Source of the DNA: Methanofollis ethanolicus
GTDB taxonomy: Archaea > Halobacteriota > Methanomicrobia > Methanomicrobiales > Methanofollaceae
Length of the DNA stretch: 64,000 bases
Assembly: GCF_001571385.1 (NCBI RefSeq)
Contig: NZ_BCNW01000001.1
Span: forward strand, 124,001 to 188,000
Reading direction: 5' to 3'
Within the stretch, counting starts at the first letter, position 1. Each line of letters begins with the position of its first letter. The position numbers were made by a program, and so were the translations under genes. The notes under the pieces are model-generated. The model was not told the DNA's origin, did no database searches, and was given only the letters and a program-made list of their open reading frames with translations. Shown here in pieces: positions 1 to 64,000 of this stretch.

Positions 1-333
1 GCCGGGGGACTACCTCGAAAACCCACAGTTTTCTCGACTCCCTCCGGTCGTTCCCCCGGACCCCCGAAACAGGATAGGGTTGGGGAAGAGAGATCCTGAT
101 GAAGGAGATTGCCCTCCACCCCCTATCGCAATGATGGGGGATCGGGGGGAGGGAGCGATAGCGACCGTGAGAAAATCTCTGATTTTCGAGTGGCGAACGC
201 AGGGAGCCAAGAAGACCCATCGGGTCTTCGCTGAAACCCCCCGGACAAGACGCCAGAACGGGATTTTTCAGAACCGAATGTGAGTCCTTTCATCGGCGTG
301 CATGAAGGTTCGGATCAGTTTTGGGATGACCTC
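1..333. repeat. Type C inverted-repeat element, cut by window start
   Basis: Right part of a dispersed non-coding element. It ends in AGTTTTGGGATGACCTC (317-333), the same terminus as the copies at 6442-6833 (inverted) and 19110-19543 (direct). Bases 1-100 are nearly the reverse complement of 6590-6705. An approximately 40-bp hairpin module (about 12-53) is present here but absent at the matching place in the 19.2 kb copy. Two similar hairpin units follow at about 146-235. The open frames here are short and disagree between copies, so I read it as non-coding. Confidence 0.8.
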
Positions 334-525
334 CATGAAAACCACCAGGGTAGTTTTCAACGAACCGCCTCAAACTTCGTCTCATCAGCGGTTCTACAGA
401 GCCAATTTTCTCAACGTCCTTCAGTCGTCCGGAAAGAATTGAATCAGGGAAGACAGAGCCCCAGACCCGACGGTGGAGAGTGCCTTCCCATTCTCGCACG
501 GAAAGGTGACGCTCGAAAAAAAGTA
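334..525. other. Gene-free stretch with a solitary element end
   Basis: No convincing gene. TTCTACAGAGCC at 392-403 matches the right terminus of the type A elements (for example 62839-62851), but no left end is seen nearby, so it is probably a relic. Confidence 0.4.
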
Positions 526-1176
526 TTACTCGCTCTCGGCACCTTCGGCCGGAGAGCGCTTCCCCTTCCACTCGCCCTTGAGTTCAGGATATTCTGCGAG
601 GATCTTGGATACCGTGCTCCTGCTCACGCTGAACATCCGGCAGATCTGGGAGATACTCGTGCCGGAACGACGGACGGTGATCAGTGCCTCGATCTGTCCG
701 TCGTTCAGGGCACGTGGCCGACCGATAGTGCCCCGAGATCCGGACTCCGGACGTACCGGAGTGCGGGCCGCTTTCTTCAGCGTCTCCATGCAGGGGGTCA
801 TGTACTCGACAAAATTCCTGACAGCCATGATCCTGAGTGCGGGGTCGTCGGGGTAGCCGAAAAAGTCATCCTTCGCAAAGTAGGGGACAAAACCTTCTTC
901 GACAAGGGCCCTCAACTCCTCAACCTCGAACTCCAGATTTTTTGCAAGAGCGGGGAGGTCGGGAAAAAGAAGGTGTTCAACCCTGTTTTCCCGTGCATAT
1001 TCAAGCATCTGCTGATAGCCTTCGCGCATCCTGGGAGCAGTGCCGGTCATTCGATGGTCACTGAAGAATTTATTAACGGTAAACCGATATTTGCAAAATT
1101 CATCAATGATCTCTTTTTGATGCTCCGGGTCGCCCCTTTTCCGCGTGGTAAGGTAGGCTACGGCATCCTTTTTCAT
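526..1176 (-). CDS. Serine-recombinase-like protein with C-terminal helix-turn-helix
   Basis: 216 aa. The N-terminal part (about residues 1-130) looks like a resolvase/invertase catalytic fold: beta strand at AVAYLTT, a DEF-containing helix, then a conserved hydrophobic core. The C-terminal part (about 155-205) is a Hin-type helix-turn-helix (SISQICRMFSVSRSTVSKIL). Active resolvases carry the nucleophile in a YxRVS motif. Here the matching place reads AYLTTRKRGD, with threonine and no serine, and the usual downstream arginines are hard to place, so recombinase activity is doubtful and a DNA-binding role is possible. A TATA-like ACTATATG lies about 27 bases upstream of the ATG, which suggests a leaderless message. 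It sits next to a type C repeat; no functional link is shown. Confidence 0.7.
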   Translation of the reverse strand: MKKDAVAYLTTRKRGDPEHQKEIIDEFCKYRFTVNKFFSDHRMTGTAPRMREGYQQMLEYARENRVEHLLFPDLPALAKNLEFEVEELRALVEEGFVPYFAKDDFFGYPDDPALRIMAVRNFVEYMTPCMETLKKAARTPVRPESGSRGTIGRPRALNDGQIEALITVRRSGTSISQICRMFSVSRSTVSKILAEYPELKGEWKGKRSPAEGAESE

Positions 1177-1318
1177 ATGAAATATTCAAATTCGAGAACA
1201 TATAGTTTTTACGTTTTTCGATCAAGACCTGCCACAACTTTGGAACAATTTCAAAATGGTGAGGGGGGAGCATCCCCGTTTTCAGGCCCAATCAGGCAAA
1301 CAAGCAAAAACGCGGCGA

Positions 1319-1990
1319 TCAGGCAGATCTCTCTTCCCACTGTTCGAGAACCTCTTTTCCCTCGATGAAAACCAGACCGTGATCACGGGCATAGGCCCGT
1401 GCATCCTCCTTGGAAAGGGCAAGACCGGTCTCGTCATCAAGCATCTCACAGACGACAAGGGCCGGGGTCACCCCGGCCATAGCGGCGAGGGCGATCGAAA
1501 GCTCGGTCTGGCCCCTGCGGACATCGAGCAACCCTTCGGCGGCCCGGAGGAGGGCAACGTGGCCGGGAGTCCTGAACTCTGCCTTGAAGTCGTGCCCGCC
1601 GCCGTTGAGGGACTTGTGTACCTGGTCGGCGATGGCATTGATGGTCGTCGCACGGTCGCGGTCAGGGATGCCGGTATAGGTGCTCCGGTGGTTCACCCAG
1701 ATCGAGAAGGACGAGTGGTTCTTACGGTCGTACGGGATGTCGCCGAGGTGTTCGACGGCCTCGAAGTCGTGAAGCAGATCGGAGGCGAAGGGGAGGCCGA
1801 GCCTCTTTGCAGCTTCCGGGTGAACGGCGGTACAGATGAGGCCACCGCCATCTTTCCGCATCGTCAGCACGTCGTGCGGGGTGACGGCCTCGGCGCAGAT
1901 AACAAGGTCGGTCTCGCGTTCACGGTCGTCAAAGTCATAGAGCAGGATAAATTTGCCCGCCTTCAGGGCGGCACATGCGTCTTCAATCAT
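1319..1990 (-). CDS. ribB: 3,4-dihydroxy-2-butanone 4-phosphate synthase
   Basis: 223 aa, normal length for the single-domain enzyme. It converts ribulose 5-phosphate into 3,4-dihydroxy-2-butanone 4-phosphate plus formate, the four-carbon unit of riboflavin. The acidic metal-binding loop DFDDRERETDLV lies near residues 19-30, and the internal HPEAAKRLGLPFASDLL and RTPGHVALLRAAEGL segments are typical of the family. It overlaps the end of the upstream gene rbkR by 8 bases, so the two are co-transcribed. In other archaea RbkR controls ribB, which fits this arrangement. Confidence 0.93.
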   Translation of the reverse strand: MIEDACAALKAGKFILLYDFDDRERETDLVICAEAVTPHDVLTMRKDGGGLICTAVHPEAAKRLGLPFASDLLHDFEAVEHLGDIPYDRKNHSSFSIWVNHRSTYTGIPDRDRATTINAIADQVHKSLNGGGHDFKAEFRTPGHVALLRAAEGLLDVRRGQTELSIALAAMAGVTPALVVCEMLDDETGLALSKEDARAYARDHGLVFIEGKEVLEQWEERSA

Positions 1991-2651
1991 GGGTAACCTC
2001 TACCTGTACACTATCGTTGTCATGCAGTCCGAATGTCTCGCGCAAAGGGGCCGGCGAGATGATCTCGATAATCTCTTCCGGGTAGTGACTCCGTCCGGGT
2101 TCGATGATCGCACCCGGGCAGTCCCCGATTCTACACGGGAGACATCGTGCGTTTCCAAAAGATCTGCCGTCGGCCTCGAAGCCCTCGATCCCGATCCAGA
2201 CCAGTCCTTCCAGGCGACGCTTCACCCGGACACTTTCAGGGTCCAGGCGAACATTGAGCGTGCCGGGATAGGCATCAAATCCAAGTTTTTCGAGGAATTG
2301 CTCACGGTACTGGGGGTGGTCGATATAGTACCGTCCCTCGCCAAGGCCGCTGATCACTGTCCCTTTGAGGATATAGTACCCTCCCTCCGGCGAAAATATC
2401 CGCGTGTACGCCGAGAACTCGTGCCGCAATTCCTCCTCGCCTGCAGGGGCGACGGCGACGTACTGACCGTCAGGCCTGACGGTGCGCGTGATCAGTCCGG
2501 TTGCTTCGAGTGACTTCAGGCGACGGGAAGCCGTCTGCGGACTGATGTTCAGGGCATTCGCCAGAGACTGCGAGGACATCCAGGCCGAGCTCCTCAGGCC
2601 GCCCATGAGCGCAACGACCTTTAAGCACTGCAGATCTCCTGCATCCATCAT
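1983..2651 (-). CDS. rbkR: RbkR: HTH regulator fused to CTP-dependent riboflavin kinase
   Basis: 222 aa from the ATG at 2651. A winged helix-turn-helix (about residues 5-85, including SLANALNISPQTASRRLKSL) is followed by the archaeal CTP-dependent riboflavin kinase domain (about 90-222), marked by GEGRYYIDHPQYREQF, GTLNVRL and CRIGDCPGAIIEP. The kinase makes FMN from riboflavin with CTP. The fused form is known as RbkR, a repressor/activator of riboflavin genes in archaea. A TATA-like element sits about 27 bases before the ATG at 2651, so a leaderless start there is preferred over GTG 2660. It is transcribed ahead of ribB with overlapping ends. Confidence 0.9.
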   Translation of the reverse strand: MMDAGDLQCLKVVALMGGLRSSAWMSSQSLANALNISPQTASRRLKSLEATGLITRTVRPDGQYVAVAPAGEEELRHEFSAYTRIFSPEGGYYILKGTVISGLGEGRYYIDHPQYREQFLEKLGFDAYPGTLNVRLDPESVRVKRRLEGLVWIGIEGFEADGRSFGNARCLPCRIGDCPGAIIEPGRSHYPEEIIEIISPAPLRETFGLHDNDSVQVEVTHD

Positions 2652-2673
2652 ACACACCACAATTGAGATGCAT

Positions 2674-2683
2674 CCTATATATG
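2674..2683 (-). promoter_or_regulatory. TATA box of the rbkR-ribB operon
   Basis: CATATATAGG on the minus strand, centred about 27 bases before ATG 2651, the usual archaeal distance to a start site. The flanking sequence has related GTCAATCG and GATTGTCG blocks at about 2687-2717 that might be regulator sites, but they do not form a clean palindrome. Confidence 0.5.
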
Positions 2684-2763
2684 AGTTGTCAATCGGAAAA
2701 TGTCGTAGATTGTCGATGTGCGATTCGTTAATTTTTTAATGTGCGTGATTGATATCTACAACC

Positions 2764-3474
2764 ATGAACTCCGAACTGCGTAAGCAGCTTGCTGAGAAGA
2801 TGGCAGGTGAGATTACGCTCTCGGACTCACCGGGGAAAGCGCTGAAAAAATGGCGCATGAGTTTCGACATCCCCCAGGGGGTACTCTCAGAGAGGCTCGG
2901 CGTCTCTCCTTCGGTCATCTCCGACTACGAGGGAGGAAGGCGAAAAAGCCCCGGAACCGCCGTCGTCGGCAAGATCGTCGACACAATCCTCGCAATCGAC
3001 GAGGAGAACGGCGGCAGACATATCCAGCGGTTTTCGAGAATTCTCTTCACCAACATCGACGAGGATGTCATCTACGACATCCACGACTACGCCTCCGCAG
3101 TCCAGTTGACCGACCTCGCGAAGGCCATCGGCGCCCGCACGCTCTGCGGCACCCTCGACCTCTCGATCTTCGGGTATACCGTGGTCAACAGCCTCAATGC
3201 GATCCTGCAACTCTCTGCAAATGAGTTCAACAGGATCTACGGGTGGAGCACGGAGCGTGCACTCATTTTCACGAATGTCTCGACCGGGAAATCTCCCTTC
3301 GTGGCGATCCGGGTGACCCCCTTCAAGCCGCGCTGCGTCATCCTCCAGGGACTGGAGGTAGAGCAGGTTCACCCGCTCGTTCCCCGTCTTGCTGAACGGG
3401 ACCGGATAACCGTCCTGTGCACATCGATGGACGTCGAATCTATTGTCAACACCTTGAGGGAAAAGGAATGGTAG
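2764..3474 (+). CDS. XRE-type transcriptional regulator ahead of mevalonate genes
   Basis: 236 aa. An XRE/Cro helix-turn-helix lies at about residues 18-72 ([20 protein letters not shown], then [16 protein letters not shown]), followed by an archaeal-specific C-terminal domain of about 160 aa. The layout is that of the archaeal regulators classed as COG1709. Its stop overlaps the start of HMG-CoA synthase by 7 bases, so it is the first gene of the mevalonate operon and may sense an isoprenoid or acyl-CoA signal; that is inference from context only. ATG 2764 fits the domain start better than the upstream in-frame codons. Confidence 0.8.
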
Positions 3475-4523
3475 GCATCATTACGTACGGGGCATATATC
3501 CCCCGCTTCCGGATCAAAGTCGAGGAGATCGCCCGGGTCTGGGGCGACAACCCCAAAGACATCTCCGGTGGCCTCGGCGTCAGGGAAAAATCGGTCCCTG
3601 ACATGGACGAGGACACCGCCACGATCGCCGTCGAGGCGACACGCAACGCACTCCGCAGGAGAGACGTCGACCGCGACGCCATCGGCGCCATCTACGTCGG
3701 GTCAGAGTCCCACCCCTATGCCGTCAAGCCAACGGCCGCGACGGTGGGGGCTGCCATCCAGGCGACCCCGGTAATGACCGCGGCCGACTACGAGTTTGCA
3801 TGCAAGGCCGGCACGGCAGGCATGCAGACCTGCATGGGCCTCGTCGGGAGCGACATGGTCAGGTACGGCGTCGCCGTCGGCGCCGACGTGGCGCAGGGCG
3901 CGCCCGGCGACGCCCTGGAGTACACGGCCGCCGCAGGCGGGGCCACAATGATCATCGGCAAGGACGACCCCATCGCGGAGATCAACCACACCTGCTCGTT
4001 CACGACCGACACCCCCGACTTCTGGCGGCGCGAGGGGCAGGCGTACCCCCGCCACGGCGGACGGTTCACCGGCGACCCCGGCTACTTCAAGCATGTCCAG
4101 GGTGCGGCCCGGATGATGCTCGAACAGAGAGGGACAAAGCCCTCTGACTATGACTATGCCGTCTTCCACCAGCCGAACGCGAAGTTCCCCCAGAGAGTCG
4201 CCGGCATGCTCGGCTTCACCAGGGAGCAGATCGCACCCGGCCTGGTGGTGCCGCGCCTTGGCAACACCTACTCTGGCGCTTCGATGGTCGGGCTTGCCGC
4301 CACCCTCGATATCGCAAAGCCCGGCGACCGCATCTTCGTGACCTCCTTCGGCTCGGGAGCAGGGAGCGACGCCTTCGACATCACCGTCACTGACAGGATT
4401 ACGGACACCGCAGTCTTCGACAGGGCGGCGGCCCCCTCTGTGGAGCAACTCCTGGCCAACCCGATCTATCTTGACTACGCACATTACGCCAAACACAAGG
4501 GTAAGATCATGGTGCAAAAATGA
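3468..4523 (+). CDS. Hydroxymethylglutaryl-CoA synthase
   Basis: 351 aa, the usual archaeal length. It condenses acetyl-CoA with acetoacetyl-CoA to HMG-CoA in the mevalonate route to isoprenoid membrane lipids. The nucleophilic cysteine is C112 in [11 protein letters not shown], and the catalytic histidine is H234 in FHQPNAKFP. The ATG at 3468 has a GAGGG ribosome site 7 bases upstream and overlaps the preceding regulator gene. The stop overlaps the thiolase start as ATGA. In methanogens this enzyme forms a complex with thiolase and a DUF35 protein that channels acetoacetyl-CoA, and all three genes are adjacent here. Confidence 0.95.
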
Positions 4524-5686
4524 GAGACGTAGCAGTTATCGGGATCGGATGCACCAAATTCGGCGAATGGTGGGACCGTTCCTTCAGGAACCTCATTGTC
4601 GAGGCAGGCGTCATGGCGATCGAGGACGCCAACCTTGCAGGCGAACAGATCGACGCCATGTACGTCGGAAACATGAGTGCTGGCCGGTTCATCGAGCAGG
4701 AACACATCGGTGCCCTGATCGCCGACTATGCCGGTCTCGCCGCAGAACATATCCCTGCGACGCGGGTCGAGGCCGCCTGCGCATCAGGCGGTCTCGCCTT
4801 CCGTGACGCGGTGACCGCGGTCGCAAGCGGGATGTCCAACATCGTCGTCGCCGCCGGCGTCGAGAAGATGACGGACGTGGACACGAGCATGTCCACAGAC
4901 GCCCTTGCCGGCGCCGCAGACCGCGAATGGGAGGGCTTTGTCGGGGCGACCTTCCCGGGTCTGTATGCGATGATCGCCAACGATTACATGCACCGCTACC
5001 CCCTCACCCGGGAGCAGCTCGCGCAGGTCGCTGTGAAGAACCACTACAATGGCGCAAGGAACCCGATCGCACAGTTCCAGAAGGAGATCACCATCGACAC
5101 CGTGCTGAACTCGACCCTCGTCGCCGACCCCCTGCGTCTCTTCGACTGCTCGCCGATCTCCGACGGAGCCGCGGCTGTGGTCGTCGCACCCCTGGAGATG
5201 GCGAAGAAGTTCACCGATACGCCGATCAAGGTGCTGGCGACAGCACAGGCAAGCGACACCATCGCCCTCCACGACCGCCGCGACATCTCGACGCTGGACG
5301 CAAGCGTGGCGGCAGGCAACCGGGCCTTCAAGATGGCAGGGCTTGAACGCAAGGACATCGACTTTGTGGAAGTCCACGACTGCTTCACCATCGCCGAGAT
5401 CTGCGCCATCGAAGACCTCGGCTTCTGCAAAAAGGGCGAGGCAGGGAAACTCACCGAGGAAGGGATCACCGCCCTCGGGGGCAGACTGCCGGTGAACACG
5501 AGCGGCGGGCTGAAGGCCTGCGGCCACCCTGTCGGGGCGACAGGCATCAAGCAGGTCTGCGAGTCGGTCCTTCAACTCCGCGGCGAGGCCGGAAAGAGGC
5601 AGATCGACGGGGCCGAGATCGGCATGACGCACAATGTCGGCGGCACGGGCGCGACGGTCGCCGTTCACATCTTCGGGAGGGACTGA
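4520..5686 (+). CDS. Acetyl-CoA acetyltransferase (archaeal thiolase)
   Basis: 388 aa. It supplies acetoacetyl-CoA from two acetyl-CoA. The acylated cysteine is C87 in [21 protein letters not shown] and the C-terminal CGHPVGATG carry the remaining thiolase active-site residues. It belongs to the SCP2-like archaeal thiolase group rather than bacterial AtoB. It starts in a 4-base overlap with HMG-CoA synthase and ends one base before the DUF35 gene, consistent with the three-protein complex. Confidence 0.94.
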
Positions 5687-5687
5687 A

Positions 5688-6077
5688 ATGTCGGTACCAC
5701 GTTTCTGGAGAAAGATCCCGCAGCGCTACAACCTTGAGGGGACACACTGCGAGACCTGCGGCAGGTATTTCTTCCCGCCGCGGAACCTCTGCCCGACCTG
5801 CCGGCGCGAGGGGAAGATCGTCGAGCACACCTTCAAGGGCACAGGAAAGATCGTGACCTTCTCGGTGATCAGGTCGGCAAGCGACCAGTTTGCGAAACTC
5901 ACCCCATATGTCCTCGCCATCGTCGAACTCGACGAGGGGCCGAGGATGACGGCGCAGATCGTCTGCTCCCCTGAGGAGGCCTATATCGGCATGCCGGTCA
6001 CGTCGGTCTTCCGCAAACTCGGCACCGAGGGCGAGAGCGGCGTCATCTACTACGGCACGAAGTTCGTGCCGATGTGA
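5688..6077 (+). CDS. DUF35 OB-fold protein, scaffold of the thiolase/HMG-CoA synthase complex
   Basis: 129 aa. An N-terminal zinc-ribbon-like rubredoxin knuckle (CETCGRYFFPPRNLCPTC, about residues 20-37) is followed by an OB-fold with the GTGKIVTFSVI strand. Members encoded beside archaeal thiolase and HMG-CoA synthase bridge those enzymes and share a CoA site. The ATG at 5688 follows the thiolase stop directly. T-rich tracts downstream (about 6090-6106) probably terminate the operon. Confidence 0.9.
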   Translation: MSVPRFWRKIPQRYNLEGTHCETCGRYFFPPRNLCPTCRREGKIVEHTFKGTGKIVTFSVIRSASDQFAKLTPYVLAIVELDEGPRMTAQIVCSPEEAYIGMPVTSVFRKLGTEGESGVIYYGTKFVPM

Positions 6078-6172
6078 GACCCGATTCCTCCTTTTCTTTT
6101 TCAAAAAACTCCGATCCGAAAAAATCGGCGCCGTCCTCGATGCGGCGGCGCCACCAGATATGCGCTTTTATG

Positions 6173-6440
6173 GCTTTGTAGAATCAGGCATGAGTCAGGA
6201 GCACGCCTCAGGCATACCGCATGAACATTGTTCTGAGGAGTTCGTCTGGTCAACATGCCTTCCCGCACGCTCGCGCCGGGGGCGCTGCCCCCACACCCCG
6301 GGGATTGCGATAGGGCGGGGAAGGCAGAGGGCGGACCTCTCTGAAGGTGGTTTTGTCCTCTCCATCTCCATCTTGGGGTGCTCGTTGAGAGTCAAAGCCT
6401 CATGAAAACCCGGAGAACTGATCTTCTGGATCATTTTCAT
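6173..6440. repeat. Type B dispersed repeat
   Basis: Begins GGCTTTGTAGAATCAGGCAT and continues with segments also found at 50643-50790 (direct) and about 62400-62460 (inverted), including the shared phrases around GGCATGA, the CATGAA...TTGTYCTG region and CCTTCCCGCACRCTCGC. The right boundary is uncertain because a type C element follows at once. No credible gene lies in it. Confidence 0.6.
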
Positions 6441-6441
6441 G

Positions 6442-6833
6442 GAGGTCATCCCAGAACTGATCATACCCTCTGTCCTGTCGATGGAATGATCGGTATGTGG
6501 TTCTGAAAAATCCTGTTCTGGCGTCCTGTCCGGGAGGTTTCACCCCCCGGTCCCTCCCATCATTGCGATAGGGGGGGATGGCAATCTCCTTCATCCGGAT
6601 CTCTCGTCTCTCTTCCCCGACCCTATCCTGTTTCGGGGGTCCGGGGGAACGACCGGAGGGAGTCGAGAAAACTGTGGGTTTTCGAGGTAGTCCCCCGGCA
6701 GAGGTCCGGGGGAAGGCGGTGGTTTCGCACGATTTTTCAGGGAATTCAGGAAGACATCGACCCGATCATGAGATTTTCTCCCGGGTTCAGCATGCGGGGA
6801 AAGGGGAATGAACGAGAGTTTTGGGATATGCTC
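6442..6833. repeat. Type C inverted-repeat element (392 bp, inverted copy)
   Basis: Left end GAGGTCATCCCAGAACT (6442-6458) and right end AGTTTTGGGATATGCTC (6817-6833) form imperfect terminal inverted repeats. The interior is the reverse complement of the copies at 1-333 and 19110-19543. It carries the approximately 40-bp hairpin module at about 6650-6694, as the 1-333 copy does and the 19.2 kb copy does not. Confidence 0.8.
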
Positions 6834-6887
6834 ATGGTAAACCCTCATTCTCAGATCGATCTCTCCGCAGATTCCCTGAAGAGCGGT

Positions 6888-6950
6888 GCTGACCCCCTGC
6901 CTTCCCCCCCGGCACAGGCACTCCAGAACAGGATATCTACAGAGTTCTCT
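6888..6950. repeat. Internally deleted type A element remnant
   Basis: GCTGACCCCCTGCCTTCCCC joined directly to a tail ending TATCTACAGAG. Both parts match complete type A elements (for example 20412-20662) but the centre is missing. The rest of 6834-7020 shows no gene. Confidence 0.5.
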
Positions 6951-7020
6951 TCGTAAAGTGATCGCTCTACGCGACGACCCTACAGAGCCCCTAAAGAGCC
7001 CTTTTTCCAGAAACGGGGGA

Positions 7021-7947
7021 TTATTCCCCGACCACAATATCGTACACCGCGTGCCACTCGGCAGGCGAATAACTCCGCACCCGCCTCTCGACGACCCCGG
7101 CAACCGGGAAGGCGCGGATCGCGTCGAGGTACTTCCCCTCCTCGTCCTGGAGAGCGTAGAAGTGGATGGTGCCGCCAGGCCTGCAGAGGGCGAAGGCGGC
7201 GGAGAGGAAGTGAGATGACTCCATCGGGAGGTTCATGATCACCCTGTCGAAGGTCCGGCCGAAGATGCCGGGCAGGTGGGCGGCGTCGGCGATCATGGGC
7301 AGGACGTTCTTTTTCCTGTTCATCGCGATGTTCTCGCAGAGCAGAGAGACTGCCGCGGGGTTGAGGTCCGCGGCGACGACCAGGGAGGCCTGGTCGGCAA
7401 GGGAGATCGCGAAAGGCCCGACGCCCGCGAACATGTCGACCACACGCTCGCCCTCCCGCATCGCGGACCACACCCGCTGCCTCTCCGTGGAGAGGCGGGC
7501 CGAGAAGTAGGCGTGCGCAAGGTCCACCGCAAAACGGTGGCCGTGCTCGGTGACGACGGTCCGCGTCGTCTCCTCCCCGGCGAGGACGGCGAACTCCCGC
7601 GTCCGGAACTCCCCCTCCACCGGGCTCGTCGGGTACAGGACAGTGTGGAGAGACGGGCGGGAATGGAGCACCCGTTCGGCCCCCTCATTGTCCTCCTCAA
7701 GGAGGATCGCGATCCCGCCGACGAGTTCGTGGCGGGGAAGTTCCTCCCGCCCGGGGAACGCGGCGAAGACCCCTTTTTCAGCCCCGGCCGTCTCTCCCAG
7801 GAGAGGGAGGAGGAGATCCTCCCCCTCTACCCTCGGCCTGTGGGCCCGGTCCAGGAGTTCACGTGCAATCAGGTCCCGTCTCGCCTCTTCCGCATGTTTC
7901 TTTGCCACTCGCAGGCACCAGATCTCGTCGTCGTCCTCACCGTGCAT
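7021..7947 (-). CDS. trm5: tRNA (guanine-37-N1)-methyltransferase, Trm5 type
   Basis: 308 aa. It methylates N1 of G37 next to the tRNA anticodon with S-adenosylmethionine, which prevents +1 frameshifting. The Rossmann methyltransferase half (about 130-308) has the SAM motif DMFAGVGPFAISLA and the Trm5 signature MNLP in RVIMNLPMESSHF; LSTERQRV is also typical. The N-terminal part is the D1/D2-like region. The ATG at 7947 is preferred over the further upstream start because the extra 24 residues would overlap the divergent HMG-CoA reductase gene. Only 31 bases separate the two divergent starts. Confidence 0.88.
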   Translation of the reverse strand: MHGEDDDEIWCLRVAKKHAEEARRDLIARELLDRAHRPRVEGEDLLLPLLGETAGAEKGVFAAFPGREELPRHELVGGIAILLEEDNEGAERVLHSRPSLHTVLYPTSPVEGEFRTREFAVLAGEETTRTVVTEHGHRFAVDLAHAYFSARLSTERQRVWSAMREGERVVDMFAGVGPFAISLADQASLVVAADLNPAAVSLLCENIAMNRKKNVLPMIADAAHLPGIFGRTFDRVIMNLPMESSHFLSAAFALCRPGGTIHFYALQDEEGKYLDAIRAFPVAGVVERRVRSYSPAEWHAVYDIVVGE

Positions 7948-7978
7948 CTTTATCCCCAAAAATCCCGATACTGATCTC

Positions 7979-9187
7979 ATGGATGATGCTCTCGCAAGAC
8001 TAAAAAATGGAACTCTCAAACTCTACGCCCTGGAGGCCGAACTTCCGCCCGAAGAGGCCGTCAGGGTGAGGCGCGAGTATATCGAGGGGGAGAGCGGGGC
8101 CGACCTCGGTGCGCTCGGCACTTTCTCCATCGGCATCGACAGAGTGGTGAAGAGAAATATCGAGAACATGATCGGCGCCGTCCAGGTGCCGGTCGGCGTC
8201 GCCGGGCCTCTCCAGATCAACGGGGAATATGCGAGCGGCACCTACTGGCTCCCCCTCGCGACGACAGAGGGGGCGCTCGTCGCCTCGGCCAACAGGGGCG
8301 CCTCCGCAATCACGAAGGCGGGAGGGGCCGACGTCAGGGTCCTCGCCGACGCCATGACCCGGGCCCCTGTCTTTGCGGCCCGCGACATCGTGCATGCCAA
8401 GGGGGTCGCGGACTGGGCCGGGGCCCATCTCGCCGACCTCGCCGTTGCCGCCGAAAAGACCACCTCCCGCGGGAAACTCCTCTCCGTGACGCCGTACGTT
8501 GTCGGCACGAACGTCTTCCTCCGCTGCGCCTATGACACCAAGGACGCGATGGGCATGAACATGGCGACGATCGCCACGGCGGAGATCGCCGACCTCGTCG
8601 AGGCAGAGACAGGGGCCCGCCTTGTCGCCCTCTCCGGCAACATGGACGTCGACAAGAAACCCGCGGCCATGAACCTCATCGAGGGGAGGGGCAAGACCGT
8701 CGTCGCCGGGGTGCACCTCTCCGACGAGTTGATCCAGACGGTCCTCAAGACCGACGCAAAGACTCTCGCCGCGGTGAACTACCGCAAGAACCTCGTCGGG
8801 TCGGCACGGGCCGGTGCTCTCGGTTTCAACGCCCATGCCGCCAATATCATCGCCGCCCTGTACCTCGCCTGCGGGCAGGACGCCGCCCATGTGGTCGAGG
8901 GGAGCAGTGCGATCACCACCGTCGAGGAGACAGAGGGCGGGGCCTATGTTGCCGTCACCCTCCCGGCCGTGCAGGTAGGCACCGTCGGCGGCGGTACCGG
9001 GATCGACACCCAGGGCGCCTGCCTCACCCTCCTCGGCGTCAGAGGCGGCGGCGAGCCGGAAGGGACGCATGCAAAGGCTTTCGCCGAGATCGTCAGCGCA
9101 GGCGTCCTTGCAGGCGAACTCTCCCTCCTCGGCGCCCTCGCCGCCAACCACCTGGCCCGGGCCCACAAACAACTCGGCCGGGGATGA
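7979..9187 (+). CDS. hmgA: Hydroxymethylglutaryl-CoA reductase (NADPH)
   Basis: 402 aa, full length for the archaeal class I catalytic domain without a membrane anchor. It reduces HMG-CoA to mevalonate. Motifs visible are ENMIGAVQVPVGVAGP (substrate-binding), NMDVDKKPAAMN (catalytic Asp/Lys), EGSSAIT and GTVGGGT near the C-terminus, and the final NHLARAHKQL with the catalytic histidine region. It completes the first steps of the pathway begun at 3468-6077, but as a separate unit. A T-run at 9190-9196 is a likely terminator. Confidence 0.96.
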   Translation: MDDALARLKNGTLKLYALEAELPPEEAVRVRREYIEGESGADLGALGTFSIGIDRVVKRNIENMIGAVQVPVGVAGPLQINGEYASGTYWLPLATTEGALVASANRGASAITKAGGADVRVLADAMTRAPVFAARDIVHAKGVADWAGAHLADLAVAAEKTTSRGKLLSVTPYVVGTNVFLRCAYDTKDAMGMNMATIATAEIADLVEAETGARLVALSGNMDVDKKPAAMNLIEGRGKTVVAGVHLSDELIQTVLKTDAKTLAAVNYRKNLVGSARAGALGFNAHAANIIAALYLACGQDAAHVVEGSSAITTVEETEGGAYVAVTLPAVQVGTVGGGTGIDTQGACLTLLGVRGGGEPEGTHAKAFAEIVSAGVLAGELSLLGALAANHLARAHKQLGRG

Positions 9188-9401
9188 TCTTTTTTTCGGG
9201 GAGAAAAGAGGGTCCTGAGGGAGATTGTCATCTCTCCGGCCGGATGATGGGGGGGCCACAAAACGATGAATAACCCTCTTCCGCACTGTCCGGCCTCGAA
9301 CCCAGGAGAGGGTGGTTGTCAGAGAAATCGATCCACCGCCGTCCCCATTCCTATCCTGATAGTGGGGGGTCCGGGGGGCTTTGCCCCCTTGGCCATGCCC
9401 C

Positions 9402-9863
9402 TCAGAAGAACCACTTCATCATCACGATGGCATCCTCTCCATTGGAGTAGTAGCCGGCGACGGTGAAGACCGGTTCATATCCCCGTCTCCGGTAGAACCT
9501 CTGGGCCGCGGTGTTGGAGTATCTCACCTCCAGCTGGACACCCTCGGCGAGGGCGATGGCAAACTGCTGTTCGGCACTGCGGACGAGCGCCCTCCCAATC
9601 CCGCGGTGCCTGAACCTCTCGGCCACCGCAAAGTTGCAGATGTGGCCGTACACCGCCTCGCCGGTATCCTCGATGCCCCCGACAATGAAGCCCGCGACCT
9701 CCCTGTCCACGACCGCCACAAAGAAGGTCTCGGCCCAGCACTCAAGCGCCTGGAGGAACGTCTCCTCGTTCCAGGGGTCCACGAAGGACTCATGCTCGAT
9801 GGCGACGATGGCCGGGAGGTCTCCCGCCGTCGCCTTTCGCAGGAAAAACCCGGGCTCTGACAT
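9402..9863 (-). CDS. rimI: RimI-like N-alpha-acetyltransferase (GNAT)
   Basis: 153 aa, one GNAT domain. The acetyl-CoA loop is RFRHRGIGRALVRSAEQ (about residues 87-103), and EVRYSNTAAQRFYRRRGY matches ribosomal-protein-alanine acetyltransferases and archaeal Ard1. The likely role is N-terminal acetylation of proteins. It is transcribed alone, divergent from the DUF1015 gene. Confidence 0.85.
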   Translation of the reverse strand: MSEPGFFLRKATAGDLPAIVAIEHESFVDPWNEETFLQALECWAETFFVAVVDREVAGFIVGGIEDTGEAVYGHICNFAVAERFRHRGIGRALVRSAEQQFAIALAEGVQLEVRYSNTAAQRFYRRRGYEPVFTVAGYYSNGEDAIVMMKWFF

Positions 9864-9941
9864 TGTTCATATCTACCTCGTGCGCGAGGAAATATATTGA
9901 CCCGGGGGAAAGTATTAGCAGCTTCAAGATACGTGATCCCC

Positions 9942-11213
9942 ATGGTAAAGGTATACCGTTTTTCAGGGCTGCGGCCCGAGCGCGCATATGCCGCGAAGAT
10001 TGCCTCGGTGCCATACGACGTGGTGACGACAGACGAGGCCGCAGAGGTCATCAGGAAAAACCCGCTCTCTTTCCTCAGCGTGAGCAGGACAGACGCCCTC
10101 CTCAGGGACATCCCTGCCGACGACGAGCAGATCTACGAGAAGGCGAGGGAGACCTTCCAGGAGATGCAGGAGACGGGGATTTTCCGCCGGGACGATGCCC
10201 CGTCGATGTACCTCTACCGGGTGAAACAGGGGGGCAACCTCTATCTCGGGCTCGTCGCCTGCCTCGACGTCGACGACTACATCCAGGACGTCATCAAGAA
10301 GCACGAGCACACCCGCTATGACAAGGAAAGGGACCGGACCCGGCACATCGACGCCACGAACGCCAACACCGGCCTCGTGGTCGTCCTGTACCCTGACGAG
10401 GGGGACATTTTCGGGTACATCGAGTCCGTCCTCCCCGAGGGCGAGCCCGATGCGGTCGTCAAGACCGAGCAGGGGAATGTCCACGAACTCTTCAGGATCC
10501 GCGATCCGGTCCGCCTCGCGCACATCGAGAGCCTCTTCGCCCGCGTGCCGGCCACCTATATCGCCGACGGTCACCACCGCGCCAAGTCCGCGGTGACGAT
10601 CGCCGGGGACCGCCGACAGGCCGGGACCTATGAGGCCGAGGACGGCCGGTTCATGGCGATCCTCCTCGCCCACAAGAGAGTGAAGATCCACGGCTACTCA
10701 AGGCTTGTCACCGACCTCGGCACGTACACGCCCGAGTCCTTCCTCGCTGCCTTGAAGGAAGGCTTCGAGGTGAAACCGTATGGCGAGATCGACGACACCG
10801 TCTTCCGTGTCCCGCCTCTCAGGGGTGCCGATGGCCACCATGTCTTCCACATGTACCTGGGCGGCGTCTGGTACGAGATCACCTGCCCTGTCGAGAACCC
10901 CGCCGACCTGATCGGTTCTCTTGACGTCTCCGTCATCCAGAAGAGGGTGCTTGAAGGGATGCTCGGGATCACCGACCCCCGCGGCGACGCCCGTCTCCAG
11001 TACCTCGGCGGTGCCAGGCCCCTTGCCGACCTCGAAGAGAAGGTGGACTCAGGCGAGTTTGCCGTCGCCTTCTCGATGCAGCCTGTCGATGTCGAGACCG
11101 TGATGGAGATCGCGGACGCAGGCATGGTCATGCCCCCGAAGTCGACCTGGTTCGAACCGAAACTCCTCTCCGGGCTCGTGATCCACACGCTCGGCGAGGG
11201 GAAGAAGGAGTGA
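9942..11213 (+). CDS. DUF1015 family protein
   Basis: 423 aa. The family is widespread in bacteria and archaea and has no settled function. Recognisable segments are the N-terminal RPERAYAAKIASVPYDVVTT, DTLL-type core HEHTRYDKERDRTRHIDATN and the conserved YIADGHHRAKSA. ATG 9942 is chosen because the domain begins within a few residues; the preceding 15 in-frame codons are unrelated. It is cytosolic, with no signal peptide or membrane helix. It is followed at 20 bases by a convergent FmdE-like gene. Confidence 0.85.
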   Translation: MVKVYRFSGLRPERAYAAKIASVPYDVVTTDEAAEVIRKNPLSFLSVSRTDALLRDIPADDEQIYEKARETFQEMQETGIFRRDDAPSMYLYRVKQGGNLYLGLVACLDVDDYIQDVIKKHEHTRYDKERDRTRHIDATNANTGLVVVLYPDEGDIFGYIESVLPEGEPDAVVKTEQGNVHELFRIRDPVRLAHIESLFARVPATYIADGHHRAKSAVTIAGDRRQAGTYEAEDGRFMAILLAHKRVKIHGYSRLVTDLGTYTPESFLAALKEGFEVKPYGEIDDTVFRVPPLRGADGHHVFHMYLGGVWYEITCPVENPADLIGSLDVSVIQKRVLEGMLGITDPRGDARLQYLGGARPLADLEEKVDSGEFAVAFSMQPVDVETVMEIADAGMVMPPKSTWFEPKLLSGLVIHTLGEGKKE

Positions 11214-11233
11214 AACAGTTTTTGAAGGGGGGT

Positions 11234-11842
11234 TCACCACCCTCTCGTATATTTTCCAGCGCACGGGATGCAGACGATCTTCCCGTCCTTGACCCGCGCC
11301 CGCGATTCGGCGACCTGTTCCCCGCAGACGGCGCAGGTGTACGACGCAAAGATCCGGGCCTTCTCAGGCACGTCGGGTGCCACGTCCCTGACCGCAAAGA
11401 CCTCGTCGGCAGGGCGTGTCAGGATGGCGGCACAGACGGTGTCAAGGTGCTCTCTGTAGGCCTCTCTCTCCGCGGGCGTCGCCGACCCGCTGTGGACCTT
11501 CGCCCGCAGGGGGTGAAACTCCGGGTCGACGGCATCGACGGAAAAGTCGGGGCGGGTCATGATCCGCACCGCCTTCCCGCTCGTGCGGTTGATGAGGGTC
11601 CAGGCACCCTTGCCGAGGTCGCGGAGGATGAGGTTCCCTTTCCCGACAGTGCACCCGGTGACGATCTGGATGCCGTCCAGGCCGCAGGCGTCGTTCTCGA
11701 CGATCGCCACAAGTTCTTCGTCGGGAGCACGGACGGCGCCGATCTTTTCCATCGCGATCTCGGCAGCGCGGTACCCGAAGGCAAGGCCCGGGCAGCGGTG
11801 GCCGTGGAAGCGGACGGCCTCCTCGAAAGTGGGGTTCTGCAT
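11234..11842 (-). CDS. FmdE-like protein with C-terminal zinc finger
   Basis: 202 aa. The FmdE domain (about 1-140) shows FHGHRCPGLAFGYRAA and ENDACGLDGIQIVTGCTVGKG, with Cys and His residues that can bind metal. The C-terminal CAVCGEQVAESRARV...CIPC (about 165-195) is a DksA/TraR-like zinc finger. FmdE was named for co-occurrence with molybdenum formylmethanofuran dehydrogenase, but paralogs are of unknown role. No fmd or fwd gene is nearby. A second, exported FmdE-like protein is encoded at 21829-22935. Confidence 0.85.
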   Translation of the reverse strand: MQNPTFEEAVRFHGHRCPGLAFGYRAAEIAMEKIGAVRAPDEELVAIVENDACGLDGIQIVTGCTVGKGNLILRDLGKGAWTLINRTSGKAVRIMTRPDFSVDAVDPEFHPLRAKVHSGSATPAEREAYREHLDTVCAAILTRPADEVFAVRDVAPDVPEKARIFASYTCAVCGEQVAESRARVKDGKIVCIPCAGKYTRGW

Positions 11843-12057
11843 GATGGAAAGGTGACACCTTTTGTAAGAAAAGTATTATTGTCCCGGACACAGCCAGAAG
11901 GCATCATCTCCATCCTGGCCGGGACAGGGGACACACCACAGACTTTCCAGACAACCACAGAGACCTGCCCCGCGCCAGGGGGCGAGAGCGTATCGCCAAT
12001 AAAAAGACCTTAAACACGGATCAAAAAGAGATAATGCGCCAATACAGATTCAAACAC

Positions 12058-12065
12058 TATTTATA
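12058..12065 (+). promoter_or_regulatory. TATA box of the pilin-like operon
   Basis: TATTTATA in an AT-rich island, centred about 31 bases before ATG 12093. No ribosome site precedes the ATG, which points to a leaderless or very short-leader message. Confidence 0.5.
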
Positions 12066-12092
12066 CTAATCTCCCTAAAATGGATCCGTGCT

Positions 12093-12638
12093 ATGAAGCC
12101 CTCGCATACCATTGCCCTCCTCATCTTCTGCATACTCGCATTCTCAGGGGTCTCTGGCTGCACCACTACATCCGCAGACGGAGCCGCAGGCGGCGGTATC
12201 AGAGATGTGACACCCTCCACGGCAGAGGAGAAGACACACCTCGATGCCGCCCTCACGGACCTGGAGGTGCTTGCAGGGGAAGGCTTCGAGAATATCACCG
12301 GGATGGAGGTCGTCACGGTGAGCGGCACAGATGTCGCGACCGCAGGCAACGCGAGCACCTGGGTGCTTGGCATACGGCAGGACGGCAAACCCTCGTTCCT
12401 CGTCTACTCGCACGGCGCCTGGTCGAGACTGAACTGGAACCACCCGCTGGACGGCGGGGAGATCTCCATGGACACAGCCCTCATGCCCCGCGACCTCTAT
12501 GAGATGCATGCCGACGCGATCAAAGGGCTCGGGCCTCTGACAGACCTCACCCTCGCGAACGGCACGTACACCCTCAGGTCGCACGCTCCCGCCCCCGAGA
12601 CACTCAGTTTTGACGCACAGACAGGGGAGGCGATCTGA
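12093..12638 (+). CDS. Predicted lipoprotein, first gene of pilin-like operon
   Basis: 181 aa. A signal peptide (about residues 1-24) ends in a lipobox-like FSGVSGC, so the mature protein probably starts at the cysteine and is anchored outside the membrane. The rest is a small hydrophilic domain (about 45-181) with alternating strands and no motif I recognise. It heads a run of six tightly packed or overlapping genes to 15718; the other five have an N-terminal acidic stretch followed by one membrane helix. Confidence 0.75.
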   Translation: MKPSHTIALLIFCILAFSGVSGCTTTSADGAAGGGIRDVTPSTAEEKTHLDAALTDLEVLAGEGFENITGMEVVTVSGTDVATAGNASTWVLGIRQDGKPSFLVYSHGAWSRLNWNHPLDGGEISMDTALMPRDLYEMHADAIKGLGPLTDLTLANGTYTLRSHAPAPETLSFDAQTGEAI

Positions 12639-12661
12639 CGGCCCTCGACAATGACTCCGCC

Positions 12662-13699
12662 ATGCTCTCCATCGACTTCCTGGCCGGCTTCACCATCTTC
12701 CTCCTCGCCCTGATCGTCGCGGCGGGGATGGTGCCGGGGATGCTCGCCGGCCTCCAGAGCGCCACCATCGACGACGACGGCGTCGCCTACCGGACCTCGG
12801 TGATCCTTGCCGAAGACCCGGGGTGGTGGTTCGACGAGTTCACCATGACCGGGAACAGTCGCTGGGAGGGGGAGACGACGGCGATGGACCGCGTGAAGAG
12901 GATGGGCCTTGCCGCATCCAGGGATACGCCGAATGTCCTCTCCATGGGGAAGATAGACGCCTTCTTCAATGAGACGAGTTATCAGAATGACCCCGACTTT
13001 TACCGGAAGACGGTCTTTTTCTCGGACTATCCGTACTCCTTCAATATCGGCCTGAATCTGACGGAGGCTGGTTCTATTCCCCGTACACTCGGCGACCCGA
13101 TCCCCGAGGGCGACCACGGATATATCAGACGGGCGGTGATGGTGAAGGAATCAAAACCTGTGACCATCGATTTCTTGGATGAAGCGGTGAAGAGCAACTA
13201 CATCATAAATGACGTTGCCACTGAAAAGATCTTCAGAGTTAGTTTGAATTTTTCAGAGTTACTTGCCCGTGACCCGGCCTACCGCATCGACCCCTTCAGC
13301 GACCGGATCGAGATACGACTCGACCATATCGACGAGACGTTCAACATAGCAGCCGGGGCGACGAGCGCCACCCTCAAGGATGTCCGCCTCTACCGCGGGA
13401 ACACGTGGGTTCCTCCCGCCATCCCGGACGGCAAGTCTCAGCTGAAGATTGACGCCATAGAAATCTCTGGACCGGTGGCGAACGAAAAGGTCACAGAGAA
13501 CATTTCTCTCGTCCTCGAACCGGGATTCTTCAGTGGAAAAGCCTCGGAGACGAGCATGATGGAGGTGCGCTTCACCTTCGCAAATACAGACATACCCCCT
13601 GCTTCATGGACGTACATCGACGGAACATACGGGTACAACTACACCAACATCCAGATCCCCAACCTCAAACCTGCCGTGCTGGAGGTGGCGGTATGGTAG
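12662..13699 (+). CDS. Pilin-like membrane-anchored surface protein
   Basis: 345 aa from ATG 12662. An N-terminal hydrophobic segment (about 7-30, FLAGFTIFLLALIVAAGMVP) is followed by a large extracytoplasmic domain. The four downstream proteins begin with an acidic/polar lead before the helix (for example MVDDSAQL). Here the same lead, LDNDSAMLS, lies upstream of the ATG, and the only in-frame start-like codon there is CTG 12635. That CTG overlaps the previous stop as CTGA and has GGGGAGG (12624-12630) before it, whereas ATG 12662 has no ribosome site. The true start may be 12635. The function is inferred from operon and topology only. Confidence 0.75.
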   Translation: MLSIDFLAGFTIFLLALIVAAGMVPGMLAGLQSATIDDDGVAYRTSVILAEDPGWWFDEFTMTGNSRWEGETTAMDRVKRMGLAASRDTPNVLSMGKIDAFFNETSYQNDPDFYRKTVFFSDYPYSFNIGLNLTEAGSIPRTLGDPIPEGDHGYIRRAVMVKESKPVTIDFLDEAVKSNYIINDVATEKIFRVSLNFSELLARDPAYRIDPFSDRIEIRLDHIDETFNIAAGATSATLKDVRLYRGNTWVPPAIPDGKSQLKIDAIEISGPVANEKVTENISLVLEPGFFSGKASETSMMEVRFTFANTDIPPASWTYIDGTYGYNYTNIQIPNLKPAVLEVAVW

Positions 13700-14193
13700 A
13701 CGATTCAGCGCAACTCTACACGATGGAGGGGATCGCGGCGGCCTTCATCGTCCTGGCGACGGCGTACCTCGTCGCCGGCACGACGAGCGTGTACACCCCG
13801 GGAGACTCCCACATCACCGACATGCAGCTTGAAGTCCTCGGCAACGATGTGCTGACGGTGATGGACACGCCGGTGAAAGGAACAGCCACGGAAAGCAATC
13901 TCACACGATACATCGACATGGGAAACAGAAGCGGATTCAGCACCGAGTTTGGATCGCTCCTGAACGCAAAGAACACAGGAACGGACAATCTCCAGTTTTC
14001 CGCCAATGTATCCTACCGGGACGGCAGCGATGTCAAGACGACTTTCTTCACGCGAACACAGGAGATGACCGGCTACGAGCAGGCGGTGCGGGTGGCAAGG
14101 CTTGTACATATGCCTGAGAATAATACCCAAACGCAACCAATGGGGACCAGAGAACAGGTCGTGATGGTGGAGGTGCTCATATGGAGAGGTTAG
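13693..14193 (+). CDS. Pilin-like membrane-anchored protein
   Basis: 166 aa. The short acidic lead MVDDSAQLYTMEG is followed by a hydrophobic helix (about 14-32, IAAAFIVLATAYLVAGTTSV) and an outside domain. ATG 13693 overlaps the preceding stop by 7 bases; the upstream extension of the reading frame is a shadow of the previous gene. The layout is that of type IV pilin-like subunits, but a canonical prepilin peptidase site is not obvious. Confidence 0.75.
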   Translation: MVDDSAQLYTMEGIAAAFIVLATAYLVAGTTSVYTPGDSHITDMQLEVLGNDVLTVMDTPVKGTATESNLTRYIDMGNRSGFSTEFGSLLNAKNTGTDNLQFSANVSYRDGSDVKTTFFTRTQEMTGYEQAVRVARLVHMPENNTQTQPMGTREQVVMVEVLIWRG

Positions 14194-14549
14194 ACGACGA
14201 CGGACAGTGGGTCGTGATGATGGGCTTCATCGTCGCGGTCGGGTTCTTCTTCCTCGCCCTGGTGGTCAACCAGGCGACTCTTGTCGGGCAGACAACGGCC
14301 GAGGGCGTGCTCGAATTCCCGAAGAGCGACATCAGGGACCTCAGGAGCGAGGTGATCGATATCGCCGCATCTGACAGCGGACTTACCGATACCCTCAAAG
14401 AGGACATCAAAGCCCTCTCCCTTGCACGAAAAAATGCCGTCGTGGAGATAGTAAACACAACGGAAACGATCTCTGAAAAGACCTACACAAAGGTCCAGAT
14501 CAATTTCAACAACGGGGTGACGGCCTACAATGAAACAGCATATGTGTGA
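14181..14549 (+). CDS. Small pilin-like membrane protein
   Basis: 122 aa. It has an acidic lead MERLDDDGQW, one hydrophobic helix (about 11-34, VVMMGFIVAVGFFFLALVVN) and a hydrophilic remainder of about 85 residues that is probably helical then beta. It overlaps both neighbours (13 and 20 bases), so translation is probably coupled. Confidence 0.72.
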   Translation: MERLDDDGQWVVMMGFIVAVGFFFLALVVNQATLVGQTTAEGVLEFPKSDIRDLRSEVIDIAASDSGLTDTLKEDIKALSLARKNAVVEIVNTTETISEKTYTKVQINFNNGVTAYNETAYV

Positions 14550-14970
14550 CGACGACGACGGCGTGGCGAACCTGGTGGAGTACGTCACCATCACCGGCAT
14601 CCTGATGGTCCTCCTAATCGTCACGATCTTCGCGACAAACGCCATCTTCATGCAGGGGCCCTCGGACAGGCTCGCCTATCACTCCTTCGTCGATGTCGGG
14701 AACGGCATCTCGACCAGGATCGTGGACATCTACGTGATCGCTCCCGACACCGGCACGATCACCACCGACTTCGACATCCCTGACGACGTCGCCGGCTCTG
14801 ACTATTTCGTGGAGATGGCGGAGAGAGACGGCGACCAGAAAGTCGTGGTCTCCAGGGGCGGCGTCAGGAGCACCATCTCCATCGCCGGCATCGGGGCGAC
14901 GATGGGCGTGACAGGGAACACGACGGGCAGCGGGATCAACAGGCTCACCTATAACTCAAGCGGGGTGTAA
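14530..14970 (+). CDS. Small pilin-like membrane protein
   Basis: 146 aa. The lead MKQHMCDDDDGVANLVEYV is followed by a hydrophobic helix (about 20-42) and a small outside domain rich in beta-strand patterns and Gly/Thr. The DGVANLVEY string resembles archaeal flagellin/pilin N-termini. It overlaps the preceding gene by 20 bases, and the next gene starts one base after its stop. Confidence 0.72.
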   Translation: MKQHMCDDDDGVANLVEYVTITGILMVLLIVTIFATNAIFMQGPSDRLAYHSFVDVGNGISTRIVDIYVIAPDTGTITTDFDIPDDVAGSDYFVEMAERDGDQKVVVSRGGVRSTISIAGIGATMGVTGNTTGSGINRLTYNSSGV

Positions 14971-14971
14971 G

Positions 14972-15718
14972 ATGAAAAGATTCGGAATCGAGAACAACGA
15001 GGGCGTATCCGAGGCGATCGGATTCATCCTCATCTTCGGACTGGTGCTGACCGGCATCGCCCTGATCACCCTGTACGGCTACCCGATGCTCATGCAGCAA
15101 CAGAGCAACGCAGACGTGCGGAACATGGAACAGACGATGGTGGTGTTGCAGAACGACATGAAAGCCCTCTGCTTCAAGAACGTCCCGTACAAGGAGACCG
15201 CCCTGCAGGTGAGCGGCGGGTCGCTTGCGATGGTGAATGCCAGCGGCACCGGGCCGAGGCTGAACATCACGGCAGACGGTATGTCACCTGTGGAGTTCTC
15301 CCCCGGCATGCTCGTCTACACCTCAGACGGGCAGGACGCCACCATCGCCCTGGAGAACGGTGCGGTGATCAGGGCGCAGGCAGGCGGATCGGCGATGATC
15401 GCGGAGCCGAGGTGGTTCTTCGATACATCTAGCGGTACGATGGTGATCAACCTTATCGCCCTCAACGGATCGCCGATGTCCGCAACAGGCATGGGGAGTG
15501 TCAGGCTGAAACTCAATTCGTCCAGCACCCTCGGGGATGGTAGCCCGAGCGATGGAAAGGTAACAGTCAATATCACAGATCCTATCTTCTCGAAGGCCTG
15601 GGAAAACTACCTCACCGGACAGGAACTGGAAATGACCGGTAGCGGCGGCACGTACACAAAGAGCGGTGTAGACCGCCTGATCATCAAAAAATACGAGATC
15701 CAGGTGCTCTCAATCTGA
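14972..15718 (+). CDS. Archaeal pilin/archaellin-type N-terminal domain protein
   Basis: 248 aa. The N-terminus MKRFGIENNEGVSEAIGFIL, then a hydrophobic helix to about residue 40, is the clearest archaeal type IV pilin-like signature in the operon (charged lead, G-V-S-E-x-I-G). The remainder is an extracellular domain rich in Thr, Ser and Gly. It is the last gene; a T-run at 15735-15741 between it and the convergent aIF1A gene can end both. A multi-subunit surface filament or pseudopilus is a reasonable guess. No assembly ATPase or membrane platform gene is in the window. Confidence 0.8.
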   Translation: MKRFGIENNEGVSEAIGFILIFGLVLTGIALITLYGYPMLMQQQSNADVRNMEQTMVVLQNDMKALCFKNVPYKETALQVSGGSLAMVNASGTGPRLNITADGMSPVEFSPGMLVYTSDGQDATIALENGAVIRAQAGGSAMIAEPRWFFDTSSGTMVINLIALNGSPMSATGMGSVRLKLNSSSTLGDGSPSDGKVTVNITDPIFSKAWENYLTGQELEMTGSGGTYTKSGVDRLIIKKYEIQVLSI

Positions 15719-15739
15719 GCACCAGAAAAGTATCTTTTT

Positions 15740-16087
15740 TTAGAGATATCCGTGACCGCGGAGCCAGTCGACCTGCGGCCGGGTGTAGCGGTAGATGATA
15801 TCGCACTTGTCCGCCTGGAAATCCCAGGGGGTGACGATCAGGATATCGCCCTCGCGGATCCAGACCCTCTTCTTGATCTTGCCCTTGATCCGGCCGACAC
15901 GCGTCGTGCCGTCATAGCACCTGACTCTGATATGATTTGCGCCGAGCATCAGCTCAGCGTTTGCAAACATCTCTTTGTTTCTCTTGTTCGGGAGACGGAC
16001 CCGTATGATCTCCCCATCCGGTCCACTATCTTTATCTTTGAAATAACTCAGGGAATCAACTCCATACTTTTCCTGTGTGTTCTGCAA
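15740..16087 (-). CDS. Translation initiation factor aIF1A
   Basis: 115 aa. An OB-fold (EIIRVRLPNKRNKEMFANAE, then MLGANHIRVRCYDGTTRVGRIKGKIKKRVWIREGDIL) matches archaeal/eukaryotic IF1A, which occupies the A site during initiation. The open frame offers TTG 16087 as its only plausible start; no ATG or GTG lies before the conserved core. A TATA-like GGATATAAG on the opposite strand at 16103-16111 is only about 20 bases upstream, close for a leaderless start, so the exact 5' end is uncertain. Confidence 0.92.
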   Translation of the reverse strand: MQNTQEKYGVDSLSYFKDKDSGPDGEIIRVRLPNKRNKEMFANAELMLGANHIRVRCYDGTTRVGRIKGKIKKRVWIREGDILIVTPWDFQADKCDIIYRYTRPQVDWLRGHGYL

Positions 16088-16175
16088 CCTTTTCTGCTGA
16101 GAGGATATAAGAGTATCTTTCAGGATCTACAAACCGGTTTTTCCGCCCATGAAAGCGGAAAAGCCGGAAAAGCCA

Positions 16176-17285
16176 TTATTCTTCACCTCCATGGCGGTGG
16201 CGGTGGTGGATGTCGGGGACATGAGGGTGGTCGTGCCTGACCTCGACATGCGCGTGGAGATGGGAGTGGTACCCGGCCCGGTCCAGGGGGGGCGTTCCCG
16301 GCGGGTGCTCGTGGTCGTGGTGGAGGTCGTCGTGCCTGTGACGGTGCTCGTGGACAAGGGCCTCGTGATGGTGGAGATGGGAGTGACGCTCGGTAACGAG
16401 GAGATACGCTCCCATCGCCATCACCGGCAGGGCGAGGTAGAACGCCGCGTCCGGCGGGGCGGCGAAGATGACGACCGCCGCTGCAACCCCGAAAAACGGT
16501 GCGACCGCAAGGATCGATCCCGTCCGTGCCGTCCCGACACTCCTGAGAGAGAGGAGGAAGAGGACGCTGACAAGACCACCATAGCTGAGGAAACCGACCA
16601 GCATGGCGAGGAAGCAGGTGCCCGGTGACGGCAGAGTTTCACCGAGGAGATGGGCGAGGGTCAGGGAGAGAAGACCTGCCCCGAGGCCCTTCACCGCCAC
16701 GGTCGGGATGGGGTCCTTTGCCGATACATTCCTGCTGAAGTTGTTGTCCATCCCCCAGAAGGTACAGGCAAGGAGGATGCCAAAGGCTGCAAGAGAGAAA
16801 CCCGCGACGTCCCCGGACTCCCAGGACAGGATGAGGCAGGAGGCAGTGATCAGTCCGAGCGCCGCCCAGGTCCGCTTCCCGACAGCTTCGCCAAAGATGA
16901 TCGCCGCAATGACCGCGGTCGCCACCGCCTCGAAGTTGAGGAGGAGGGAGGCGGTCGCCGCCGGTGTCGACTGCAGGCTGAGCATCAGGGTGACAGGGGC
17001 GAGAAACCCGCCGCAGAGGACGATCCCGATAATCCAGGGGAGATCACTCAACTTGAGAGCCGCTTCCGACCCGTTCCTGTCACGGCCCAGGACCCTGCAG
17101 GCAAGGAGATAGGCGGCGACTCCGCTCCCGCTGCCGACATAGAAGAGGCCGGCCAGAGTGACAGGCCCGATGTCACCGAGGAGGACCTTTGCGACAGGGG
17201 CGCCGCAGCCGAAGAGCAGGGCGGCAAGGAGGGCATAGAGATAGGGCAGACGTGATGGGGCGACCATAGGGAATAGTATCATCAT
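16176..17285 (-). CDS. EamA/DMT-family membrane transporter with His-rich tail
   Basis: 369 aa. About ten membrane helices in two EamA-type halves (helices from residue 8 to about 295) define a drug/metabolite transporter superfamily permease. The C-terminal approximately 72 residues are cytosolic and extremely His-rich, with about 24 histidines in HxH and HHH clusters, which suggests binding of nickel, zinc or cobalt. EamA proteins usually lack such a tail. Several ATGs are possible (17285, 17282, 17267). The TATA-like CTATATG at about 17303-17310 favours 17285/17282 as a leaderless start; the longer frame to 17390 has no support. Confidence 0.82.
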   Translation of the reverse strand: MMILFPMVAPSRLPYLYALLAALLFGCGAPVAKVLLGDIGPVTLAGLFYVGSGSGVAAYLLACRVLGRDRNGSEAALKLSDLPWIIGIVLCGGFLAPVTLMLSLQSTPAATASLLLNFEAVATAVIAAIIFGEAVGKRTWAALGLITASCLILSWESGDVAGFSLAAFGILLACTFWGMDNNFSRNVSAKDPIPTVAVKGLGAGLLSLTLAHLLGETLPSPGTCFLAMLVGFLSYGGLVSVLFLLSLRSVGTARTGSILAVAPFFGVAAAVVIFAAPPDAAFYLALPVMAMGAYLLVTERHSHLHHHEALVHEHRHRHDDLHHDHEHPPGTPPLDRAGYHSHLHAHVEVRHDHPHVPDIHHRHRHGGEE

Positions 17286-17473
17286 ACATTGTCCGGGAGA
17301 GACATATAGATGGCGGGCGATACGGCCACAAAGTGCCAAAAAAGGCCGGATATTCTTCTTCAGGGAGACTCCAACCCTGGCAGGGCGCACCGGCGCCGGG
17401 CAGAGTGGGCAACATTATTCACAGGATAACGATCATGGGGAGAGACCGGGAGAGTTACGCGGGGGCGTGACAC

Positions 17474-18193
17474 GTGGACAGGTATGGTGCAGTAATGCTT
17501 ATCCTCTCGGCAGTATTGATCGCAGGGTGTACACAGTTCTCACCCTGCATCGAAGGGTCGGGAAATGTCGTTTCCGAGACGAGAACGGTCGAACCATTCC
17601 ATAGCGTGGACCTCGCCACAGTCGGGACAGTCTACCTGACTCAGGATGCGACGGCCTCTCTACAGATCGAGGCCGAGGAGAATATCCTCCCCCTCCTGCG
17701 GACGCGAGTCACGGACGGCGTGTTAACAATAGACCACAATGGCCAGTGTTTCAGGACGACACAGCCGATCATCATCAGGCTCACGACAGACGAGGTCAGG
17801 CGGGTCTCGGTGAGCGGATCGGGATCTGTCGTCGGAGAAAACGAAATCCTGTCAGAGAACCTGGAAACCGGGGTCAGCGGGTCAGGGGGCATCGACCTCC
17901 GGGTGAATGTGACCGACCTTGCATCGGCCATTGTCGGTTCGGGGAGCACAACCCTGCAGGGAACGGCGACAGATCATACGGCGGTCGTCAGCGGGTCGGG
18001 GAAAGTCGCGGCATTCGACCTTGAGACCAGAGGATCGACAGTGACGATAGAGGGATCAGGGACAGCCGAAGTCTTTGCAACCGAAGTGCTGGACGTGACC
18101 GTCTCGGGCAGCGGGACAGTCACCTACCGGGGCAGCCCGGCACATATCACACAGGAGGTCACGGGGTCAGGAGGTCTGGTTCATGCTGGATAG
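17474..18193 (+). CDS. GIN-domain (DUF2807) lipoprotein
   Basis: 239 aa. The signal peptide ends in the lipobox LIAGC (about residues 15-19). The mature protein is a DUF2807 head-GIN domain, a right-handed beta-helix with recurring V-S-G-S-G turns (about ten repeats). These proteins are extracytoplasmic; a putative auto-transporter adhesin role is only annotated, not shown. It is a single gene with no obvious operon partner. Confidence 0.85.
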   Translation: MDRYGAVMLILSAVLIAGCTQFSPCIEGSGNVVSETRTVEPFHSVDLATVGTVYLTQDATASLQIEAEENILPLLRTRVTDGVLTIDHNGQCFRTTQPIIIRLTTDEVRRVSVSGSGSVVGENEILSENLETGVSGSGGIDLRVNVTDLASAIVGSGSTTLQGTATDHTAVVSGSGKVAAFDLETRGSTVTIEGSGTAEVFATEVLDVTVSGSGTVTYRGSPAHITQEVTGSGGLVHAG

Positions 18194-18429
18194 AGAGTTT
18201 GAGTGCAGGGAAGGCGGCAATCCCTCACTTCAGGGCGGATCTCTCCTTCCGCTGCAGAGAAGGACACACCCTGTCTGTCAGGAGGTCGCATGAACATACG
18301 AGAATTCATGCATTCAGGATGTCCCCGCCAGGAACGATAAAAAGAATAATATATTGGTATCATCTATTCAGCGCGTGAACTATTGGACAGTTCGATCTCA
18401 CCGTTAAAAATCACGGAGGAGCAGATACA

Positions 18430-18987
18430 ATGACCAGAAGGGGGGTAAATTGTCATTTTTCCTATTGGAGCGTAATCCCGGCAACCGTTTCCGTCGAAGA
18501 TCCGAACACAAAAAAAAGATTGGTACGGAGATGGAACCATTCGATCCTTACGGCAACGCACAGGTATCCGTTCCTGGCACCTTTCATGAAGAACATGCCC
18601 TATATGTGCCATGGGGTGACACTCGCCCTGACCGGCCCGAGAAGAGCCGGAACAGTCCCATACCAGGACGAGAACCTGAACCTCCAGCCCGGCGAGTGGG
18701 TTGAGGTCAGGCCACTTGAAGAGATATCGGCCACACTCGACGAGAATGGGAGGCACAAAGGACTTTTTTTCATGCGCGGCATGGATACATTCTGTGGAAA
18801 GAAGTTCAGGGTATTCAAAAGGGTCGAGAGGATCATGCTGGAGACGACAGGCGAGATGAGGAGGATCATGACACCGACCGTCTTCCTTGAAGGGGCCCTC
18901 TGTGACGGCACGGCATATGGTGGGTGCGACCGCTCCTGCTTCTGCTACTGGAGGGAGGCCTGGCTGAAAAGAGTGCCGCCCCCATAA
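18430..18987 (+). CDS. Conserved Cys-rich protein of unknown function
   Basis: 185 aa. I do not know its function. The C-terminal half (about 90-180) has a distinctive pattern: ISATLDENGRHKGLFFM, CGKKFRVFKRVERI, then FLEGALCDG and GGCDRSCFCYWREAWLKRV. The four clustered cysteines could hold a metal centre. I recall similar uncharacterised proteins in natural-product and polysaccharide loci of bacteria, with the LEG-CDG-GGC-W-EAW signature. ATG 18430 has AGGAG (18416-18420) about 9 bases before it. The N-terminal 45 residues are unlike that family and the start could be later (ATG 18586). Confidence 0.65.
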   Translation: MTRRGVNCHFSYWSVIPATVSVEDPNTKKRLVRRWNHSILTATHRYPFLAPFMKNMPYMCHGVTLALTGPRRAGTVPYQDENLNLQPGEWVEVRPLEEISATLDENGRHKGLFFMRGMDTFCGKKFRVFKRVERIMLETTGEMRRIMTPTVFLEGALCDGTAYGGCDRSCFCYWREAWLKRVPPP

Positions 18988-19109
18988 CACCCTTTTGTTA
19001 CATTCCATCATTTGAGAGACGATGCCGCCCTGCGTCTTCAGCCCGGATACGCCGGCACGGCGGTGAATCCGGCCAATTTTCAGAGAGAGGATGGATAGGC
19101 ATATTCATC

Positions 19110-19543
19110 GAGGCCATCCCAAAACTCTCGTTCATTCTCCCTATCTCTGCATGCAGGGATCGGGAGAAAAGATCATGATTGGGTCGATATCTTCCCGAAT
19201 TCCATGAAGAATCGTGCGAAACCACCGTCTTCCCCTACCTCTCTGCCGGGGGACTGACGCCCCCGGACCCCCGAAAATAGGATAGGACGGGGGAAGGATA
19301 ATCCCTGTATATCGAAGAAGACTGCCATCCCCCCCTATCGCAATGATGGGGGTCGGGGGGAGGGAGCGATAGCGACCGTGAGAAAACCGTAGGTTTTCGA
19401 GTGGCGAACGCAGGGAGCCAAGAAGACCCATCGGGTCTTCGCTGAAACCCCCCGGACAAGACACCAGAACAGGATTTTTCAGAACCACATACCGATCATT
19501 CCATCGACAGGACAGAGGGTATGATCAGTTTTGGGATGACCTC
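19110..19543. repeat. Type C inverted-repeat element, most complete copy (434 bp)
   Basis: Terminal repeats GAGGCCATCCCAAAACT (19110-19126) and AGTTTTGGGATGACCTC (19527-19543) are inverted with one mismatch. TCATCG at 19105-19110 and again at 19542-19547 could be a target duplication overlapping the ends. GC-rich stem-forming blocks lie inside. The copy lacks the hairpin module that interrupts GGGGGACT...CCCCCGGACCCCC in the other two type C copies. The rest of 18988-19655 shows nothing else. Confidence 0.82.
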
Positions 19544-19655
19544 ATCGTTAATCAGAAAAATTTTTGACGGACGTTAGGAGCACCGCGTCCGACGGGTCGT
19601 GCCGGTGCATACTCGTTCTTCATTCACACATTTCCATTCATTAAGAGGTCTATCT

Positions 19656-20186
19656 ATGGACATCGAACGAGTGACTACTGATATTAAACGAATGTTCCAG
19701 GGCGTTCAGATCCTTTTCGTCGCTTTCGGTGCGCTTGTCATCGTCCCCCTTCTCACAGGGCTGGACCCGAATGTCGCACTGTTTACGGGAGGGATCGGAA
19801 CCCTGCTCTTCCAGGTGGTAACGAGAATGAAGGTGCCGATCTTTCTCGCATCGTCCTTCGCGTTCACCCCTGCGATCAGTTATGGCGGGGCGACATGGGG
19901 CATCCCGAGCACCTTCTGTGGCCTTGCTGTGGCAGGTCTTTTTTATGTGGTGTTGAGCGCTGTCATCAGGGTGTTCGGCATAGAGGTGACCACCAGGATC
20001 TTCCCGCCGGTCGTGGTCGGCCCGGTGATCTGCATCATCGGTCTGTCTCTGGCGCCGGTGGCGGTCAGCATGGTGCTCGGCATGGACGGGGGCGTCCAGG
20101 TGGTGCCTGTCGAGACAGCCCTCATCCTTGCAGGGGCATCTCTCCTGACGACGCTCGTGGTCTTTACCTTCGGGAAGGGCTGGTGA
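19656..20186 (+). pseudogene. Truncated NCS2-family (uracil/xanthine) permease
   Basis: 176 aa from ATG 19656 with GAGG about 10 bases upstream. It aligns in pattern with the first six or so helices of UraA-type nucleobase permeases: FVAFGALVIVPLL, GGIGTLLFQ, KVPIFLASSFAF (the substrate-binding unwound segment), FPPVVVGPVICIIGLSLAPVA. Family members have about 400-450 residues and 14 helices. The frame stops after FTFGKGW, where homologs continue with a loop and eight more helices. A +1 shift there gives a few plausible codons (LVRVPAD) before similarity ends, so this looks like a 3'-deleted gene. A type A element lies 200 bases downstream. Confidence 0.8.
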
Positions 20187-20385
20187 GGGTACCCGCGGAC
20201 GGGACATTGATCGGAGACCGTTTCCACCCATCGTCCAGCGCGTCTGTCACCACCTCCTTCAGGACGGCGACCCCCCATACACCGCCGTTCAGGGGATCCA
20301 GAAAATCACCCAGGTGGGCCACGATCTCATGCTTCCGTTTGCGCTACAGTACACTCCCGGTGAAGAGTATATTAGTATATTTTTC

Positions 20386-20662
20386 GGCTTTGGAAAAATC
20401 CTCCTCCGTCGGTTGATAGTGCGTGCCGATCCTCTGCCTTCCCCTTCCCATTCGCCGGGGGAATTTTGCCCCCGGACCCCCGCGCGAGGATTGGTCCCGG
20501 AAAGAAAAGGTCGGAGTCCTGGAGGAGGAGGCCATCCCTGCCCCTATCGTAATGGCAGGGGGTATGGGGGGCGGCAGCCCCCCTGGACCAGGCACTTCTG
20601 AACAGGATTTTTTTCCCCTATCACTTCAGGAAGTACTTTCACGCAAGGGTTTCTACAGAGTA
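20386..20662. repeat. Type A inverted-repeat element (277 bp)
   Basis: Ends GGCTTTGGAAAAA (20386-20398) and TTTCTACAGAGTA (20650-20662) are imperfect inverted repeats. TATTTTTC (20378-20385) and TATTTTTT (20663-20670) flank it as a near-perfect 8-bp target duplication. The interior (TGATAGTGCGTGCCGATCC, CCCCCGGACCCCCGCGCGAG and others) is nearly the reverse complement of 62516-62851. The remainder of 20187-20798 has no gene I can support. Confidence 0.85.
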
Positions 20663-20798
20663 TATTTTTTGTCTTTTTCTGTCCCGGCAAGCCTGATTCC
20701 GATACGGTTCCCGGATCCTCAGGGACTGCCAGGTCGGAGGGGAGCGAAGAGAACAGAGGGCATTCATATCAGCTGCCGACCAAGAGATCCAGAGGCCT

Positions 20799-21602
20799 AT
20801 GAGCGAGGGACTAAAACAGGCAGTACGGGAGAGGTGCACGACGATGGAGATCCCCCTTGTGGGGGTGGCAGATGTCGGGCGGTGGGAGAACCCACCTTTT
20901 CAGCCCTGGATGTCAGAGGCCTTTTACCCGCAATCGATCTTTCCGGAGGCCAGGTCGGTGATCGTGATCGGCCTGCCCGTCCCCCTGCCTGTCATCGAGA
21001 CCGCACCGTCGATCTGGTACAGGGAACTCTACCGGACAATGAACACCCTCCTCGACCAGTACACCTACCGGATCGCCACATACCTCACCGAACAGGGGTA
21101 TCCGTCCGTCTTTATGCCGCGAGACGGTTACACGGGCATCGACGTGCTCCTCGAAAAGCCGGTCGCCTTCTTCTCCCACCGCCACGCCGCCTTCCTCGCG
21201 GGGCTCGGGACCTTCGGAGTGAACAACATGCTCCTGACCCAGGACTACGGGCCGCGGGTGCGCTTTGGATCTGTCCTCACCGCCGCCGAACTCCCGCCCG
21301 ATCCTCTCATGGAGGAGGATCTCTGCACCCGCTGCATGGCCTGCGTGCGGATGTGCCCTGCCTCGGCCCTCCGCGAGGAGGGATACCCCGCCGGCCTCAC
21401 CGACAAAAGGGCCTGTGCTGAAAACAGCGCCATACTTGAAAAACGCGGTCTCGCTCCCTGCGGCATCTGCGTCGGCGTCTGCCCGATAGGGAAGGACCGC
21501 ACCCTCTATGGCAGGAAGAATATCGGCATCTACCGCGACCCTGCCCTGCGGCCTGACCTCTGTCGGGCATGGGCGCATGTGCGGTCGTACGGGACGAAGT
21601 GA
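20799..21602 (+). CDS. QueG-like iron-sulfur protein
   Basis: 267 aa. The C-terminal half has one ferredoxin motif CTRCMACVRMCP and a second CGICVGVCP, together enough for two [4Fe-4S] clusters. The N-terminal half resembles epoxyqueuosine reductase-like proteins (ARSVIVIGLPVPLP, FSHRHAAFLAGLGTFGVNNMLL). True QueG reduces epoxyqueuosine in bacterial tRNA; archaea make archaeosine instead, so this is a paralog of unknown substrate, possibly a corrinoid or tetrapyrrole-linked reductase. AGAGG before ATG 20799 supports the start. Confidence 0.8.
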   Translation: MSEGLKQAVRERCTTMEIPLVGVADVGRWENPPFQPWMSEAFYPQSIFPEARSVIVIGLPVPLPVIETAPSIWYRELYRTMNTLLDQYTYRIATYLTEQGYPSVFMPRDGYTGIDVLLEKPVAFFSHRHAAFLAGLGTFGVNNMLLTQDYGPRVRFGSVLTAAELPPDPLMEEDLCTRCMACVRMCPASALREEGYPAGLTDKRACAENSAILEKRGLAPCGICVGVCPIGKDRTLYGRKNIGIYRDPALRPDLCRAWAHVRSYGTK

Positions 21603-21631
21603 CAGACGCGAATGCCTCCGATAAAAACAGA

Positions 21632-21714
21632 TGCGAGAGGCCGGAATCGAACCGACGAACCCCTGCGGGAAGTGATCTTGAGTCACTCGCCGTTGGCCAC
21701 TTGGCTACTCTCGC
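21632..21714 (-). tRNA. tRNA-Leu (anticodon CAA)
   Basis: 83 nt, class II. The acceptor stem GCGAGAG pairs with CTCTCGC, with discriminator A. The anticodon arm AGTGA-CTCAAGA-TCACT gives anticodon CAA. A long variable arm and a T arm with GGTTCGATTCC are present. CCA is not encoded. No intron is seen. Confidence 0.93.
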
Positions 21715-21828
21715 ACGGTGCAGATGATTTTTCGCTCGGCATCCTTGAATATCTATCGCCGGTTGGGTACGGGAAGATGGAAAGGAGAGAAAGAAAAATG
21801 AAGGGACAAGATACTCTTCAGAGAACTG

Positions 21829-22935
21829 TTAAGCCTCCACACCGAGGACCTTCAGGGGGTTGACACCGGCACACGCAAGCGCGGCAAAGTCGTTCGGGTC
21901 CTCGCACCTGAACTCCCGGATTGTCGTCACCATCTCTTCAGGCCGGTCCCGATAGGTGATCAATTCCAGGTCCATCACGAGCTTTGCCAGTGCCGGGTCC
22001 CCCTTCCAGTCGGCGGTGCCGGTCAGTTCATTACTCCGGCTCCAGTTATAGCCCACCACAAGGCCGTCACCGGTGTTGGTCGTCGTGTCCCAGCGGACAT
22101 AGATCCCGGCAACATCGGTTCCGCCTGTGCTCTTCTTCAACGCTTCCTTCTCGGCTGCGCTCAGGTCCTTGACGAAGAGACTCTTCTTGCCCGGGGTGGC
22201 GTCCCAGATCACCGGAAAAAGGTCGTCCTTGCACCAGACAGGACAGGCAATGACTTTGTAACTCTGGGAAGGGCTTTCGATAGGCAGGCGTTCTTCCACG
22301 TACCGGGAGATCAGGTATCCGCTGCTCACGCCGGGACAGAGGTGATTGTGGAATGAGGCCGCCCTCAGGAAGTCGTAAGGGGTGCCGGGTTCGGCCCACA
22401 TATTGGCGATCGTGATGAGACTGAACTCATTGCCGCCAAAGACCTTCTTACCCAGCATTCCTGTCCATGCGCTCTGGTTCGCAAGGAGGTATTCGGCATC
22501 TATCCGTTCCTTCGCGATGATGCCGAAGACTCTGTCGGGGGGAAGCGCCTTGATCTCTTCAGGGGATTTTTCCACTGCTTCGGGCTTCACCTGAAGGAAG
22601 ACTGCTTCACCAGTGTCCTTCCTGTAGAAGAAGAACCACAGGGGGGAGAACTTGCTCCTCTGCGGCATCAGGAGGTTGCCGTCGCCGATACTACAGCCGC
22701 TGACAGTGGTCACGCCCTTCAAGCACCGTTCGGTGGTCTGGTTTCCGAACATGACGGCACCGGCATCGGTCATGGCCAGCATGTTTTCATTGCCCTGCGC
22801 GGAGGTAAGGTGGTCCATCGCTACCGCTGCGGCCCGGGAACCGATCGCGTCCATCGTCGCATCCCCGGCAAACACTGTACCAGGAACAAGTCCGACAATG
22901 AGAGTAATTAAGAGAATATATCTGACATTTGACAC
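21829..22935 (-). CDS. Exported FmdE-like protein
   Basis: 368 aa. The start chosen is GTG 22935, preceded by AGGTGA 7 bases upstream; it gives a clean signal peptide (SNVRYILLITLIVGLVPGTVFAG). Two FmdE-like regions follow: one with TTVSGCSIGDGNLL (about 65-85) and another with FHNHLCPGVSSGYLISRYVE and CPVWCKDDLFPVI (about 195-250). FmdE-related secreted proteins occur in methanogens, perhaps binding metal or a cofactor outside the cell; function unknown. The frame runs on upstream to 23559 but that part belongs to the frameshifted methyltransferase. Confidence 0.82.
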   Translation of the reverse strand: MSNVRYILLITLIVGLVPGTVFAGDATMDAIGSRAAAVAMDHLTSAQGNENMLAMTDAGAVMFGNQTTERCLKGVTTVSGCSIGDGNLLMPQRSKFSPLWFFFYRKDTGEAVFLQVKPEAVEKSPEEIKALPPDRVFGIIAKERIDAEYLLANQSAWTGMLGKKVFGGNEFSLITIANMWAEPGTPYDFLRAASFHNHLCPGVSSGYLISRYVEERLPIESPSQSYKVIACPVWCKDDLFPVIWDATPGKKSLFVKDLSAAEKEALKKSTGGTDVAGIYVRWDTTTNTGDGLVVGYNWSRSNELTGTADWKGDPALAKLVMDLELITYRDRPEEMVTTIREFRCEDPNDFAALACAGVNPLKVLGVEA

Positions 22936-23051
22936 AGAAATCACCTGATCGGGACCGATCACGGCCTGAAAAGACAGACCGGGATGATCGGAGCAATGAT
23001 ACGAATTTTTACAAAAAGGGATTATAAGTATTACGAGATAAACATAACGTA

Positions 23052-23522
23052 TTATTTCCAGAGAGGGGGAACGAGCCGTCCTGTCCTTGCCATGTATGCC
23101 CTGTACTCCTCCCCGAAGTGGTCGAGCATCATCGCCTCCTCCCGCGGCATCCGGCGGAGGGCGAGGGGGAACGACGGCGACGAGCATCGTCCACCCGGCC
23201 ATGACATTCCAGAGGAGGAGAGGAAGGGCGAGCGCCCAGAGGAGGTGCGCCAGGTACATCGGGTGGCGGATACGCCTGTAGACCCCGCCGGTGACGAGCC
23301 TCTGCCCACCGGCGACGGCCACGACCGGCGACACGTTCTCCCCAGGTCGGCGTGAGAACGCCAGAAGAGGAGGAGGGCGGCGGCAAAGATGGTGATGCCG
23401 GCGGTTTCGGGGAGGCGGTAGTCGGCAAATGAGAGGAGAGGTGTGAAGGCGTACAGAAGGGGGAAGACAAGGAGGCCGAGGCCTCCAAGATAGCACGCCG
23501 TCCAGACCGACCTCCCGGTCAT
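23052..23522 (-). pseudogene. Isoprenylcysteine methyltransferase-like membrane protein with two compensating frameshifts
   Basis: The N-terminal helices (MTGRSVWTACYLGGLGLL, LLFWRSHADLG) are in one frame. The middle (ENVSPVV, GGVYRRIRHPMYLAHLLWAL) is in a second frame that runs on from the FmdE-like gene. The end (LALRRMPREEAMMLDHFGEE, YRAYMARTGRLVP) returns to the first. Joined, they make a normal ICMT/PEMT-type methyltransferase with the RHPMY and GEEYRAY signatures. The shifts sit at a G4 run (23340-23343, one base short) and a C5 run (23165-23169, one base extra). Either the gene has decayed or these are homopolymer sequencing errors. Confidence 0.82.
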
Positions 23523-23595
23523 CCTGCACACACCCCGACCATCGTCGCACCGGCATCATGCAGGGCCGGGGTATAACCCTTCCGCACCCGAGTCT

Positions 23596-24066
23596 TCAGG
23601 CCACCGGCACAAAGATCTCAGTGAGGATCTCCGCTTCGGGAACCTCACGCGGGTCGTTCAGGTAGACCTCCCGAATAGGGCCGGTGATCTCCAGCCCATT
23701 TTCGGCAAGCCATGCAAAGAGTCTCTCATAGGTCGGCCCGCACTCCTGGTACGGTCCCCTGTGGACGACACGCGCCATCCTGCCTCCCGGAAGCTCGTAG
23801 CAGGCGATGCCGCCAGCGGGGGCAAGTCGTTCCGTAACAGGCACGGTGATCTCGATATCGGCGGCACCTTCGAGATCGGCCTTCACCGCCTCCTCTTCGC
23901 TCGTCTCATGCATGACAAAGATCGGGCAACCCGGGGATGCGGCGCCCCGCGAGAGGACATATTCGTACACAGTCCTGATCATGTCGGGAATCTCTTCGTA
24001 CTTCCCGCGTTTCCGTATGCCGACAACATGCAGTGGTTCGACATTGACAAGAGTGATCTCTTCCAT
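23596..24066 (-). CDS. GyrI-like/AraC effector-binding domain protein
   Basis: 156 aa. A single SOUL/GyrI-like domain: paired strands VEPLHVVGIRKRGKYEEIP at the start, ADIEITVPV in the middle, PGGRMARVVHRGPYQECGPTYERLFAWL near the end and a final REVYLNDPREVPEAEILTEI. Free-standing members bind small hydrophobic ligands. The same domain is fused to a MerR regulator at 26136-26960, and the two C-termini are alike (REVYLNDPREVP versus RELYYNSPHEVPP). Confidence 0.85.
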   Translation of the reverse strand: MEEITLVNVEPLHVVGIRKRGKYEEIPDMIRTVYEYVLSRGAASPGCPIFVMHETSEEEAVKADLEGAADIEITVPVTERLAPAGGIACYELPGGRMARVVHRGPYQECGPTYERLFAWLAENGLEITGPIREVYLNDPREVPEAEILTEIFVPVA

Positions 24067-24211
24067 GGTCTTCGCGCGGAAAAAGGAGGAGGAGAGAGAT
24101 AAACATGTGCCGCAGGGGACGAAGGTGCGGCCCTTAGACGGCGGGGAATCCGCTAAAAGGATCTCTAAATTCTTCAGGTACCATCCCCGACGGGCACCTG
24201 CACCCGCAAAC

Positions 24212-24655
24212 TCATAATTCCTTCAGAATCTCTTCCAGGATCTCCCCCGCATCCCGAACATAGAGGGTGCACCGCACGGAAAAGACTCCGGCCTCCCTGG
24301 CCGCGTCAAGGCTCCGGGGACCCGAGAGGTCGTACCCCAGAAGCGGTACAGTCCACCGAACCGTGACGGTCGGCAGAACGGCGGAAAAACTCCCGCGCCA
24401 GCGCGTAGCATCGCTCCTTCCCCTCCCTGTCCCCGGCACGGCGGTGCCGATGGCCAGGCCGAGGACGAGGACGGCGCCACTCACCGCCTCGCAGGCCCTG
24501 TCCGTGTGGGCGAACCGCCGCCGAACCCGCACACCAGTTTCCTGACCACGGCCTCGTCCAGGCCGAACTCATCGGCAAACGCCCCGGCGACCGCCTGGGC
24601 ACAGTTCAGGCCGCCGGAAAATGCCTGTATGGCCCGATCGGATCGATCTAGACAT
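24212..24655 (-). pseudogene. C_GCAxxG_C_C-family redox protein broken by several frameshifts
   Basis: Reading across frames reconstructs the family: FSGGLNCAQAVAGAFADEFG, VRKLVCGFGGG, then CEAVSGAVLVLGLAIGTAVPG, then GKERCYALAREFFRRSADRH, then LLGYDLSGP and VRDAGEILEEILKEL. Frame changes are needed near 24630 (GATC duplication just after ATG 24655), 24514, 24431 (C4 run) and 24344. With four indels in 440 bases it is very likely inactive unless the sequence is faulty. It lies 5 bases after a small CxxC protein gene, as the last member of a three-gene operon with the cupin. Confidence 0.8.
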
Positions 24656-24660
24656 GATTC

Positions 24661-24939
24661 TTATTTCCGCCCGGCGGATGCCTGCCTGTATTCTGCCATC
24701 AAGGCATCGGCGTAGGCGTCGGTCTTCTTTGTGGGGACATAGTTGAAGGCCTTCACCCTCGTCAGGAGTTCTTCCCTGACCTGGCCCTCGTCTGCGAGGT
24801 GAAGGTCGAGGACATCGCAGAGGATCCGGTCGAGTTGATCGATCCCGGTCGCCTTGCCGTCGACCAGGACCGTCCTGATCTCCGGGCCCTCGGGCACGAC
24901 GCCGCCGCAGATGGTGCAGTATCTCCCTTCGTCCGGCAT
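24661..24939 (-). CDS. Small CxxC protein, unknown function
   Basis: 92 aa. The N-terminal MPDEGRYCTICGGVVPEGPE holds a CxxC pair. The rest is mostly helical, with TGIDQLDRILCDVL and EELLTRVKAFNYVPTKKTDAYADALM; the NYVP-K----Y--AL pattern is common in small methanogen proteins sometimes annotated as NAC-type factors, with no firm function. ATG 24939 lies 5 bases after the cupin stop. It may be a redox or metal sensor partner of the neighbouring cysteine protein. Confidence 0.7.
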   Translation of the reverse strand: MPDEGRYCTICGGVVPEGPEIRTVLVDGKATGIDQLDRILCDVLDLHLADEGQVREELLTRVKAFNYVPTKKTDAYADALMAEYRQASAGRK

Positions 24940-24944
24940 CTCTC

Positions 24945-25301
24945 TCACTCCCGGATCATGGTCAGCATCATCTTGAACCGCGTCACCGCGGAGAGGGCAT
25001 GGGGGGCGTTCGCCGGGAAGATGATCGTATCTCCCTCCTTCATCAGGTGGGTCTCGCCCGCGAGCCAGACCTCGCACTCTCCGTCGAGGATCGTCACCAC
25101 CGCGTCATACGGCGCTGTGTGCTCGGAAAGGCCCTCGTCCTCGTCGAAGGAGAAGAGGGTGATGCTCCCTGCCGGCCTGTTGACGAGCATCCGACTTGCC
25201 ACTGTCCCGTCCTGGTACTCGACGAGGTCCTTGAGGCGGAGAGCCTTTCCTTTCAGTTCAGCACGTTTTTCGTCGCCCACAGTCATATCAGGCACTTTCA
25301 C
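24945..25301 (-). CDS. Cupin domain protein
   Basis: 118 aa, a single small cupin. Motif 1 is reduced (SEHTAPYDAVVTILDGECEVWL) and motif 2 is DTIIFPANAPHALSAV. One histidine of each motif is kept (H in SEHT, H in APHAL), so metal binding is possible. Such proteins are common in anaerobes and usually have unknown ligands. First gene of the operon with the CxxC protein. Confidence 0.85.
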   Translation of the reverse strand: MKVPDMTVGDEKRAELKGKALRLKDLVEYQDGTVASRMLVNRPAGSITLFSFDEDEGLSEHTAPYDAVVTILDGECEVWLAGETHLMKEGDTIIFPANAPHALSAVTRFKMMLTMIRE

Positions 25302-25346
25302 GCATGCAGATAAAATACTGCCGTCACCGGCCAGATGACAGGGCCG

Positions 25347-25802
25347 TCAAAACTCTCTCTCGAAGATCAGGTAGTTCGACTCATCCATCCCGAGGTGCCG
25401 GTAGGTCTCCTGAGCCCGCAGGTTTTCCGCATCGACGTACAGGCGGAGGCCGACCACGCCGGATAGTTCCCGCGCCTCCCTCTCGATCTCCCGGAAGATC
25501 CCGGTGAATATCCCCTGCCGCCTGACGTCGGGATGGACATAGACGCTCTGGACCCACCAGAAAGAGCCGTTCCGCCAGTCGCTCCATTCATACGTGATCA
25601 TTGCCTGCCCGACGACACGGCCCCCCATCTCGGCAACGAGGTAGAAGCCCTTTGCCGGGTCGGCGAGCAGCGCCTCGACGCCCGCCCCTACTGTCGCCGG
25701 GTCGAGGGCCTTCCCTTCGGTCCCCTCTGCCATGGCAATATTGTATGCGGCAATGATGCCGGCATCGGCCATGACCGCCCTGCGGAGGCTGGCGCCAGCC
25801 AT
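25347..25802 (-). CDS. GNAT-family acetyltransferase
   Basis: 151 aa from ATG 25802. One complete GNAT fold: LRRAVMADAGIIAAYN at the start, WWVQSVYVHPDVRRQGIFTG with the acetyl-CoA loop (about 85-105), and LYVDAENLRAQETYRHLGM at the end. The substrate is not predictable. A GGTGG/GGAG stretch lies just before 25802; the in-frame ATG at 25817 is an alternative. Confidence 0.82.
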   Translation of the reverse strand: MAGASLRRAVMADAGIIAAYNIAMAEGTEGKALDPATVGAGVEALLADPAKGFYLVAEMGGRVVGQAMITYEWSDWRNGSFWWVQSVYVHPDVRRQGIFTGIFREIEREARELSGVVGLRLYVDAENLRAQETYRHLGMDESNYLIFEREF

Positions 25803-25855
25803 TTCTCCGTCCACCATGCCCACGCGTGGGGCGTAGCAGGGGAAGGCCCTTTCCG

Positions 25856-26077
25856 CTACCCTGCCGGCGGCTGTTCGCACTTCGCCGGGTTTGCGAAGAT
25901 CGCCTTCCCCTCGGGGTCGACCTCATAGTCGCCCGGGTGTTCGACGAGGTCGAGGACATTGATCTCCATGGCGATGAGATCATCATAGGGGAATCCCACA
26001 GTCTGGGAGACGCCGCCCCGCCTGTACTCGACGAGAACGCCGTTCGCCATCTTCTTTGCGCCGGTGATCTCTTCCAT
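25856..26077 (-). CDS. Small conserved protein, unknown
   Basis: 73 aa from ATG 26077. It reads as a compact beta-rich domain (MEEITGAKKMANGVLVEYRR, then YDDLIAMEINVLDLVEHPGD) with a C-terminal Pro/Cys tail. No recognisable motif. It sits between the GNAT gene and the MerR-type regulator on the same strand, about 58 bases after the latter's stop. Confidence 0.6.
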   Translation of the reverse strand: MEEITGAKKMANGVLVEYRRGGVSQTVGFPYDDLIAMEINVLDLVEHPGDYEVDPEGKAIFANPAKCEQPPAG

Positions 26078-26135
26078 GGCCCATCTCATGCGGCCGCGGC
26101 ATATCAATTCTTTGGAGGGAAAGAAAAAGGGGAAT

Positions 26136-26960
26136 TCAGTCGGCCCGCACGACCGGGTACTGCACCTCGGTCCTGAGCTCTTCAGGCGGGACCTCGTGCG
26201 GGCTGTTATAGTAGAGTTCACGGTCTGGCCCACGGAGGGCGAGGCTGTGCGCCCCGGCGTACTCCAGGATCCTGCCGTAGGCCAGGTTGAGACTGTAATA
26301 CGGCCCTGTGGAGAGGACGGAAACGACCTGAACCGGCGGGAGAGTTTTCACTTCCGCCTCTTCACCGACGCTGACCCGGCCGGCGACCGGGACCGCAACC
26401 TCGATGTCGGCGTCGGTCTCCCTGTACTCCCCGTCGTGACAGAGCATCATCACCGGCCCGGTGATCCGCACACCGTTCCGCCGGTTTTCCGGGCTGAACA
26501 CGGCGGCCATCAGTTCCTCGATGAGCCGGTGACAGACGTCCTCATAACTCCCTCTCTCCCGCGTGCTGATCACCCGCATTGCAGGAATCTCCTTGATGAC
26601 TGGTTCGGACAGCGACATTGCAAACAACTCCTGAAGGGAGGGCCTGGCACGCAGGACCTCCTCGACCTTTGTGAGGTGCGCCATCTCCTGCCGCACCGCG
26701 GCAAGGCGCCTCTCCACCACGTCCACGCCGTCGTCGCCATCGAGGACCGCCCGCATCTCTTCGAGAGAGAAGCCGAGTCTGGAAAGGGTCCTGATCCGCA
26801 CCGCCGTCTCAAGTTGGCCGATAGTGTAGTTGCGGTAACCGGTGATCGGGTCCTTTGCCCCGGGCACCAGGATGCCCTTCCTGTCGTAGAGGCGGAGGGC
26901 CTTCTGGGTGAGGTACACGGTCCTTGAGAATGTCCCGATGGGGATCTGGTCGATGGTCAT
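26136..26960 (-). CDS. MerR-type regulator with GyrI-like ligand domain
   Basis: 274 aa. The N-terminal MerR helix-turn-helix (about 8-75: TFSRTVYLTQKALRLYDRKG, then TGYRNYTIGQLETAVRIRTL, SRLGFSLEEM) is followed by a coiled-coil dimer helix (about 78-115) and a GyrI-like effector domain (about 125-270). This is the BmrR layout, in which small hydrophobic compounds trigger transcription. Possible targets are the downstream small gene and acetyltransferase. Rare in archaea compared with bacteria, so lateral transfer is plausible. Confidence 0.86.
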   Translation of the reverse strand: MTIDQIPIGTFSRTVYLTQKALRLYDRKGILVPGAKDPITGYRNYTIGQLETAVRIRTLSRLGFSLEEMRAVLDGDDGVDVVERRLAAVRQEMAHLTKVEEVLRARPSLQELFAMSLSEPVIKEIPAMRVISTRERGSYEDVCHRLIEELMAAVFSPENRRNGVRITGPVMMLCHDGEYRETDADIEVAVPVAGRVSVGEEAEVKTLPPVQVVSVLSTGPYYSLNLAYGRILEYAGAHSLALRGPDRELYYNSPHEVPPEELRTEVQYPVVRAD

Positions 26961-27144
26961 GGTGTTACCTCAGATTGGGCGGCCGTCTGTCATCATATGC
27001 CGCAGTCTGCCCCGGGGAAGGATCAGGGCGGCGCCGCCGCTCCCGCGTATCGTCGGCACGGCAGAAGAAGAACGGATCGTTACAGGCCCGGGCACGGCTA
27101 CCGGCAGAGGACACCAGAGAAGAGGGGGCATCAATGAGAATGGA

Positions 27145-27219
27145 TGGGATCGCTGAGATTTGAACTCAGGTCAGAGCGTCCCGAACGCCCTAGGATGGAC
27201 CAGGCTACCCTACGATCCC
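27145..27219 (-). tRNA. tRNA-Pro (anticodon CGG)
   Basis: 75 nt. The acceptor GGGATCG pairs with CGATCCC, with discriminator A. The anticodon arm GGGCG-TTCGGGA-CGCTC gives CGG. The D arm (TAGCCTGGTCCA) and T arm (GAGTTCAAATCTC) are regular. CCA is not encoded. The rest of 26961-27563 shows no other gene apart from the operator region before the Fic gene. Confidence 0.93.
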
Positions 27220-27482
27220 CTATCCTCCCCGCGGTGCAGGACACATCCATACACCTCAAAGAGTGCATCATAGGTGTGTGCTCACAGTATTTGAGGGATT
27301 CTGTTCGTGAGTGGGGAGAGGGCCCGGTCTGGCCGGGATCAGGAGGGATTCAGGTCGGGAAGAGAGGCCCCGCACCCCTCTGCCAGGAGTGGGTGCAGGC
27401 GTGCGGGAGCGTCAGGGTGCCAGTGAGAAAACCCAATGGGGATCAAAATTCGATGGCCGGGGGGTCGCGCGGGGCATATCAC

Positions 27483-27513
27483 TATCTATCAATTTGTCAC
27501 ATATTGATAGATA
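27483..27513. promoter_or_regulatory. 11-bp inverted repeat upstream of the Fic gene
   Basis: TATCTATCAAT (27483-27493) and ATTGATAGATA (27503-27513) are perfect inverted repeats around a 9-base centre. A second palindrome, GATCAT-GGAAA-ATGATC, lies at 27525-27541. Both sit 25-80 bases before the Fic start in an AT-rich block, so they look like a regulator binding site over the promoter. The HTH at the C-terminus of the Fic protein is a possible binder. Confidence 0.6.
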
Positions 27514-27563
27514 ATGATATCAAGGATCATGGAAAATGATCATGATAGCAGGAGGAACGGCCC

Positions 27564-28850
27564 ATGAAGATACTGCAGATGCCCACCTATACAGACGAGG
27601 ACGAGCATAAAGCCTGGGAGATGGCCAGGGATCTGGCCGTGATCGACGCGGTCTTCGCCTGCAACAAAAAATACCTCCACTGGGAGGAGATAAAATACAG
27701 GACACTACCAGCAGACCCGAAATATATCTGGATCCTGATGAAGGCTTTCAGAGAGAACGGAGCACGCCATTTCACATTCGGGCCGTGTCATTTCCGCTTT
27801 ATCCTTGACGACGAGTGCTGGAAAAAACTTCATGTACTGGATAAAACAGCCGGAGGAAACCTTGCAAGTATGCTCGACTCGGCAGGGGGGGAGAAGGAGC
27901 GCTACATTGTCAATTCCCTGATGGAAGAGGCGATCGCCTCAAGCCAGATCGAAGGGGCGGCGACGACCAGAGTCGTGGCAAAACAGATGCTTCAGGAGCA
28001 GAGAAAACCGAAAAGCCGCGGCGAACTGATGATCCTGAACAACTACCTGACGATGAAGGAGGTCTCCAGGGTCAGGGGCGAGGATCTCTCACCGGCACGG
28101 GTCAGGAAACTCCATGCGATGATCACCCGCGGCACGCTCGACGATCCTGCCTATGAGGGACATTTCAGGGAGAACGACGAAATACGAGTCGTCGACTCCA
28201 GCGGGACCGTCCTCCATATCCCGCCCCCTCACGAAGAGATCGAAGGCCTCGTCGAAGAACTCTGCGCCTTCGCAAACAACGACGGGGAGGAGTTCATCCA
28301 CCCGGTGGTCAGGGGGATCATTCTCCACTTCCTGATAGGGTACATCCACCCCTTCAACGACGGGAACGGGCGGTGTGCACGGACCGTCTTTTACGGGTAC
28401 GTGCTGAAGCAGGACTACTGGCTCTTCGAGTACATGGCAATCTCACGGGCAATCAAGGATAGCAGAGGGCAGTACAAGAGGGCCTACCTGTACACGGAGA
28501 CGGACGGGAATGACCTGACATATTTCATCAGGTACAACCTCGACGTAATCGAAAAGGCCATCGAAGAGGTCAGGGCCTATATCCGGGAGAAACAGGAGGA
28601 GCAGGCCAGTGCACTCAGGGTAATCGAGCATGCCGGGAACATGAACCTCAGGCAGGTGGATATACTGAAGATGATGATGAAGCATCCCGAAAGGCCGGTG
28701 ACCATCAAGGAGGTGAGGGAGACCTTCCGGGTCGCCTATGGGACGGCGAGGAGCGACCTTTTGCGTCTGGTCGAACAGGGATATGTGGAGAAGAGGATGA
28801 TGGGAAAGGAGTTTGTATTTCTGTACAGGGGAACAGGCCCCTCTGGATGA
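27564..28850 (+). CDS. Fic-domain AMPylase/nucleotidyl transferase with C-terminal HTH
   Basis: 428 aa. The Fic core has HPFNDGNGRCAR (about residues 261-272), matching HxFx(D/E)GNGRxxR, so the catalytic residues are intact. An autoinhibitory SSQIEG (about 126-131) upstream of the core matches (S/T)xxxE(G/N), placing it in the class with an N-terminal inhibitory helix. The C-terminal end (about 355-425) is a winged helix (MMKHPERPVTIKEVRETFRV, YGTARSDLLRLVEQGYVEKR). Fic proteins transfer AMP or other nucleotides to proteins. GGAGG 8 bases before ATG 27564 fixes the start. Confidence 0.9.
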   Translation: MKILQMPTYTDEDEHKAWEMARDLAVIDAVFACNKKYLHWEEIKYRTLPADPKYIWILMKAFRENGARHFTFGPCHFRFILDDECWKKLHVLDKTAGGNLASMLDSAGGEKERYIVNSLMEEAIASSQIEGAATTRVVAKQMLQEQRKPKSRGELMILNNYLTMKEVSRVRGEDLSPARVRKLHAMITRGTLDDPAYEGHFRENDEIRVVDSSGTVLHIPPPHEEIEGLVEELCAFANNDGEEFIHPVVRGIILHFLIGYIHPFNDGNGRCARTVFYGYVLKQDYWLFEYMAISRAIKDSRGQYKRAYLYTETDGNDLTYFIRYNLDVIEKAIEEVRAYIREKQEEQASALRVIEHAGNMNLRQVDILKMMMKHPERPVTIKEVRETFRVAYGTARSDLLRLVEQGYVEKRMMGKEFVFLYRGTGPSG

Positions 28851-28937
28851 GATCCGCGGCCAGGATTCGCACCCTATCCACATTTTTGTATCCGATGAGG
28901 CCCCCGCGATGAGAGGGGAAAAGAGAAAATAATCGCC

Positions 28938-31900
28938 TCACATAAAATCCGCGAGCCCCAGCTGTTTCTCTTTCTCCTCCCCGAAGGTCGAGAGGATCGC
29001 CTTGTCCAGCACCTCGACACGCTGCTTCGTGTACTCGGAGATGGCGTACTTCTCGCACATCCTCCGGGACATTTCGAGGTACTTCTTCACCGAGGCCTCG
29101 TGGACAGTCGGGTTCACCTTGCCGCCGCACTTCGGGCACTTGCCGGCAAGGGGCATGCGGCGGTACTTGGTGGTACACTTCGTGCACCGCACTGTCTGGG
29201 AGGCGAAGGCCCGGAGATTGCCCATCAGGTCGCGGATGAAGTGGGTGTTCAGGACGCGCTCGGCTACGTCATCGACGTCCACAGCCCGGATCTTGTCACC
29301 GAGTTCGAGTTCGGCCTCCATCTTGTCAAACATCGTGCCGAGGACGGTGTAGGTCGACTCCAGAGGCCCCGCGGAGATGTCCGAGGTGTCGTGAGTGAAG
29401 CGGAAACCTTCGTACTGGGAGGGTTTGCCCAGGCGGAGGTCCACGTGGTCGATCAGTTTCTCAAGCTCCTTCGGCGGGGCAAAGCGCTGCGCCGCCTCAT
29501 AGAGTTCGAGGGGGTAGTGGTCGACGACATCGACGTTGTGACTCTCCTTGTCCACCTCTTTGGGGTCGAGGCGGGAGGTGAGGACAAGGGGGGCGTCCAT
29601 CGAGCCGCCTCGGGTCTCGGGGAGGAAGGAGCGGGAGAAGTTGATGAGCCCGTCCAGGAGGAGCATCACGCAGTCCTCGTCACCGTCGCACTGGCCACAG
29701 AAGATCCCGTTTGCGGCGAGGGTGTGGTCGTCGGCAACGGTGAGGCAGTAGACCGCCTCGTCAGGGCACCTGATAGGGGTCACCGCCGAGATCGTGTCCG
29801 CGATCACCCGGCCCCCCTCCGCCACCGGCACGCGGTCGCCGACACGCACCTCCATCGCCATGATCTTCCGGAGGTAGTCAGTCTCCCAGACGAGCATCGT
29901 GTGGTCGGGTGTCACCTCCAGGGCCCTGCCGCGGGCGGTCTCGATCCTGAGCAGGTGGTCGGGCGCCCGGTGGACAGAGACGGCGGTCACCCGGCGGAGA
30001 CGGACCTCGCCCCGCGTGTCCACGGCCTGCACGGCAGAAGGACATTTCGGTTCTGACCAGTGGGTGCCGGCATGGTCCAGGTCTGGCCGCGAGATGTCGA
30101 AGTTTTCGAGGACAAACTGCCTGACCGGCATCTCCTGCCACCGCCCGTCCGCAAGCACCCGGATCAGGGTGTCGCCTGCAAAGCAGTTCCGCCTTTTTGC
30201 CGCGTGGAAGAAGGGGTGACCATAGCCGACGCTCGCCTTCGTGAACCCGATCAGGCGGCAGAGCACCCCGGCCGAGGTGTGGGGGGCAAGCCCGATGAGC
30301 ATCTGGCCGATGAGGTCTGCGGGCTTCTCCGCGTTGTAGAATCGGGGCAGACCGTAGAACTTCTCCAGCAGGTCGTCCATGTACCGGGAGACCTTCAGGA
30401 GCCAGTCGCCGCAGAGGGCCGAGACCATGATGTCCTGGCAGCGCAGTTCCAGCACCTGGTCGGGGGAGACGAGTTCCTCGCCATTGTAGTCCAGAGTATA
30501 GCCAATCTCCCGCAACTTTTCAACCGTGGCGCCGACCTCGCGCGGGCGGAAATGGGTCACCGGCAGGTCGATCATGTCGTACCTGACCGTCCCGTCCTTG
30601 AAGACGTACAGGTCGTGGGTGGCCCGGATCAGCCCCTTCTCCATAGGCTCGATCGTCCGGTCGCGCGAGATCATGCCCTTCACGCCCTTCACGAGTTTGA
30701 GGCTGTTCTCCCGCATCTGGAGGTGGGCGCATGCGGTGGCGTACTCGTCCCTGATCTTCAGGTCCAGTTCCTGGAGGCAGACCGTCGGCCCGCCGCACTG
30801 GGGACAGACGGCACCGGCGACTTCCCTGTTGCAACGAGGGCAGCGATAGACGGGGTTCGTATGGGTGCCGCAGGCATCGCACCTGTTCTTGAAGGTCACC
30901 GCACCGCACTGCGGGCAGCGCCTCTCCCCGACCTCGGCTTTGATGGTGCCGCCGTCTGCATTGCTCCGCGCCTTATAGGCCCCGGCCTCCAGGATAGACC
31001 GCCGGGAACCGCCGTTCTCGCCGACAGGGAAGAGAACATGGGGTGCAGGTTTCATCTCCCTGGGCTTCGACTTGCCGGGCCTGCCCATCCGTCCGCCTAT
31101 CCGCGTCCCGGCCTTCGACCGGATCGTGAAGCCGGAGAGATGGGAAACGAGGGGGAGGGACGGGCCCGCGGGGGCGTCCTCCCATGCCGGGCGCATCTTC
31201 AGGTCGAGGCCCAGGCCCAGGCAGGCAAGGAGGACAAGGTAGGTCGGCAGGACCACCTCGTCGCCCTCCACTGTCTGGGGGATGAGGAGGATCTCAAGGG
31301 TGTGCTTGATCGCGGGGTCGTTCTTCACCCTGAGGACGCCGTCCGCAATCCTGCCCCTGGCAGAGACATGCTCCGCGAGGGCCCTGACCTCCGCGGGGTC
31401 GAGGTCGTCCCAGATCCAGGTGTACGCCGGGTGGAGGGGCACGCCCGAGAGGGCCATCTCGATCGCCTCCATCTCATTCTCCGGCGTCTTCGTGCCGCCC
31501 TCCAGCCGCCACCATTCCTCGCAATAGGCAGAGGGAATGAGAGGATGGTTGTTCTCCAGGAACTCGCCGTAACTGATCAGGATCTCGCCGATGTCCAGGA
31601 TACGGGTGATCTCGCGAGGGGCGATCTTTTTTGCCTCCACGGCGTCATCGATGCGTTTCACCTCGCCCGAGGCAAGGAGAACGGTCGGGCCCTCGATCGT
31701 ATCCACAGGCACGACGCCCGCGGCCTTTCCCGGCCTTTCGGTCTTCATCTGGGTGCCGACCGCGAGATAGTCGCCGAGGATATGGAGGGTCGCCGGGTTG
31801 AAGCCTGCGGCCGCAAAGCCGGTGTTCCTGGACCGGCCGTACCGCAGGCGGAATCCCCCTGCCCTCATCGGGTACGAAAAGACAGGGCGGCCGCCGATGA

Positions 31901-32786
31901 GGTCGCGGATGTACTTGTCCTTCGGGTGGACGCCGGGTTCCTCTTCCTCATCGGACGACTTCGAGGCGGCGCCGTCGATGATCTGCTGGATCCAGTCCCA
32001 GCCCTCCATCTTCATCTTCTTGACGTTCTTCATCACCTTCGGGGCCTTCAGGGCCAGTCCCTCGGCGACCACCAGGCACATGCCGCCCCGCACCGTGTTC
32101 GTCTCCACCCTCTCCAGGTTCCGGTGGCCGGAGACCTCCTCTCTCTCCGTCGGCTCGCCGTCGATGCAGACCGGGCAGTTCTCGATGATCAGCCTGATCT
32201 CGGCCTCGCTCGGCATGTACTGCATCGACTGGATGTTGTTGTACTGCTGGAGTTCCTCGACGTACCTGTCCACCTCCTCGGGCCTGGGCCTGTACCGGTC
32301 GATCCCGATCCCCCGGCGGACATAGTCGCCGACGAGCACGGAGAGGGCCTGCGCCGTGCCGCCTGCAGAGCGGATAGGCCCGGCATAATAGATCTTCAGG
32401 TACTCGGTGCCGTCGTCGTTCTTGCCGATCCCGACCTTCGCGATCCCCTCGGTCGGCGCCGCCACCACGCCCTCGGTCAGGAGACCCATCGACGTCCTGA
32501 TGGCGTGGTCGGCGATCTCCTCGCGTGTCGTCTCCCCGAACATTTTGGCCACGAAGTCGTCGCCTATCTTGAGGGCGGCCTCTTCCCGGGACATCCCGGC
32601 TTCAAGGTCCCGGATCCTCTGGGCAACGCCCTTGATCCCGATCAGGGCCTCGACACGGTCGCCGATGTCGTTCGCCCGCGGGATCTCGACCTCGGTGGTG
32701 GGGTCGTACCCCTCTGCACGCGCCGCCTCCGCGACTGCCAGGGCCGCGTTGAGGTTCGCCTCGAGTCTTTTGAAGTACTCAGCCAT
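28938..32786 (-). CDS. polC: DNA polymerase D large subunit DP2, with intein
   Basis: 1282 aa including a 165-aa intein. This is the catalytic subunit of euryarchaeal replicative polymerase PolD. The N-terminus [13 protein letters not shown] is typical. Several zinc-binding clusters are visible: [17 protein letters not shown] and [17 protein letters not shown] in the middle, and [20 protein letters not shown] near the C-terminus. The catalytic [13 protein letters not shown] motif, with the essential Asp pair, is split by the intein. ATG 32786 is preferred over the longer frame to 32834 because homologs begin at this point. DP1 is not in the window. Confidence 0.95.
29691..30185 (-). other. 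Mini-intein in PolC (165 aa)
   Basis: It starts with Cys ([16 protein letters not shown], block A). TPDHTMLV is the block B TxxH-like motif and [22 protein letters not shown] (shortened here as AVYCLTV...FCGQ) covers blocks F and G. It ends in Gln followed by Cys of the CDGDED extein. A C-terminal Gln instead of Asn, with Gly rather than His before it, is unusual but has been reported for PolII inteins. The length leaves no room for a LAGLIDADG homing endonuclease. It inserts inside the catalytic Asp motif, so unspliced protein should be inactive. Confidence 0.93.
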
Positions 32787-32852
32787 TGCCGGGGAGACCG
32801 CAACCATGAGGATACAATGGGCGGGGGGAGACATAGAGGTTTGCCCGGCCGG

Positions 32853-34118
32853 TTAAATGGGCGAATTATGGACTTTAAAGCTCCCAGAACCTTTTTTCAG
32901 CCCCACCTCCAGGATCTCTCTCGCTGCCTCCCGCACGTCGGGGTCGGCATCGGAAAGGGCGGCGACAAGGGCGTCCGTCCCCTGCCTGTCCCCTTCCTCC
33001 GCCAGGACCATCGCCGCTCCGATCCGCACCCACCTGTTCTTCCGGGAGAGGGCCGAGGAGAGGGCCGGGGCCGCCGCCGTCCCCATCTCCCTGAGGGCCG
33101 ACACCGCACGGAACCAGCGCCCCTTTGTCCGCAGGGCGTCGATGAGGGAAGTGACCGCAGGTTCCCCGATCGCCGTCAGGGCCGCGGTCGCCACCCCGCA
33201 GACCTCTTCGTCCCTGTCATCGAGGGCCATGACAAGGGGGCCGACCGCGGCCTCCCCGCCAATGGCGCCGAGGGCCTCGACCGCCTTCCAGCGGACGGCC
33301 GGGTCGGTGTCAGAGACGAGAGGGGAGAGGGCCGGGATACTGTCGGGAGACCCGATCTTTCCGAGGGCGAGGGCCGCCGCCCACCGCACTCCGGCGTCCC
33401 GGTGTCCTGCCGCGGCTGCAAGCGATGGCAGGGCCGGGACCCCCAACGCTGCAAGGGCAAGGGCGGCCCGGGTCCGCACGTACCTGTCTCCGTCCTCGAG
33501 AGCGCGAGCAAGGGGTTCGACTGCCGCGGGATCCCCGATGTCACCGAGAGTAACCGCAGCGCCCCAGCGGAGGTCGATGTCGTCGGAACCGAGGAGGCGC
33601 GTGAGGACAGGGAGGGCCGGGTTGCCGATGGCGCCGAGGGCTTCGAGCGCCATCCAGCGGACACCGGGATCAGGGTCGGAGAGGGCTTTTTCCAGGGCAG
33701 GGACAGCCGCGGGGTCGCCGGTCCGCCCGAGGGAGACCGCAGCCCCATACCGCCTCTCAGGACTCCGACTCCTGAGGAGAGGGGCAAGGTCGCGGGCGCC
33801 GCCCTCAGGTGCCGGGACAGGCGCCGCGGCCATTACGGCAATGAGGGCGGCGAGAAGACCGACGGCAAGGAATATCCCGGCCCGCAGGACGGCAGCAGGC
33901 GCAAAAGACCAGACCAGGACGTGCACGAGAGCAAGGGCGCCCGCGACAGGGACGGAGACACGCCCGTACCAGAGGGCTGCAAGCACGATAGGGAGATAGA
34001 AGAGGTGGGGGTACACGGCACCGGCTACCGGGTCTGCATGGAGAATGCCGTCGAGGGCAAATGACCCGGCACATGCCAGGGCAAGAAGGACAGGGCGTAT
34101 CCCGGTGATCTCTGTCAT
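32853..34118 (-). CDS. Membrane protein with HEAT/PBS-lyase repeats
   Basis: 421 aa from ATG 34118. Three or four N-terminal membrane helices (about 8-105) carry a cytosolic solenoid of about nine HEAT-like repeats of 31 residues, each with a DPAAV-ALxxAL pattern (for example RRYGAAVSLGRTGDPAAVPA). Such repeats form protein-binding scaffolds. It lies 31 bases after a related soluble HEAT protein and 66 bases before polC on the same strand. A 1334-codon antisense frame over this gene and polC is a codon-bias shadow. Confidence 0.8.
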   Translation of the reverse strand: MTEITGIRPVLLALACAGSFALDGILHADPVAGAVYPHLFYLPIVLAALWYGRVSVPVAGALALVHVLVWSFAPAAVLRAGIFLAVGLLAALIAVMAAAPVPAPEGGARDLAPLLRSRSPERRYGAAVSLGRTGDPAAVPALEKALSDPDPGVRWMALEALGAIGNPALPVLTRLLGSDDIDLRWGAAVTLGDIGDPAAVEPLARALEDGDRYVRTRAALALAALGVPALPSLAAAAGHRDAGVRWAAALALGKIGSPDSIPALSPLVSDTDPAVRWKAVEALGAIGGEAAVGPLVMALDDRDEEVCGVATAALTAIGEPAVTSLIDALRTKGRWFRAVSALREMGTAAAPALSSALSRKNRWVRIGAAMVLAEEGDRQGTDALVAALSDADPDVREAAREILEVGLKKGSGSFKVHNSPI

Positions 34119-34149
34119 CACACCGGAGTCGCCTGCAGGACGTAAAAAA

Positions 34150-34662
34150 TTATGTGGCCTTCCCGGCATCGAGGGAACTGACCAGGTCGTTGATCCCTTC
34201 CTCCCCCATTTTCCAGAGGGTGAGGCGGGCGCAGGACCGCTGCACCTCGCCACCCTCGCCGGCAAGCCGCTTCAGCGGCCCCCGCGCCGGTTCACCGATC
34301 CGGCAGAGGGCGAGGGCGATAAAGCCGCGGAGTTCGCGGTCTTCGCTTGAAAATGCCTCGATGAGAGGCTCTACCGCAGTCTCACCCATCGAACCGAGGG
34401 CCGCCGCCGCGTAGCGCCTGAACTGCGTGTCCTGCTCCACGATCATCGTGAGGATCAGGGGCCTGATCGCGGGTGCGCCGATCCTGGCGAGGACCCGACC
34501 GGCGTACCAGCGGGCGTCGGCGTCCTCATCGATCAGCACCTCGATCAGGGGGAGGACCGCATCCTCCCCGATCGCCACAAGGCGTTCCTCTGCTTCGTGC
34601 TTTTTATCGAGATCCTGCGAAGAAAGCGCCAGGATCAGATCTGTCATCTCGTCTGCCATCAT
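34150..34662 (-). CDS. HEAT-repeat protein
   Basis: 170 aa, soluble, about five HEAT-like repeats (AEERLVAIGEDAVLPLIEVL, RVLARIGAPAIRPLIL, ALGSMGETAVEPLIEAF and so on). A scaffold role is likely; the partner is unknown. It starts 5 bases after the MscS stop, so it is co-transcribed with MscS and DUF432, which suggests a link to the channel or to membrane stress. Confidence 0.82.
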   Translation of the reverse strand: MMADEMTDLILALSSQDLDKKHEAEERLVAIGEDAVLPLIEVLIDEDADARWYAGRVLARIGAPAIRPLILTMIVEQDTQFRRYAAAALGSMGETAVEPLIEAFSSEDRELRGFIALALCRIGEPARGPLKRLAGEGGEVQRSCARLTLWKMGEEGINDLVSSLDAGKAT

Positions 34663-34667
34663 GCACC

Positions 34668-35543
34668 TCAGGTATGCTCGTCAGGGCCGGCCCGCGGCCG
34701 ACCTTCGCCCGACCTCAGCGCGACCCGTCCCTGCAACTCGTTCTGGAACCAGATCACCTGCTGCGGGAAGGGCATCTCGATGCCGTTCTTCGAGAGTTCC
34801 TCCTTGATCTTCCAGAGGAGATCGGTCCTGACGTCCCACCACTCGGTGGCCGGCGCCCAGATACGCACCTTGATATTCACCGAACTGTCGGCGAGTTCGT
34901 CGACATAGATGGAGGGCGACGGGTCTTTCAGGGCGAAGGGATGACTCCAGACGACCTCCCTGATGATGCGGATCGCCTCGTTCGCGTCGTCGTCGTACGG
35001 GATCCCGATGACGTACTCGAACCGCCGCGCCTCGTGGGCCACATAATTTGTGATCTCGGAGGTGAAGACCTTTTCATTCGGGATCCGCACATAGACGCCG
35101 TCATAGGTCTTCACGATCGTCGAGAAGATGTTGATGTCGGTGATGTTCCCGCTCACGTTCCCGATATTGATGTTGTCACCGATGGTGATCGGCCGCTCGA
35201 TAAGGAGGAAGAGACCCGATATGAGGTTCCCGAGCACGCTCTGGCTGGCGATACCGATGACGATCGAGGCGAACCCGCCGGCCACGAGGAGGCCGCCGAG
35301 ATTGATATTGAAGAAGGGGACGATGATCAGGACGGTGATAATGAGCACCGAGTAGTTGACGGCCTTGAGAAGGAGGTCGAGCTGGCTCAGCTTGATCTTG
35401 TCGGTGAGGGTCTTCCTGAGGTAGAGGGTCACCGCCTTTGCCAGCGTCGCCGCAACAAGGATGACGAGGACGATGTAGACGAGGTGTCCCCAGGTGAGGG
35501 AGGGGTAGAAGAAGATGGGGTCGTCAAGGCCGAAGTCGAACAC
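34668..35543 (-). CDS. Small-conductance mechanosensitive channel, MscS family
   Basis: 291 aa. Three membrane helices (about 15-38, 58-78, 82-115), the last Gly/Ala-rich pore helix (LLVAGGFASIVIGIASQSVL), lead into the MscS beta domain (ERPITIGDNINIGNVSGNIT, NEKVFTSEITNY) and a C-terminal alpha/beta domain with WFQNELQGRVALRS. It opens on membrane tension to release solutes after osmotic downshift. It starts 3 bases after DUF432. Confidence 0.9.
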   Translation of the reverse strand: MFDFGLDDPIFFYPSLTWGHLVYIVLVILVAATLAKAVTLYLRKTLTDKIKLSQLDLLLKAVNYSVLIITVLIIVPFFNINLGGLLVAGGFASIVIGIASQSVLGNLISGLFLLIERPITIGDNINIGNVSGNITDINIFSTIVKTYDGVYVRIPNEKVFTSEITNYVAHEARRFEYVIGIPYDDDANEAIRIIREVVWSHPFALKDPSPSIYVDELADSSVNIKVRIWAPATEWWDVRTDLLWKIKEELSKNGIEMPFPQQVIWFQNELQGRVALRSGEGRPRAGPDEHT

Positions 35544-35546
35544 TGC

Positions 35547-36269
35547 TCACAGCCCCCTGTCCATCAGGAAACGCTGGCGCTCGACCCCTGCAAGTCCCCG
35601 CACCGCGAAGAGTTCGACCGCCTTCTTCTGCCCCTCGCGGGCAGACCGGTCGTAAAAACCGGTCTCCGCCACCATCGTGCTGAGGACACGCATCCACGCC
35701 TGTACGGAAACAAGGTCGCCATAGTAGATCTTCATGCCGAAACCGTCCAGGACGACCTTCGAGACTTCGACCCATTCCCGCGTCGTATTGGAGATCTCAA
35801 GGGATAAGAGACCTTCTTTCAGGGGGTCGAGATCAGGAGGGGAAGAGCGGGCGGTGCTCGGCCACCACCGCGCGATCACCCCCTTCTCCGACGACCCGTA
35901 CAGGGTGTATTTCTGTTTGTTCCAGGAGAAAATATCCAGGAGTTCGAGATTTCCCCGGCCGGCGACAAAAACGCCGATCTCGACAGGGAAGGTGAGGTAA
36001 ATAGTCTGCTCGGCGCCCGGTTCTATCGAGAGGGGTTCGAATTCAACCAGAAGACTCCGGCAGACCTCCTTGGGGAGGTTGAGGGGCTCGACCGGGTTGA
36101 TGATCAGCCGACCGCCCGAGGAAAGGATGGTCCGCGTCTTCGTCTGCCCGTTCAGGGTGCGGCGGTAGAGATACTTCCCATCCTCCGGCTCGATCGAGAG
36201 ATCGAGGCCGTCCTTCTCGTACCTGAAGGAAAGGTCGTAGGTGCCGTACACGGTAAATGTCTCGGGCAT
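35547..36269 (-). CDS. DUF432 family protein
   Basis: 240 aa, an archaeal family of unknown function. The N-terminal half is beta-rich (VYGTYDLSFRYEKDGLDLSI), the middle has FPVEIGVFVAGRGNLELLDIF and KYTLYGSSEKGVIARWW. It is the first gene of a four-gene run (DUF432, MscS, two HEAT proteins). Co-transcription suggests a role with the channel. It is divergent from the P-type ATPase with 68 bases between starts. Confidence 0.82.
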   Translation of the reverse strand: MPETFTVYGTYDLSFRYEKDGLDLSIEPEDGKYLYRRTLNGQTKTRTILSSGGRLIINPVEPLNLPKEVCRSLLVEFEPLSIEPGAEQTIYLTFPVEIGVFVAGRGNLELLDIFSWNKQKYTLYGSSEKGVIARWWPSTARSSPPDLDPLKEGLLSLEISNTTREWVEVSKVVLDGFGMKIYYGDLVSVQAWMRVLSTMVAETGFYDRSAREGQKKAVELFAVRGLAGVERQRFLMDRGL

Positions 36270-36337
36270 GCGGTATTAAGGGTATCTAAGGGGTACGGTC
36301 GATCCCTCTATATAGCGGGGGAGAGAATCGCGGTGCA

Positions 36338-38986
36338 ATGGCAGACTCTTCTGCCCCCTGGCATGCCCGCGATCAGGCCGAGGCCCTCCTGACCCTCGGG
36401 TCGTGCGATGGGGGTCTGTCCCCGGCAGAGGCAGGTGCACGGCTGGAACGCTACGGCGAGAACCGCCTCGACAGAGAGGAGGGGCCGGGGCCGGCGGCGA
36501 TCGTCCTCCGCCAGTTCAGGAGCACACTCGTTGCCATCCTCATCGCCGCCGCCGTCTTCTCCCTCATTATCGGCGAGACTGTCGATGCCGTCGCAATCCT
36601 GATCATCGTCCTCATGAACGCCGCCTTCGGCGCGGTCCAGGAGTGGCAGGCAGAGAAGGCGATGGAAGCGCTCAGGCGGATGCTCGGTCTGCAGGCCGTC
36701 GTCGTGAGGGGCGGGAGGGAGACCGGGATCGATGCGGCGGCGGTCGTGCCCGGGGACATCGTCGTCCTCGATACAGGGATGAAGGTGCCGGCCGATCTCC
36801 GCCTCATCTCAGCGACAAGTCTCCAGGTTGACGAGGCGCCGCTCACCGGCGAGTCGGTGCCGGTGGGCAAGGCCACCCATCCCCTCCCGGAGGAGACACC
36901 CCTGATGGAACGGGCGAACATGGCCTATATGGGGACAGCGGTCGTGAACGGGCGGGGAAGGGGAGTCGCCGTCGCCACCGGGATGGCGACCGAGTTCGGG
37001 CGGATCGCAGGGCTTTCCCGCGCGGTCAGGGATATCGAGACCCCTCTTGCCCGGCGGCTCGCCGTCCTCTCGACACGTATCGGTCAGATCGCACTTGTCG
37101 TCGCTGCGGCAGTCGTACTCGCCGGCCTCCTCCAGGGGCGCGGGGCCTACGAGGTCGTCCTGACCGGGGTGTCCCTGGCCGTCGCCGTGATCCCTGAGGG
37201 TCTGCCCGCGGTGGTGACTCTCACCCTGGCGATCGGGGTGCGGGCGATGCTCGGGAGAAACTGCCTCATCCGTCACCTGCCGGCTTCGGAGACCCTCGGG
37301 GCGGTCTCGGTGATCGGCACGGACAAGACCGGCACTCTCACGAAGAACGAGATGACGGTGACAGCGATCGCCCTGCCAGGCCAGGATCTCAGGGTGAGCG
37401 GCACCGGTTACGCCCCGATGGGAGGATTTTTCGCGGGGGAGAGGACCGTCGATCCTGCAGGAATGCCCGGGCTCTCCGCGTTTCTCCGGGCCGCCGCCAT
37501 CTGCAACCACGCGTCAATCGCGCCGGACGGCGGGATCGTCGGGAGTCCGACCGAGGGGGCGCTCGTCGTCGCCGCGGCAAAGGCCGGGATCAGGCGCGAA
37601 GGTCTCCCTGGGATCGAGGAAGAACTCTCCTTCTCCTCGGTGAGGAAACGGATGACCGTCATTGTGGGGGAAGGAGAGAGACGGGTCGCATACATGAAGG
37701 GAGGGCCAGAGATCGTCCTTGCCCGCTGCACTGCTGTGCTTGCGGACGGGGCGGTCAGGCCTCTCGACACGGGGACGCGGGAGGTGCTGGCGGACGGGGT
37801 CGAGAGGATGGCGGGGGAGGGCCTCAGGGTGATCGCGGCGGCATACCGTCTCCTCGACGACGGCGAAGACCCGGAGGAGGGCCTGGTCTACCTGGGGGCC
37901 GCGGGCATCCAGGACCCGCCACGCGAAGAGGCGAGAGAAGCAGTGGAACAGGCGAAAAAAGCGGGGATAGACGTGATCATGATCACCGGAGACGCACCCC
38001 TTACGGCGGCGGCGGTCGGCCGGGCTGTCGGGCTCGAGCAGGGTGAGGCCCTGACTGGCGCAGATATCGACCGGATGGACGATGCCAGCCTCCTTATTGC
38101 ACTGAAATCTGCGAATATCCTTGCACGGGTCACCGCCGAACATAAACTCAGGGTGATCGGCCTCCTCACCGGGGACGGTCATATCGTCGCCATGACCGGC
38201 GACGGCGTGAACGATGCTCCGGCCCTGAAAAAGGCGCATGTCGGGATCGCGATGGGCGTCAAGGGGACAGACGTCGCCAGAGAGGCGAGCGACATCGTCC
38301 TCGTGGACGACAACTTCGCAAGCATCGTCGCCGGGGTCGAGGAGGGGCGGCGGGAGGCGGACAACATCGCGAAGTTCACGCGGTACCTCCTCTCCTCGAA
38401 TGTCGGCGAGATCGCCGCCGTCGCGGGCGGGCTCGTCGCCGGCCTGCCTCTCGTCCTCCTGCCGGCCCAGATCCTCTGGGTGAACCTGGTGACCGACGGC
38501 GCGACCGCCCTCGTACTCGGGGTCGAACCGGCAGAGAGGGGTATCATGCGCCGGCCGCCGGCAGACCCGGGTGCAGAGATCCTCTCCTCCCGCGCCATGG
38601 CCGCGGTCCTCCTGATCGGCGGCTGGATCGGTGCGGTCGTCCTCCTCATCTTCGCCCTCCTCCAGGAGGCCGACCTCGACAGAGCCCGGACCCTCGCCTT
38701 CACCGGTTTCGTGGTCTTCGAACTGATCAATGTCTTCAACTTCAGGTCATTCTCATCGACCCTCCGCAAGATAGGGCCTTTCTCCAACAGGTACCTCGTC
38801 GCAGCGGTCTCGGTGAGCCTCGCCCTCCAGGCGGCGGCCGTCTACCACCCTATACTCCAGGCGGCCTTCAGGACCGTCCCCCTCGGTGTCGGAGACTGGG
38901 TCCTCCTTGTCCTCATCGGTTTGCCCCTCCTCACTGCAGGGGAAGGCTGGAAATGGGTGGCGGCGCGGCGGGAAAAAAGCGGGTGA
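36338..38986 (+). CDS. P-type cation-transporting ATPase, Ca2+ (P2A) type
   Basis: 882 aa, a complete P-type ATPase with ten membrane helices. The actuator motif LTGESVPV lies near residue 170, the phosphorylated Asp is about D329 in DKTGTLTKNE, and TGDGVNDAPALKKAHVGIAMG is the hinge. The helix-4 motif AVIPEGLPAVVTL is that of SERCA/PMR1-like calcium pumps, so Ca2+ export is most likely; Mn2+ or Na+ are possible. No metal-binding N-terminal domain of heavy-metal pumps is present. Confidence 0.93.
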   Translation: MADSSAPWHARDQAEALLTLGSCDGGLSPAEAGARLERYGENRLDREEGPGPAAIVLRQFRSTLVAILIAAAVFSLIIGETVDAVAILIIVLMNAAFGAVQEWQAEKAMEALRRMLGLQAVVVRGGRETGIDAAAVVPGDIVVLDTGMKVPADLRLISATSLQVDEAPLTGESVPVGKATHPLPEETPLMERANMAYMGTAVVNGRGRGVAVATGMATEFGRIAGLSRAVRDIETPLARRLAVLSTRIGQIALVVAAAVVLAGLLQGRGAYEVVLTGVSLAVAVIPEGLPAVVTLTLAIGVRAMLGRNCLIRHLPASETLGAVSVIGTDKTGTLTKNEMTVTAIALPGQDLRVSGTGYAPMGGFFAGERTVDPAGMPGLSAFLRAAAICNHASIAPDGGIVGSPTEGALVVAAAKAGIRREGLPGIEEELSFSSVRKRMTVIVGEGERRVAYMKGGPEIVLARCTAVLADGAVRPLDTGTREVLADGVERMAGEGLRVIAAAYRLLDDGEDPEEGLVYLGAAGIQDPPREEAREAVEQAKKAGIDVIMITGDAPLTAAAVGRAVGLEQGEALTGADIDRMDDASLLIALKSANILARVTAEHKLRVIGLLTGDGHIVAMTGDGVNDAPALKKAHVGIAMGVKGTDVAREASDIVLVDDNFASIVAGVEEGRREADNIAKFTRYLLSSNVGEIAAVAGGLVAGLPLVLLPAQILWVNLVTDGATALVLGVEPAERGIMRRPPADPGAEILSSRAMAAVLLIGGWIGAVVLLIFALLQEADLDRARTLAFTGFVVFELINVFNFRSFSSTLRKIGPFSNRYLVAAVSVSLALQAAAVYHPILQAAFRTVPLGVGDWVLLVLIGLPLLTAGEGWKWVAARREKSG

Positions 38987-39195
38987 GAACACGGTCGGAA
39001 AATGAGGACGGAGAGAGACGGCAGACTCCCCCATCGCGACCGTCTCTTCTGCCTTCCCGTGCCCGAAGAGAAGACAAACAGGAGAGAGCGGAGAATGAAA
39101 GATACGTCTCCTGCCATGAACGAAGAAGGTCACGATCTCGAAAGAGCCGAGACCTGAAGGTCGCAGGAATAACTTTTCCGGGGGATTAGCCCCGG

Positions 39196-39219
39196 AAAAA
39201 AAGACCGGGGTGTCCCCGG
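39196..39219 (-). terminator. Hairpin plus T-run terminator after the RRM gene
   Basis: On the minus strand CCGGGG-ACA-CCCCGG (39205-39219) is followed by TCTTTTTTT (39196-39204), a bacterial-looking intrinsic terminator 12 bases beyond the RRM stop. A second similar stem, CCGGGG...CCCCGG, lies at about 39179-39195. Confidence 0.7.
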
Positions 39220-39231
39220 CAAGGAGTATTC

Positions 39232-39492
39232 TTAGTATCTGCGGGAATCGGTACGGGGCTCGCGCGGCCTCGCCTCATCCATACGCAGGGCACGGCCCAT
39301 GAACTCGGTGCCGTTCAGGGCGGTCATTACCTTCTCGGCTTCCTCGGGAGAGGAGAACTCAACAAAACCAAAGCCCTTGCGCGGGATGATCCTGACGGAG
39401 GTGGGTTCGCTGTATTCAGAGAAGAGTTCGGTGAGCTGTTCTTCGGTTGTCTCGTAGTTGAGATTCCCGACATAGAGAGTATTGCTTTCCAT
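39232..39492 (-). CDS. RRM-type RNA-binding protein
   Basis: 86 aa, one RNA recognition motif. RNP2 is LYVGNL (about residues 6-11) and RNP1 is KGFGFVEF (about 40-47); the C-terminal tail is Arg-rich (RPREPRTDSRRY). Similar single-RRM proteins in cyanobacteria and methanogens are cold-shock or RNA chaperone-like. It ends at a strong terminator and is monocistronic. Confidence 0.9.
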   Translation of the reverse strand: MESNTLYVGNLNYETTEEQLTELFSEYSEPTSVRIIPRKGFGFVEFSSPEEAEKVMTALNGTEFMGRALRMDEARPREPRTDSRRY

Positions 39493-39582
39493 GGGTAACT
39501 CCTGTGGTTAGCTATATGCTGGACATGGTTATCTTTCTGCCGACTGAGACAGGCATATCACCCCCGCGATCCACCCTTCTTC

Positions 39583-40182
39583 ATGCACCATGCGCATCCC
39601 CTCGCCATCGATATCGCGGTCGTCCTCCCTGCCGGGATCAGGGACGAGGCGGCCAGGATCAACCGTCTCCTCGTCGGGCATTCAAGCGACAGAACCATCT
39701 GTTTCGGGCCTGACGCCATCCCCCACATCACCCTGGCGATGGCCGCGGTGCCGGAGGGAGACCTTGCAGGGATCTCTCTGGAGAGCCTCGTACCTCACTT
39801 TCCCCTCGATATCACTGTCACCGGCATCTCCACGGTGACAACCGGGTCGGGGCAGAGGGTCGCAGGATTCGACCTCGCCATCGACAGACCACTCCTCGCT
39901 CTCCACCGCGCGGCGGCAACAGCCCTCAGGAAAATCGCCGTTGACAAAGAACCTGCCCTCCTCCTCAGGGACGGAGAGGAGGACGAACCGTCCATGGCCG
40001 CGTATGCCCGCGATTTCCTGCGCGCCCGGTACTCTCCCCATATCACCCTCGGCAGGGGCGAGGCCTCTGAAAGGGACACCGCACTCACCCTGCCCCATCG
40101 TTTCACAGCAGAGGGTGCAGTCCTCTGCCGCGTCGGCACCGGCGGCGCCTGCCGGCAGGTGCTCCGGGAAATGTACATATAA
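39583..40182 (+). CDS. 2H phosphoesterase (2'-5' RNA ligase-like)
   Basis: 199 aa. Two HxT motifs, PHITLAM (about 49-55) and PHITLGR (about 151-157), form the twin-His active site. The length and spacing match LigT/ThpR-like proteins, which open 2',3'-cyclic phosphates or join 2'-5' tRNA halves. The physiological substrate cannot be told from sequence. A small gene follows at 20 bases and is probably co-transcribed. Confidence 0.82.
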   Translation: MHHAHPLAIDIAVVLPAGIRDEAARINRLLVGHSSDRTICFGPDAIPHITLAMAAVPEGDLAGISLESLVPHFPLDITVTGISTVTTGSGQRVAGFDLAIDRPLLALHRAAATALRKIAVDKEPALLLRDGEEDEPSMAAYARDFLRARYSPHITLGRGEASERDTALTLPHRFTAEGAVLCRVGTGGACRQVLREMYI

Positions 40183-40202
40183 TACCCGCGCACGGGAAGG
40201 GT

Positions 40203-40445
40203 ATGGCAGGGTCATGGAGAGAGGCGAAGGAGATCGCAGAGCGTGAGGGCCTCGAACATGTCTACCACGACTTCGACGCCGACACCTACGGGGCCTGTCT
40301 GGCTGACGAGAGGCAGGGGGCATTCGTCTGCGGAGTCTTCAGGGAACACCGGTGCATCCATATGCCCGCGTCTTTCACGGTAGAGCAGATGGAAGAGAAA
40401 GAGAGGGCATTCCTCTCGGAAAACCCGGGATGGCGGGAGGGATGA
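40203..40445 (+). CDS. Small conserved protein, unknown
   Basis: 80 aa. The content is acidic and His/Cys containing (AEREGLEHVYHDFDADTYGA, then CGVFREHRCIHMPA), with no signal or membrane segment. Downstream of the 2H phosphoesterase, upstream of the antiporter. I do not recognise the family. Two cysteines and four histidines might bind a metal. Confidence 0.6.
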   Translation: MAGSWREAKEIAEREGLEHVYHDFDADTYGACLADERQGAFVCGVFREHRCIHMPASFTVEQMEEKERAFLSENPGWREG

Positions 40446-40487
40446 ACAACCGGCGGGGTTAAAAACGCCGACAACGAGATCGAACCC

Positions 40488-41672
40488 ATGTCCGCCGAAA
40501 TCGCCTCGACCATCGAGTTCCAGATGAGTCTTCTCCTCTTCGTCGCCCTCGCGGGCTACCTGGTGGCGTCCAGGATCAACCAGTCCGCGGTGATCGGCGA
40601 GATCCTGGTCGGGCTCATCGTGGGGCCGAGCGTCCTCGGCCTGATCACATACACCGACTTCGTGCGGAGCCTCGCCGCTCTCGGCGCCGTCATCCTTCTC
40701 TTTGTCATTGGCCTGGAGTTCGATCTCCGGGACATCCTTGATCTGCGCTACGCGGTGATCGGGCTTTCCGGGGTCATCGTCCCCTGGATCGGTGGGTACT
40801 GGCTCACCGCCGCACTCGGCTACGGCTTCGAGAGCGCCGTCTTTGTCGGGACGGCAATGACGGCGACGAGCATCGCGATCACCGCCAATGTCCTGCGGGA
40901 GATGGGAAAACTCGACACCGCTGTGGCGCGGGCGATCATCGGCACGGCGGTCATCGACGACGTTCTCTCCCTGATGGCTCTCTCCATCACCGTCGACGTC
41001 GTCGCAGGAACCTTTACCCCTGCCTCTGTCGCAACAGTTGTCCTGAAGGATCTCGTCTTCGTTGTCGTCGCGGGATATGCCGGGATCAGGGTCGTCGCCC
41101 CTCTCCTCGAATGGATCGACCGGACTCCCTTCTCCCGGAAGTACCCCGAGTTCCTCTTCATCACGGCGATGATGTTCGCCTTTCTCTATGCCCTCGGTGC
41201 CGAGGCCGTCGGAATATCGGCAATCATCGGTGCATTTATCGCCGGGGTCTCTTTCCACGGGGTCAACATCGTCAACTCCCGCGACCTGAAAGAGGGGGCC
41301 GAGTATCTCCATGTCATCTTCGCCTCGATATTCTTCGTGTCCCTGGGTATCCTCGCCGATTTCTCGGCTCTCACGCCGGACATCCTCGTCCTCCTCACCG
41401 CCCTGACAGTGATGGCTGTGATCACCAAGATCGTCGGCTGCGGCATTCCCGCCAGCCTCATGGGGATAGGGCGGCAGGACAGCCTGATCCTCGGCTGCGG
41501 CATGGTGCCCCGGGGCGAGGTGGCGATGATCGTCGCCCTCATCGGCCTCAACCTGGACCTCATCGACCAGGGCATCTATCTGGCGATCGTGCTGATGAGT
41601 CTCCTGACGACGGTGGTGACGCCGATCGTCTACCGGAACTGGTTATACAGAGAAGCAGGGGAAAGTGCCTGA
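40488..41672 (+). CDS. Kef/NapA-type cation:proton antiporter (CPA2)
   Basis: 394 aa, about 12 membrane helices and no C-terminal TrkA domain. Recognisable are the N-terminal SAVIGEILVGLIVGPSVLG and the helix with GTAVIDDVLSLMALSI, whose two adjacent Asp are the ion-binding pair of electrogenic antiporters (DD type). It probably exchanges Na+ for H+. A methanogen needs this to link the sodium gradient made by methyl transfer to pH control. Confidence 0.9.
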   Translation: MSAEIASTIEFQMSLLLFVALAGYLVASRINQSAVIGEILVGLIVGPSVLGLITYTDFVRSLAALGAVILLFVIGLEFDLRDILDLRYAVIGLSGVIVPWIGGYWLTAALGYGFESAVFVGTAMTATSIAITANVLREMGKLDTAVARAIIGTAVIDDVLSLMALSITVDVVAGTFTPASVATVVLKDLVFVVVAGYAGIRVVAPLLEWIDRTPFSRKYPEFLFITAMMFAFLYALGAEAVGISAIIGAFIAGVSFHGVNIVNSRDLKEGAEYLHVIFASIFFVSLGILADFSALTPDILVLLTALTVMAVITKIVGCGIPASLMGIGRQDSLILGCGMVPRGEVAMIVALIGLNLDLIDQGIYLAIVLMSLLTTVVTPIVYRNWLYREAGESA

Positions 41673-41677
41673 TCCCC

Positions 41678-42850
41678 TTATGCTTCGAGAGCCCGCGCAA
41701 GGCGGTGCATCCCCTCGGTGATCCCGTCCTCATCGGCGTTCGAAAAGTTGAGGCGGACCGTGTTCTCCCCGCCACCGTCCACGTAGAAGGGCAGGCCGGG
41801 CAGGATGGCAACATGCTCCGCAAGGGCCCGCTCGAAGAGGGCCATTGAGGAGAAGCCGAGAGGGAGGGTCACCCAGAGGAACATCCCGCCGTCAGGTTCG
41901 GTGCGGCTGACGCCGTCAGGGAAGAGGTCGTCTATCAGGGAGGACATCAGTGTGCAGTGCCGGCCGTACACCCGGCAGATCTCCCTGACATGCGCATCGA
42001 TATCATTGTGCGTGAGATACTGCGCGAGAATCCGCTGGGAAAGAGTATTGGAATGGAGGTCGGACGCCTGCTTCGCAACGACGAGGCGGTCGAGAACCTC
42101 GGGGTTCGCACAGATCCAGCCCATGCGCAGTCCTGGTGCTGCGATCTTCGAGAAGGACCCGGTCAGGACCGTCGAGTCGGGGAGATATTTTTTCACCGGG
42201 GGCAGAGAGCGGCCAGAAAACCGTAGTTCTCCATAAGCATCGTCTTCGACAAAGACCGTGCCTGTCCCGTCGAGAAGAGACGCCACATCTTCTCTTTTTT
42301 CCCGCGACCAGGTGATCCCCGAGGGGTTCTGCGAGTTCGGGACACCGTAGAAGAGCCTGACATCCTGCTCTCCGAGCGTCCTCTCCAGGGCTGCACAATC
42401 AGGCCCATCCTCTTCGAGAGGGACAGGACAGAACCGGGGTTCATACAGGGAGAAGGCCTGGATCGCACCAAGATACCCCGGGCGCTCGATCGCCACGGCA
42501 TCACCGGCGTCAAGGAAGACTTTGCCGATGAGGTCGAGGGCCTGCTGTGAACCGTTGGTGATGAGGATCTCGTCGGGGCCCACGTCGAGACCGAGTCTCC
42601 GCCTGTAGCGATCGGCGATGAATTCCCGGAGAGGCAGATACCCCTCGGTCGTGGCATATTGGAGAGCAGCAGCGCCCCCGGTCTCAAAAACAGAACGAGC
42701 CGCCTCTGCAATCCCCTCCACCTTGATCAGGGCAGGGCTCGGGAGACCTCCCGCAAAAGAGATGACCTCGGGGCTTTCGGTGACCTTCAGGATCTCTCTG
42801 ATGAAGGAACGGGGCGTCTTCCCCATGCGAGCGGCATATCGAAGAGTCAT
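41678..42850 (-). CDS. PLP-dependent class I/II aminotransferase
   Basis: 390 aa. The PLP lysine is in SFSKIAAPGLRMGW; the N-terminal EVISFAGGLPSPALI and NSQNPSGITWS are typical of 2-aminoadipate/LysN-like and alanine-type aminotransferases related to MocR domains, but no DNA-binding domain is present. Substrate cannot be fixed from sequence; 2-aminoadipate, branched-chain or aromatic amino acids are candidates. ATG 42850 is chosen over the longer frame to 42874 and the ATG at 42826. Confidence 0.87.
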   Translation of the reverse strand: MTLRYAARMGKTPRSFIREILKVTESPEVISFAGGLPSPALIKVEGIAEAARSVFETGGAAALQYATTEGYLPLREFIADRYRRRLGLDVGPDEILITNGSQQALDLIGKVFLDAGDAVAIERPGYLGAIQAFSLYEPRFCPVPLEEDGPDCAALERTLGEQDVRLFYGVPNSQNPSGITWSREKREDVASLLDGTGTVFVEDDAYGELRFSGRSLPPVKKYLPDSTVLTGSFSKIAAPGLRMGWICANPEVLDRLVVAKQASDLHSNTLSQRILAQYLTHNDIDAHVREICRVYGRHCTLMSSLIDDLFPDGVSRTEPDGGMFLWVTLPLGFSSMALFERALAEHVAILPGLPFYVDGGGENTVRLNFSNADEDGITEGMHRLARALEA

Positions 42851-42893
42851 ATGCAGATTATGCGAATGCCGCACACATATTTTTTGGGGGGGA

Positions 42894-43136
42894 TCAGGCC
42901 TTCCCTTCCTCTTTCACCGTGAACTCCGCGTCGAGAACACCTTCCTCTTCCTCGGGGATGATGATCGCGGCGAGGATATAGGCAAGGACCCCGAAGACGA
43001 TATAGCCGAAGAAGGAGAGGATCACCCATGCAATGCGTACGATCGCCGGGTCGACGCCCAGATACCGGGCTATCCCGCTGCAGACCCCGGCAATCATGCG
43101 GTCCTTCTTCGGACGGACAAGTCTCTTCTCTGCCAT
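42894..43136 (-). CDS. PspC-domain membrane protein
   Basis: 80 aa. A single PspC domain: KRLVRPKKDRMIAGVCSGIA, YLGVDPAIVRIAWVILSFFG and YILAAIIIPE form a membrane helix hairpin with a short acidic tail. PspC proteins sense membrane stress in bacteria; archaeal copies are common and uncharacterised. Monocistronic. Confidence 0.88.
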   Translation of the reverse strand: MAEKRLVRPKKDRMIAGVCSGIARYLGVDPAIVRIAWVILSFFGYIVFGVLAYILAAIIIPEEEEGVLDAEFTVKEEGKA

Positions 43137-43220
43137 CGATCATATCTAGACGCTTTTCGGGATAGACCTTGCGGACAAAAAATGGGAAGGGTTATCTATC
43201 CATGACAGGACTATGAGAAT

Positions 43221-43328
43221 ATGGATACGCGTAATCTCGACCGTGCATTGTTCGCCGTCGGTGCCGCCATGCTGCTAGTCCTCATCATTTTCACCGTTGG
43301 TATGCTCGGCGGGACTGTTCCGGCATAG
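43221..43328 (+). CDS. 35-residue single-pass membrane peptide
   Basis: Too short for usual gene calling. MDTRNLDRALFAVGAAMLLV continues into a hydrophobic helix (LIIFTVGMLGG) and ends VPA. The composition is far from random for this GC content, with one clear membrane span (about 10-30). It lies between divergent pspC and the DUF2124 gene. No strong ribosome site. Similar tiny membrane peptides occur in methanogens, but function is unknown. Confidence 0.55.
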   Translation: MDTRNLDRALFAVGAAMLLVLIIFTVGMLGGTVPA

Positions 43329-43390
43329 GAGGGCCAGGGGCCGGGAGAATGCGCCGCCACACATTTATAGGATCTAACCCATCGGAAAGT

Positions 43391-43873
43391 ATGGAAAAGA
43401 TCGACACTCTCTCCGGTGTCCCCGGCATGCTCAGGCCCTTCAAGCAGTACCTTGCCGGCGCCGGCCTGCCTGACGGCGCCCGCATCATGTACTGCGGCGT
43501 TCCCGGAACCTGCACGCCTTTCATCGAACTGCTCGCCTTCGCCGTCCGCGACCTCCCCTTCGAGCATGTTTTCGTGCCGTACCTCGACGAGGAGAAGGCA
43601 CGGGCGATCCATGCCGTCCCCGGTGTCGGCATGCAGGTCGGCGGTTCGCCATCCAGCCATGAACCCGCGGTTATCGTCCTGATGGGCGGGCTGGCGATGC
43701 CGAATGTCCCGGTAGAAGCAAAAGATGCGGCGGCACTTCTCGTGCGCCACCCGCAGGCAAAGAGAGTCGGCGTCTGTTTTATGAGCATGTTCGAGAAGGC
43801 GGGCTGGCTCGATCAGGTTCCCTTCGACCTCCTGATCGATGCCACTCTCGACCCGGTCACCATCTACCGGTAG
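43391..43873 (+). CDS. DUF2124 family protein
   Basis: 160 aa from ATG 43391. A Rossmann-like small domain typical of methanogens: ARIMYCGVPGTCTPFIELLA, PAVIVLMGGLAMP and AKRVGVCFMSMFEKAGWLD. Restricted to methanogens, with unknown role. Its end overlaps the convergent small gene by 10 bases. Confidence 0.82.
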   Translation: MEKIDTLSGVPGMLRPFKQYLAGAGLPDGARIMYCGVPGTCTPFIELLAFAVRDLPFEHVFVPYLDEEKARAIHAVPGVGMQVGGSPSSHEPAVIVLMGGLAMPNVPVEAKDAAALLVRHPQAKRVGVCFMSMFEKAGWLDQVPFDLLIDATLDPVTIYR

Positions 43874-44064
43874 ATCTCCGCGAGATGCGGTGCCCCCTGC
43901 AGGGCCCTGACCACTTCCCCCACAATTTTTTCGACCTGCCACACGGTCAGTGGCACCTCGCCAAGGAAAAGTTCTATCTCGCCCCGCCTCACAAGCGAGA
44001 GCGTCGCAACTCCCTCGAAAAAAGGCAACTGCGCCAGCTCCTCAAAGGTGATCTTTGTTTTCAT
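43864..44064 (-). CDS. Small conserved protein, unknown
   Basis: 66 aa from ATG 44064. MKTKITFEELAQLPFFEGVA, then RRGEIELFLGEVPLTVWQVE, ends in a helix. No signal peptide or membrane helix and no motif that I recognise. ATG 44082 is an alternative, but MKTK gives the more natural start. Confidence 0.6.
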   Translation of the reverse strand: MKTKITFEELAQLPFFEGVATLSLVRRGEIELFLGEVPLTVWQVEKIVGEVVRALQGAPHLAEIYR

Positions 44065-44283
44065 GGTCCCCCCACTCCCCATACCGGCCTTCAGGATATA
44101 AATATTTCCGGTATCACACGGTGGCGAACCATGGATTTTGAGGAATAAATGGATTGAACGCAGGGTTCGGAAGTAACTTTCATGCCCGGATTAATGGATA
44201 CTCCCAGACCCATGGGAGAAGTGCGGATCCCATGCCTTCCCCACCATTTAGACATGGGGTTTCACCCGCGGACCTCAAAAATC

Positions 44284-44559
44284 GACTGTGTAGAAAACCT
44301 CCTCCAGGGGCTGATAGTGCGTGTTGATCCTTTGCCTTCTCTTTCCCGTTCGCCGGAGGACTTTTGCCCCCTGACCCCTGCTCAGGATTGGCCCCGAGAA
44401 GGCAGGGCCGGGTTCCTGGAGATGTATGCCATTCCTACCCCAATCCAATATCTGGAGACAGCCGGAGAGAGTCCAGGAAGACGAGCAGGACTTCACAGTG
44501 CGAGCGATGACGAGAACGAGATCAAGGCAGGCACTCCAGAGAAGGATCTTCACAGAACA
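44284..44559. repeat. Degenerate type A element
   Basis: Left end GACTGTGTAGAAA (44284-44296) and right end near TCTTCACAGAACA (44547-44559) are decayed forms of the type A termini. The interior keeps TGATAGTGCGTGTTGATCC and CTTTTGCCCCCTGACCCCTG. The preceding 44083-44283 and the following bases to 44627 contain no gene. Confidence 0.65.
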
Positions 44560-44627
44560 GAATACCCGGAAATCGGAAGAGTGCAGGAGTGCAGTCTTCC
44601 GGCCCGAGAGAAACGTGCAAAAAATAT

Positions 44628-45491
44628 TTAGAGGTAAGGGTTACGCAGACCCTTGCCGACGCCAAAGGACGCACGGGCTTCGAGCGTCTTCTGGTTCTTC
44701 GTGATCTTGTCGGTGGCGAGCTTGGTCACGAGGTCAAGGCCGGGCTTGACACCGGCGATGTCCTGGGTCTCGAAGCAACCGGCGGTGATGGCCTTGTTCC
44801 AGGCGTTTTCTCCATTCTTTGTCCTGACAAAGACCGTGCTCCAGCCGTCAGGGGTGCCGACCGATCCGGTCGAGACATCGGCGAGGTTGGAGACATAGTC
44901 CAGGCAGACGTGGCAGCCGGGCTGCTCGTACTTGTGAGTGACCTTCAGCGGGATCTGGGAGACCGCACCGCGCTCGGTGTAGGCCCAGAACTTGCCCTTG
45001 CCGATGTCCATCTTGGTGACGGACTCAAGCTTCTGGTTGCAGTGGTCCTCGACGATCGCCTCGATCGACTGGTACGGGAAGTTCTCCATGCAGAAGATCC
45101 CGATGGCGAGGGCGATCTTGTCGGGGACGTCGCGCATCCCGATCGGATAGAGCTGGGCCTTCCTGACAGCCTGCATCTGGCACGGGGTGCCGACGATGCC
45201 GATCCTGTCAAGGCCGTAGCTCCGGGTCGCCTCCTTGAGGAGGGAGATGTTCGGGGAAAGGTTGTACTTCGTGCCGCGGGCCGCGAGAAGCTCCGCCCTC
45301 GTGGTTGCAACCATCGGTTCGGGCTTCCAGGGCTCGTCGGACGGTCCCGCTACGATGGCACCGTCGATGATACCCTCTTCGAGCGCATACGCAAAGAGCT
45401 GGGTGACGATACCGCCGTCCTGGGCTCCCTTCAGAATTTCCTTGTCGGTGCTGCGTGCAGCGACACAGGTCTTGTAGTTACCGAGTACCAT
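44628..45491 (-). CDS. frhB: F420-reducing hydrogenase beta subunit
   Basis: 287 aa. FrhB carries FAD and a [4Fe-4S] cluster and passes electrons from the hydrogenase to coenzyme F420. Typical segments are [50 protein letters not shown] and [20 protein letters not shown]. It is the last gene of the frhADGB operon, 11 bases after frhG. Confidence 0.97.
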
Positions 45492-45502
45492 TTCTCTTCA
45501 CC

Positions 45503-46609
45503 TCACTGCATGACCTCTTTGATGAGTTCGCTGATACCCTCGAACTCGTTCATCACATCGAAGTTGAAGAAGCTCCTCGGGCACTGGGCATAGCAGGCGC
45601 CGCACTTGATGCACAGGTCGCGCTCGATCTGCGGCTTGCCGCCCTCTATTGTGACCGCACGGACCGGACAGGCGGCGGCACAGGAACCGCAGCCCATGCA
45701 CAGGCCCTGATTGATCACGTCGTACATCAGGTCGCAGCCGCAGGCCTCATCGCCGCGCTTTGCAAGGGCCATGAGGGGCTTGAGGTATGCACCGGCAAGC
45801 TCCTTCTGCTCGTCGGTACCCTTCAGGAGCAGGTACGCCATGAGACAGACGTTCCTGATCTGCTGCGGGGTCGGCGCACAGCCGGGGATGTAGACGTCGA
45901 CGTCGATCAGGTCTCCGATCGGAACGTAAGACTCCATCTGGGGCTGGTTCCACTGGCCGCCACGGCAAAACCGGGTGATGTTCCCGTATGCCGCACAACC
46001 ACCGAGGGCGACGACGATCTTCGCCTTCTCCCTGGTCTCCTTGATCTCTTCAACAGAGCACTTGTCCTGGAGGCAGACGGAGCCCTCGACGAGGGCGACG
46101 TCCATCTCAGGGACATGCCTGACATCCACAAGGGTCAGTGCATAGACGAGGTCTGCATAGTTGTCCAGAATCTTGAAGAGTCCTTCGTAGTTGTCTGCAA
46201 AGGAAACAAGGCATCCGGTACAGCCGCTCATGTGCACGTGCCCAACGGTAATCTTCTCTACCACAGGCTTTTCCTCCTTAATTCTCTCAGATGATTTTTC
46301 CACTTCGATCTCAGAAGGCTTCGCTACAGGTCTGGGTGCCGGTTGTGCGGCCTCTTTTTTGGCCACAACCGCTTTGGCTGGCTCTCCGGCAGCGGGTGCC
46401 TGCCGGGCCTCTTTGACGGGTGCAGGCCGTGGCGCCGGAGTTGGCACGGGCTTTTTCACCCATTTTACTGTCCCCTTATCCTCAGATGGCTTCGCCTCGG
46501 GCTGGACCATCGCCGTTACCGGCGCAGGCTCTGCCTTCGGGGCCGTCTCAGGTCTGGGTGGCTCCTTCCTTCCAAAGATGATCCCTTTTAGCTTCGCTAG
46601 TAGCCCCAT
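45503..46609 (-). CDS. frhG: F420-reducing hydrogenase gamma subunit with long N-terminal extension
   Basis: 368 aa. The conserved part (about residues 120-368) has the proximal-cluster motif SGCTGCLVS and two ferredoxin sites, CMGCGSCAAACP and CIKCGACYAQCP, that relay electrons from the NiFe site to FrhB. Family members are usually 230-290 aa. Here about 115 residues precede the core: an amphipathic MGLLAKLKGIIFGRK then a Pro/Ala/Lys-rich linker. The ATG at 46609 lies inside the 3' end of frhD, so the two genes overlap by 62 bases in different frames. Confidence 0.93.
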   Translation of the reverse strand: MGLLAKLKGIIFGRKEPPRPETAPKAEPAPVTAMVQPEAKPSEDKGTVKWVKKPVPTPAPRPAPVKEARQAPAAGEPAKAVVAKKEAAQPAPRPVAKPSEIEVEKSSERIKEEKPVVEKITVGHVHMSGCTGCLVSFADNYEGLFKILDNYADLVYALTLVDVRHVPEMDVALVEGSVCLQDKCSVEEIKETREKAKIVVALGGCAAYGNITRFCRGGQWNQPQMESYVPIGDLIDVDVYIPGCAPTPQQIRNVCLMAYLLLKGTDEQKELAGAYLKPLMALAKRGDEACGCDLMYDVINQGLCMGCGSCAAACPVRAVTIEGGKPQIERDLCIKCGACYAQCPRSFFNFDVMNEFEGISELIKEVMQ

Positions 46610-47069
46610 AATCCACCCCAATCCTGGCAAGTACGTGACGTACTACCTTGGGTATGGCCTTCTGAACCTCTTCGGTGAGCCCGATTTCCATCTCGGGCGA
46701 TGTTACCCGTTTCGGCTGGACACCGAGGATCGTGATCTCGACTCTGTCCTTCAGCCTCTGGAGCGGCTCGGTCAGGTCCCACGAATGGGCGTCCCGATAG
46801 CTCCCTGGCGGCAGGTCTTCAAGGGACAACTCCGCAAGCGTGCCCGGTTCCGCACCAAAATCCGCTATATCGACGACGATGATCTTTTTCGTGACCTCGG
46901 GGTCGATCAGCGTAAAAATAAAGTGCGGGGCTCCGAGCCCTGCGTCGATGGCCTTGACATTGTCGGGAAGTTGCATGCGGTTCAGTTCCTCGATCACCTC
47001 GGGCCCGAGGCCGTCGTCGGCGAAGAGGGGGTTACCACATCCCACAATCACGATTTCCGGGAATAACAT
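46548..47069 (-). CDS. frhD: Hydrogenase maturation endopeptidase
   Basis: 173 aa. It cleaves the C-terminal peptide of FrhA after nickel insertion. The nickel-sensing site GCGNPLFADDGLGPEV lies near residues 10-25 and DAGLGAPHF and VVDIADFGAEPGT complete the family pattern. ATG 47069 follows the frhA stop by two bases; GTG 47075 overlapping as GTGA is an alternative. The last 20 codons are shared with frhG in another frame. Confidence 0.95.
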   Translation of the reverse strand: MLFPEIVIVGCGNPLFADDGLGPEVIEELNRMQLPDNVKAIDAGLGAPHFIFTLIDPEVTKKIIVVDIADFGAEPGTLAELSLEDLPPGSYRDAHSWDLTEPLQRLKDRVEITILGVQPKRVTSPEMEIGLTEEVQKAIPKVVRHVLARIGVDYGATSEAKRDHLWKEGATQT

Positions 47070-47071
47070 GA

Positions 47072-48439
47072 TCACTCGAGGAGTTTCTGGGCCACTATCT
47101 TCTTGTTCTCATCCACGACCAGCATGTGGGTTGCGCAGGATACGCACGGGTCATAGGCCCGAACGATGACTTCTGCGAGTTCCCACGGTGCGCCAGCGAG
47201 GGCGCGGCTGCAGGTCGGGAAGTTCCAGGTGGTCGGGACAAGCATGGAGAACCAGCGGACCTTGCCGTCCTTGACCTTTGTCAGGTGGACGTCGCAGCCA
47301 CGCGGGGCCTCGTTGGCAGCCCAGCCAAGGCTTCCGTCGCCCTGCGGGATCTCGTCGGCAAGAACCTTGCCGGAGGTGTTGAGGGCGTCGGCGGCTTCCA
47401 TGATGCCGTACAGGCACTCCTCGTACTCCATCTGCCTAGCGATCTGCAGGCCCATGGCTCCCTTCAGGTCGTAGTTCTTGAACTGGACGAGACGGGCACG
47501 CGGACCGACTTCGACAGGCTGACCGTCGTACAGGGGCACGCCCGTGCAGGCCTGCATCTGCGGCCAGGCCTTTTCGCCTGCCGGGGTGGTGCCTCCTACG
47601 GGATAGTCCTTGTCTTCGAGGGTGATCTCTTCCTCGCCCATATACCAGTCCCAGGGCCGGACTTCGGTCCAGCGCTCGGGGAACCAGGTCGGGTTGTCGT
47701 CAAGGCTGCTGCTGCCGTAGACCGGGGCCGCGGCCATGTAGCCCTGGTTGTGGTAGCCGAGGTCCTTCGGGATCGGGACCTGGCGGCCGGCAACCTCTGC
47801 CCAGTCGCGCTTCTGGAAGTTCCTGAAGACCGCGATCATGAACTCGGACTGCTCGTGGGCGAGCATCCGGCCTTCCTTCGCAAGGTCGTAGACCTTCTGC
47901 TTCGCCCTCGGGGAGATGTTCTTGTACATACCGCCGACACGCGGGTTCGACGGGTGGATGGCCTCTCCGCCGACGATCTCGCCGATGGTCTGGCCGATCT
48001 CACGGAGCCTCTGGATCCGGAGGGCGACAGACCGCACCGGCTCCTCGGGGGAGAACGGGTTGATCTTCGTGTCCGTACCCGGCAGGTACATGTCGGGCAG
48101 GGAGAGGATGTTGTGCAGTGCATGGCTGTGCAGCCTGTTTGCGCACTGGAGGATGTACCGCAGAAGCATCGCGTCCTCAGGGATGTAACACCCGACGGAT
48201 GCTTCCATGGCCTCAGTCGCTGCAAGCGTGTGGGCGATCGGACAGATACCGCACACACGGGAGGCAATCTTGGGCACCTGCTCCATCGTCTTGCCGACGG
48301 CGAGCTTCTCGACACCCCTCACCGGGGTGATGGAAAGCCAGTCACCACGCTCGACGATACCCTCGTCATTTACCTTCAGGACGAGTTTGGAGTGGCCCTC
48401 GTGCCTCGTGGTTGGGGAAATCTCTACAACTTTCGACAA
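47072..48439 (-). CDS. frhA: F420-reducing hydrogenase alpha (NiFe) subunit
   Basis: 455 aa. The large subunit binds the NiFe centre. The N-terminal motif RVCGIC has C63 and C66, and the C-terminal DPCVSCATH has C432 and C435; no selenocysteine is present. About 17 residues follow H438 and should be removed by FrhD. The only conserved start is TTG 48439. With FrhG and FrhB it reduces F420 with H2, feeding electrons to CO2 reduction. Confidence 0.97.
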   Translation of the reverse strand: MSKVVEISPTTRHEGHSKLVLKVNDEGIVERGDWLSITPVRGVEKLAVGKTMEQVPKIASRVCGICPIAHTLAATEAMEASVGCYIPEDAMLLRYILQCANRLHSHALHNILSLPDMYLPGTDTKINPFSPEEPVRSVALRIQRLREIGQTIGEIVGGEAIHPSNPRVGGMYKNISPRAKQKVYDLAKEGRMLAHEQSEFMIAVFRNFQKRDWAEVAGRQVPIPKDLGYHNQGYMAAAPVYGSSSLDDNPTWFPERWTEVRPWDWYMGEEEITLEDKDYPVGGTTPAGEKAWPQMQACTGVPLYDGQPVEVGPRARLVQFKNYDLKGAMGLQIARQMEYEECLYGIMEAADALNTSGKVLADEIPQGDGSLGWAANEAPRGCDVHLTKVKDGKVRWFSMLVPTTWNFPTCSRALAGAPWELAEVIVRAYDPCVSCATHMLVVDENKKIVAQKLLE

Positions 48440-48465
48440 ATATATCGCCTCATTTTAGTTGAGTT

Positions 48466-48562
48466 GTTCAAACAGCGATACCGTGTTTCGAACCTGTGCA
48501 ATAGGTGTGACACGTACCACAGAAGTACGTCAGAAGCAATTACTTCGCCGTTTTAGTTATAT
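48466..48562 (-). promoter_or_regulatory. frh promoter and leader with two inverted repeats
   Basis: A TATA-like AAGATATAACT on the minus strand (about 48555-48564) lies about 120 bases before the frhA TTG. Near the implied transcript start is ACGTAC-CACAGAA-GTACGT (48512-48530), a perfect 6-bp repeat. Further downstream GTTCAAACA (48466-48474) and TGTTTCGAAC (48484-48493) form an imperfect repeat. Either may bind a regulator or fold in the leader. Confidence 0.45.
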
Positions 48563-48725
48563 CTTTCGATTCGGTACCGATCAATCAGGGAGGATTAACT
48601 CAGGGATACGAAAATCCAGAAAAATATGAGGGCCAATCGGACCGGGGCAAATAACCTCAAGGATACAGTAGAGATAGACAGATCTCTACCCACATCACCC
48701 CTCCGGCAACTGGTTTTTTTAGAAA

Positions 48726-48980
48726 ACCTCGCGCGAAAGTATTTCACGGAGGATCAAGGGAGAAATCACATTCTTGTCCCTCTGATTTGGGGGTTTTCAC
48801 CCCAGACCTCATGAAATAAAGGGGGATGGTACTCTCCTGCTCCGGGATTCCCACCTTCACTCTTCCCGGAACCAATCGCGCGTGGGTGTCAGGTAACGCA
48901 TGACAATTCTGACTGAAACGAACCACCCGGAACCAATCGCGCGTGGGTGTCAGGGGGTGAAACTCCCGGCGAATACTATA
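48726..48980. repeat. Decayed type A element with internal duplication
   Basis: AAAACCTCGCGCGAAAGTAT at the left resembles the left flank of 62516-62851. The 29-bp block starting CCCGGAACCAATCGCGCGTG occurs twice, at 48865-48893 and 48926-48954, with a 61-base period; it is a decayed form of the element core CCCGGGACCAATCCTCGCGC. The remaining parts of 48563-49283 show no gene. Confidence 0.6.
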
Positions 48981-49283
48981 AAAAAAGCGGAGGATTCGCC
49001 CACAGTCTCTGAGATCAAAGATGAGAGATCGATCCGATCATGAAGATATGCTATGAAAAACACTCGATCCGGAATGTACACGGTCCCCTTTGAAATCCAG
49101 ATTACGTCCTCGGCCCGGTGTTCTTCATTCCGGTATGCTTGAGTCCCCCTGGACTCATGCCCGTATCTAAAGAACCAGGGAGTGGTGTGTCGGGGTGTGG
49201 CATCTTCGAATACCTCTGCCGACTGATACCTCTCTGAAATTAAGGGAGTTCAGTTGCAATCCGACATGCCCACCTGAAATAGT

Positions 49284-49571
49284 TCACTCTATCATCTCTT
49301 TCAGGGTCTCCTTAATCAATACCTTTTGCCGAATCTTGTACTCTTCAGACTCCAGATACTCGGACAATGCTATTTTGCAAATTCTCAAAATGTCATCGGG
49401 TTTCATTATTTCATCAGAGAGAGGAGACAAAGATAGATTTTTCAAAATTATATTGCGGGCGTGTTGCGCAATGGAAATCCCCTTTCCCTCTGCCTGAATT
49501 TTAAGGACAGCATAATCCTCGGGAGTTAACCGAATATTCACCATTTCAGTCTTTTTACCCTGTTTAGTCAC
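49284..49571 (-). CDS. Ribbon-helix-helix DNA-binding protein
   Basis: 95 aa. The N-terminal VNIRLTPEDYAVLKIQAEGK and GISIAQHARNIILKNL (about 11-46) form an Arc/MetJ or MobC-like ribbon-helix-helix; the C-terminal part is helical and charged. Codon use is AT-richer than the neighbours, so recent transfer is possible. It may be an orphan antitoxin-like regulator; no toxin gene is adjacent. Confidence 0.75.
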   Translation of the reverse strand: MTKQGKKTEMVNIRLTPEDYAVLKIQAEGKGISIAQHARNIILKNLSLSPLSDEIMKPDDILRICKIALSEYLESEEYKIRQKVLIKETLKEMIE

Positions 49572-49855
49572 AAGATATCATTGCTCCCTTTACAAAACAA
49601 TATATCTATATTTCTGAAACCATAGATATCGGGGGCATCTTTATTGGTAACGAAAGATATCCTTGGTATCATGTACATGTATCGAGGATGGCAACAGACG
49701 AACCATCGGATCGGAGAATATAGGGCGCAAATACACCAACCTTCACACCACATAGAGAATTCTTCCCGTAAATCTCCCACCACCCCCCCGCAGGAGGGGC
49801 CGTTTCTCATACTCCATCACTGCAGTTCCGGGATAGCCCCAGGAACGGGACAACC

Positions 49856-50248
49856 ATGATCTCAGTCCTGCTCGTAGACGACGACCCCATGATCCTCGAC
49901 ATCATCCGCCTGTATCTGGAAAGAGGGGGCGAATTTTCGGTGACGACATGTGAAGGGGCAATAGAAGCCCTCGATATCCTGGATAACAGGTTCTTCGACG
50001 CCATTATATCTGATTACGAGATGCCCGATATGGATGGCATCAAATTTTTAAAAATCGTCAGAGAACGCGGCGAAACGTCCCCCTTCATTATCTTCACTGG
50101 CCACGGACGGGAGGAGATTGTCATCGAAGCCCACACCGGCGGGGCGAACTTCTACCTCCAGAAAGGCGGCGACCCGAAGAAACAGTTCGCCACACTGAAA
50201 AATATGGTCGTGCGGGCAGTCCAGAACAACGGCACAAGGCAGCGCTGA
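49856..50248 (+). CDS. Single-domain response regulator
   Basis: 130 aa, a receiver domain alone. The acidic pocket is D8-D9-D10, the phosphorylated residue is D53 (ISDYEMPDMDG), and T81 and K103 complete the switch. It has no output domain, like CheY or methanogen signalling relays. No histidine kinase is in the window. Its upstream region (49572-49855) has GATATC-rich AT blocks that may contain sites for the neighbouring RHH protein. Confidence 0.9.
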   Translation: MISVLLVDDDPMILDIIRLYLERGGEFSVTTCEGAIEALDILDNRFFDAIISDYEMPDMDGIKFLKIVRERGETSPFIIFTGHGREEIVIEAHTGGANFYLQKGGDPKKQFATLKNMVVRAVQNNGTRQR

Positions 50249-50404
50249 GGGTTTTTCACTCGCATGGAAAGGTTGTCTCCGACCGGTCATTCTGCCTTCG
50301 TCACCTATATCCCGGAGAAAATGGGCGAACCGCCTGAGACGCACGTAATACTGCTGAAATGATCCGACGTCGCCACCGAAGACGTCCCAAAAGAAGAAAA
50401 TTCG

Positions 50405-50635
50405 GGCTCTGTAGAAACCCTCACCTTTTCCGTGTATGAACGTGACCCAACCGCCTTCCTCCATCTTCGCACCGGGGGACTTTTGCCCCCGGACCCCCGC
50501 GCGAGGATTAGGCCTCAAAAGGGCAAACGGGCATCTTGAAGAGGGGACTGCCCTCCACCCCCTATCCTTATGGCGGGGGGCCGGGGGGTGCAGCCCCCCG
50601 GACGAGACACTCCAGAATAGGATTTCTACAGAGCC
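50405..50635. repeat. Type A inverted-repeat element (231 bp) with perfect target duplication
   Basis: Ends GGCTCTGTAGAAA (50405-50417) and TTTCTACAGAGCC (50623-50635) are perfect 13-bp inverted repeats. The same 8 bases AAAATTCG lie at 50397-50404 and 50636-50643, a clean target-site duplication. The interior has CGGGGGACTTTTGCCCCCGG without the hairpin module found in the 62.5 kb copy. 50249-50396 shows nothing. Confidence 0.92.
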
Positions 50636-50642
50636 AAAATTC

Positions 50643-50880
50643 GGCTCTGTTGAATCTGGCATGAACTGTGGGCCCAAGCAGACCCATGAAAATTGTCCTG
50701 GGGCGATCTGCTGTTAAATGTGCCTTCCTGCACACTCTCGCCGGGGGACTGGCGACACCGATAGGTAGGAGGGGAAGGCAGTGGATCCGCGTCTGCTCTC
50801 ATCGAAGGGAGAGAGACATCAACAAGAACATGAGGATTTCAACAAAGCCGAAAATTCAAAAAAGGGGGGGGTTTGGGGGG
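50643..50880. repeat. Type B dispersed repeat
   Basis: Begins GGCTCTGTTGAATCTGGCAT, as at 6173, and shares GCCGGGGGACTGGCG and GGAAGGCAG blocks with other repeats. The type A element immediately to its left appears to have inserted at its edge, since the AAAATTCG duplication touches it. Right boundary uncertain; a G7 run at 50866 precedes the mptA stop. Confidence 0.55.
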
Positions 50881-50881
50881 T

Positions 50882-51817
50882 TTAGTCTCCGTTCAGCTCT
50901 GCGATCAACTCGGCAAGCGTCGCCTTCCGCTCCGCGTAGGCGTCGTGCTGGTGGATGCTCTCCTCATTCGTCTGGCGGATGAGGATCATCGAGTCGCCGG
51001 GGAGGTCGCTGAAACGGGAGACGACATGCCGTGCCATCTCCCTGACGCAGTCCTCGACAAAGCGGGGGTTGCGGTGGGCCTGCATCACGACATAGTTCTC
51101 GTCGCCACGCTTGAGAAGTTCAAAGATCGAAGCGCTCATCGAGTCCTTCAGGACCTTGATGATCGTCTCCAGGGAGACATGCTGGTCGTCGTCGGTTTCG
51201 ATGCAGAGGAAGCCGCGGCCGCGCTGGTTATGGGTGGCCATCGGCACCTCCTCAAAGAAGGCAGTGATCTTCTCCTGCTCGATACCCAGGTCCTGCATCA
51301 CATGGACCGCATGGTCCTTCATGATGTCCTGGGCACAGGGGCAGGCAGTCATTCCGGTGACTTCAGCGCCGATGCTCTTCCTGATGATGGGGTGGTGACC
51401 GTTCCGCCTTGCGACCGCACGGGCGTGAACTTTCACGACCTCGTGACAACTCGTCTTCGAGACCGGAGTCTCACGGCGGACCATGAACTCGCTGCGCATC
51501 AGGACCTCGGTCCTTTCGGCATATTCATGGTGGTCGAGGAGTTTCCGTGCAACAACGCTGCAGAGTTCCTCGATCTCAGAAACCTTCCCATCAATGGCCT
51601 CCTGGAGCACTTCGTCTATAACCTCGAAGTTCCTGGAGAGGTTGGCCCCCTTCAGGCTGCCGGGGAGGTCGACAAAAACGTCGAAGTTCGAAATGAAGAT
51701 CACAGGGCGCTTGCCTGGGCGGGAGACTTCAACCAGTTTTTTAACGTTTTTTACGCCGACCCTCGTCAGATTGATGCGGACATCTGGAGTGGTCGACTGT
51801 ACGTCTGGCAGTTCCAT
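50882..51817 (-). CDS. mptA: GTP cyclohydrolase MptA
   Basis: 311 aa. This Fe(II)-dependent GTP cyclohydrolase makes 7,8-dihydroneopterin 2',3'-cyclic phosphate, the first step to tetrahydromethanopterin. The family motifs GMTACPCAQD and SKTSCHEVVKVHARAVARRN contain likely metal ligands, and PMATHNQRGRG is also conserved. ATG 51817 is used; the in-frame ATG 51832 is possible but MELPDVQS fits homologs. Confidence 0.94.
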   Translation of the reverse strand: MELPDVQSTTPDVRINLTRVGVKNVKKLVEVSRPGKRPVIFISNFDVFVDLPGSLKGANLSRNFEVIDEVLQEAIDGKVSEIEELCSVVARKLLDHHEYAERTEVLMRSEFMVRRETPVSKTSCHEVVKVHARAVARRNGHHPIIRKSIGAEVTGMTACPCAQDIMKDHAVHVMQDLGIEQEKITAFFEEVPMATHNQRGRGFLCIETDDDQHVSLETIIKVLKDSMSASIFELLKRGDENYVVMQAHRNPRFVEDCVREMARHVVSRFSDLPGDSMILIRQTNEESIHQHDAYAERKATLAELIAELNGD

Positions 51818-51955
51818 TCTCGTAAACCTCAATTGGAAACTGATCTACGAAGCATGGCGCAAGAGGAAAGATATCGACGAGCGCCAGGATGTAGTGGTGA
51901 AAGGTACCCCCTATAGTTATTTATGAACTTCGTTATCACTAAGAAACGATAGAGT

Positions 51956-52948
<993 letters not shown>

Positions 52949-52988
52949 CTCCTTTTTTTGACCGGCGGAGGGCACGTGAAATGAGTCG

Positions 52989-53549
52989 TCACCGCTTTTT
53001 CCCCTCTGCAAGGACGGGGGCGATGAGGTCTCTGAGCGTCCCGCGATCACGTGATGTCTCCCAGACCCCCGGTCCGTCCGGTGCCAGTGTGCGGATTATG
53101 TTCTGTTCTTCGCCACTGTCCACGAAGAACACCGCTTCGCTGATGGTGATCTGCCGCGGAGAACCATCGACGATATACCTCGTCTCGAATGTCGTGGGCT
53201 GAGAGAAGCGGAGGGCGACATAGGTGCTGTTTCGTTTCATCGCTGCCAGTTCTTCCTGAGAGAACCCAGTCTTGAGCTGCGCATTGATGCACCTGATCAA
53301 CTCCTGGCATTCCGCATCGATGGCAGGATAGCGTTCGTCCTCGGGGTAGAGCAGGACGCTCCGACCCCCCGCTGGGTGGATGTCGAGATAGGCCGTGTCA
53401 TTCCGCGGGGTCGGCTGCACCGTCGGGAGGACGGTCATGTTCTCCTGACCTTCCGGCGTTGCGGCGGGGAGAAAAACGGCGAGCAGGAGCACGACGACAA
53501 GCACGGCCGCAATACCGGCGGCAATGACATAGAGATATGCTTTTTTCAT
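52989..53549 (-). CDS. Membrane-anchored extracytoplasmic protein, unknown
   Basis: 186 aa. An N-terminal signal anchor (about 7-30, VIAAGIAAVLVVVLLLAVFL) and an external domain with beta pattern (FSQPTTFETRYIVDGSPRQI). It reads like a small stress-sensing or peptidase-inhibitor domain, without a motif I know. It is 10 bases after a small membrane peptide gene, downstream of leader copy 1. Confidence 0.7.
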   Translation of the reverse strand: MKKAYLYVIAAGIAAVLVVVLLLAVFLPAATPEGQENMTVLPTVQPTPRNDTAYLDIHPAGGRSVLLYPEDERYPAIDAECQELIRCINAQLKTGFSQEELAAMKRNSTYVALRFSQPTTFETRYIVDGSPRQITISEAVFFVDSGEEQNIIRTLAPDGPGVWETSRDRGTLRDLIAPVLAEGKKR

Positions 53550-53558
53550 CAGATCGCC

Positions 53559-53687
53559 TCAAAAAAGGAGAAAGGTTGGATGATTACTTGACCTCCGGGA
53601 TCTCTCCTTCGAACTCAGGATTACCACGCTCAGCAGCAATAGTGCCGCAGGTATGGAAATAACCCACATTTTCCTTTGTTCATTCAT
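53559..53687 (-). CDS. Small membrane peptide downstream of leader 1
   Basis: 42 aa from ATG 53687, with GGAGG 8 bases upstream. MNEQRKMWVISIPAALLLLS, then VVIL, is a short lead and one hydrophobic helix, followed by a basic tail. A shift to another frame after VVI gives an acidic tail NPEFEGEIPEVK ending at a stop, so an indel may have occurred. The strong ribosome site supports translation. Function unknown. Confidence 0.5.
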   Translation of the reverse strand: MNEQRKMWVISIPAALLLLSVVILSSKERSRRSSNHPTFLLF

Positions 53688-53691
53688 TCCA

Positions 53692-53838
53692 TCTACCTCC
53701 GCTTTATCCCGGAGGCGCGGGCCATACCTTCAAGTAACAGAAGGGAGTACAGTGTCATACCTCCGGGCACGTGCGGGGCCCCGTCAGAGTCTTGACAACG
53801 TGGCGGGGCCCTGCCGGGAGATTCTTTTGATCTCCACA
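53692..53838 (-). promoter_or_regulatory. Structured 5' leader, copy 1
   Basis: Between a TATA-like ATATATAATAC (53858-53868) and the GGAGG ribosome site, three stems can form: GGGCCCCG (53804-53811) with CGGGGCCC (53776-53783); CCCGGAGG with CCTCCGGG (53760-53767 and 53708-53715), closing a 44-base loop; and within it CCTTC with GAAGG. The same stems exist in copy 2 at 55936-56088, with one compensatory pair change. Candidate cis-regulatory RNA for exported proteins. Confidence 0.55.
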
Positions 53839-54108
53839 ACACGAAATATCCGTGCCGTATTATATATCATTTCTGGCACGATCATCTAACAGTCGCGGGA
53901 CATTCACCCGCTGGCGCCGACGCATCGAACCTTAAAAATACGATCTCCTGCATCGGCGTTTCTCCTGCCACTCCGCCGGGGAAAAACATCCCATTATGTG
54001 TACCGCTCTCGATCGAATCTCCGTCCTGCACCGCGACGGCCCTCTGGAAAAGACCGCTCCACCATGATCATGACCGCGGCGGTGCCGCCGTACAGACACA
54101 AAAAAATC
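53839..54108. repeat. Upstream flank duplicated at 56089-56337
   Basis: Left copy of an approximately 400-bp duplication (53693-54108 versus 55947-56337) that includes the promoter and leader. Identity is high throughout, with scattered changes. It ends where a type A element begins (54109); the sister locus at 56337 runs on uninterrupted, so it shows the empty site. Confidence 0.75.
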
Positions 54109-54365
54109 GGCTCTGTAGAAACCCTCATACTTGGATCAATGGATCCTCTGACCATGAAGAGGTAGCGGATCCATTGCCTTCCTCACGATCTAGTCGGGGG
54201 ACTACGCCCCTGAACACTCGAAAACCTTCGGTTTTCTCGAACTCGCTAACGCTCGTTCCCCCCACCATTGCGATAGGGAGCGGATGGCCGCCTTCTTCAA
54301 TATACAGAGTTTATCCTTCCCCTGTCCTATCCTATTTTCGGGGGCCAGGAATTTTCCCTGTCGCT
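54109..54365. repeat. Type A element, right end lost
   Basis: Left terminus GGCTCTGTAGAAA (54109-54121) follows AAAAAATC, which equals the uninterrupted sequence of the sister duplication at 56330-56337. The interior has the element's usual GGGGGACTACGCCCC core and a hairpin module at about 54219-54262. No right terminus is found before the lipoprotein gene; 54366-54455 shows nothing. Confidence 0.75.
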
Positions 54366-54455
54366 TCCACCTGATGGGATGATGATCGACGAGATGAATC
54401 TCCCGTCGTCGTCTCTTCGGTGATCGAAGTTCTCCTGATGTGCCCTGCGTTCCTA

Positions 54456-54911
54456 TCAGTGCGTATCCAGGGGTGTGGGGAGGGGCACCGTGGGGGGCAC
54501 CGTGGGTGTTTCGCCTCCCGGCGGCGTCGATATCGGCTGCGTTACCGAAGGCATGATGACCGGCGTCCGGATGTAGTTCTTTGTGATTGAGACCACGGTC
54601 TCCTTCTCCAGGTCCACGAACACCCAGAGTTGTGCGTCTTTTGTTTTTATTGCGACGGTCGGCACTGTTTCCGATCGTTCCACCCCTCTGAAGGCGTGTG
54701 TTACGGTGTTATAGTCCACGTCCGCGATCTCGTAGTCTCCATGGAGGTAGTCCTGCACGGTGGCGTTCGCAAGGGCGATCCTGACGGCCTCCGCCTTCTC
54801 GTCCTCCGTGAGGCCGGAGGGGGCCACAGGCCCGTCTCCATTCTCTACGCACCCGGCTACGAGTACAAAAAAGAGGATGAGTGCTCCTGTGGCGATCAGG
54901 CGTCCTGTCAT
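54456..54911 (-). CDS. Predicted lipoprotein, unknown
   Basis: 151 aa from ATG 54911. The signal peptide ends in the lipobox LVAGC (about 16-20). A small domain with a PepSY-like look (EDEKAEAVRIALANATVQDY, then AQLWVFVDLEKETVVSITKN) follows, and a Pro/Thr-rich C-terminal tail (about 115-151) typical of surface linkers. The start overlaps the stop of the upstream secreted protein by one base spacing, so the two are co-transcribed behind leader copy 2. Confidence 0.75.
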   Translation of the reverse strand: MTGRLIATGALILFFVLVAGCVENGDGPVAPSGLTEDEKAEAVRIALANATVQDYLHGDYEIADVDYNTVTHAFRGVERSETVPTVAIKTKDAQLWVFVDLEKETVVSITKNYIRTPVIMPSVTQPISTPPGGETPTVPPTVPLPTPLDTH

Positions 54912-54912
54912 A

Positions 54913-55935
54913 TCAGATCCAGGTATAGTATTTCCATGCATTTCCCACTATGCTATGGGATTCCCGTATTGGACAGGGGGTGGGAGAACAGCCCCAATCT
55001 GTGGGAACATCCGAGTTCCACCTCACCCCCCCACTATTCCCCTGATAAAGGAAACCATCTCGAAAGACTGCAGTTCCTGAATCATCTGTCCACACAGGAA
55101 CACTCTCATCTGACCAGATCTCATTGGCGTGATTAACATCATTTTCTCTGAATGCCAGATGTCCGCTCCGCACCCAATTATCATCTATCCAGATGTGGTA
55201 CAGATAACCTCCACTCTCATATGTATCAGTTACGTAGATAGCATAATTCCTGTAGGTTGAAGAATCGGTTTCCCCGTGGAACTGCCATTCGCCCTCGTCA
55301 TTATCGTATGTAAAGCATTGTTTCATGTTGTCTGGAACGGATCGTGCAACGCCCACTTCTGTCCAGCATTCAGTCGAGGGATTCGGCTTCTTTCCAACAT
55401 GTGTGGTAATCACATGTTGGTAAGTCCCATCTGGTTCTACGAGCATTTCGCTCGGCTTCATATACACGTTGATTCCTCTGTACGCGTTGTTATTGGTGAC
55501 AGACATCATCTGGAGTGCCTGTTCAAGTGCTCTTGTGCTGCTTTCCGCACTGAATGGTGAGTAATCGGGACCTCGAATTTTCTGAATAATTTTCAACTCT
55601 TCTGTTGACGGGGGAGTTCCTTTCCAGCATGCTCCGGTATCTGGATACCACCCATACCCTTGTTTTGCCAGTTCTCTTGTAATGTCATCGTTAGCGTAAT
55701 TTTTAGACTTTAATTCGTTGATGAGTGTCTTTGCAGGACTTTCAAATTCATTGAGTTTTGCTGCTTCTTCTTTTGTGGGCAAGCGCTCCCGAATAACTCC
55801 CGGATCGAGAGATTCATACTGGTCGGTCGCTTCCGGCATCGCAGTTATTGCATTCACCGCCGATATTCCTGCTATGCTCACCAGCAGAAAAGCGAGGAGC
55901 AAGGAGAATGCCTGCATTACAATTCTTTTTTTCAT
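54913..55935 (-). CDS. Large secreted protein, unknown
   Basis: 340 aa. A signal peptide (about 1-30) precedes a Glu/Lys-rich lead with LPTKEEAAKLNEFESPAKTL and a beta-rich C-terminal domain (about 140-340) with GVARSVPDNMKQCFTYDNDE, YAIYVTDTYESGGYLYHIWI, DDNWVRSGHLAF. The strand pattern resembles a lectin-like or concanavalin-type sandwich, but no active-site motif stands out. Its base composition is visibly AT-richer than neighbours, which suggests later acquisition. First gene behind leader copy 2. Confidence 0.7.
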   Translation of the reverse strand: MKKRIVMQAFSLLLAFLLVSIAGISAVNAITAMPEATDQYESLDPGVIRERLPTKEEAAKLNEFESPAKTLINELKSKNYANDDITRELAKQGYGWYPDTGACWKGTPPSTEELKIIQKIRGPDYSPFSAESSTRALEQALQMMSVTNNNAYRGINVYMKPSEMLVEPDGTYQHVITTHVGKKPNPSTECWTEVGVARSVPDNMKQCFTYDNDEGEWQFHGETDSSTYRNYAIYVTDTYESGGYLYHIWIDDNWVRSGHLAFRENDVNHANEIWSDESVPVWTDDSGTAVFRDGFLYQGNSGGVRWNSDVPTDWGCSPTPCPIRESHSIVGNAWKYYTWI

Positions 55936-56088
55936 GTTTTCTACCTCCAGTGTTCCCCGGAGGCACGGGCCATACCTTCAAGTATCAGAAAGGAATACAG
56001 TGTCATGCCTCCGGGCAGTGCGGGGTCCTGTCAGAGTCTTGACAACGTGGCGGGACCCTGCCGGGAGATCCTTTCGATCTCCACAACA
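55936..56088 (-). promoter_or_regulatory. Structured 5' leader, copy 2
   Basis: Homologous to copy 1. Stem 1 pairs GGGTCCCG (56051-56058) with CAGGACCC (56023-56030): relative to copy 1 one C-G pair became T-A, a compensatory change, while one pair is lost. Stem 2, CCCGGAGG with CCTCCGGG, is unchanged (56008-56015 and 55956-55963). The inner CTTTC/GAAGG hairpin keeps pairing through a G-T wobble. A TATA-like element lies at about 56104-56114. 56115-56393 is duplicated flank and contains no gene. Confidence 0.55.
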
Positions 56089-56393
56089 CGAAATATCCAT
56101 ATTGTATTATATATCATTTCTGGCACAATCGTCTAACAGTCGCAGGATTTTCACCTCCCCGAACGGATGCATCGAACCTGAAAAATACGATCTCCCGCAT
56201 CGGCATTTCTCCTGCCTTCCTCCAAGGAAGAACACCCTATTCTGGCATCCTGCGCTCAATCAGATCTCCGTCCCGCACCGCGACGGCTCTCCTGAATAGA
56301 CCGCTCCACCATGGCCGGGGCAGTACAGACACAAAAAAATCCTCCTCTTTCCTGTACCACAACGCAGATATCCCATCCCCCCATCAGTCCTCC

Positions 56394-56876
56394 ATGAAGG
56401 TCTGTATCGTCTACTATTCTGCCACCGGGAACACGAAGAGGATCGCAGAGGCGGCCGCAGAGGCGACAGGCGCCGACCTCGTCGAGGTGAAGGACCTCGC
56501 GGCGTACTCGAAGGTGATGATGTACATCAAAGGGGCACCGAAGGCGAGGCGGGGAGAGAAGGCCGAGATCGAACCGGCCAGGATCGACGTCGCAGCCTAC
56601 GATCTGATCGCCGTCGGGACGCCGGTCTGGGCGTTCAGGGTGGCGCCGGCCGCAAACGCCATTGTCGCCGCACTTGAAAACTGCGAGGGAAAAAAGGCTG
56701 TTGCCTTTGCAACGAGCGGGGGCGTGCCTGGCGAGATTCTTTCGATCCTTGCCCGACAGATCGAAGAGCGGGGGATGATGGTCGCCGGCACCTTCCACAT
56801 CACCGATAAGGAGATCACAAAAGGGGAGGGGATGGACGGGCTTGCCCGCCTGATCAGTACTGCATCTGGCGCGTGA
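56394..56876 (+). CDS. Flavodoxin-like protein
   Basis: 160 aa. The phosphate loop is [14 protein letters not shown] near residues 8-21 and [13 protein letters not shown] and FATSGGVPG contact the flavin ring. It is in the family of small FMN electron carriers and NAD(P)H-free flavoproteins of methanogens. The end overlaps convergent purL by 23 bases. Confidence 0.88.
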
Positions 56877-58926
56877 TCGAGGAGAGAGAAAATTCGATCT
56901 CCTCGGGGGTGAGGGCGAAACTCTTCGCCCCTGCGGAGAACCTGAGGCCTTCGCCGCCGACGGTGCCGATGATATCGTACGGCAGGCCGGCAAGGGCGGC
57001 GGCGTCCCTGAAAGTGACGAGGAAGCGGCCGTAGGTCTCGGAGAAGAGGGCGGTCAGGGGATCGCCTGCAAGTTTCACCTCTGCGTCGGGGCAGAGCTTC
57101 GCAAGGGCCGCAAGGAGGCCGCCCTTCGAGAGGTCGGTGACGCCGGTGATAGCGTCGGCCGCCACACGGGCGCGGACCTCCGGGACGAGCGCGGGGTCTG
57201 CCATCTCCGGGGCCTCACCGCCGCAGCCGGTCATCGCGTCGAGGATGGAGCCGCCGAAGTGCGCACCGGTCTCCCCGACAAGAGCGATCCTGTCGCCTGC
57301 CGAGGGCCGCATCCACTGGCGGACAGGACCCCTGCCGACCATCCCGATGGACGGGGTCGGCTTGATCTCGGTCCCGTACTCGTCTGACTCATTGTACAGG
57401 GAGACGTTCCCGCCGACGACCGGAACATCCATTGCGCGGGCCATGTCGCCGAGGCCGAGCACCGCCTGCTCCATCTCCCAGAAGACCTCGGGGTGGAGGG
57501 GGCTTGCAAAGTTGAGGCAGTTGACGATACAGAGGGGTTCGGCGCCGACGCATGCAAGGTTCGCCGCGTTCTCGTAGACGGCGTTTGCCGCACCGGCGTA
57601 TGGGGAGAGGGCGATCTGGCGGGGGTTGCAGCCGCAGGAAAGAGCGAGGGCGGCGTCTTCCAGACGGATCACGGCGGCGTCATGGGAGAGGGAGACCGAG
57701 CGCACCTGCACGTCGTGGTCGTACTGCCCGGATATCCAGGCCTTCGAGGCGATGTCAGGGTGGGCGAGCACCGCAAGGGCGAGGTCCTTCAGGTCGCCGG
57801 CAGGGGCGGCGTACGGGGTGCCCGCAGCCTTCGGCGCCTTCGGGAGGGCACAGCCCGGCGTCCCGCCGACGAGGAGGTCGACCGGGAGGTCGCAGACGAC
57901 CTGTCCTTCGAACTCGACGATGTACCTGGACTCCGCGATCACCTCGCCGATCTCGCTCCAGGAGAGGTCGTACTTCTCGGCGATCGCACCCATCAGAGCG
58001 ACGTCCTCAGGGGCGACCTCGACGAGCATCCTCTCCTGTGACTCGGCGAGCATGATCTCGACCGGGTTCATCCCGGTCTCCCGCAGGTGGACGCGGTCGG
58101 CATGGAGGCGGGCGCCAAAGGAACTCGCCATCTCGGACGAGGCGCCAGCAAGACCGGCAGCACCGAGGTCGCGGCAGGAAAGGACTTTCCCGGTCTCCGC
58201 CATCTCGCAGGTCGCCTCGATGAGAAGTTTCTCGGTGAAGGGGTCGCCGACCTGGACGCTCGGCCTGTCCTCGGCCTCCGCACCTTCGGAGAGGTCGCGG
58301 GAGGCGAAAGAGGCGCCACCAAGGCCGTCACGCCCGGTTGATGAGCCAAAGAGGACAAGCCGATTGCCCGGCGCCTTCACCCTGGCGGTGGTGAACCGCT
58401 CGGGCGGGACGACGCCGACGCAGACGACGTTCACGAGAGGGTTGCCCTGGTACGACGGGTCGAAGACGGTCTCTCCCCGCACCACGGGCACGCCGATGCA
58501 GTTCCCGTAGTCGCCGATGCCGGCGACGATGTGCTCGAAGAGGTACCGCGTCTTCTCCTCGGAGAGGGCGCCGAAGTACAGGGGGTCCATCAGGGCGATG
58601 GGCCGTGCGCCCATGGATATGATGTCACGCACGATCCCGCCGACGCCGGTGGCGGCGCCGTCGTACGGGTCCACATAGCTCGGGTGGTTGTGGCTCTCCA
58701 TCCCGACGGCAAGGGCGCAGGTGTCGGAGAAGCGGACGATGGCGGCGTCGTCACCCGGCCCGAGGATGACATTTTTTCCCTCTGTCGGGAGGGTCTTTAA
58801 CAGCCCCTTGGTGGAGCGGTACGAGCAGTGCTCGCTCCAGAGGTTCTCGAAACAGGCAGCCTCCACATCGGTGAGGCCCCTGCCCAGTTTTCCGGTGATA
58901 AACGCGAGGTCATCGGCAGACAGCAT
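56854..58926 (-). CDS. purL: Phosphoribosylformylglycinamidine synthase subunit PurL
   Basis: 690 aa, the small archaeal/Bacillus-type PurL that works with separate PurS and PurQ. It amidates FGAR to FGAM with ATP in purine synthesis. Visible are [53 protein letters not shown] and [18 protein letters not shown] 58926 lies at the start of the conserved domain. purS and purQ are not in the window. Confidence 0.96.
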
Positions 58927-59010
58927 GTACTCACAGGTGGGTTTCGGGGCCTATATATCCATCTCAGGGGTGCTATCCCTTTTAACCGATCCCGGCAATA
59001 GTATAACACC

Positions 59011-59622
59011 ATGGCAGATCCCTATGAAGAGTTGCTGAAGAAAGCCTACGCCAATATCACCGAAATCGGCCCGAGTGCCGAGCGGTTTCATATTCCCGAG
59101 GCGAAGGTCTACATGGAGGGCAAGACCACCGTCATCGAGAACTTCGGGGACATCGCCGGATATATCAGGCGAGAGCCCGACCACCTGATGAAATATCTCG
59201 TCGGCGAGCTTGGTACGGCAGGAAAGATCGAGGGCGGCCGCGCGGTCTTCAACGGGAAATTCGAGGAGTCGGTGATCTCCTCGGCGATCAAGAACTATGT
59301 CGAGGACTACGTGATCTGCTCCGAGTGCGGGCGGCCTGACACGAGACTTGTCAAGGACGACCGTATCCTCATCCTGAGGTGCGACGCCTGCGGCGGTCAC
59401 CGACCGGTGAGGAAGCGCAAGGCACGGACAGAGGAACCGGGCAGCCGTCTTGAGGAGGGCGCGATCGTGGACGTCAGGATCGAGTCTATCTCCAGGCGCG
59501 GCGACGGCGTGGCACGGATCGGGAAATACATCATGTATGTCTCGAACGCCCGCCCGGGCCAGACCGTCAAGGTCAAGATCACCAGAATATCGGGATCGAT
59601 CATCTTCACCGAGCGGGCCTGA
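59011..59622 (+). CDS. Translation initiation factor aIF2-beta with C-terminal TRAM domain
   Basis: 203 aa. The IF2-beta core (about 1-135) has the N-terminal helix, [20 protein letters not shown] and the zinc finger [20 protein letters not shown] then CDACG. aIF2-beta normally stops at about 140 residues. Here a basic linker leads to a TRAM domain (about 145-203: [37 protein letters not shown]), an RNA-binding fold. This fusion occurs in some methanogens. Confidence 0.94.
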
Positions 59623-60240
59623 TCAGGGTTTCCTGATCTCGACCCAGAACCCGGCCTCATCCTTTTTTATCCGGGCTGAATGAAGCCCGGCACGGGAAAG
59701 GTCGGAAAGAAGGGAGGCAGGGGTGGCACGGCCGCTCCTCCTGACGACGTCCCTGTCCCAGTCAGGATTTATCTCCCGCATTTTTCGGAATATCTCCTCC
59801 TGCAGGGCCCGTGTCCCGAAACTCCCGCCCAGATAGGCGGTGCCACCCGGCGCAAGGGTACGGTGCACCTCCGCAAAGGCCCGGACGCGGTCTTCCCAGA
59901 AAAAGATGGAACCCCGGGAAACGAAGAGGTCGACGGTGCCGTCCCTGAAGGGAAGGACGTGGACGTTGCCGAGAAGGGGGAAGACCCGGCCTTCAAGGCC
60001 GGCATCCCTGATATGCTCCCCGGCAAAGCCGAGCATCTCGGCGGAAAAGTCGAAGGCCAGGACGTCCATCGCAGAGGCGCGGGCAAGAGCGATGGCAAGG
60101 AGGCCGGGGCCTGTACCGAGGTCTACGCAGAGCCCGTCTTTTTTTCCGGACCAGGAAAGAAGCCTCTCCGCGATCACCGGGTAGAGAGGAGAAAAGATGC
60201 GGGTTGCGATCCGGTCGAAGCCGGCCGCGTCCCTCTTCAT
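59623..60240 (-). CDS. SAM-dependent methyltransferase
   Basis: 205 aa from ATG 60240. Class I fold: VDLGTGPGLLAIALARAS binds SAM, DVLAFDFSAEMLGFA holds the acidic ribose residue, and VSRGSIFFWEDRVRAFAEVH is the post-motif region. Substrate unknown. It starts 2 bases after the rpoL stop, so it shares rpoL's transcript; the longer frame to 60288 overlaps rpoL and is unlikely. Confidence 0.88.
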   Translation of the reverse strand: MKRDAAGFDRIATRIFSPLYPVIAERLLSWSGKKDGLCVDLGTGPGLLAIALARASAMDVLAFDFSAEMLGFAGEHIRDAGLEGRVFPLLGNVHVLPFRDGTVDLFVSRGSIFFWEDRVRAFAEVHRTLAPGGTAYLGGSFGTRALQEEIFRKMREINPDWDRDVVRRSGRATPASLLSDLSRAGLHSARIKKDEAGFWVEIRKP

Positions 60241-60242
60241 GC

Positions 60243-60521
60243 TTATGCGGTCTTTTGAGCCCGGATCTGGGCGAGGAGTTCGTCGCACTGGGCGTTCGTG
60301 CGGGCGCAGGCCTCCAGGATCACGGTGATGGGATCCTTTCCCCCGCGTGTTGTGACGAGGAGTTCGGGGTCGGAGAACTGGTACTTTATTTCGTATCGTG
60401 CCACGTCGACGGAGAGGTCGGTGAGGATCTCCTCGACGAGGGCGTTCATGAAGGTGTGACCCTCTCCCTTCAGGACCATCCGCACCTTGTCCTCTTCACG
60501 CTCAAGGATCTTGACATCCAT
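60243..60521 (-). CDS. rpoL: DNA-directed RNA polymerase subunit L (Rpo11)
   Basis: 92 aa. EGHTFMNALVEEILTD is the Rpo11/RPB11 helix-1 motif, and ARYEIKYQFSDPELLVTTRG and DPITVILEACART complete the alpha-like fold that pairs with Rpo3 in RNA polymerase assembly. First gene before the methyltransferase. Confidence 0.93.
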   Translation of the reverse strand: MDVKILEREEDKVRMVLKGEGHTFMNALVEEILTDLSVDVARYEIKYQFSDPELLVTTRGGKDPITVILEACARTNAQCDELLAQIRAQKTA

Positions 60522-60632
60522 GTATGTGTAGGTGGTGGGCAGGAGAGTATATAGATATGGGTACCGGGAAAGGCGCGGGATCCGGCGGCCGATATGAGGG
60601 TTTTTATGCCGGGAGGGGGGAGATAGGGGTGC

Positions 60633-61913
60633 ATGGAGAGAGGCGGTCGGCTGAAGAGGGCCCTTGGTCTCCCTGAGGTCACTCTCTCAGGGGTCGGGAT
60701 CATCCTCGGCGCCGGGATCTATGCCCTGATGGGGGAGGCGGCCGGGCTTGCCGGGAATGCTGTCTGGGTCGCCTTCGGGATATCGGCGGTGATGGCGGCA
60801 TGCACCGGGCTTGCCTATGCCGAACTCTCCTCGATGTTTCCGCGGGCGTCGGCAGAGTACGCCTATGTGGGCCGGGCCTTCGGGCAGACGGCCGCCTTCC
60901 TTGTCGGCTGGCTCATCCTTGCCTCGGGCGTCCTCTCCGCTGCGACGGTCGCATTGGGTTTCGGCGGCTATGTCTTTGGTCTTTCCGGCATACCGGCTGT
61001 CCCGGCAGCCCTGTTCCTCATCGCAGGGCTTGCGGCGATCGGGGTGTACGGGATCAGGGAGACAGCCCTCTTTGCGATTGTGATGACCCTCGTCGAGGCC
61101 GGGGGGATCGTCTTCGTGATCGTCATCGGGATCCCGTACCTCGGGTCTGTAGACTACTTCGCGATGCCGAAGGGTCTACCCGGGGTGTTCCAGGCCTCGG
61201 CCCTGGTCTTCTTCGCGTACATGGGTTTCGAGGAGATGGTGAAACTTGCCGAGGAGACGAGGGAGCCGGAGAAGACGATCCCGCGGGCCCTCGTCCTCGC
61301 CCTTGCCGCGGCTGTGGTGCTGTACATGCTCGTGACGGTGAGCGCGGTCTCAGTCCTCGGCTGGGAGGGTCTTGCGGCCACACCCGCACCTTTTGCCGCG
61401 ATCGCGGATGCGGCCCTCGGCGGGAGCGCCTCCTTCCTCATCTCCCTTGTGGCCCTCTGTGCGACGGCGAACACCTCTCTCCTCCTCATCGTCGCCACGT
61501 CGCGCCTCGCCTGGGGGATGGCCGGCGACGGCGCCCTGCCGACCCTCCTTGCACAGGTGCACCCGACTTTCGGGACGCCGTGGGCGGCGGTCGCGGTCGC
61601 CGCCGCCCTCGCGGCGGCATTCACCCTCACCGGCGAGATCGCGTATGTGGCGAACGCGACGAATTTCGCTCTCTTCCTCACCTTCGCCCTGATCAACGCG
61701 ACAGTGGTCGTCCTCCGCGTGAGAGATCCCGATGTCCTCCGTCCCTTCCGGGTCCCCCTCGCGGTGCGGGGGGTGCCCATTGTGCCTCTCCTCGGCATCC
61801 TCTTTTCCTTCTTTCTCCTCCTCCAGATCGAGATCGAGATCGTCCTTCTCGGCCTCGGCATCCTCCTGGTGGGGTGGGGGGTGTCAAGGGTGTACAGGGG
61901 AGGGAAAGAATAG
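60633..61913 (+). CDS. APC-family amino acid permease
   Basis: 426 aa, about 12 membrane helices. The N-terminal GVGIILGAGIYALMGEAAGLAG is the APC substrate-binding helix 1 motif, and FFAYMGFEEMVKLAEETREP matches helix 6 and the following loop of CAT/YfnA-like transporters. It imports amino acids by proton or sodium symport; specificity cannot be assigned. Confidence 0.9.
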   Translation: MERGGRLKRALGLPEVTLSGVGIILGAGIYALMGEAAGLAGNAVWVAFGISAVMAACTGLAYAELSSMFPRASAEYAYVGRAFGQTAAFLVGWLILASGVLSAATVALGFGGYVFGLSGIPAVPAALFLIAGLAAIGVYGIRETALFAIVMTLVEAGGIVFVIVIGIPYLGSVDYFAMPKGLPGVFQASALVFFAYMGFEEMVKLAEETREPEKTIPRALVLALAAAVVLYMLVTVSAVSVLGWEGLAATPAPFAAIADAALGGSASFLISLVALCATANTSLLLIVATSRLAWGMAGDGALPTLLAQVHPTFGTPWAAVAVAAALAAAFTLTGEIAYVANATNFALFLTFALINATVVVLRVRDPDVLRPFRVPLAVRGVPIVPLLGILFSFFLLLQIEIEIVLLGLGILLVGWGVSRVYRGGKE

Positions 61914-61919
61914 AAGTCG

Positions 61920-62470
61920 AGAGAAGAGGGGATCTAGTGAGTGGGGAAAGGTGATTGGTCGATGTCTCGCGTCGGTGGAGGCCTTGAAAACCCGATGGAT
62001 CTCTCCGTTCCCTTCAGTCGTTCCCGCTCAGGATGGAGGGTGATGGCAATCTCCCTCCAGGGGAGGGCGCCGACCCATTGCCTTCCCCATACAGGCCACC
62101 GGGGGCTCCTCGAAAACCTTCGGCTCATGGCACATCATAGATGTGCCTGCTCAGGAAATCTCCGATTTCCTGTGTTCTCGAACTCGCTACGCTCGTTGCC
62201 CCCGGACCCCCACCTGCGATTGGCCCGGGGAAGGGCGGATGTGATCACGAGGGGGGGAAATTGCCATCCCACCCCTAATCCTGAGCGGAGTGCGACCGAA
62301 GGGAGTCGAGAAGACGAAGTCTTCGCTGTCCGAACGAAGGGAGGTCAAGAAGGTCGAAGACCTTCACTGTGGTCCCCCGGCGCGAGCGTACGGGAAGGCA
62401 CGTTGACCGGCAGACCCCACAAAACAATTTTCATGGAGTATGCTTGAGTCCCCGGGACTCACGCCTGATT
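61920..62470. repeat. Composite repeat region with hairpin modules
   Basis: A compound of the same elements. CCGGGGGCTCCTCGAAAACC, CTCGAACTCGCTACGCTCGT and GCCCCCGGACCCCC (about 62100-62215) match the element core with two hairpin units inserted. A pair of further units lies at about 62285-62375. The right part, about 62385-62470, is the reverse complement of the type B copy at 6173-6290. No gene is supported in 61914-62875. Confidence 0.65.
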
Positions 62471-62515
62471 CTACAAAACCTATGAGTACTTCACCCGATC
62501 CAAAAAAGAAAAATC

Positions 62516-62851
62516 GGCTCTGTAGAAACCCTTGCGGGAAAGTACTTCCTGAAGTGATAGGGGAAAATTCCATTCAGAAGTGCCTGCGCCGGGGGGGCTG
62601 CCGCTCAAAAAACTACGTTTTTCTCATACTCACTTCGTTCGCACCCTGCCATTACGATAGGGGCCGGGATGGCCTCCTCCTCCAAAACTCCGACCCTTTC
62701 TTCCCGGGACCAATCCTCGCGCGGGGAACGAGCGTCAGCGAGTTCGAGAAGACGGAGTCTTCGAGGTCCGGGGGCAAAAGTCCCCCGGCGAACGGGAAGG
62801 CAGAGGATCAGCACGCATTATCAACCGATATAGGAGGATTTCTACAGAGCC
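62516..62851. repeat. Type A inverted-repeat element (336 bp), reference copy
   Basis: GGCTCTGTAGAAA (62516-62528) and TTTCTACAGAGCC (62839-62851) are perfect 13-bp inverted repeats, and AAAAATC occurs on both sides (62509-62515 and 62852-62858) as a 7-bp target duplication. The copy is longer than the 50.4 kb one partly because an approximately 39-bp hairpin module (62727-62765) splits CGCGCGGGG/GTCCGGGGG. Confidence 0.93.
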
Positions 62852-62875
62852 AAAAATCCCGAAAACCCCGTCCCC

Positions 62876-63595
62876 TCACAACTCGAAAGTCTCGCCGTCC
62901 ATCGCAAGGTGGGGGGTGTCCCAGGGGATGAGGTGAGAGGCGTGGGTGCAACGGAAGTCCTTTGGCCTGAGTTCTTCCGCCATCTTCAGGGCGTCGGCAT
63001 AGTTCATGTGCTTGGTGATGGTATACCCCGGCGGGACGATGGCGTCGAGGACCAGGAGGTCGGCACCCGCGAGAGCCTCTTTCGTCGCCGCCGGCATGCG
63101 GTCGTTTGTGTCGGAGGTGAGGGCGAGCACCGCCCCGTCATGCTCGATGCGGACGCCATAGGTCGGCATCGGCGGGTGGTCCACCGTCAGGAGGGTGACC
63201 TCCGCGCCGAAGAGGGAGAAAGGCCGGTACGGTTCGACGGCGTGCTCTTCGAGAGAGAGAAAAGAGAAGACCGAGCCCGCATAGTCGAGAGTAGGGGCGG
63301 CGGCATAGACCGGCGGCACCTTCTGCACCCGGTAGAACTCGCCGTAGCCCATGAAGTGATCATAATGGCCGTGGGTCCAGATCACGGCGTCGATGTGTGG
63401 CGAACCGGCGGCGATGAGCTGGGCCCTGAGGTCGGGGCCGGTGTCCACCAGAATGTGCTTCTCCCCGACCTCCACAAGGACGGCCGCTCTCAGGCGTTGC
63501 CTGCCGGTGTGGCTGGCCCCGGCGCAGACCGGGCACGAACACCCGATCTTCGGTGTCCCGATGGCGTCCCCGGTCCCGAGCAGCGTGACCTTCAT
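62876..63595 (-). CDS. MBL-fold phosphodiesterase, PhnP-like
   Basis: 239 aa. The metal motif THGHYDHFMGYGE (HxHxDH) and a C-terminal ASHLIPWDTPH are metallo-beta-lactamase fold signatures. The N-terminal GTPKIGCSCPVCAG zinc-binding Cys set and LGTGDAIG start are typical of PhnP-like cyclic phosphodiesterases. Substrate is a cyclic phosphate, perhaps a cyclic ribose phosphate or nucleotide. One base separates it from the AAA ATPase stop. Confidence 0.88.
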   Translation of the reverse strand: MKVTLLGTGDAIGTPKIGCSCPVCAGASHTGRQRLRAAVLVEVGEKHILVDTGPDLRAQLIAAGSPHIDAVIWTHGHYDHFMGYGEFYRVQKVPPVYAAAPTLDYAGSVFSFLSLEEHAVEPYRPFSLFGAEVTLLTVDHPPMPTYGVRIEHDGAVLALTSDTNDRMPAATKEALAGADLLVLDAIVPPGYTITKHMNYADALKMAEELRPKDFRCTHASHLIPWDTPHLAMDGETFEL

Positions 63596-63596
63596 C

Positions 63597-64000
63597 CTAT
63601 CCCCACGAACAGTTCCGGATCAGGTTGCGGTTCTCCACCGTCAGGAGGCCGCACTCGAGATCATTCTGGGAGATCGTCCGCCGCTTATCCATCAGGGCGT
63701 TCAGCACTGCCTCCTTCAGCATCATCTTCAGGTCGGCGCCGGAAAAGCCTTCTGTCCGCGCCGCGACACCGGCAAGGTCGCAGTCGCAGTCGAGGGAGCG
63801 GGCGAAAGTCGCCAGGATCGCCGCCCGCATCGCCTGGTCAGGGAGAGAGAACTCGACAACCTCATCGAAACGCCGCCACGCCGCCTGGTCAAGGAGTTGC
63901 GGGTGGTTCGTCGCCCCGATCATGACCACGCCATTTTTGACCAGACTGATCTTGTCGATGTTTTTCAGGAGCATGTTGACGGCCCGCTTCATCGCCCCGT
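63597..64000 (-). CDS. AAA+ ATPase, C-terminal part (runs off the window)
   Basis: Only the last approximately 134 codons are in view and the frame continues through the edge, so the gene is partial. GAMKRAVNMLLKNID, GVVMIGATNHPQLLD (sensor 1), RRFDEVVEF with the arginine finger, and TEGFSGADLKMMLKEAV (sensor 2 helix) mark a classical AAA ATPase near Cdc48, FtsH or Vps4. Substrate unknown. Transcribed with the PhnP-like gene. Confidence 0.88.
   Translation of the reverse strand, partial: GAMKRAVNMLLKNIDKISLVKNGVVMIGATNHPQLLDQAAWRRFDEVVEFSLPDQAMRAAILATFARSLDCDCDLAGVAARTEGFSGADLKMMLKEAVLNALMDKRRTISQNDLECGLLTVENRNLIRNCSWG

Follow-up and report, generated by a model that had tools for sequence, protein, structure and literature searches.

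Ribosomal-protein operator leaders allow mRNA-binding regulators to control several genes via a conserved hairpin near the Shine-Dalgarno sequence (SD). In Archaea, validated native riboswitch-like elements are few (PMC11549558). For Methanolobus psychrophilus, the accessible part of one study gives 51% of mRNAs with 5' UTRs longer than 50 nt and predicts stem-loops masking ribosome sites; it deals with temperature and alternative starts, and that part describes no motif shared by secreted-protein genes (PMC5378194). The regulation of archaeal secreted products, including predicted peptidases, is little known.

The leader family analyzed here resembles translational riboswitches in having a structured 5' leader with covariation and a strand predicted to alternate between an anti-sequestor role and pairing with the SD. 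Unlike them, it has neither a known ligand nor an Rfam family match, and what its genes have in common is export, not a metabolite pathway. As in ribosomal-protein operators, several genes stand under one conserved hairpin close to the SD, but the leader is not located upstream of ribosomal-protein genes and no protein partner is known. An SD hairpin in the 5' UTR is common to this leader and bacterial RNA thermometers, whereas the predicted ground state of the leader keeps the SD accessible.

Two members of the family, leaders A and B, are located at positions 53692–53838 and 55936–56088 of the window (the whole 64,000-nt stretch of DNA analyzed), both on the minus strand, exactly where a sequence-only reading had placed two homologous structured leaders. 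Each is flanked, as that reading had it, by an archaeal TATA box and by an SD with a start codon (Table 1). Its description of the stems was also accurate: the CCCGGAGG/CCTCCGGG stem is identical in A and B, the CCTTC/GAAGG stem becomes a U-G wobble in the other copy, and in the GGGCCCCG/CGGGGCCC stem copy B has exchanged one C-G pair for T-A and lost another (C-A). Both leaders fold more stably than dinucleotide shuffles, with z-scores of -2.95 and -3.18.

Table 1. Positions in the window of the features of leaders A and B and of the adjacent genes.
Feature	Position	Strand	Remarks
Leader A conserved promoter-upstream block CGACTGTTAGATGATCGTGCCAGAAA	53870–53896	-	Corresponds to RCGTGTAR-N19-21-TATA of the Methanoculleus copies
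Leader A TATA box TGATATATAAT	53859–53869	-	From sequence; related leaders have TATA-like boxes at a similar distance
Leader A hairpin H1 (GGAGATC/GATCTCC type)	53817–53835	-	
Leader A stem-loop H2 (GGGCCCCG/CGGGGCCC)	53776–53811	-	Arms covary across the family
Leader A hairpin H3 (CCCGGAGG...CCTCCGGG)	53708–53767	-	Covariance-model hit 53685–53768
Leader A H3 conserved apical segment TACTTGAAGG	53728–53737	-	From the conservation line of the alignment
Leader A Shine-Dalgarno GGAGG	53696–53700	-	Complementary to H3 3' strand (53708–53715)
Leader B TATA box	56107–56117	-	From sequence; similar distance in related leaders
Leader B hairpin H1	56064–56082	-	
Leader B stem-loop H2 (GGGTCCCG/CAGGACCC)	56023–56058	-	Relative to A, one compensated and one lost pair
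Leader B hairpin H3	55956–56015	-	Covariance-model hit 55933–56016
Leader B Shine-Dalgarno GGAGG	55944–55948	-	Complementary to H3 3' strand (55956–55963)
42-aa ORF after leader A	53559–53687	-	Signal-peptide part only
Gene of 186-aa membrane-anchored protein	52989–53549	-	A counterpart follows copy C, with 85% identity over 157 aa
Gene of 340-aa secreted protein, signal peptide MKKRIVMQAFSLLLAFLLVSIAGISAVNA	54913–55935	-	No match in Pfam/NCBIfam
161-aa lipoprotein-like ORF (LVAGC lipobox)	54456–54941	-	Overlap with the 340-aa gene at the latter's 3' end

A covariance-model search of related genomes identified leaders A and B as two members of a much larger family. A DNA search revealed a third copy in the window genome, along with relatives from the genus and from family f4; model R1 was built from 11 core sequences and model R2 from 139 hits in fetched loci. 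The element was matched by covariance model in 62–63 of the 232 genomes of the window's order/class, R1 accounting for the count of 62. Phylum-wide, R2 matched 64 of 393 genomes, and among those listed all belong to the window's order or to families f8, f30, and f36. Family f8 is probably Methanosarcinaceae; provided that the likely placement in Methanosarcina holds, existing genetics can be used to test the leader. According to R2, the 2.7 Mb window genome carries seven copies and one Methanoculleus up to 21. The loci are frequently arranged in tandem, a few kb apart. At the gathering score the leaders had no match in Rfam 15, and a permissive-threshold Rfam scan around the window leaders placed no family on them. 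An exact pattern search of viral contigs, bearing on a virus origin, returned no match. No description of the leader was found in a literature search, while a prior one cannot be excluded. The family of structured leaders linked to genes for exported proteins is real, widespread, and apparently undescribed.

The element is a 5' leader of about 150 nt, comprising, in 5' to 3' order, a promoter block, the TATA box, H1, H2, H3, the SD, and ATG, with a conserved P1-to-ATG spacing (interquartile range 84–87 nt). The sequence of H1 varies between subfamilies, yet many of them retain a hairpin fold (mean z -1.4), and H1 is the least well supported element. Tandem CGCGGAGGCTCAAAACAGCGTTCGCAAAA repeats directly precede one Methanoculleus leader (locus L051, upstream of 3034) and look like a duplication of the H1 region. 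The long stem H2 is represented in f8 by the versions GAAGTTCAAA/TTTGAACTTC or GGGGTTCAG/CTGAACCCC. H3 contains inner stems along with the conserved UACUU(R)A segment; its fold has a mean z of -4.1 in 36 diverse representatives. In many copies the TATA box is preceded, at a distance of 19–21 bp, by the motif RCGTGTAR, with GTGTAR occurring upstream of TATA in 71 of 172 copies versus about 9 in shuffles; this promoter motif suggests that the regulon has a transcription factor in common.

The element precedes dozens of secreted-protein genes, many of them coding for predicted enzymes, in several methanogen lineages. An ORF with a hydrophobic N terminus follows 161 of 170 distinct leaders, compared with 19% of 57 window genes, and the proposed role as an element of exported-protein messages thus holds family-wide. 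By sequence reading, several of the nine exceptions look frameshifted or truncated. Among the Methanoculleus members the signal peptide hardly varies (MNGKIGMRAFS-LLAV-LVSV---VPAVSA). As for the riboswitch criterion of a gene set serving one metabolite, what the genes share is the signal peptide, while the mature parts of 115 proteins form 46 k-mer clusters under the grouping used, mostly unrelated to one another. Pfam matches above the cut-off were Transglut_core, Peptidase_C39_2, and DUF6345, with Reprolysin_5 and Zn_dep_PLPC below threshold. Many leader-bearing proteins had no Pfam match, so the label "hydrolases" is only partly supported for this regulon.

Among the products assigned earlier to the window genes, the "small membrane peptide" needs correction: the 42-aa ORF matches only the signal peptide of secreted proteins that are longer, and is probably a truncated secreted-protein gene. 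The pair of 42-aa and 186-aa genes also follows the third copy (copy C, G000:C1:499441-499524, in the coordinates in which the window is G000:C1:124001-188000). Very short ORFs consisting only of a signal peptide stand after several leaders of the window genome (window 53559–53687; L007 2819–2944; L142 5966), which suggests that the mature part has decayed or been rearranged.

We consider it fairly likely, with a probability of roughly 0.6, that these sequences form a cis-acting structured 5' leader RNA family controlling translation of a secreted-protein regulon in methanogenic archaea by a two-state switch; this is inferred from comparative sequence analysis and modelling. Without transcript, binding, or expression data, and with the signal unknown, the two-state translational model is the best reading of the mechanism. 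The leader would be transcribed from the conserved promoter, and closed H3 would allow the ribosome to bind. A signal, not identified, acting at H1/H2 or at the UACUU(R)A segment would open H3, and the freed CCUCC strand would then sequester the SD and stop translation. The reverse logic, in which a factor stabilizes H3, is equally possible, and the candidate signals are a protein, a metabolite, or an sRNA. More tentative, at slightly under even odds, is the wider proposal of an undescribed native archaeal class of translational switch in several methanogen families, in which one RNA sensor, part of a reusable promoter/signal-peptide 5' cassette, would control an arsenal of secreted proteins including many hydrolases. 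The leader is multi-copy, occurs in several families, and heads secreted-protein genes including predicted peptidases.

The UACUU(R)A segment remains constant while the surrounding pairing differs between families, and one leader is common to many different genes in a regulon-like manner. Both observations would fit a trans-acting regulator, protein or sRNA, that recognizes this segment, with H1/H2 serving as a scaffold and no ligand-binding aptamer being present. Such a regulator is a serious possibility, somewhat short of an even chance, and overlaps with the two-state switch, since it specifies the kind of signal. No candidate partner was found, however. The complement of UACUU(R)A is absent from the 7S RNA and the 16S locus of the window genome, and the predicted pairing energy of the loop with 7S RNA was no better than for shuffles; neither 7S (SRP) RNA nor 16S rRNA is supported as a pairing partner of this loop.

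The expression platform of the proposed two-state switch would rest on the 3' strand of H3 (UGCCUCC-like), which is complementary both to the H3 5' strand and to the SD. Its pairings are mutually exclusive: with the 5' strand, leaving the SD free, or with the SD, hiding it. The native anti-SD:SD duplex had a value of -11.15 versus -10.36 for permuted combinations, and 0 of 2000 permutations were as strong. Within f8 the SD tracks the 3' strand (0/5000 permutations), as in the strand/SD combinations CCUCCUAGG/CUAGGAG, UGCCUCG/CGAGGUA, and UGCCUCU/AGAGGCA, and in the first and last of these it does so even with the H3 5' strand unchanged. This covariation is weak and marginal within f4 (Methanoculleus; 178/5000) and absent within f1 (2307/5000). 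Blocking the H3 5' strand lowers the predicted probability that the SD is unpaired from 0.54 to 0.05; this decrease follows in part from the complementarity itself, and the SD covariation is the stronger evidence. Judged by sequence and folding alone, the leader satisfies the riboswitch criterion that two mutually exclusive pairings leave the SD free or hide it, with the weakness in f4 and absence in f1 noted above. Of the suggested riboswitch-like character, an expression platform thus exists on paper, while no ligand or regulator is known.

The predicted stability of H3 greatly exceeds that of the sequestering hairpin, and the OFF state therefore depends on some aid that has not been identified. 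In three copies (for example, L049:11191) the SD abuts H3, with little space for a sequestering loop. The predicted stable state, in which H3 leaves the SD largely free (median ground-state unpaired probability 0.61 across leaders; 0.27–0.51, lower, in the two window leaders), together with the conserved distance from H3 to the start codon, could instead indicate a constitutive mRNA stabilizer, translation enhancer, or ribosome standby site, where H1–H3 would shield the 5' end and keep the SD exposed without any switching. This is rather unlikely, as it accounts neither for the SD following the H3 3' strand nor for the conserved unpaired UACUU(R)A segment. The same ground state makes an RNA thermometer, in which melting exposes the SD, very improbable. 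An SD-sequestering hairpin is available as an alternative fold, but the SD would be hidden only if the H3 5' strand were unavailable, the opposite of a zipper thermometer, which requires an SD paired in the ground state.

Within single genomes, leaders up to 95% identical head genes of unrelated mature proteins, so that the promoter-leader-signal-peptide front appears to have been copied and joined to different genes. This combination of one front with many mature proteins suggests a route to new archaeal secreted proteins. Since the similarity of A and B spans about 440 bp and extends well upstream of the TATA box, these two copies by themselves cannot show whether constraint on the RNA or a recent duplication is responsible, a question answered by the wider family. 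Pure DNA-level duplication of the cassette, with the RNA structure inherited by chance, would account for these observations and for the spread of the element, but not for its structure. It is scarcely tenable, since the helix-level covariation contradicts it: diverged copies retain their H2 and H3 pairing beyond arm swapping and shuffles.

In the alignment-free test, exchanging arms between leaders weakened H2 (z -10.4, 0/5000) and the inner pairing of H3 (z -6.6, 0/5000). These cross-family permutations carry no correction for relatedness, and the within-family values are safer: the H2 signal persists in f8 (z -4.1) and f1 (z -3.3) and is absent within Methanoculleus, and that of inner H3 is not significant within f8 alone. 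When a tree-aware, site-specific null was applied to a sequence-only alignment, P2 (8/400), P3 (5/400), and P4 (0/400) showed more compensatory double changes than expected. Alignment A4 contained 113 cells with compensatory double changes versus 66.7 +/- 14 when shuffled, and A5, mostly of other families, 101 versus 51.7 +/- 5; pair counts in both also exceeded slid registers, both alignments having been fitted to the model structure and hence biased towards it. An R-scape-like G-test with APC and a tree-based null, applied to H3 and to the whole leader, found no significant structural column pair. Subfamily differences dominate single-pair scores, and helix-level tests were used for this reason. 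RNAalifold gave no useful consensus on the whole sequence-only alignment. A competing inner hairpin S2 (columns 20–25 with 31–36) had weaker support than the long hairpin. The riboswitch criterion of conserved secondary structure with compensatory changes is thus met by the putative helices, except that the single-pair all-pairs test is not significant. The covariation check with more homologs, proposed from sequence alone, accordingly succeeded for helices and failed for single column pairs, and the helix-level excess over chance supports the earlier interpretation as a cis-acting RNA.

The least credible alternative is leader-peptide (uORF) attenuation, in which GGAGG-c-ATG inside H3 opens a 21-codon ORF ending at the main SD: readable on the minus strand in H3 of both A and B, this ORF is not kept in the wider family, 107 of 146 distinct leaders having no ATG there and only 8 of 146 a stop after at least 10 codons, so a conserved uORF attenuator is rejected.

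A palindromic repeat-like stretch (CTCGAAAACCTTCGGTTTTCTCGA...) was observed at window positions 54180–54260, with the promoter of leader A on one side and the lipoprotein gene on the other; it could be a remnant of a mobile element.
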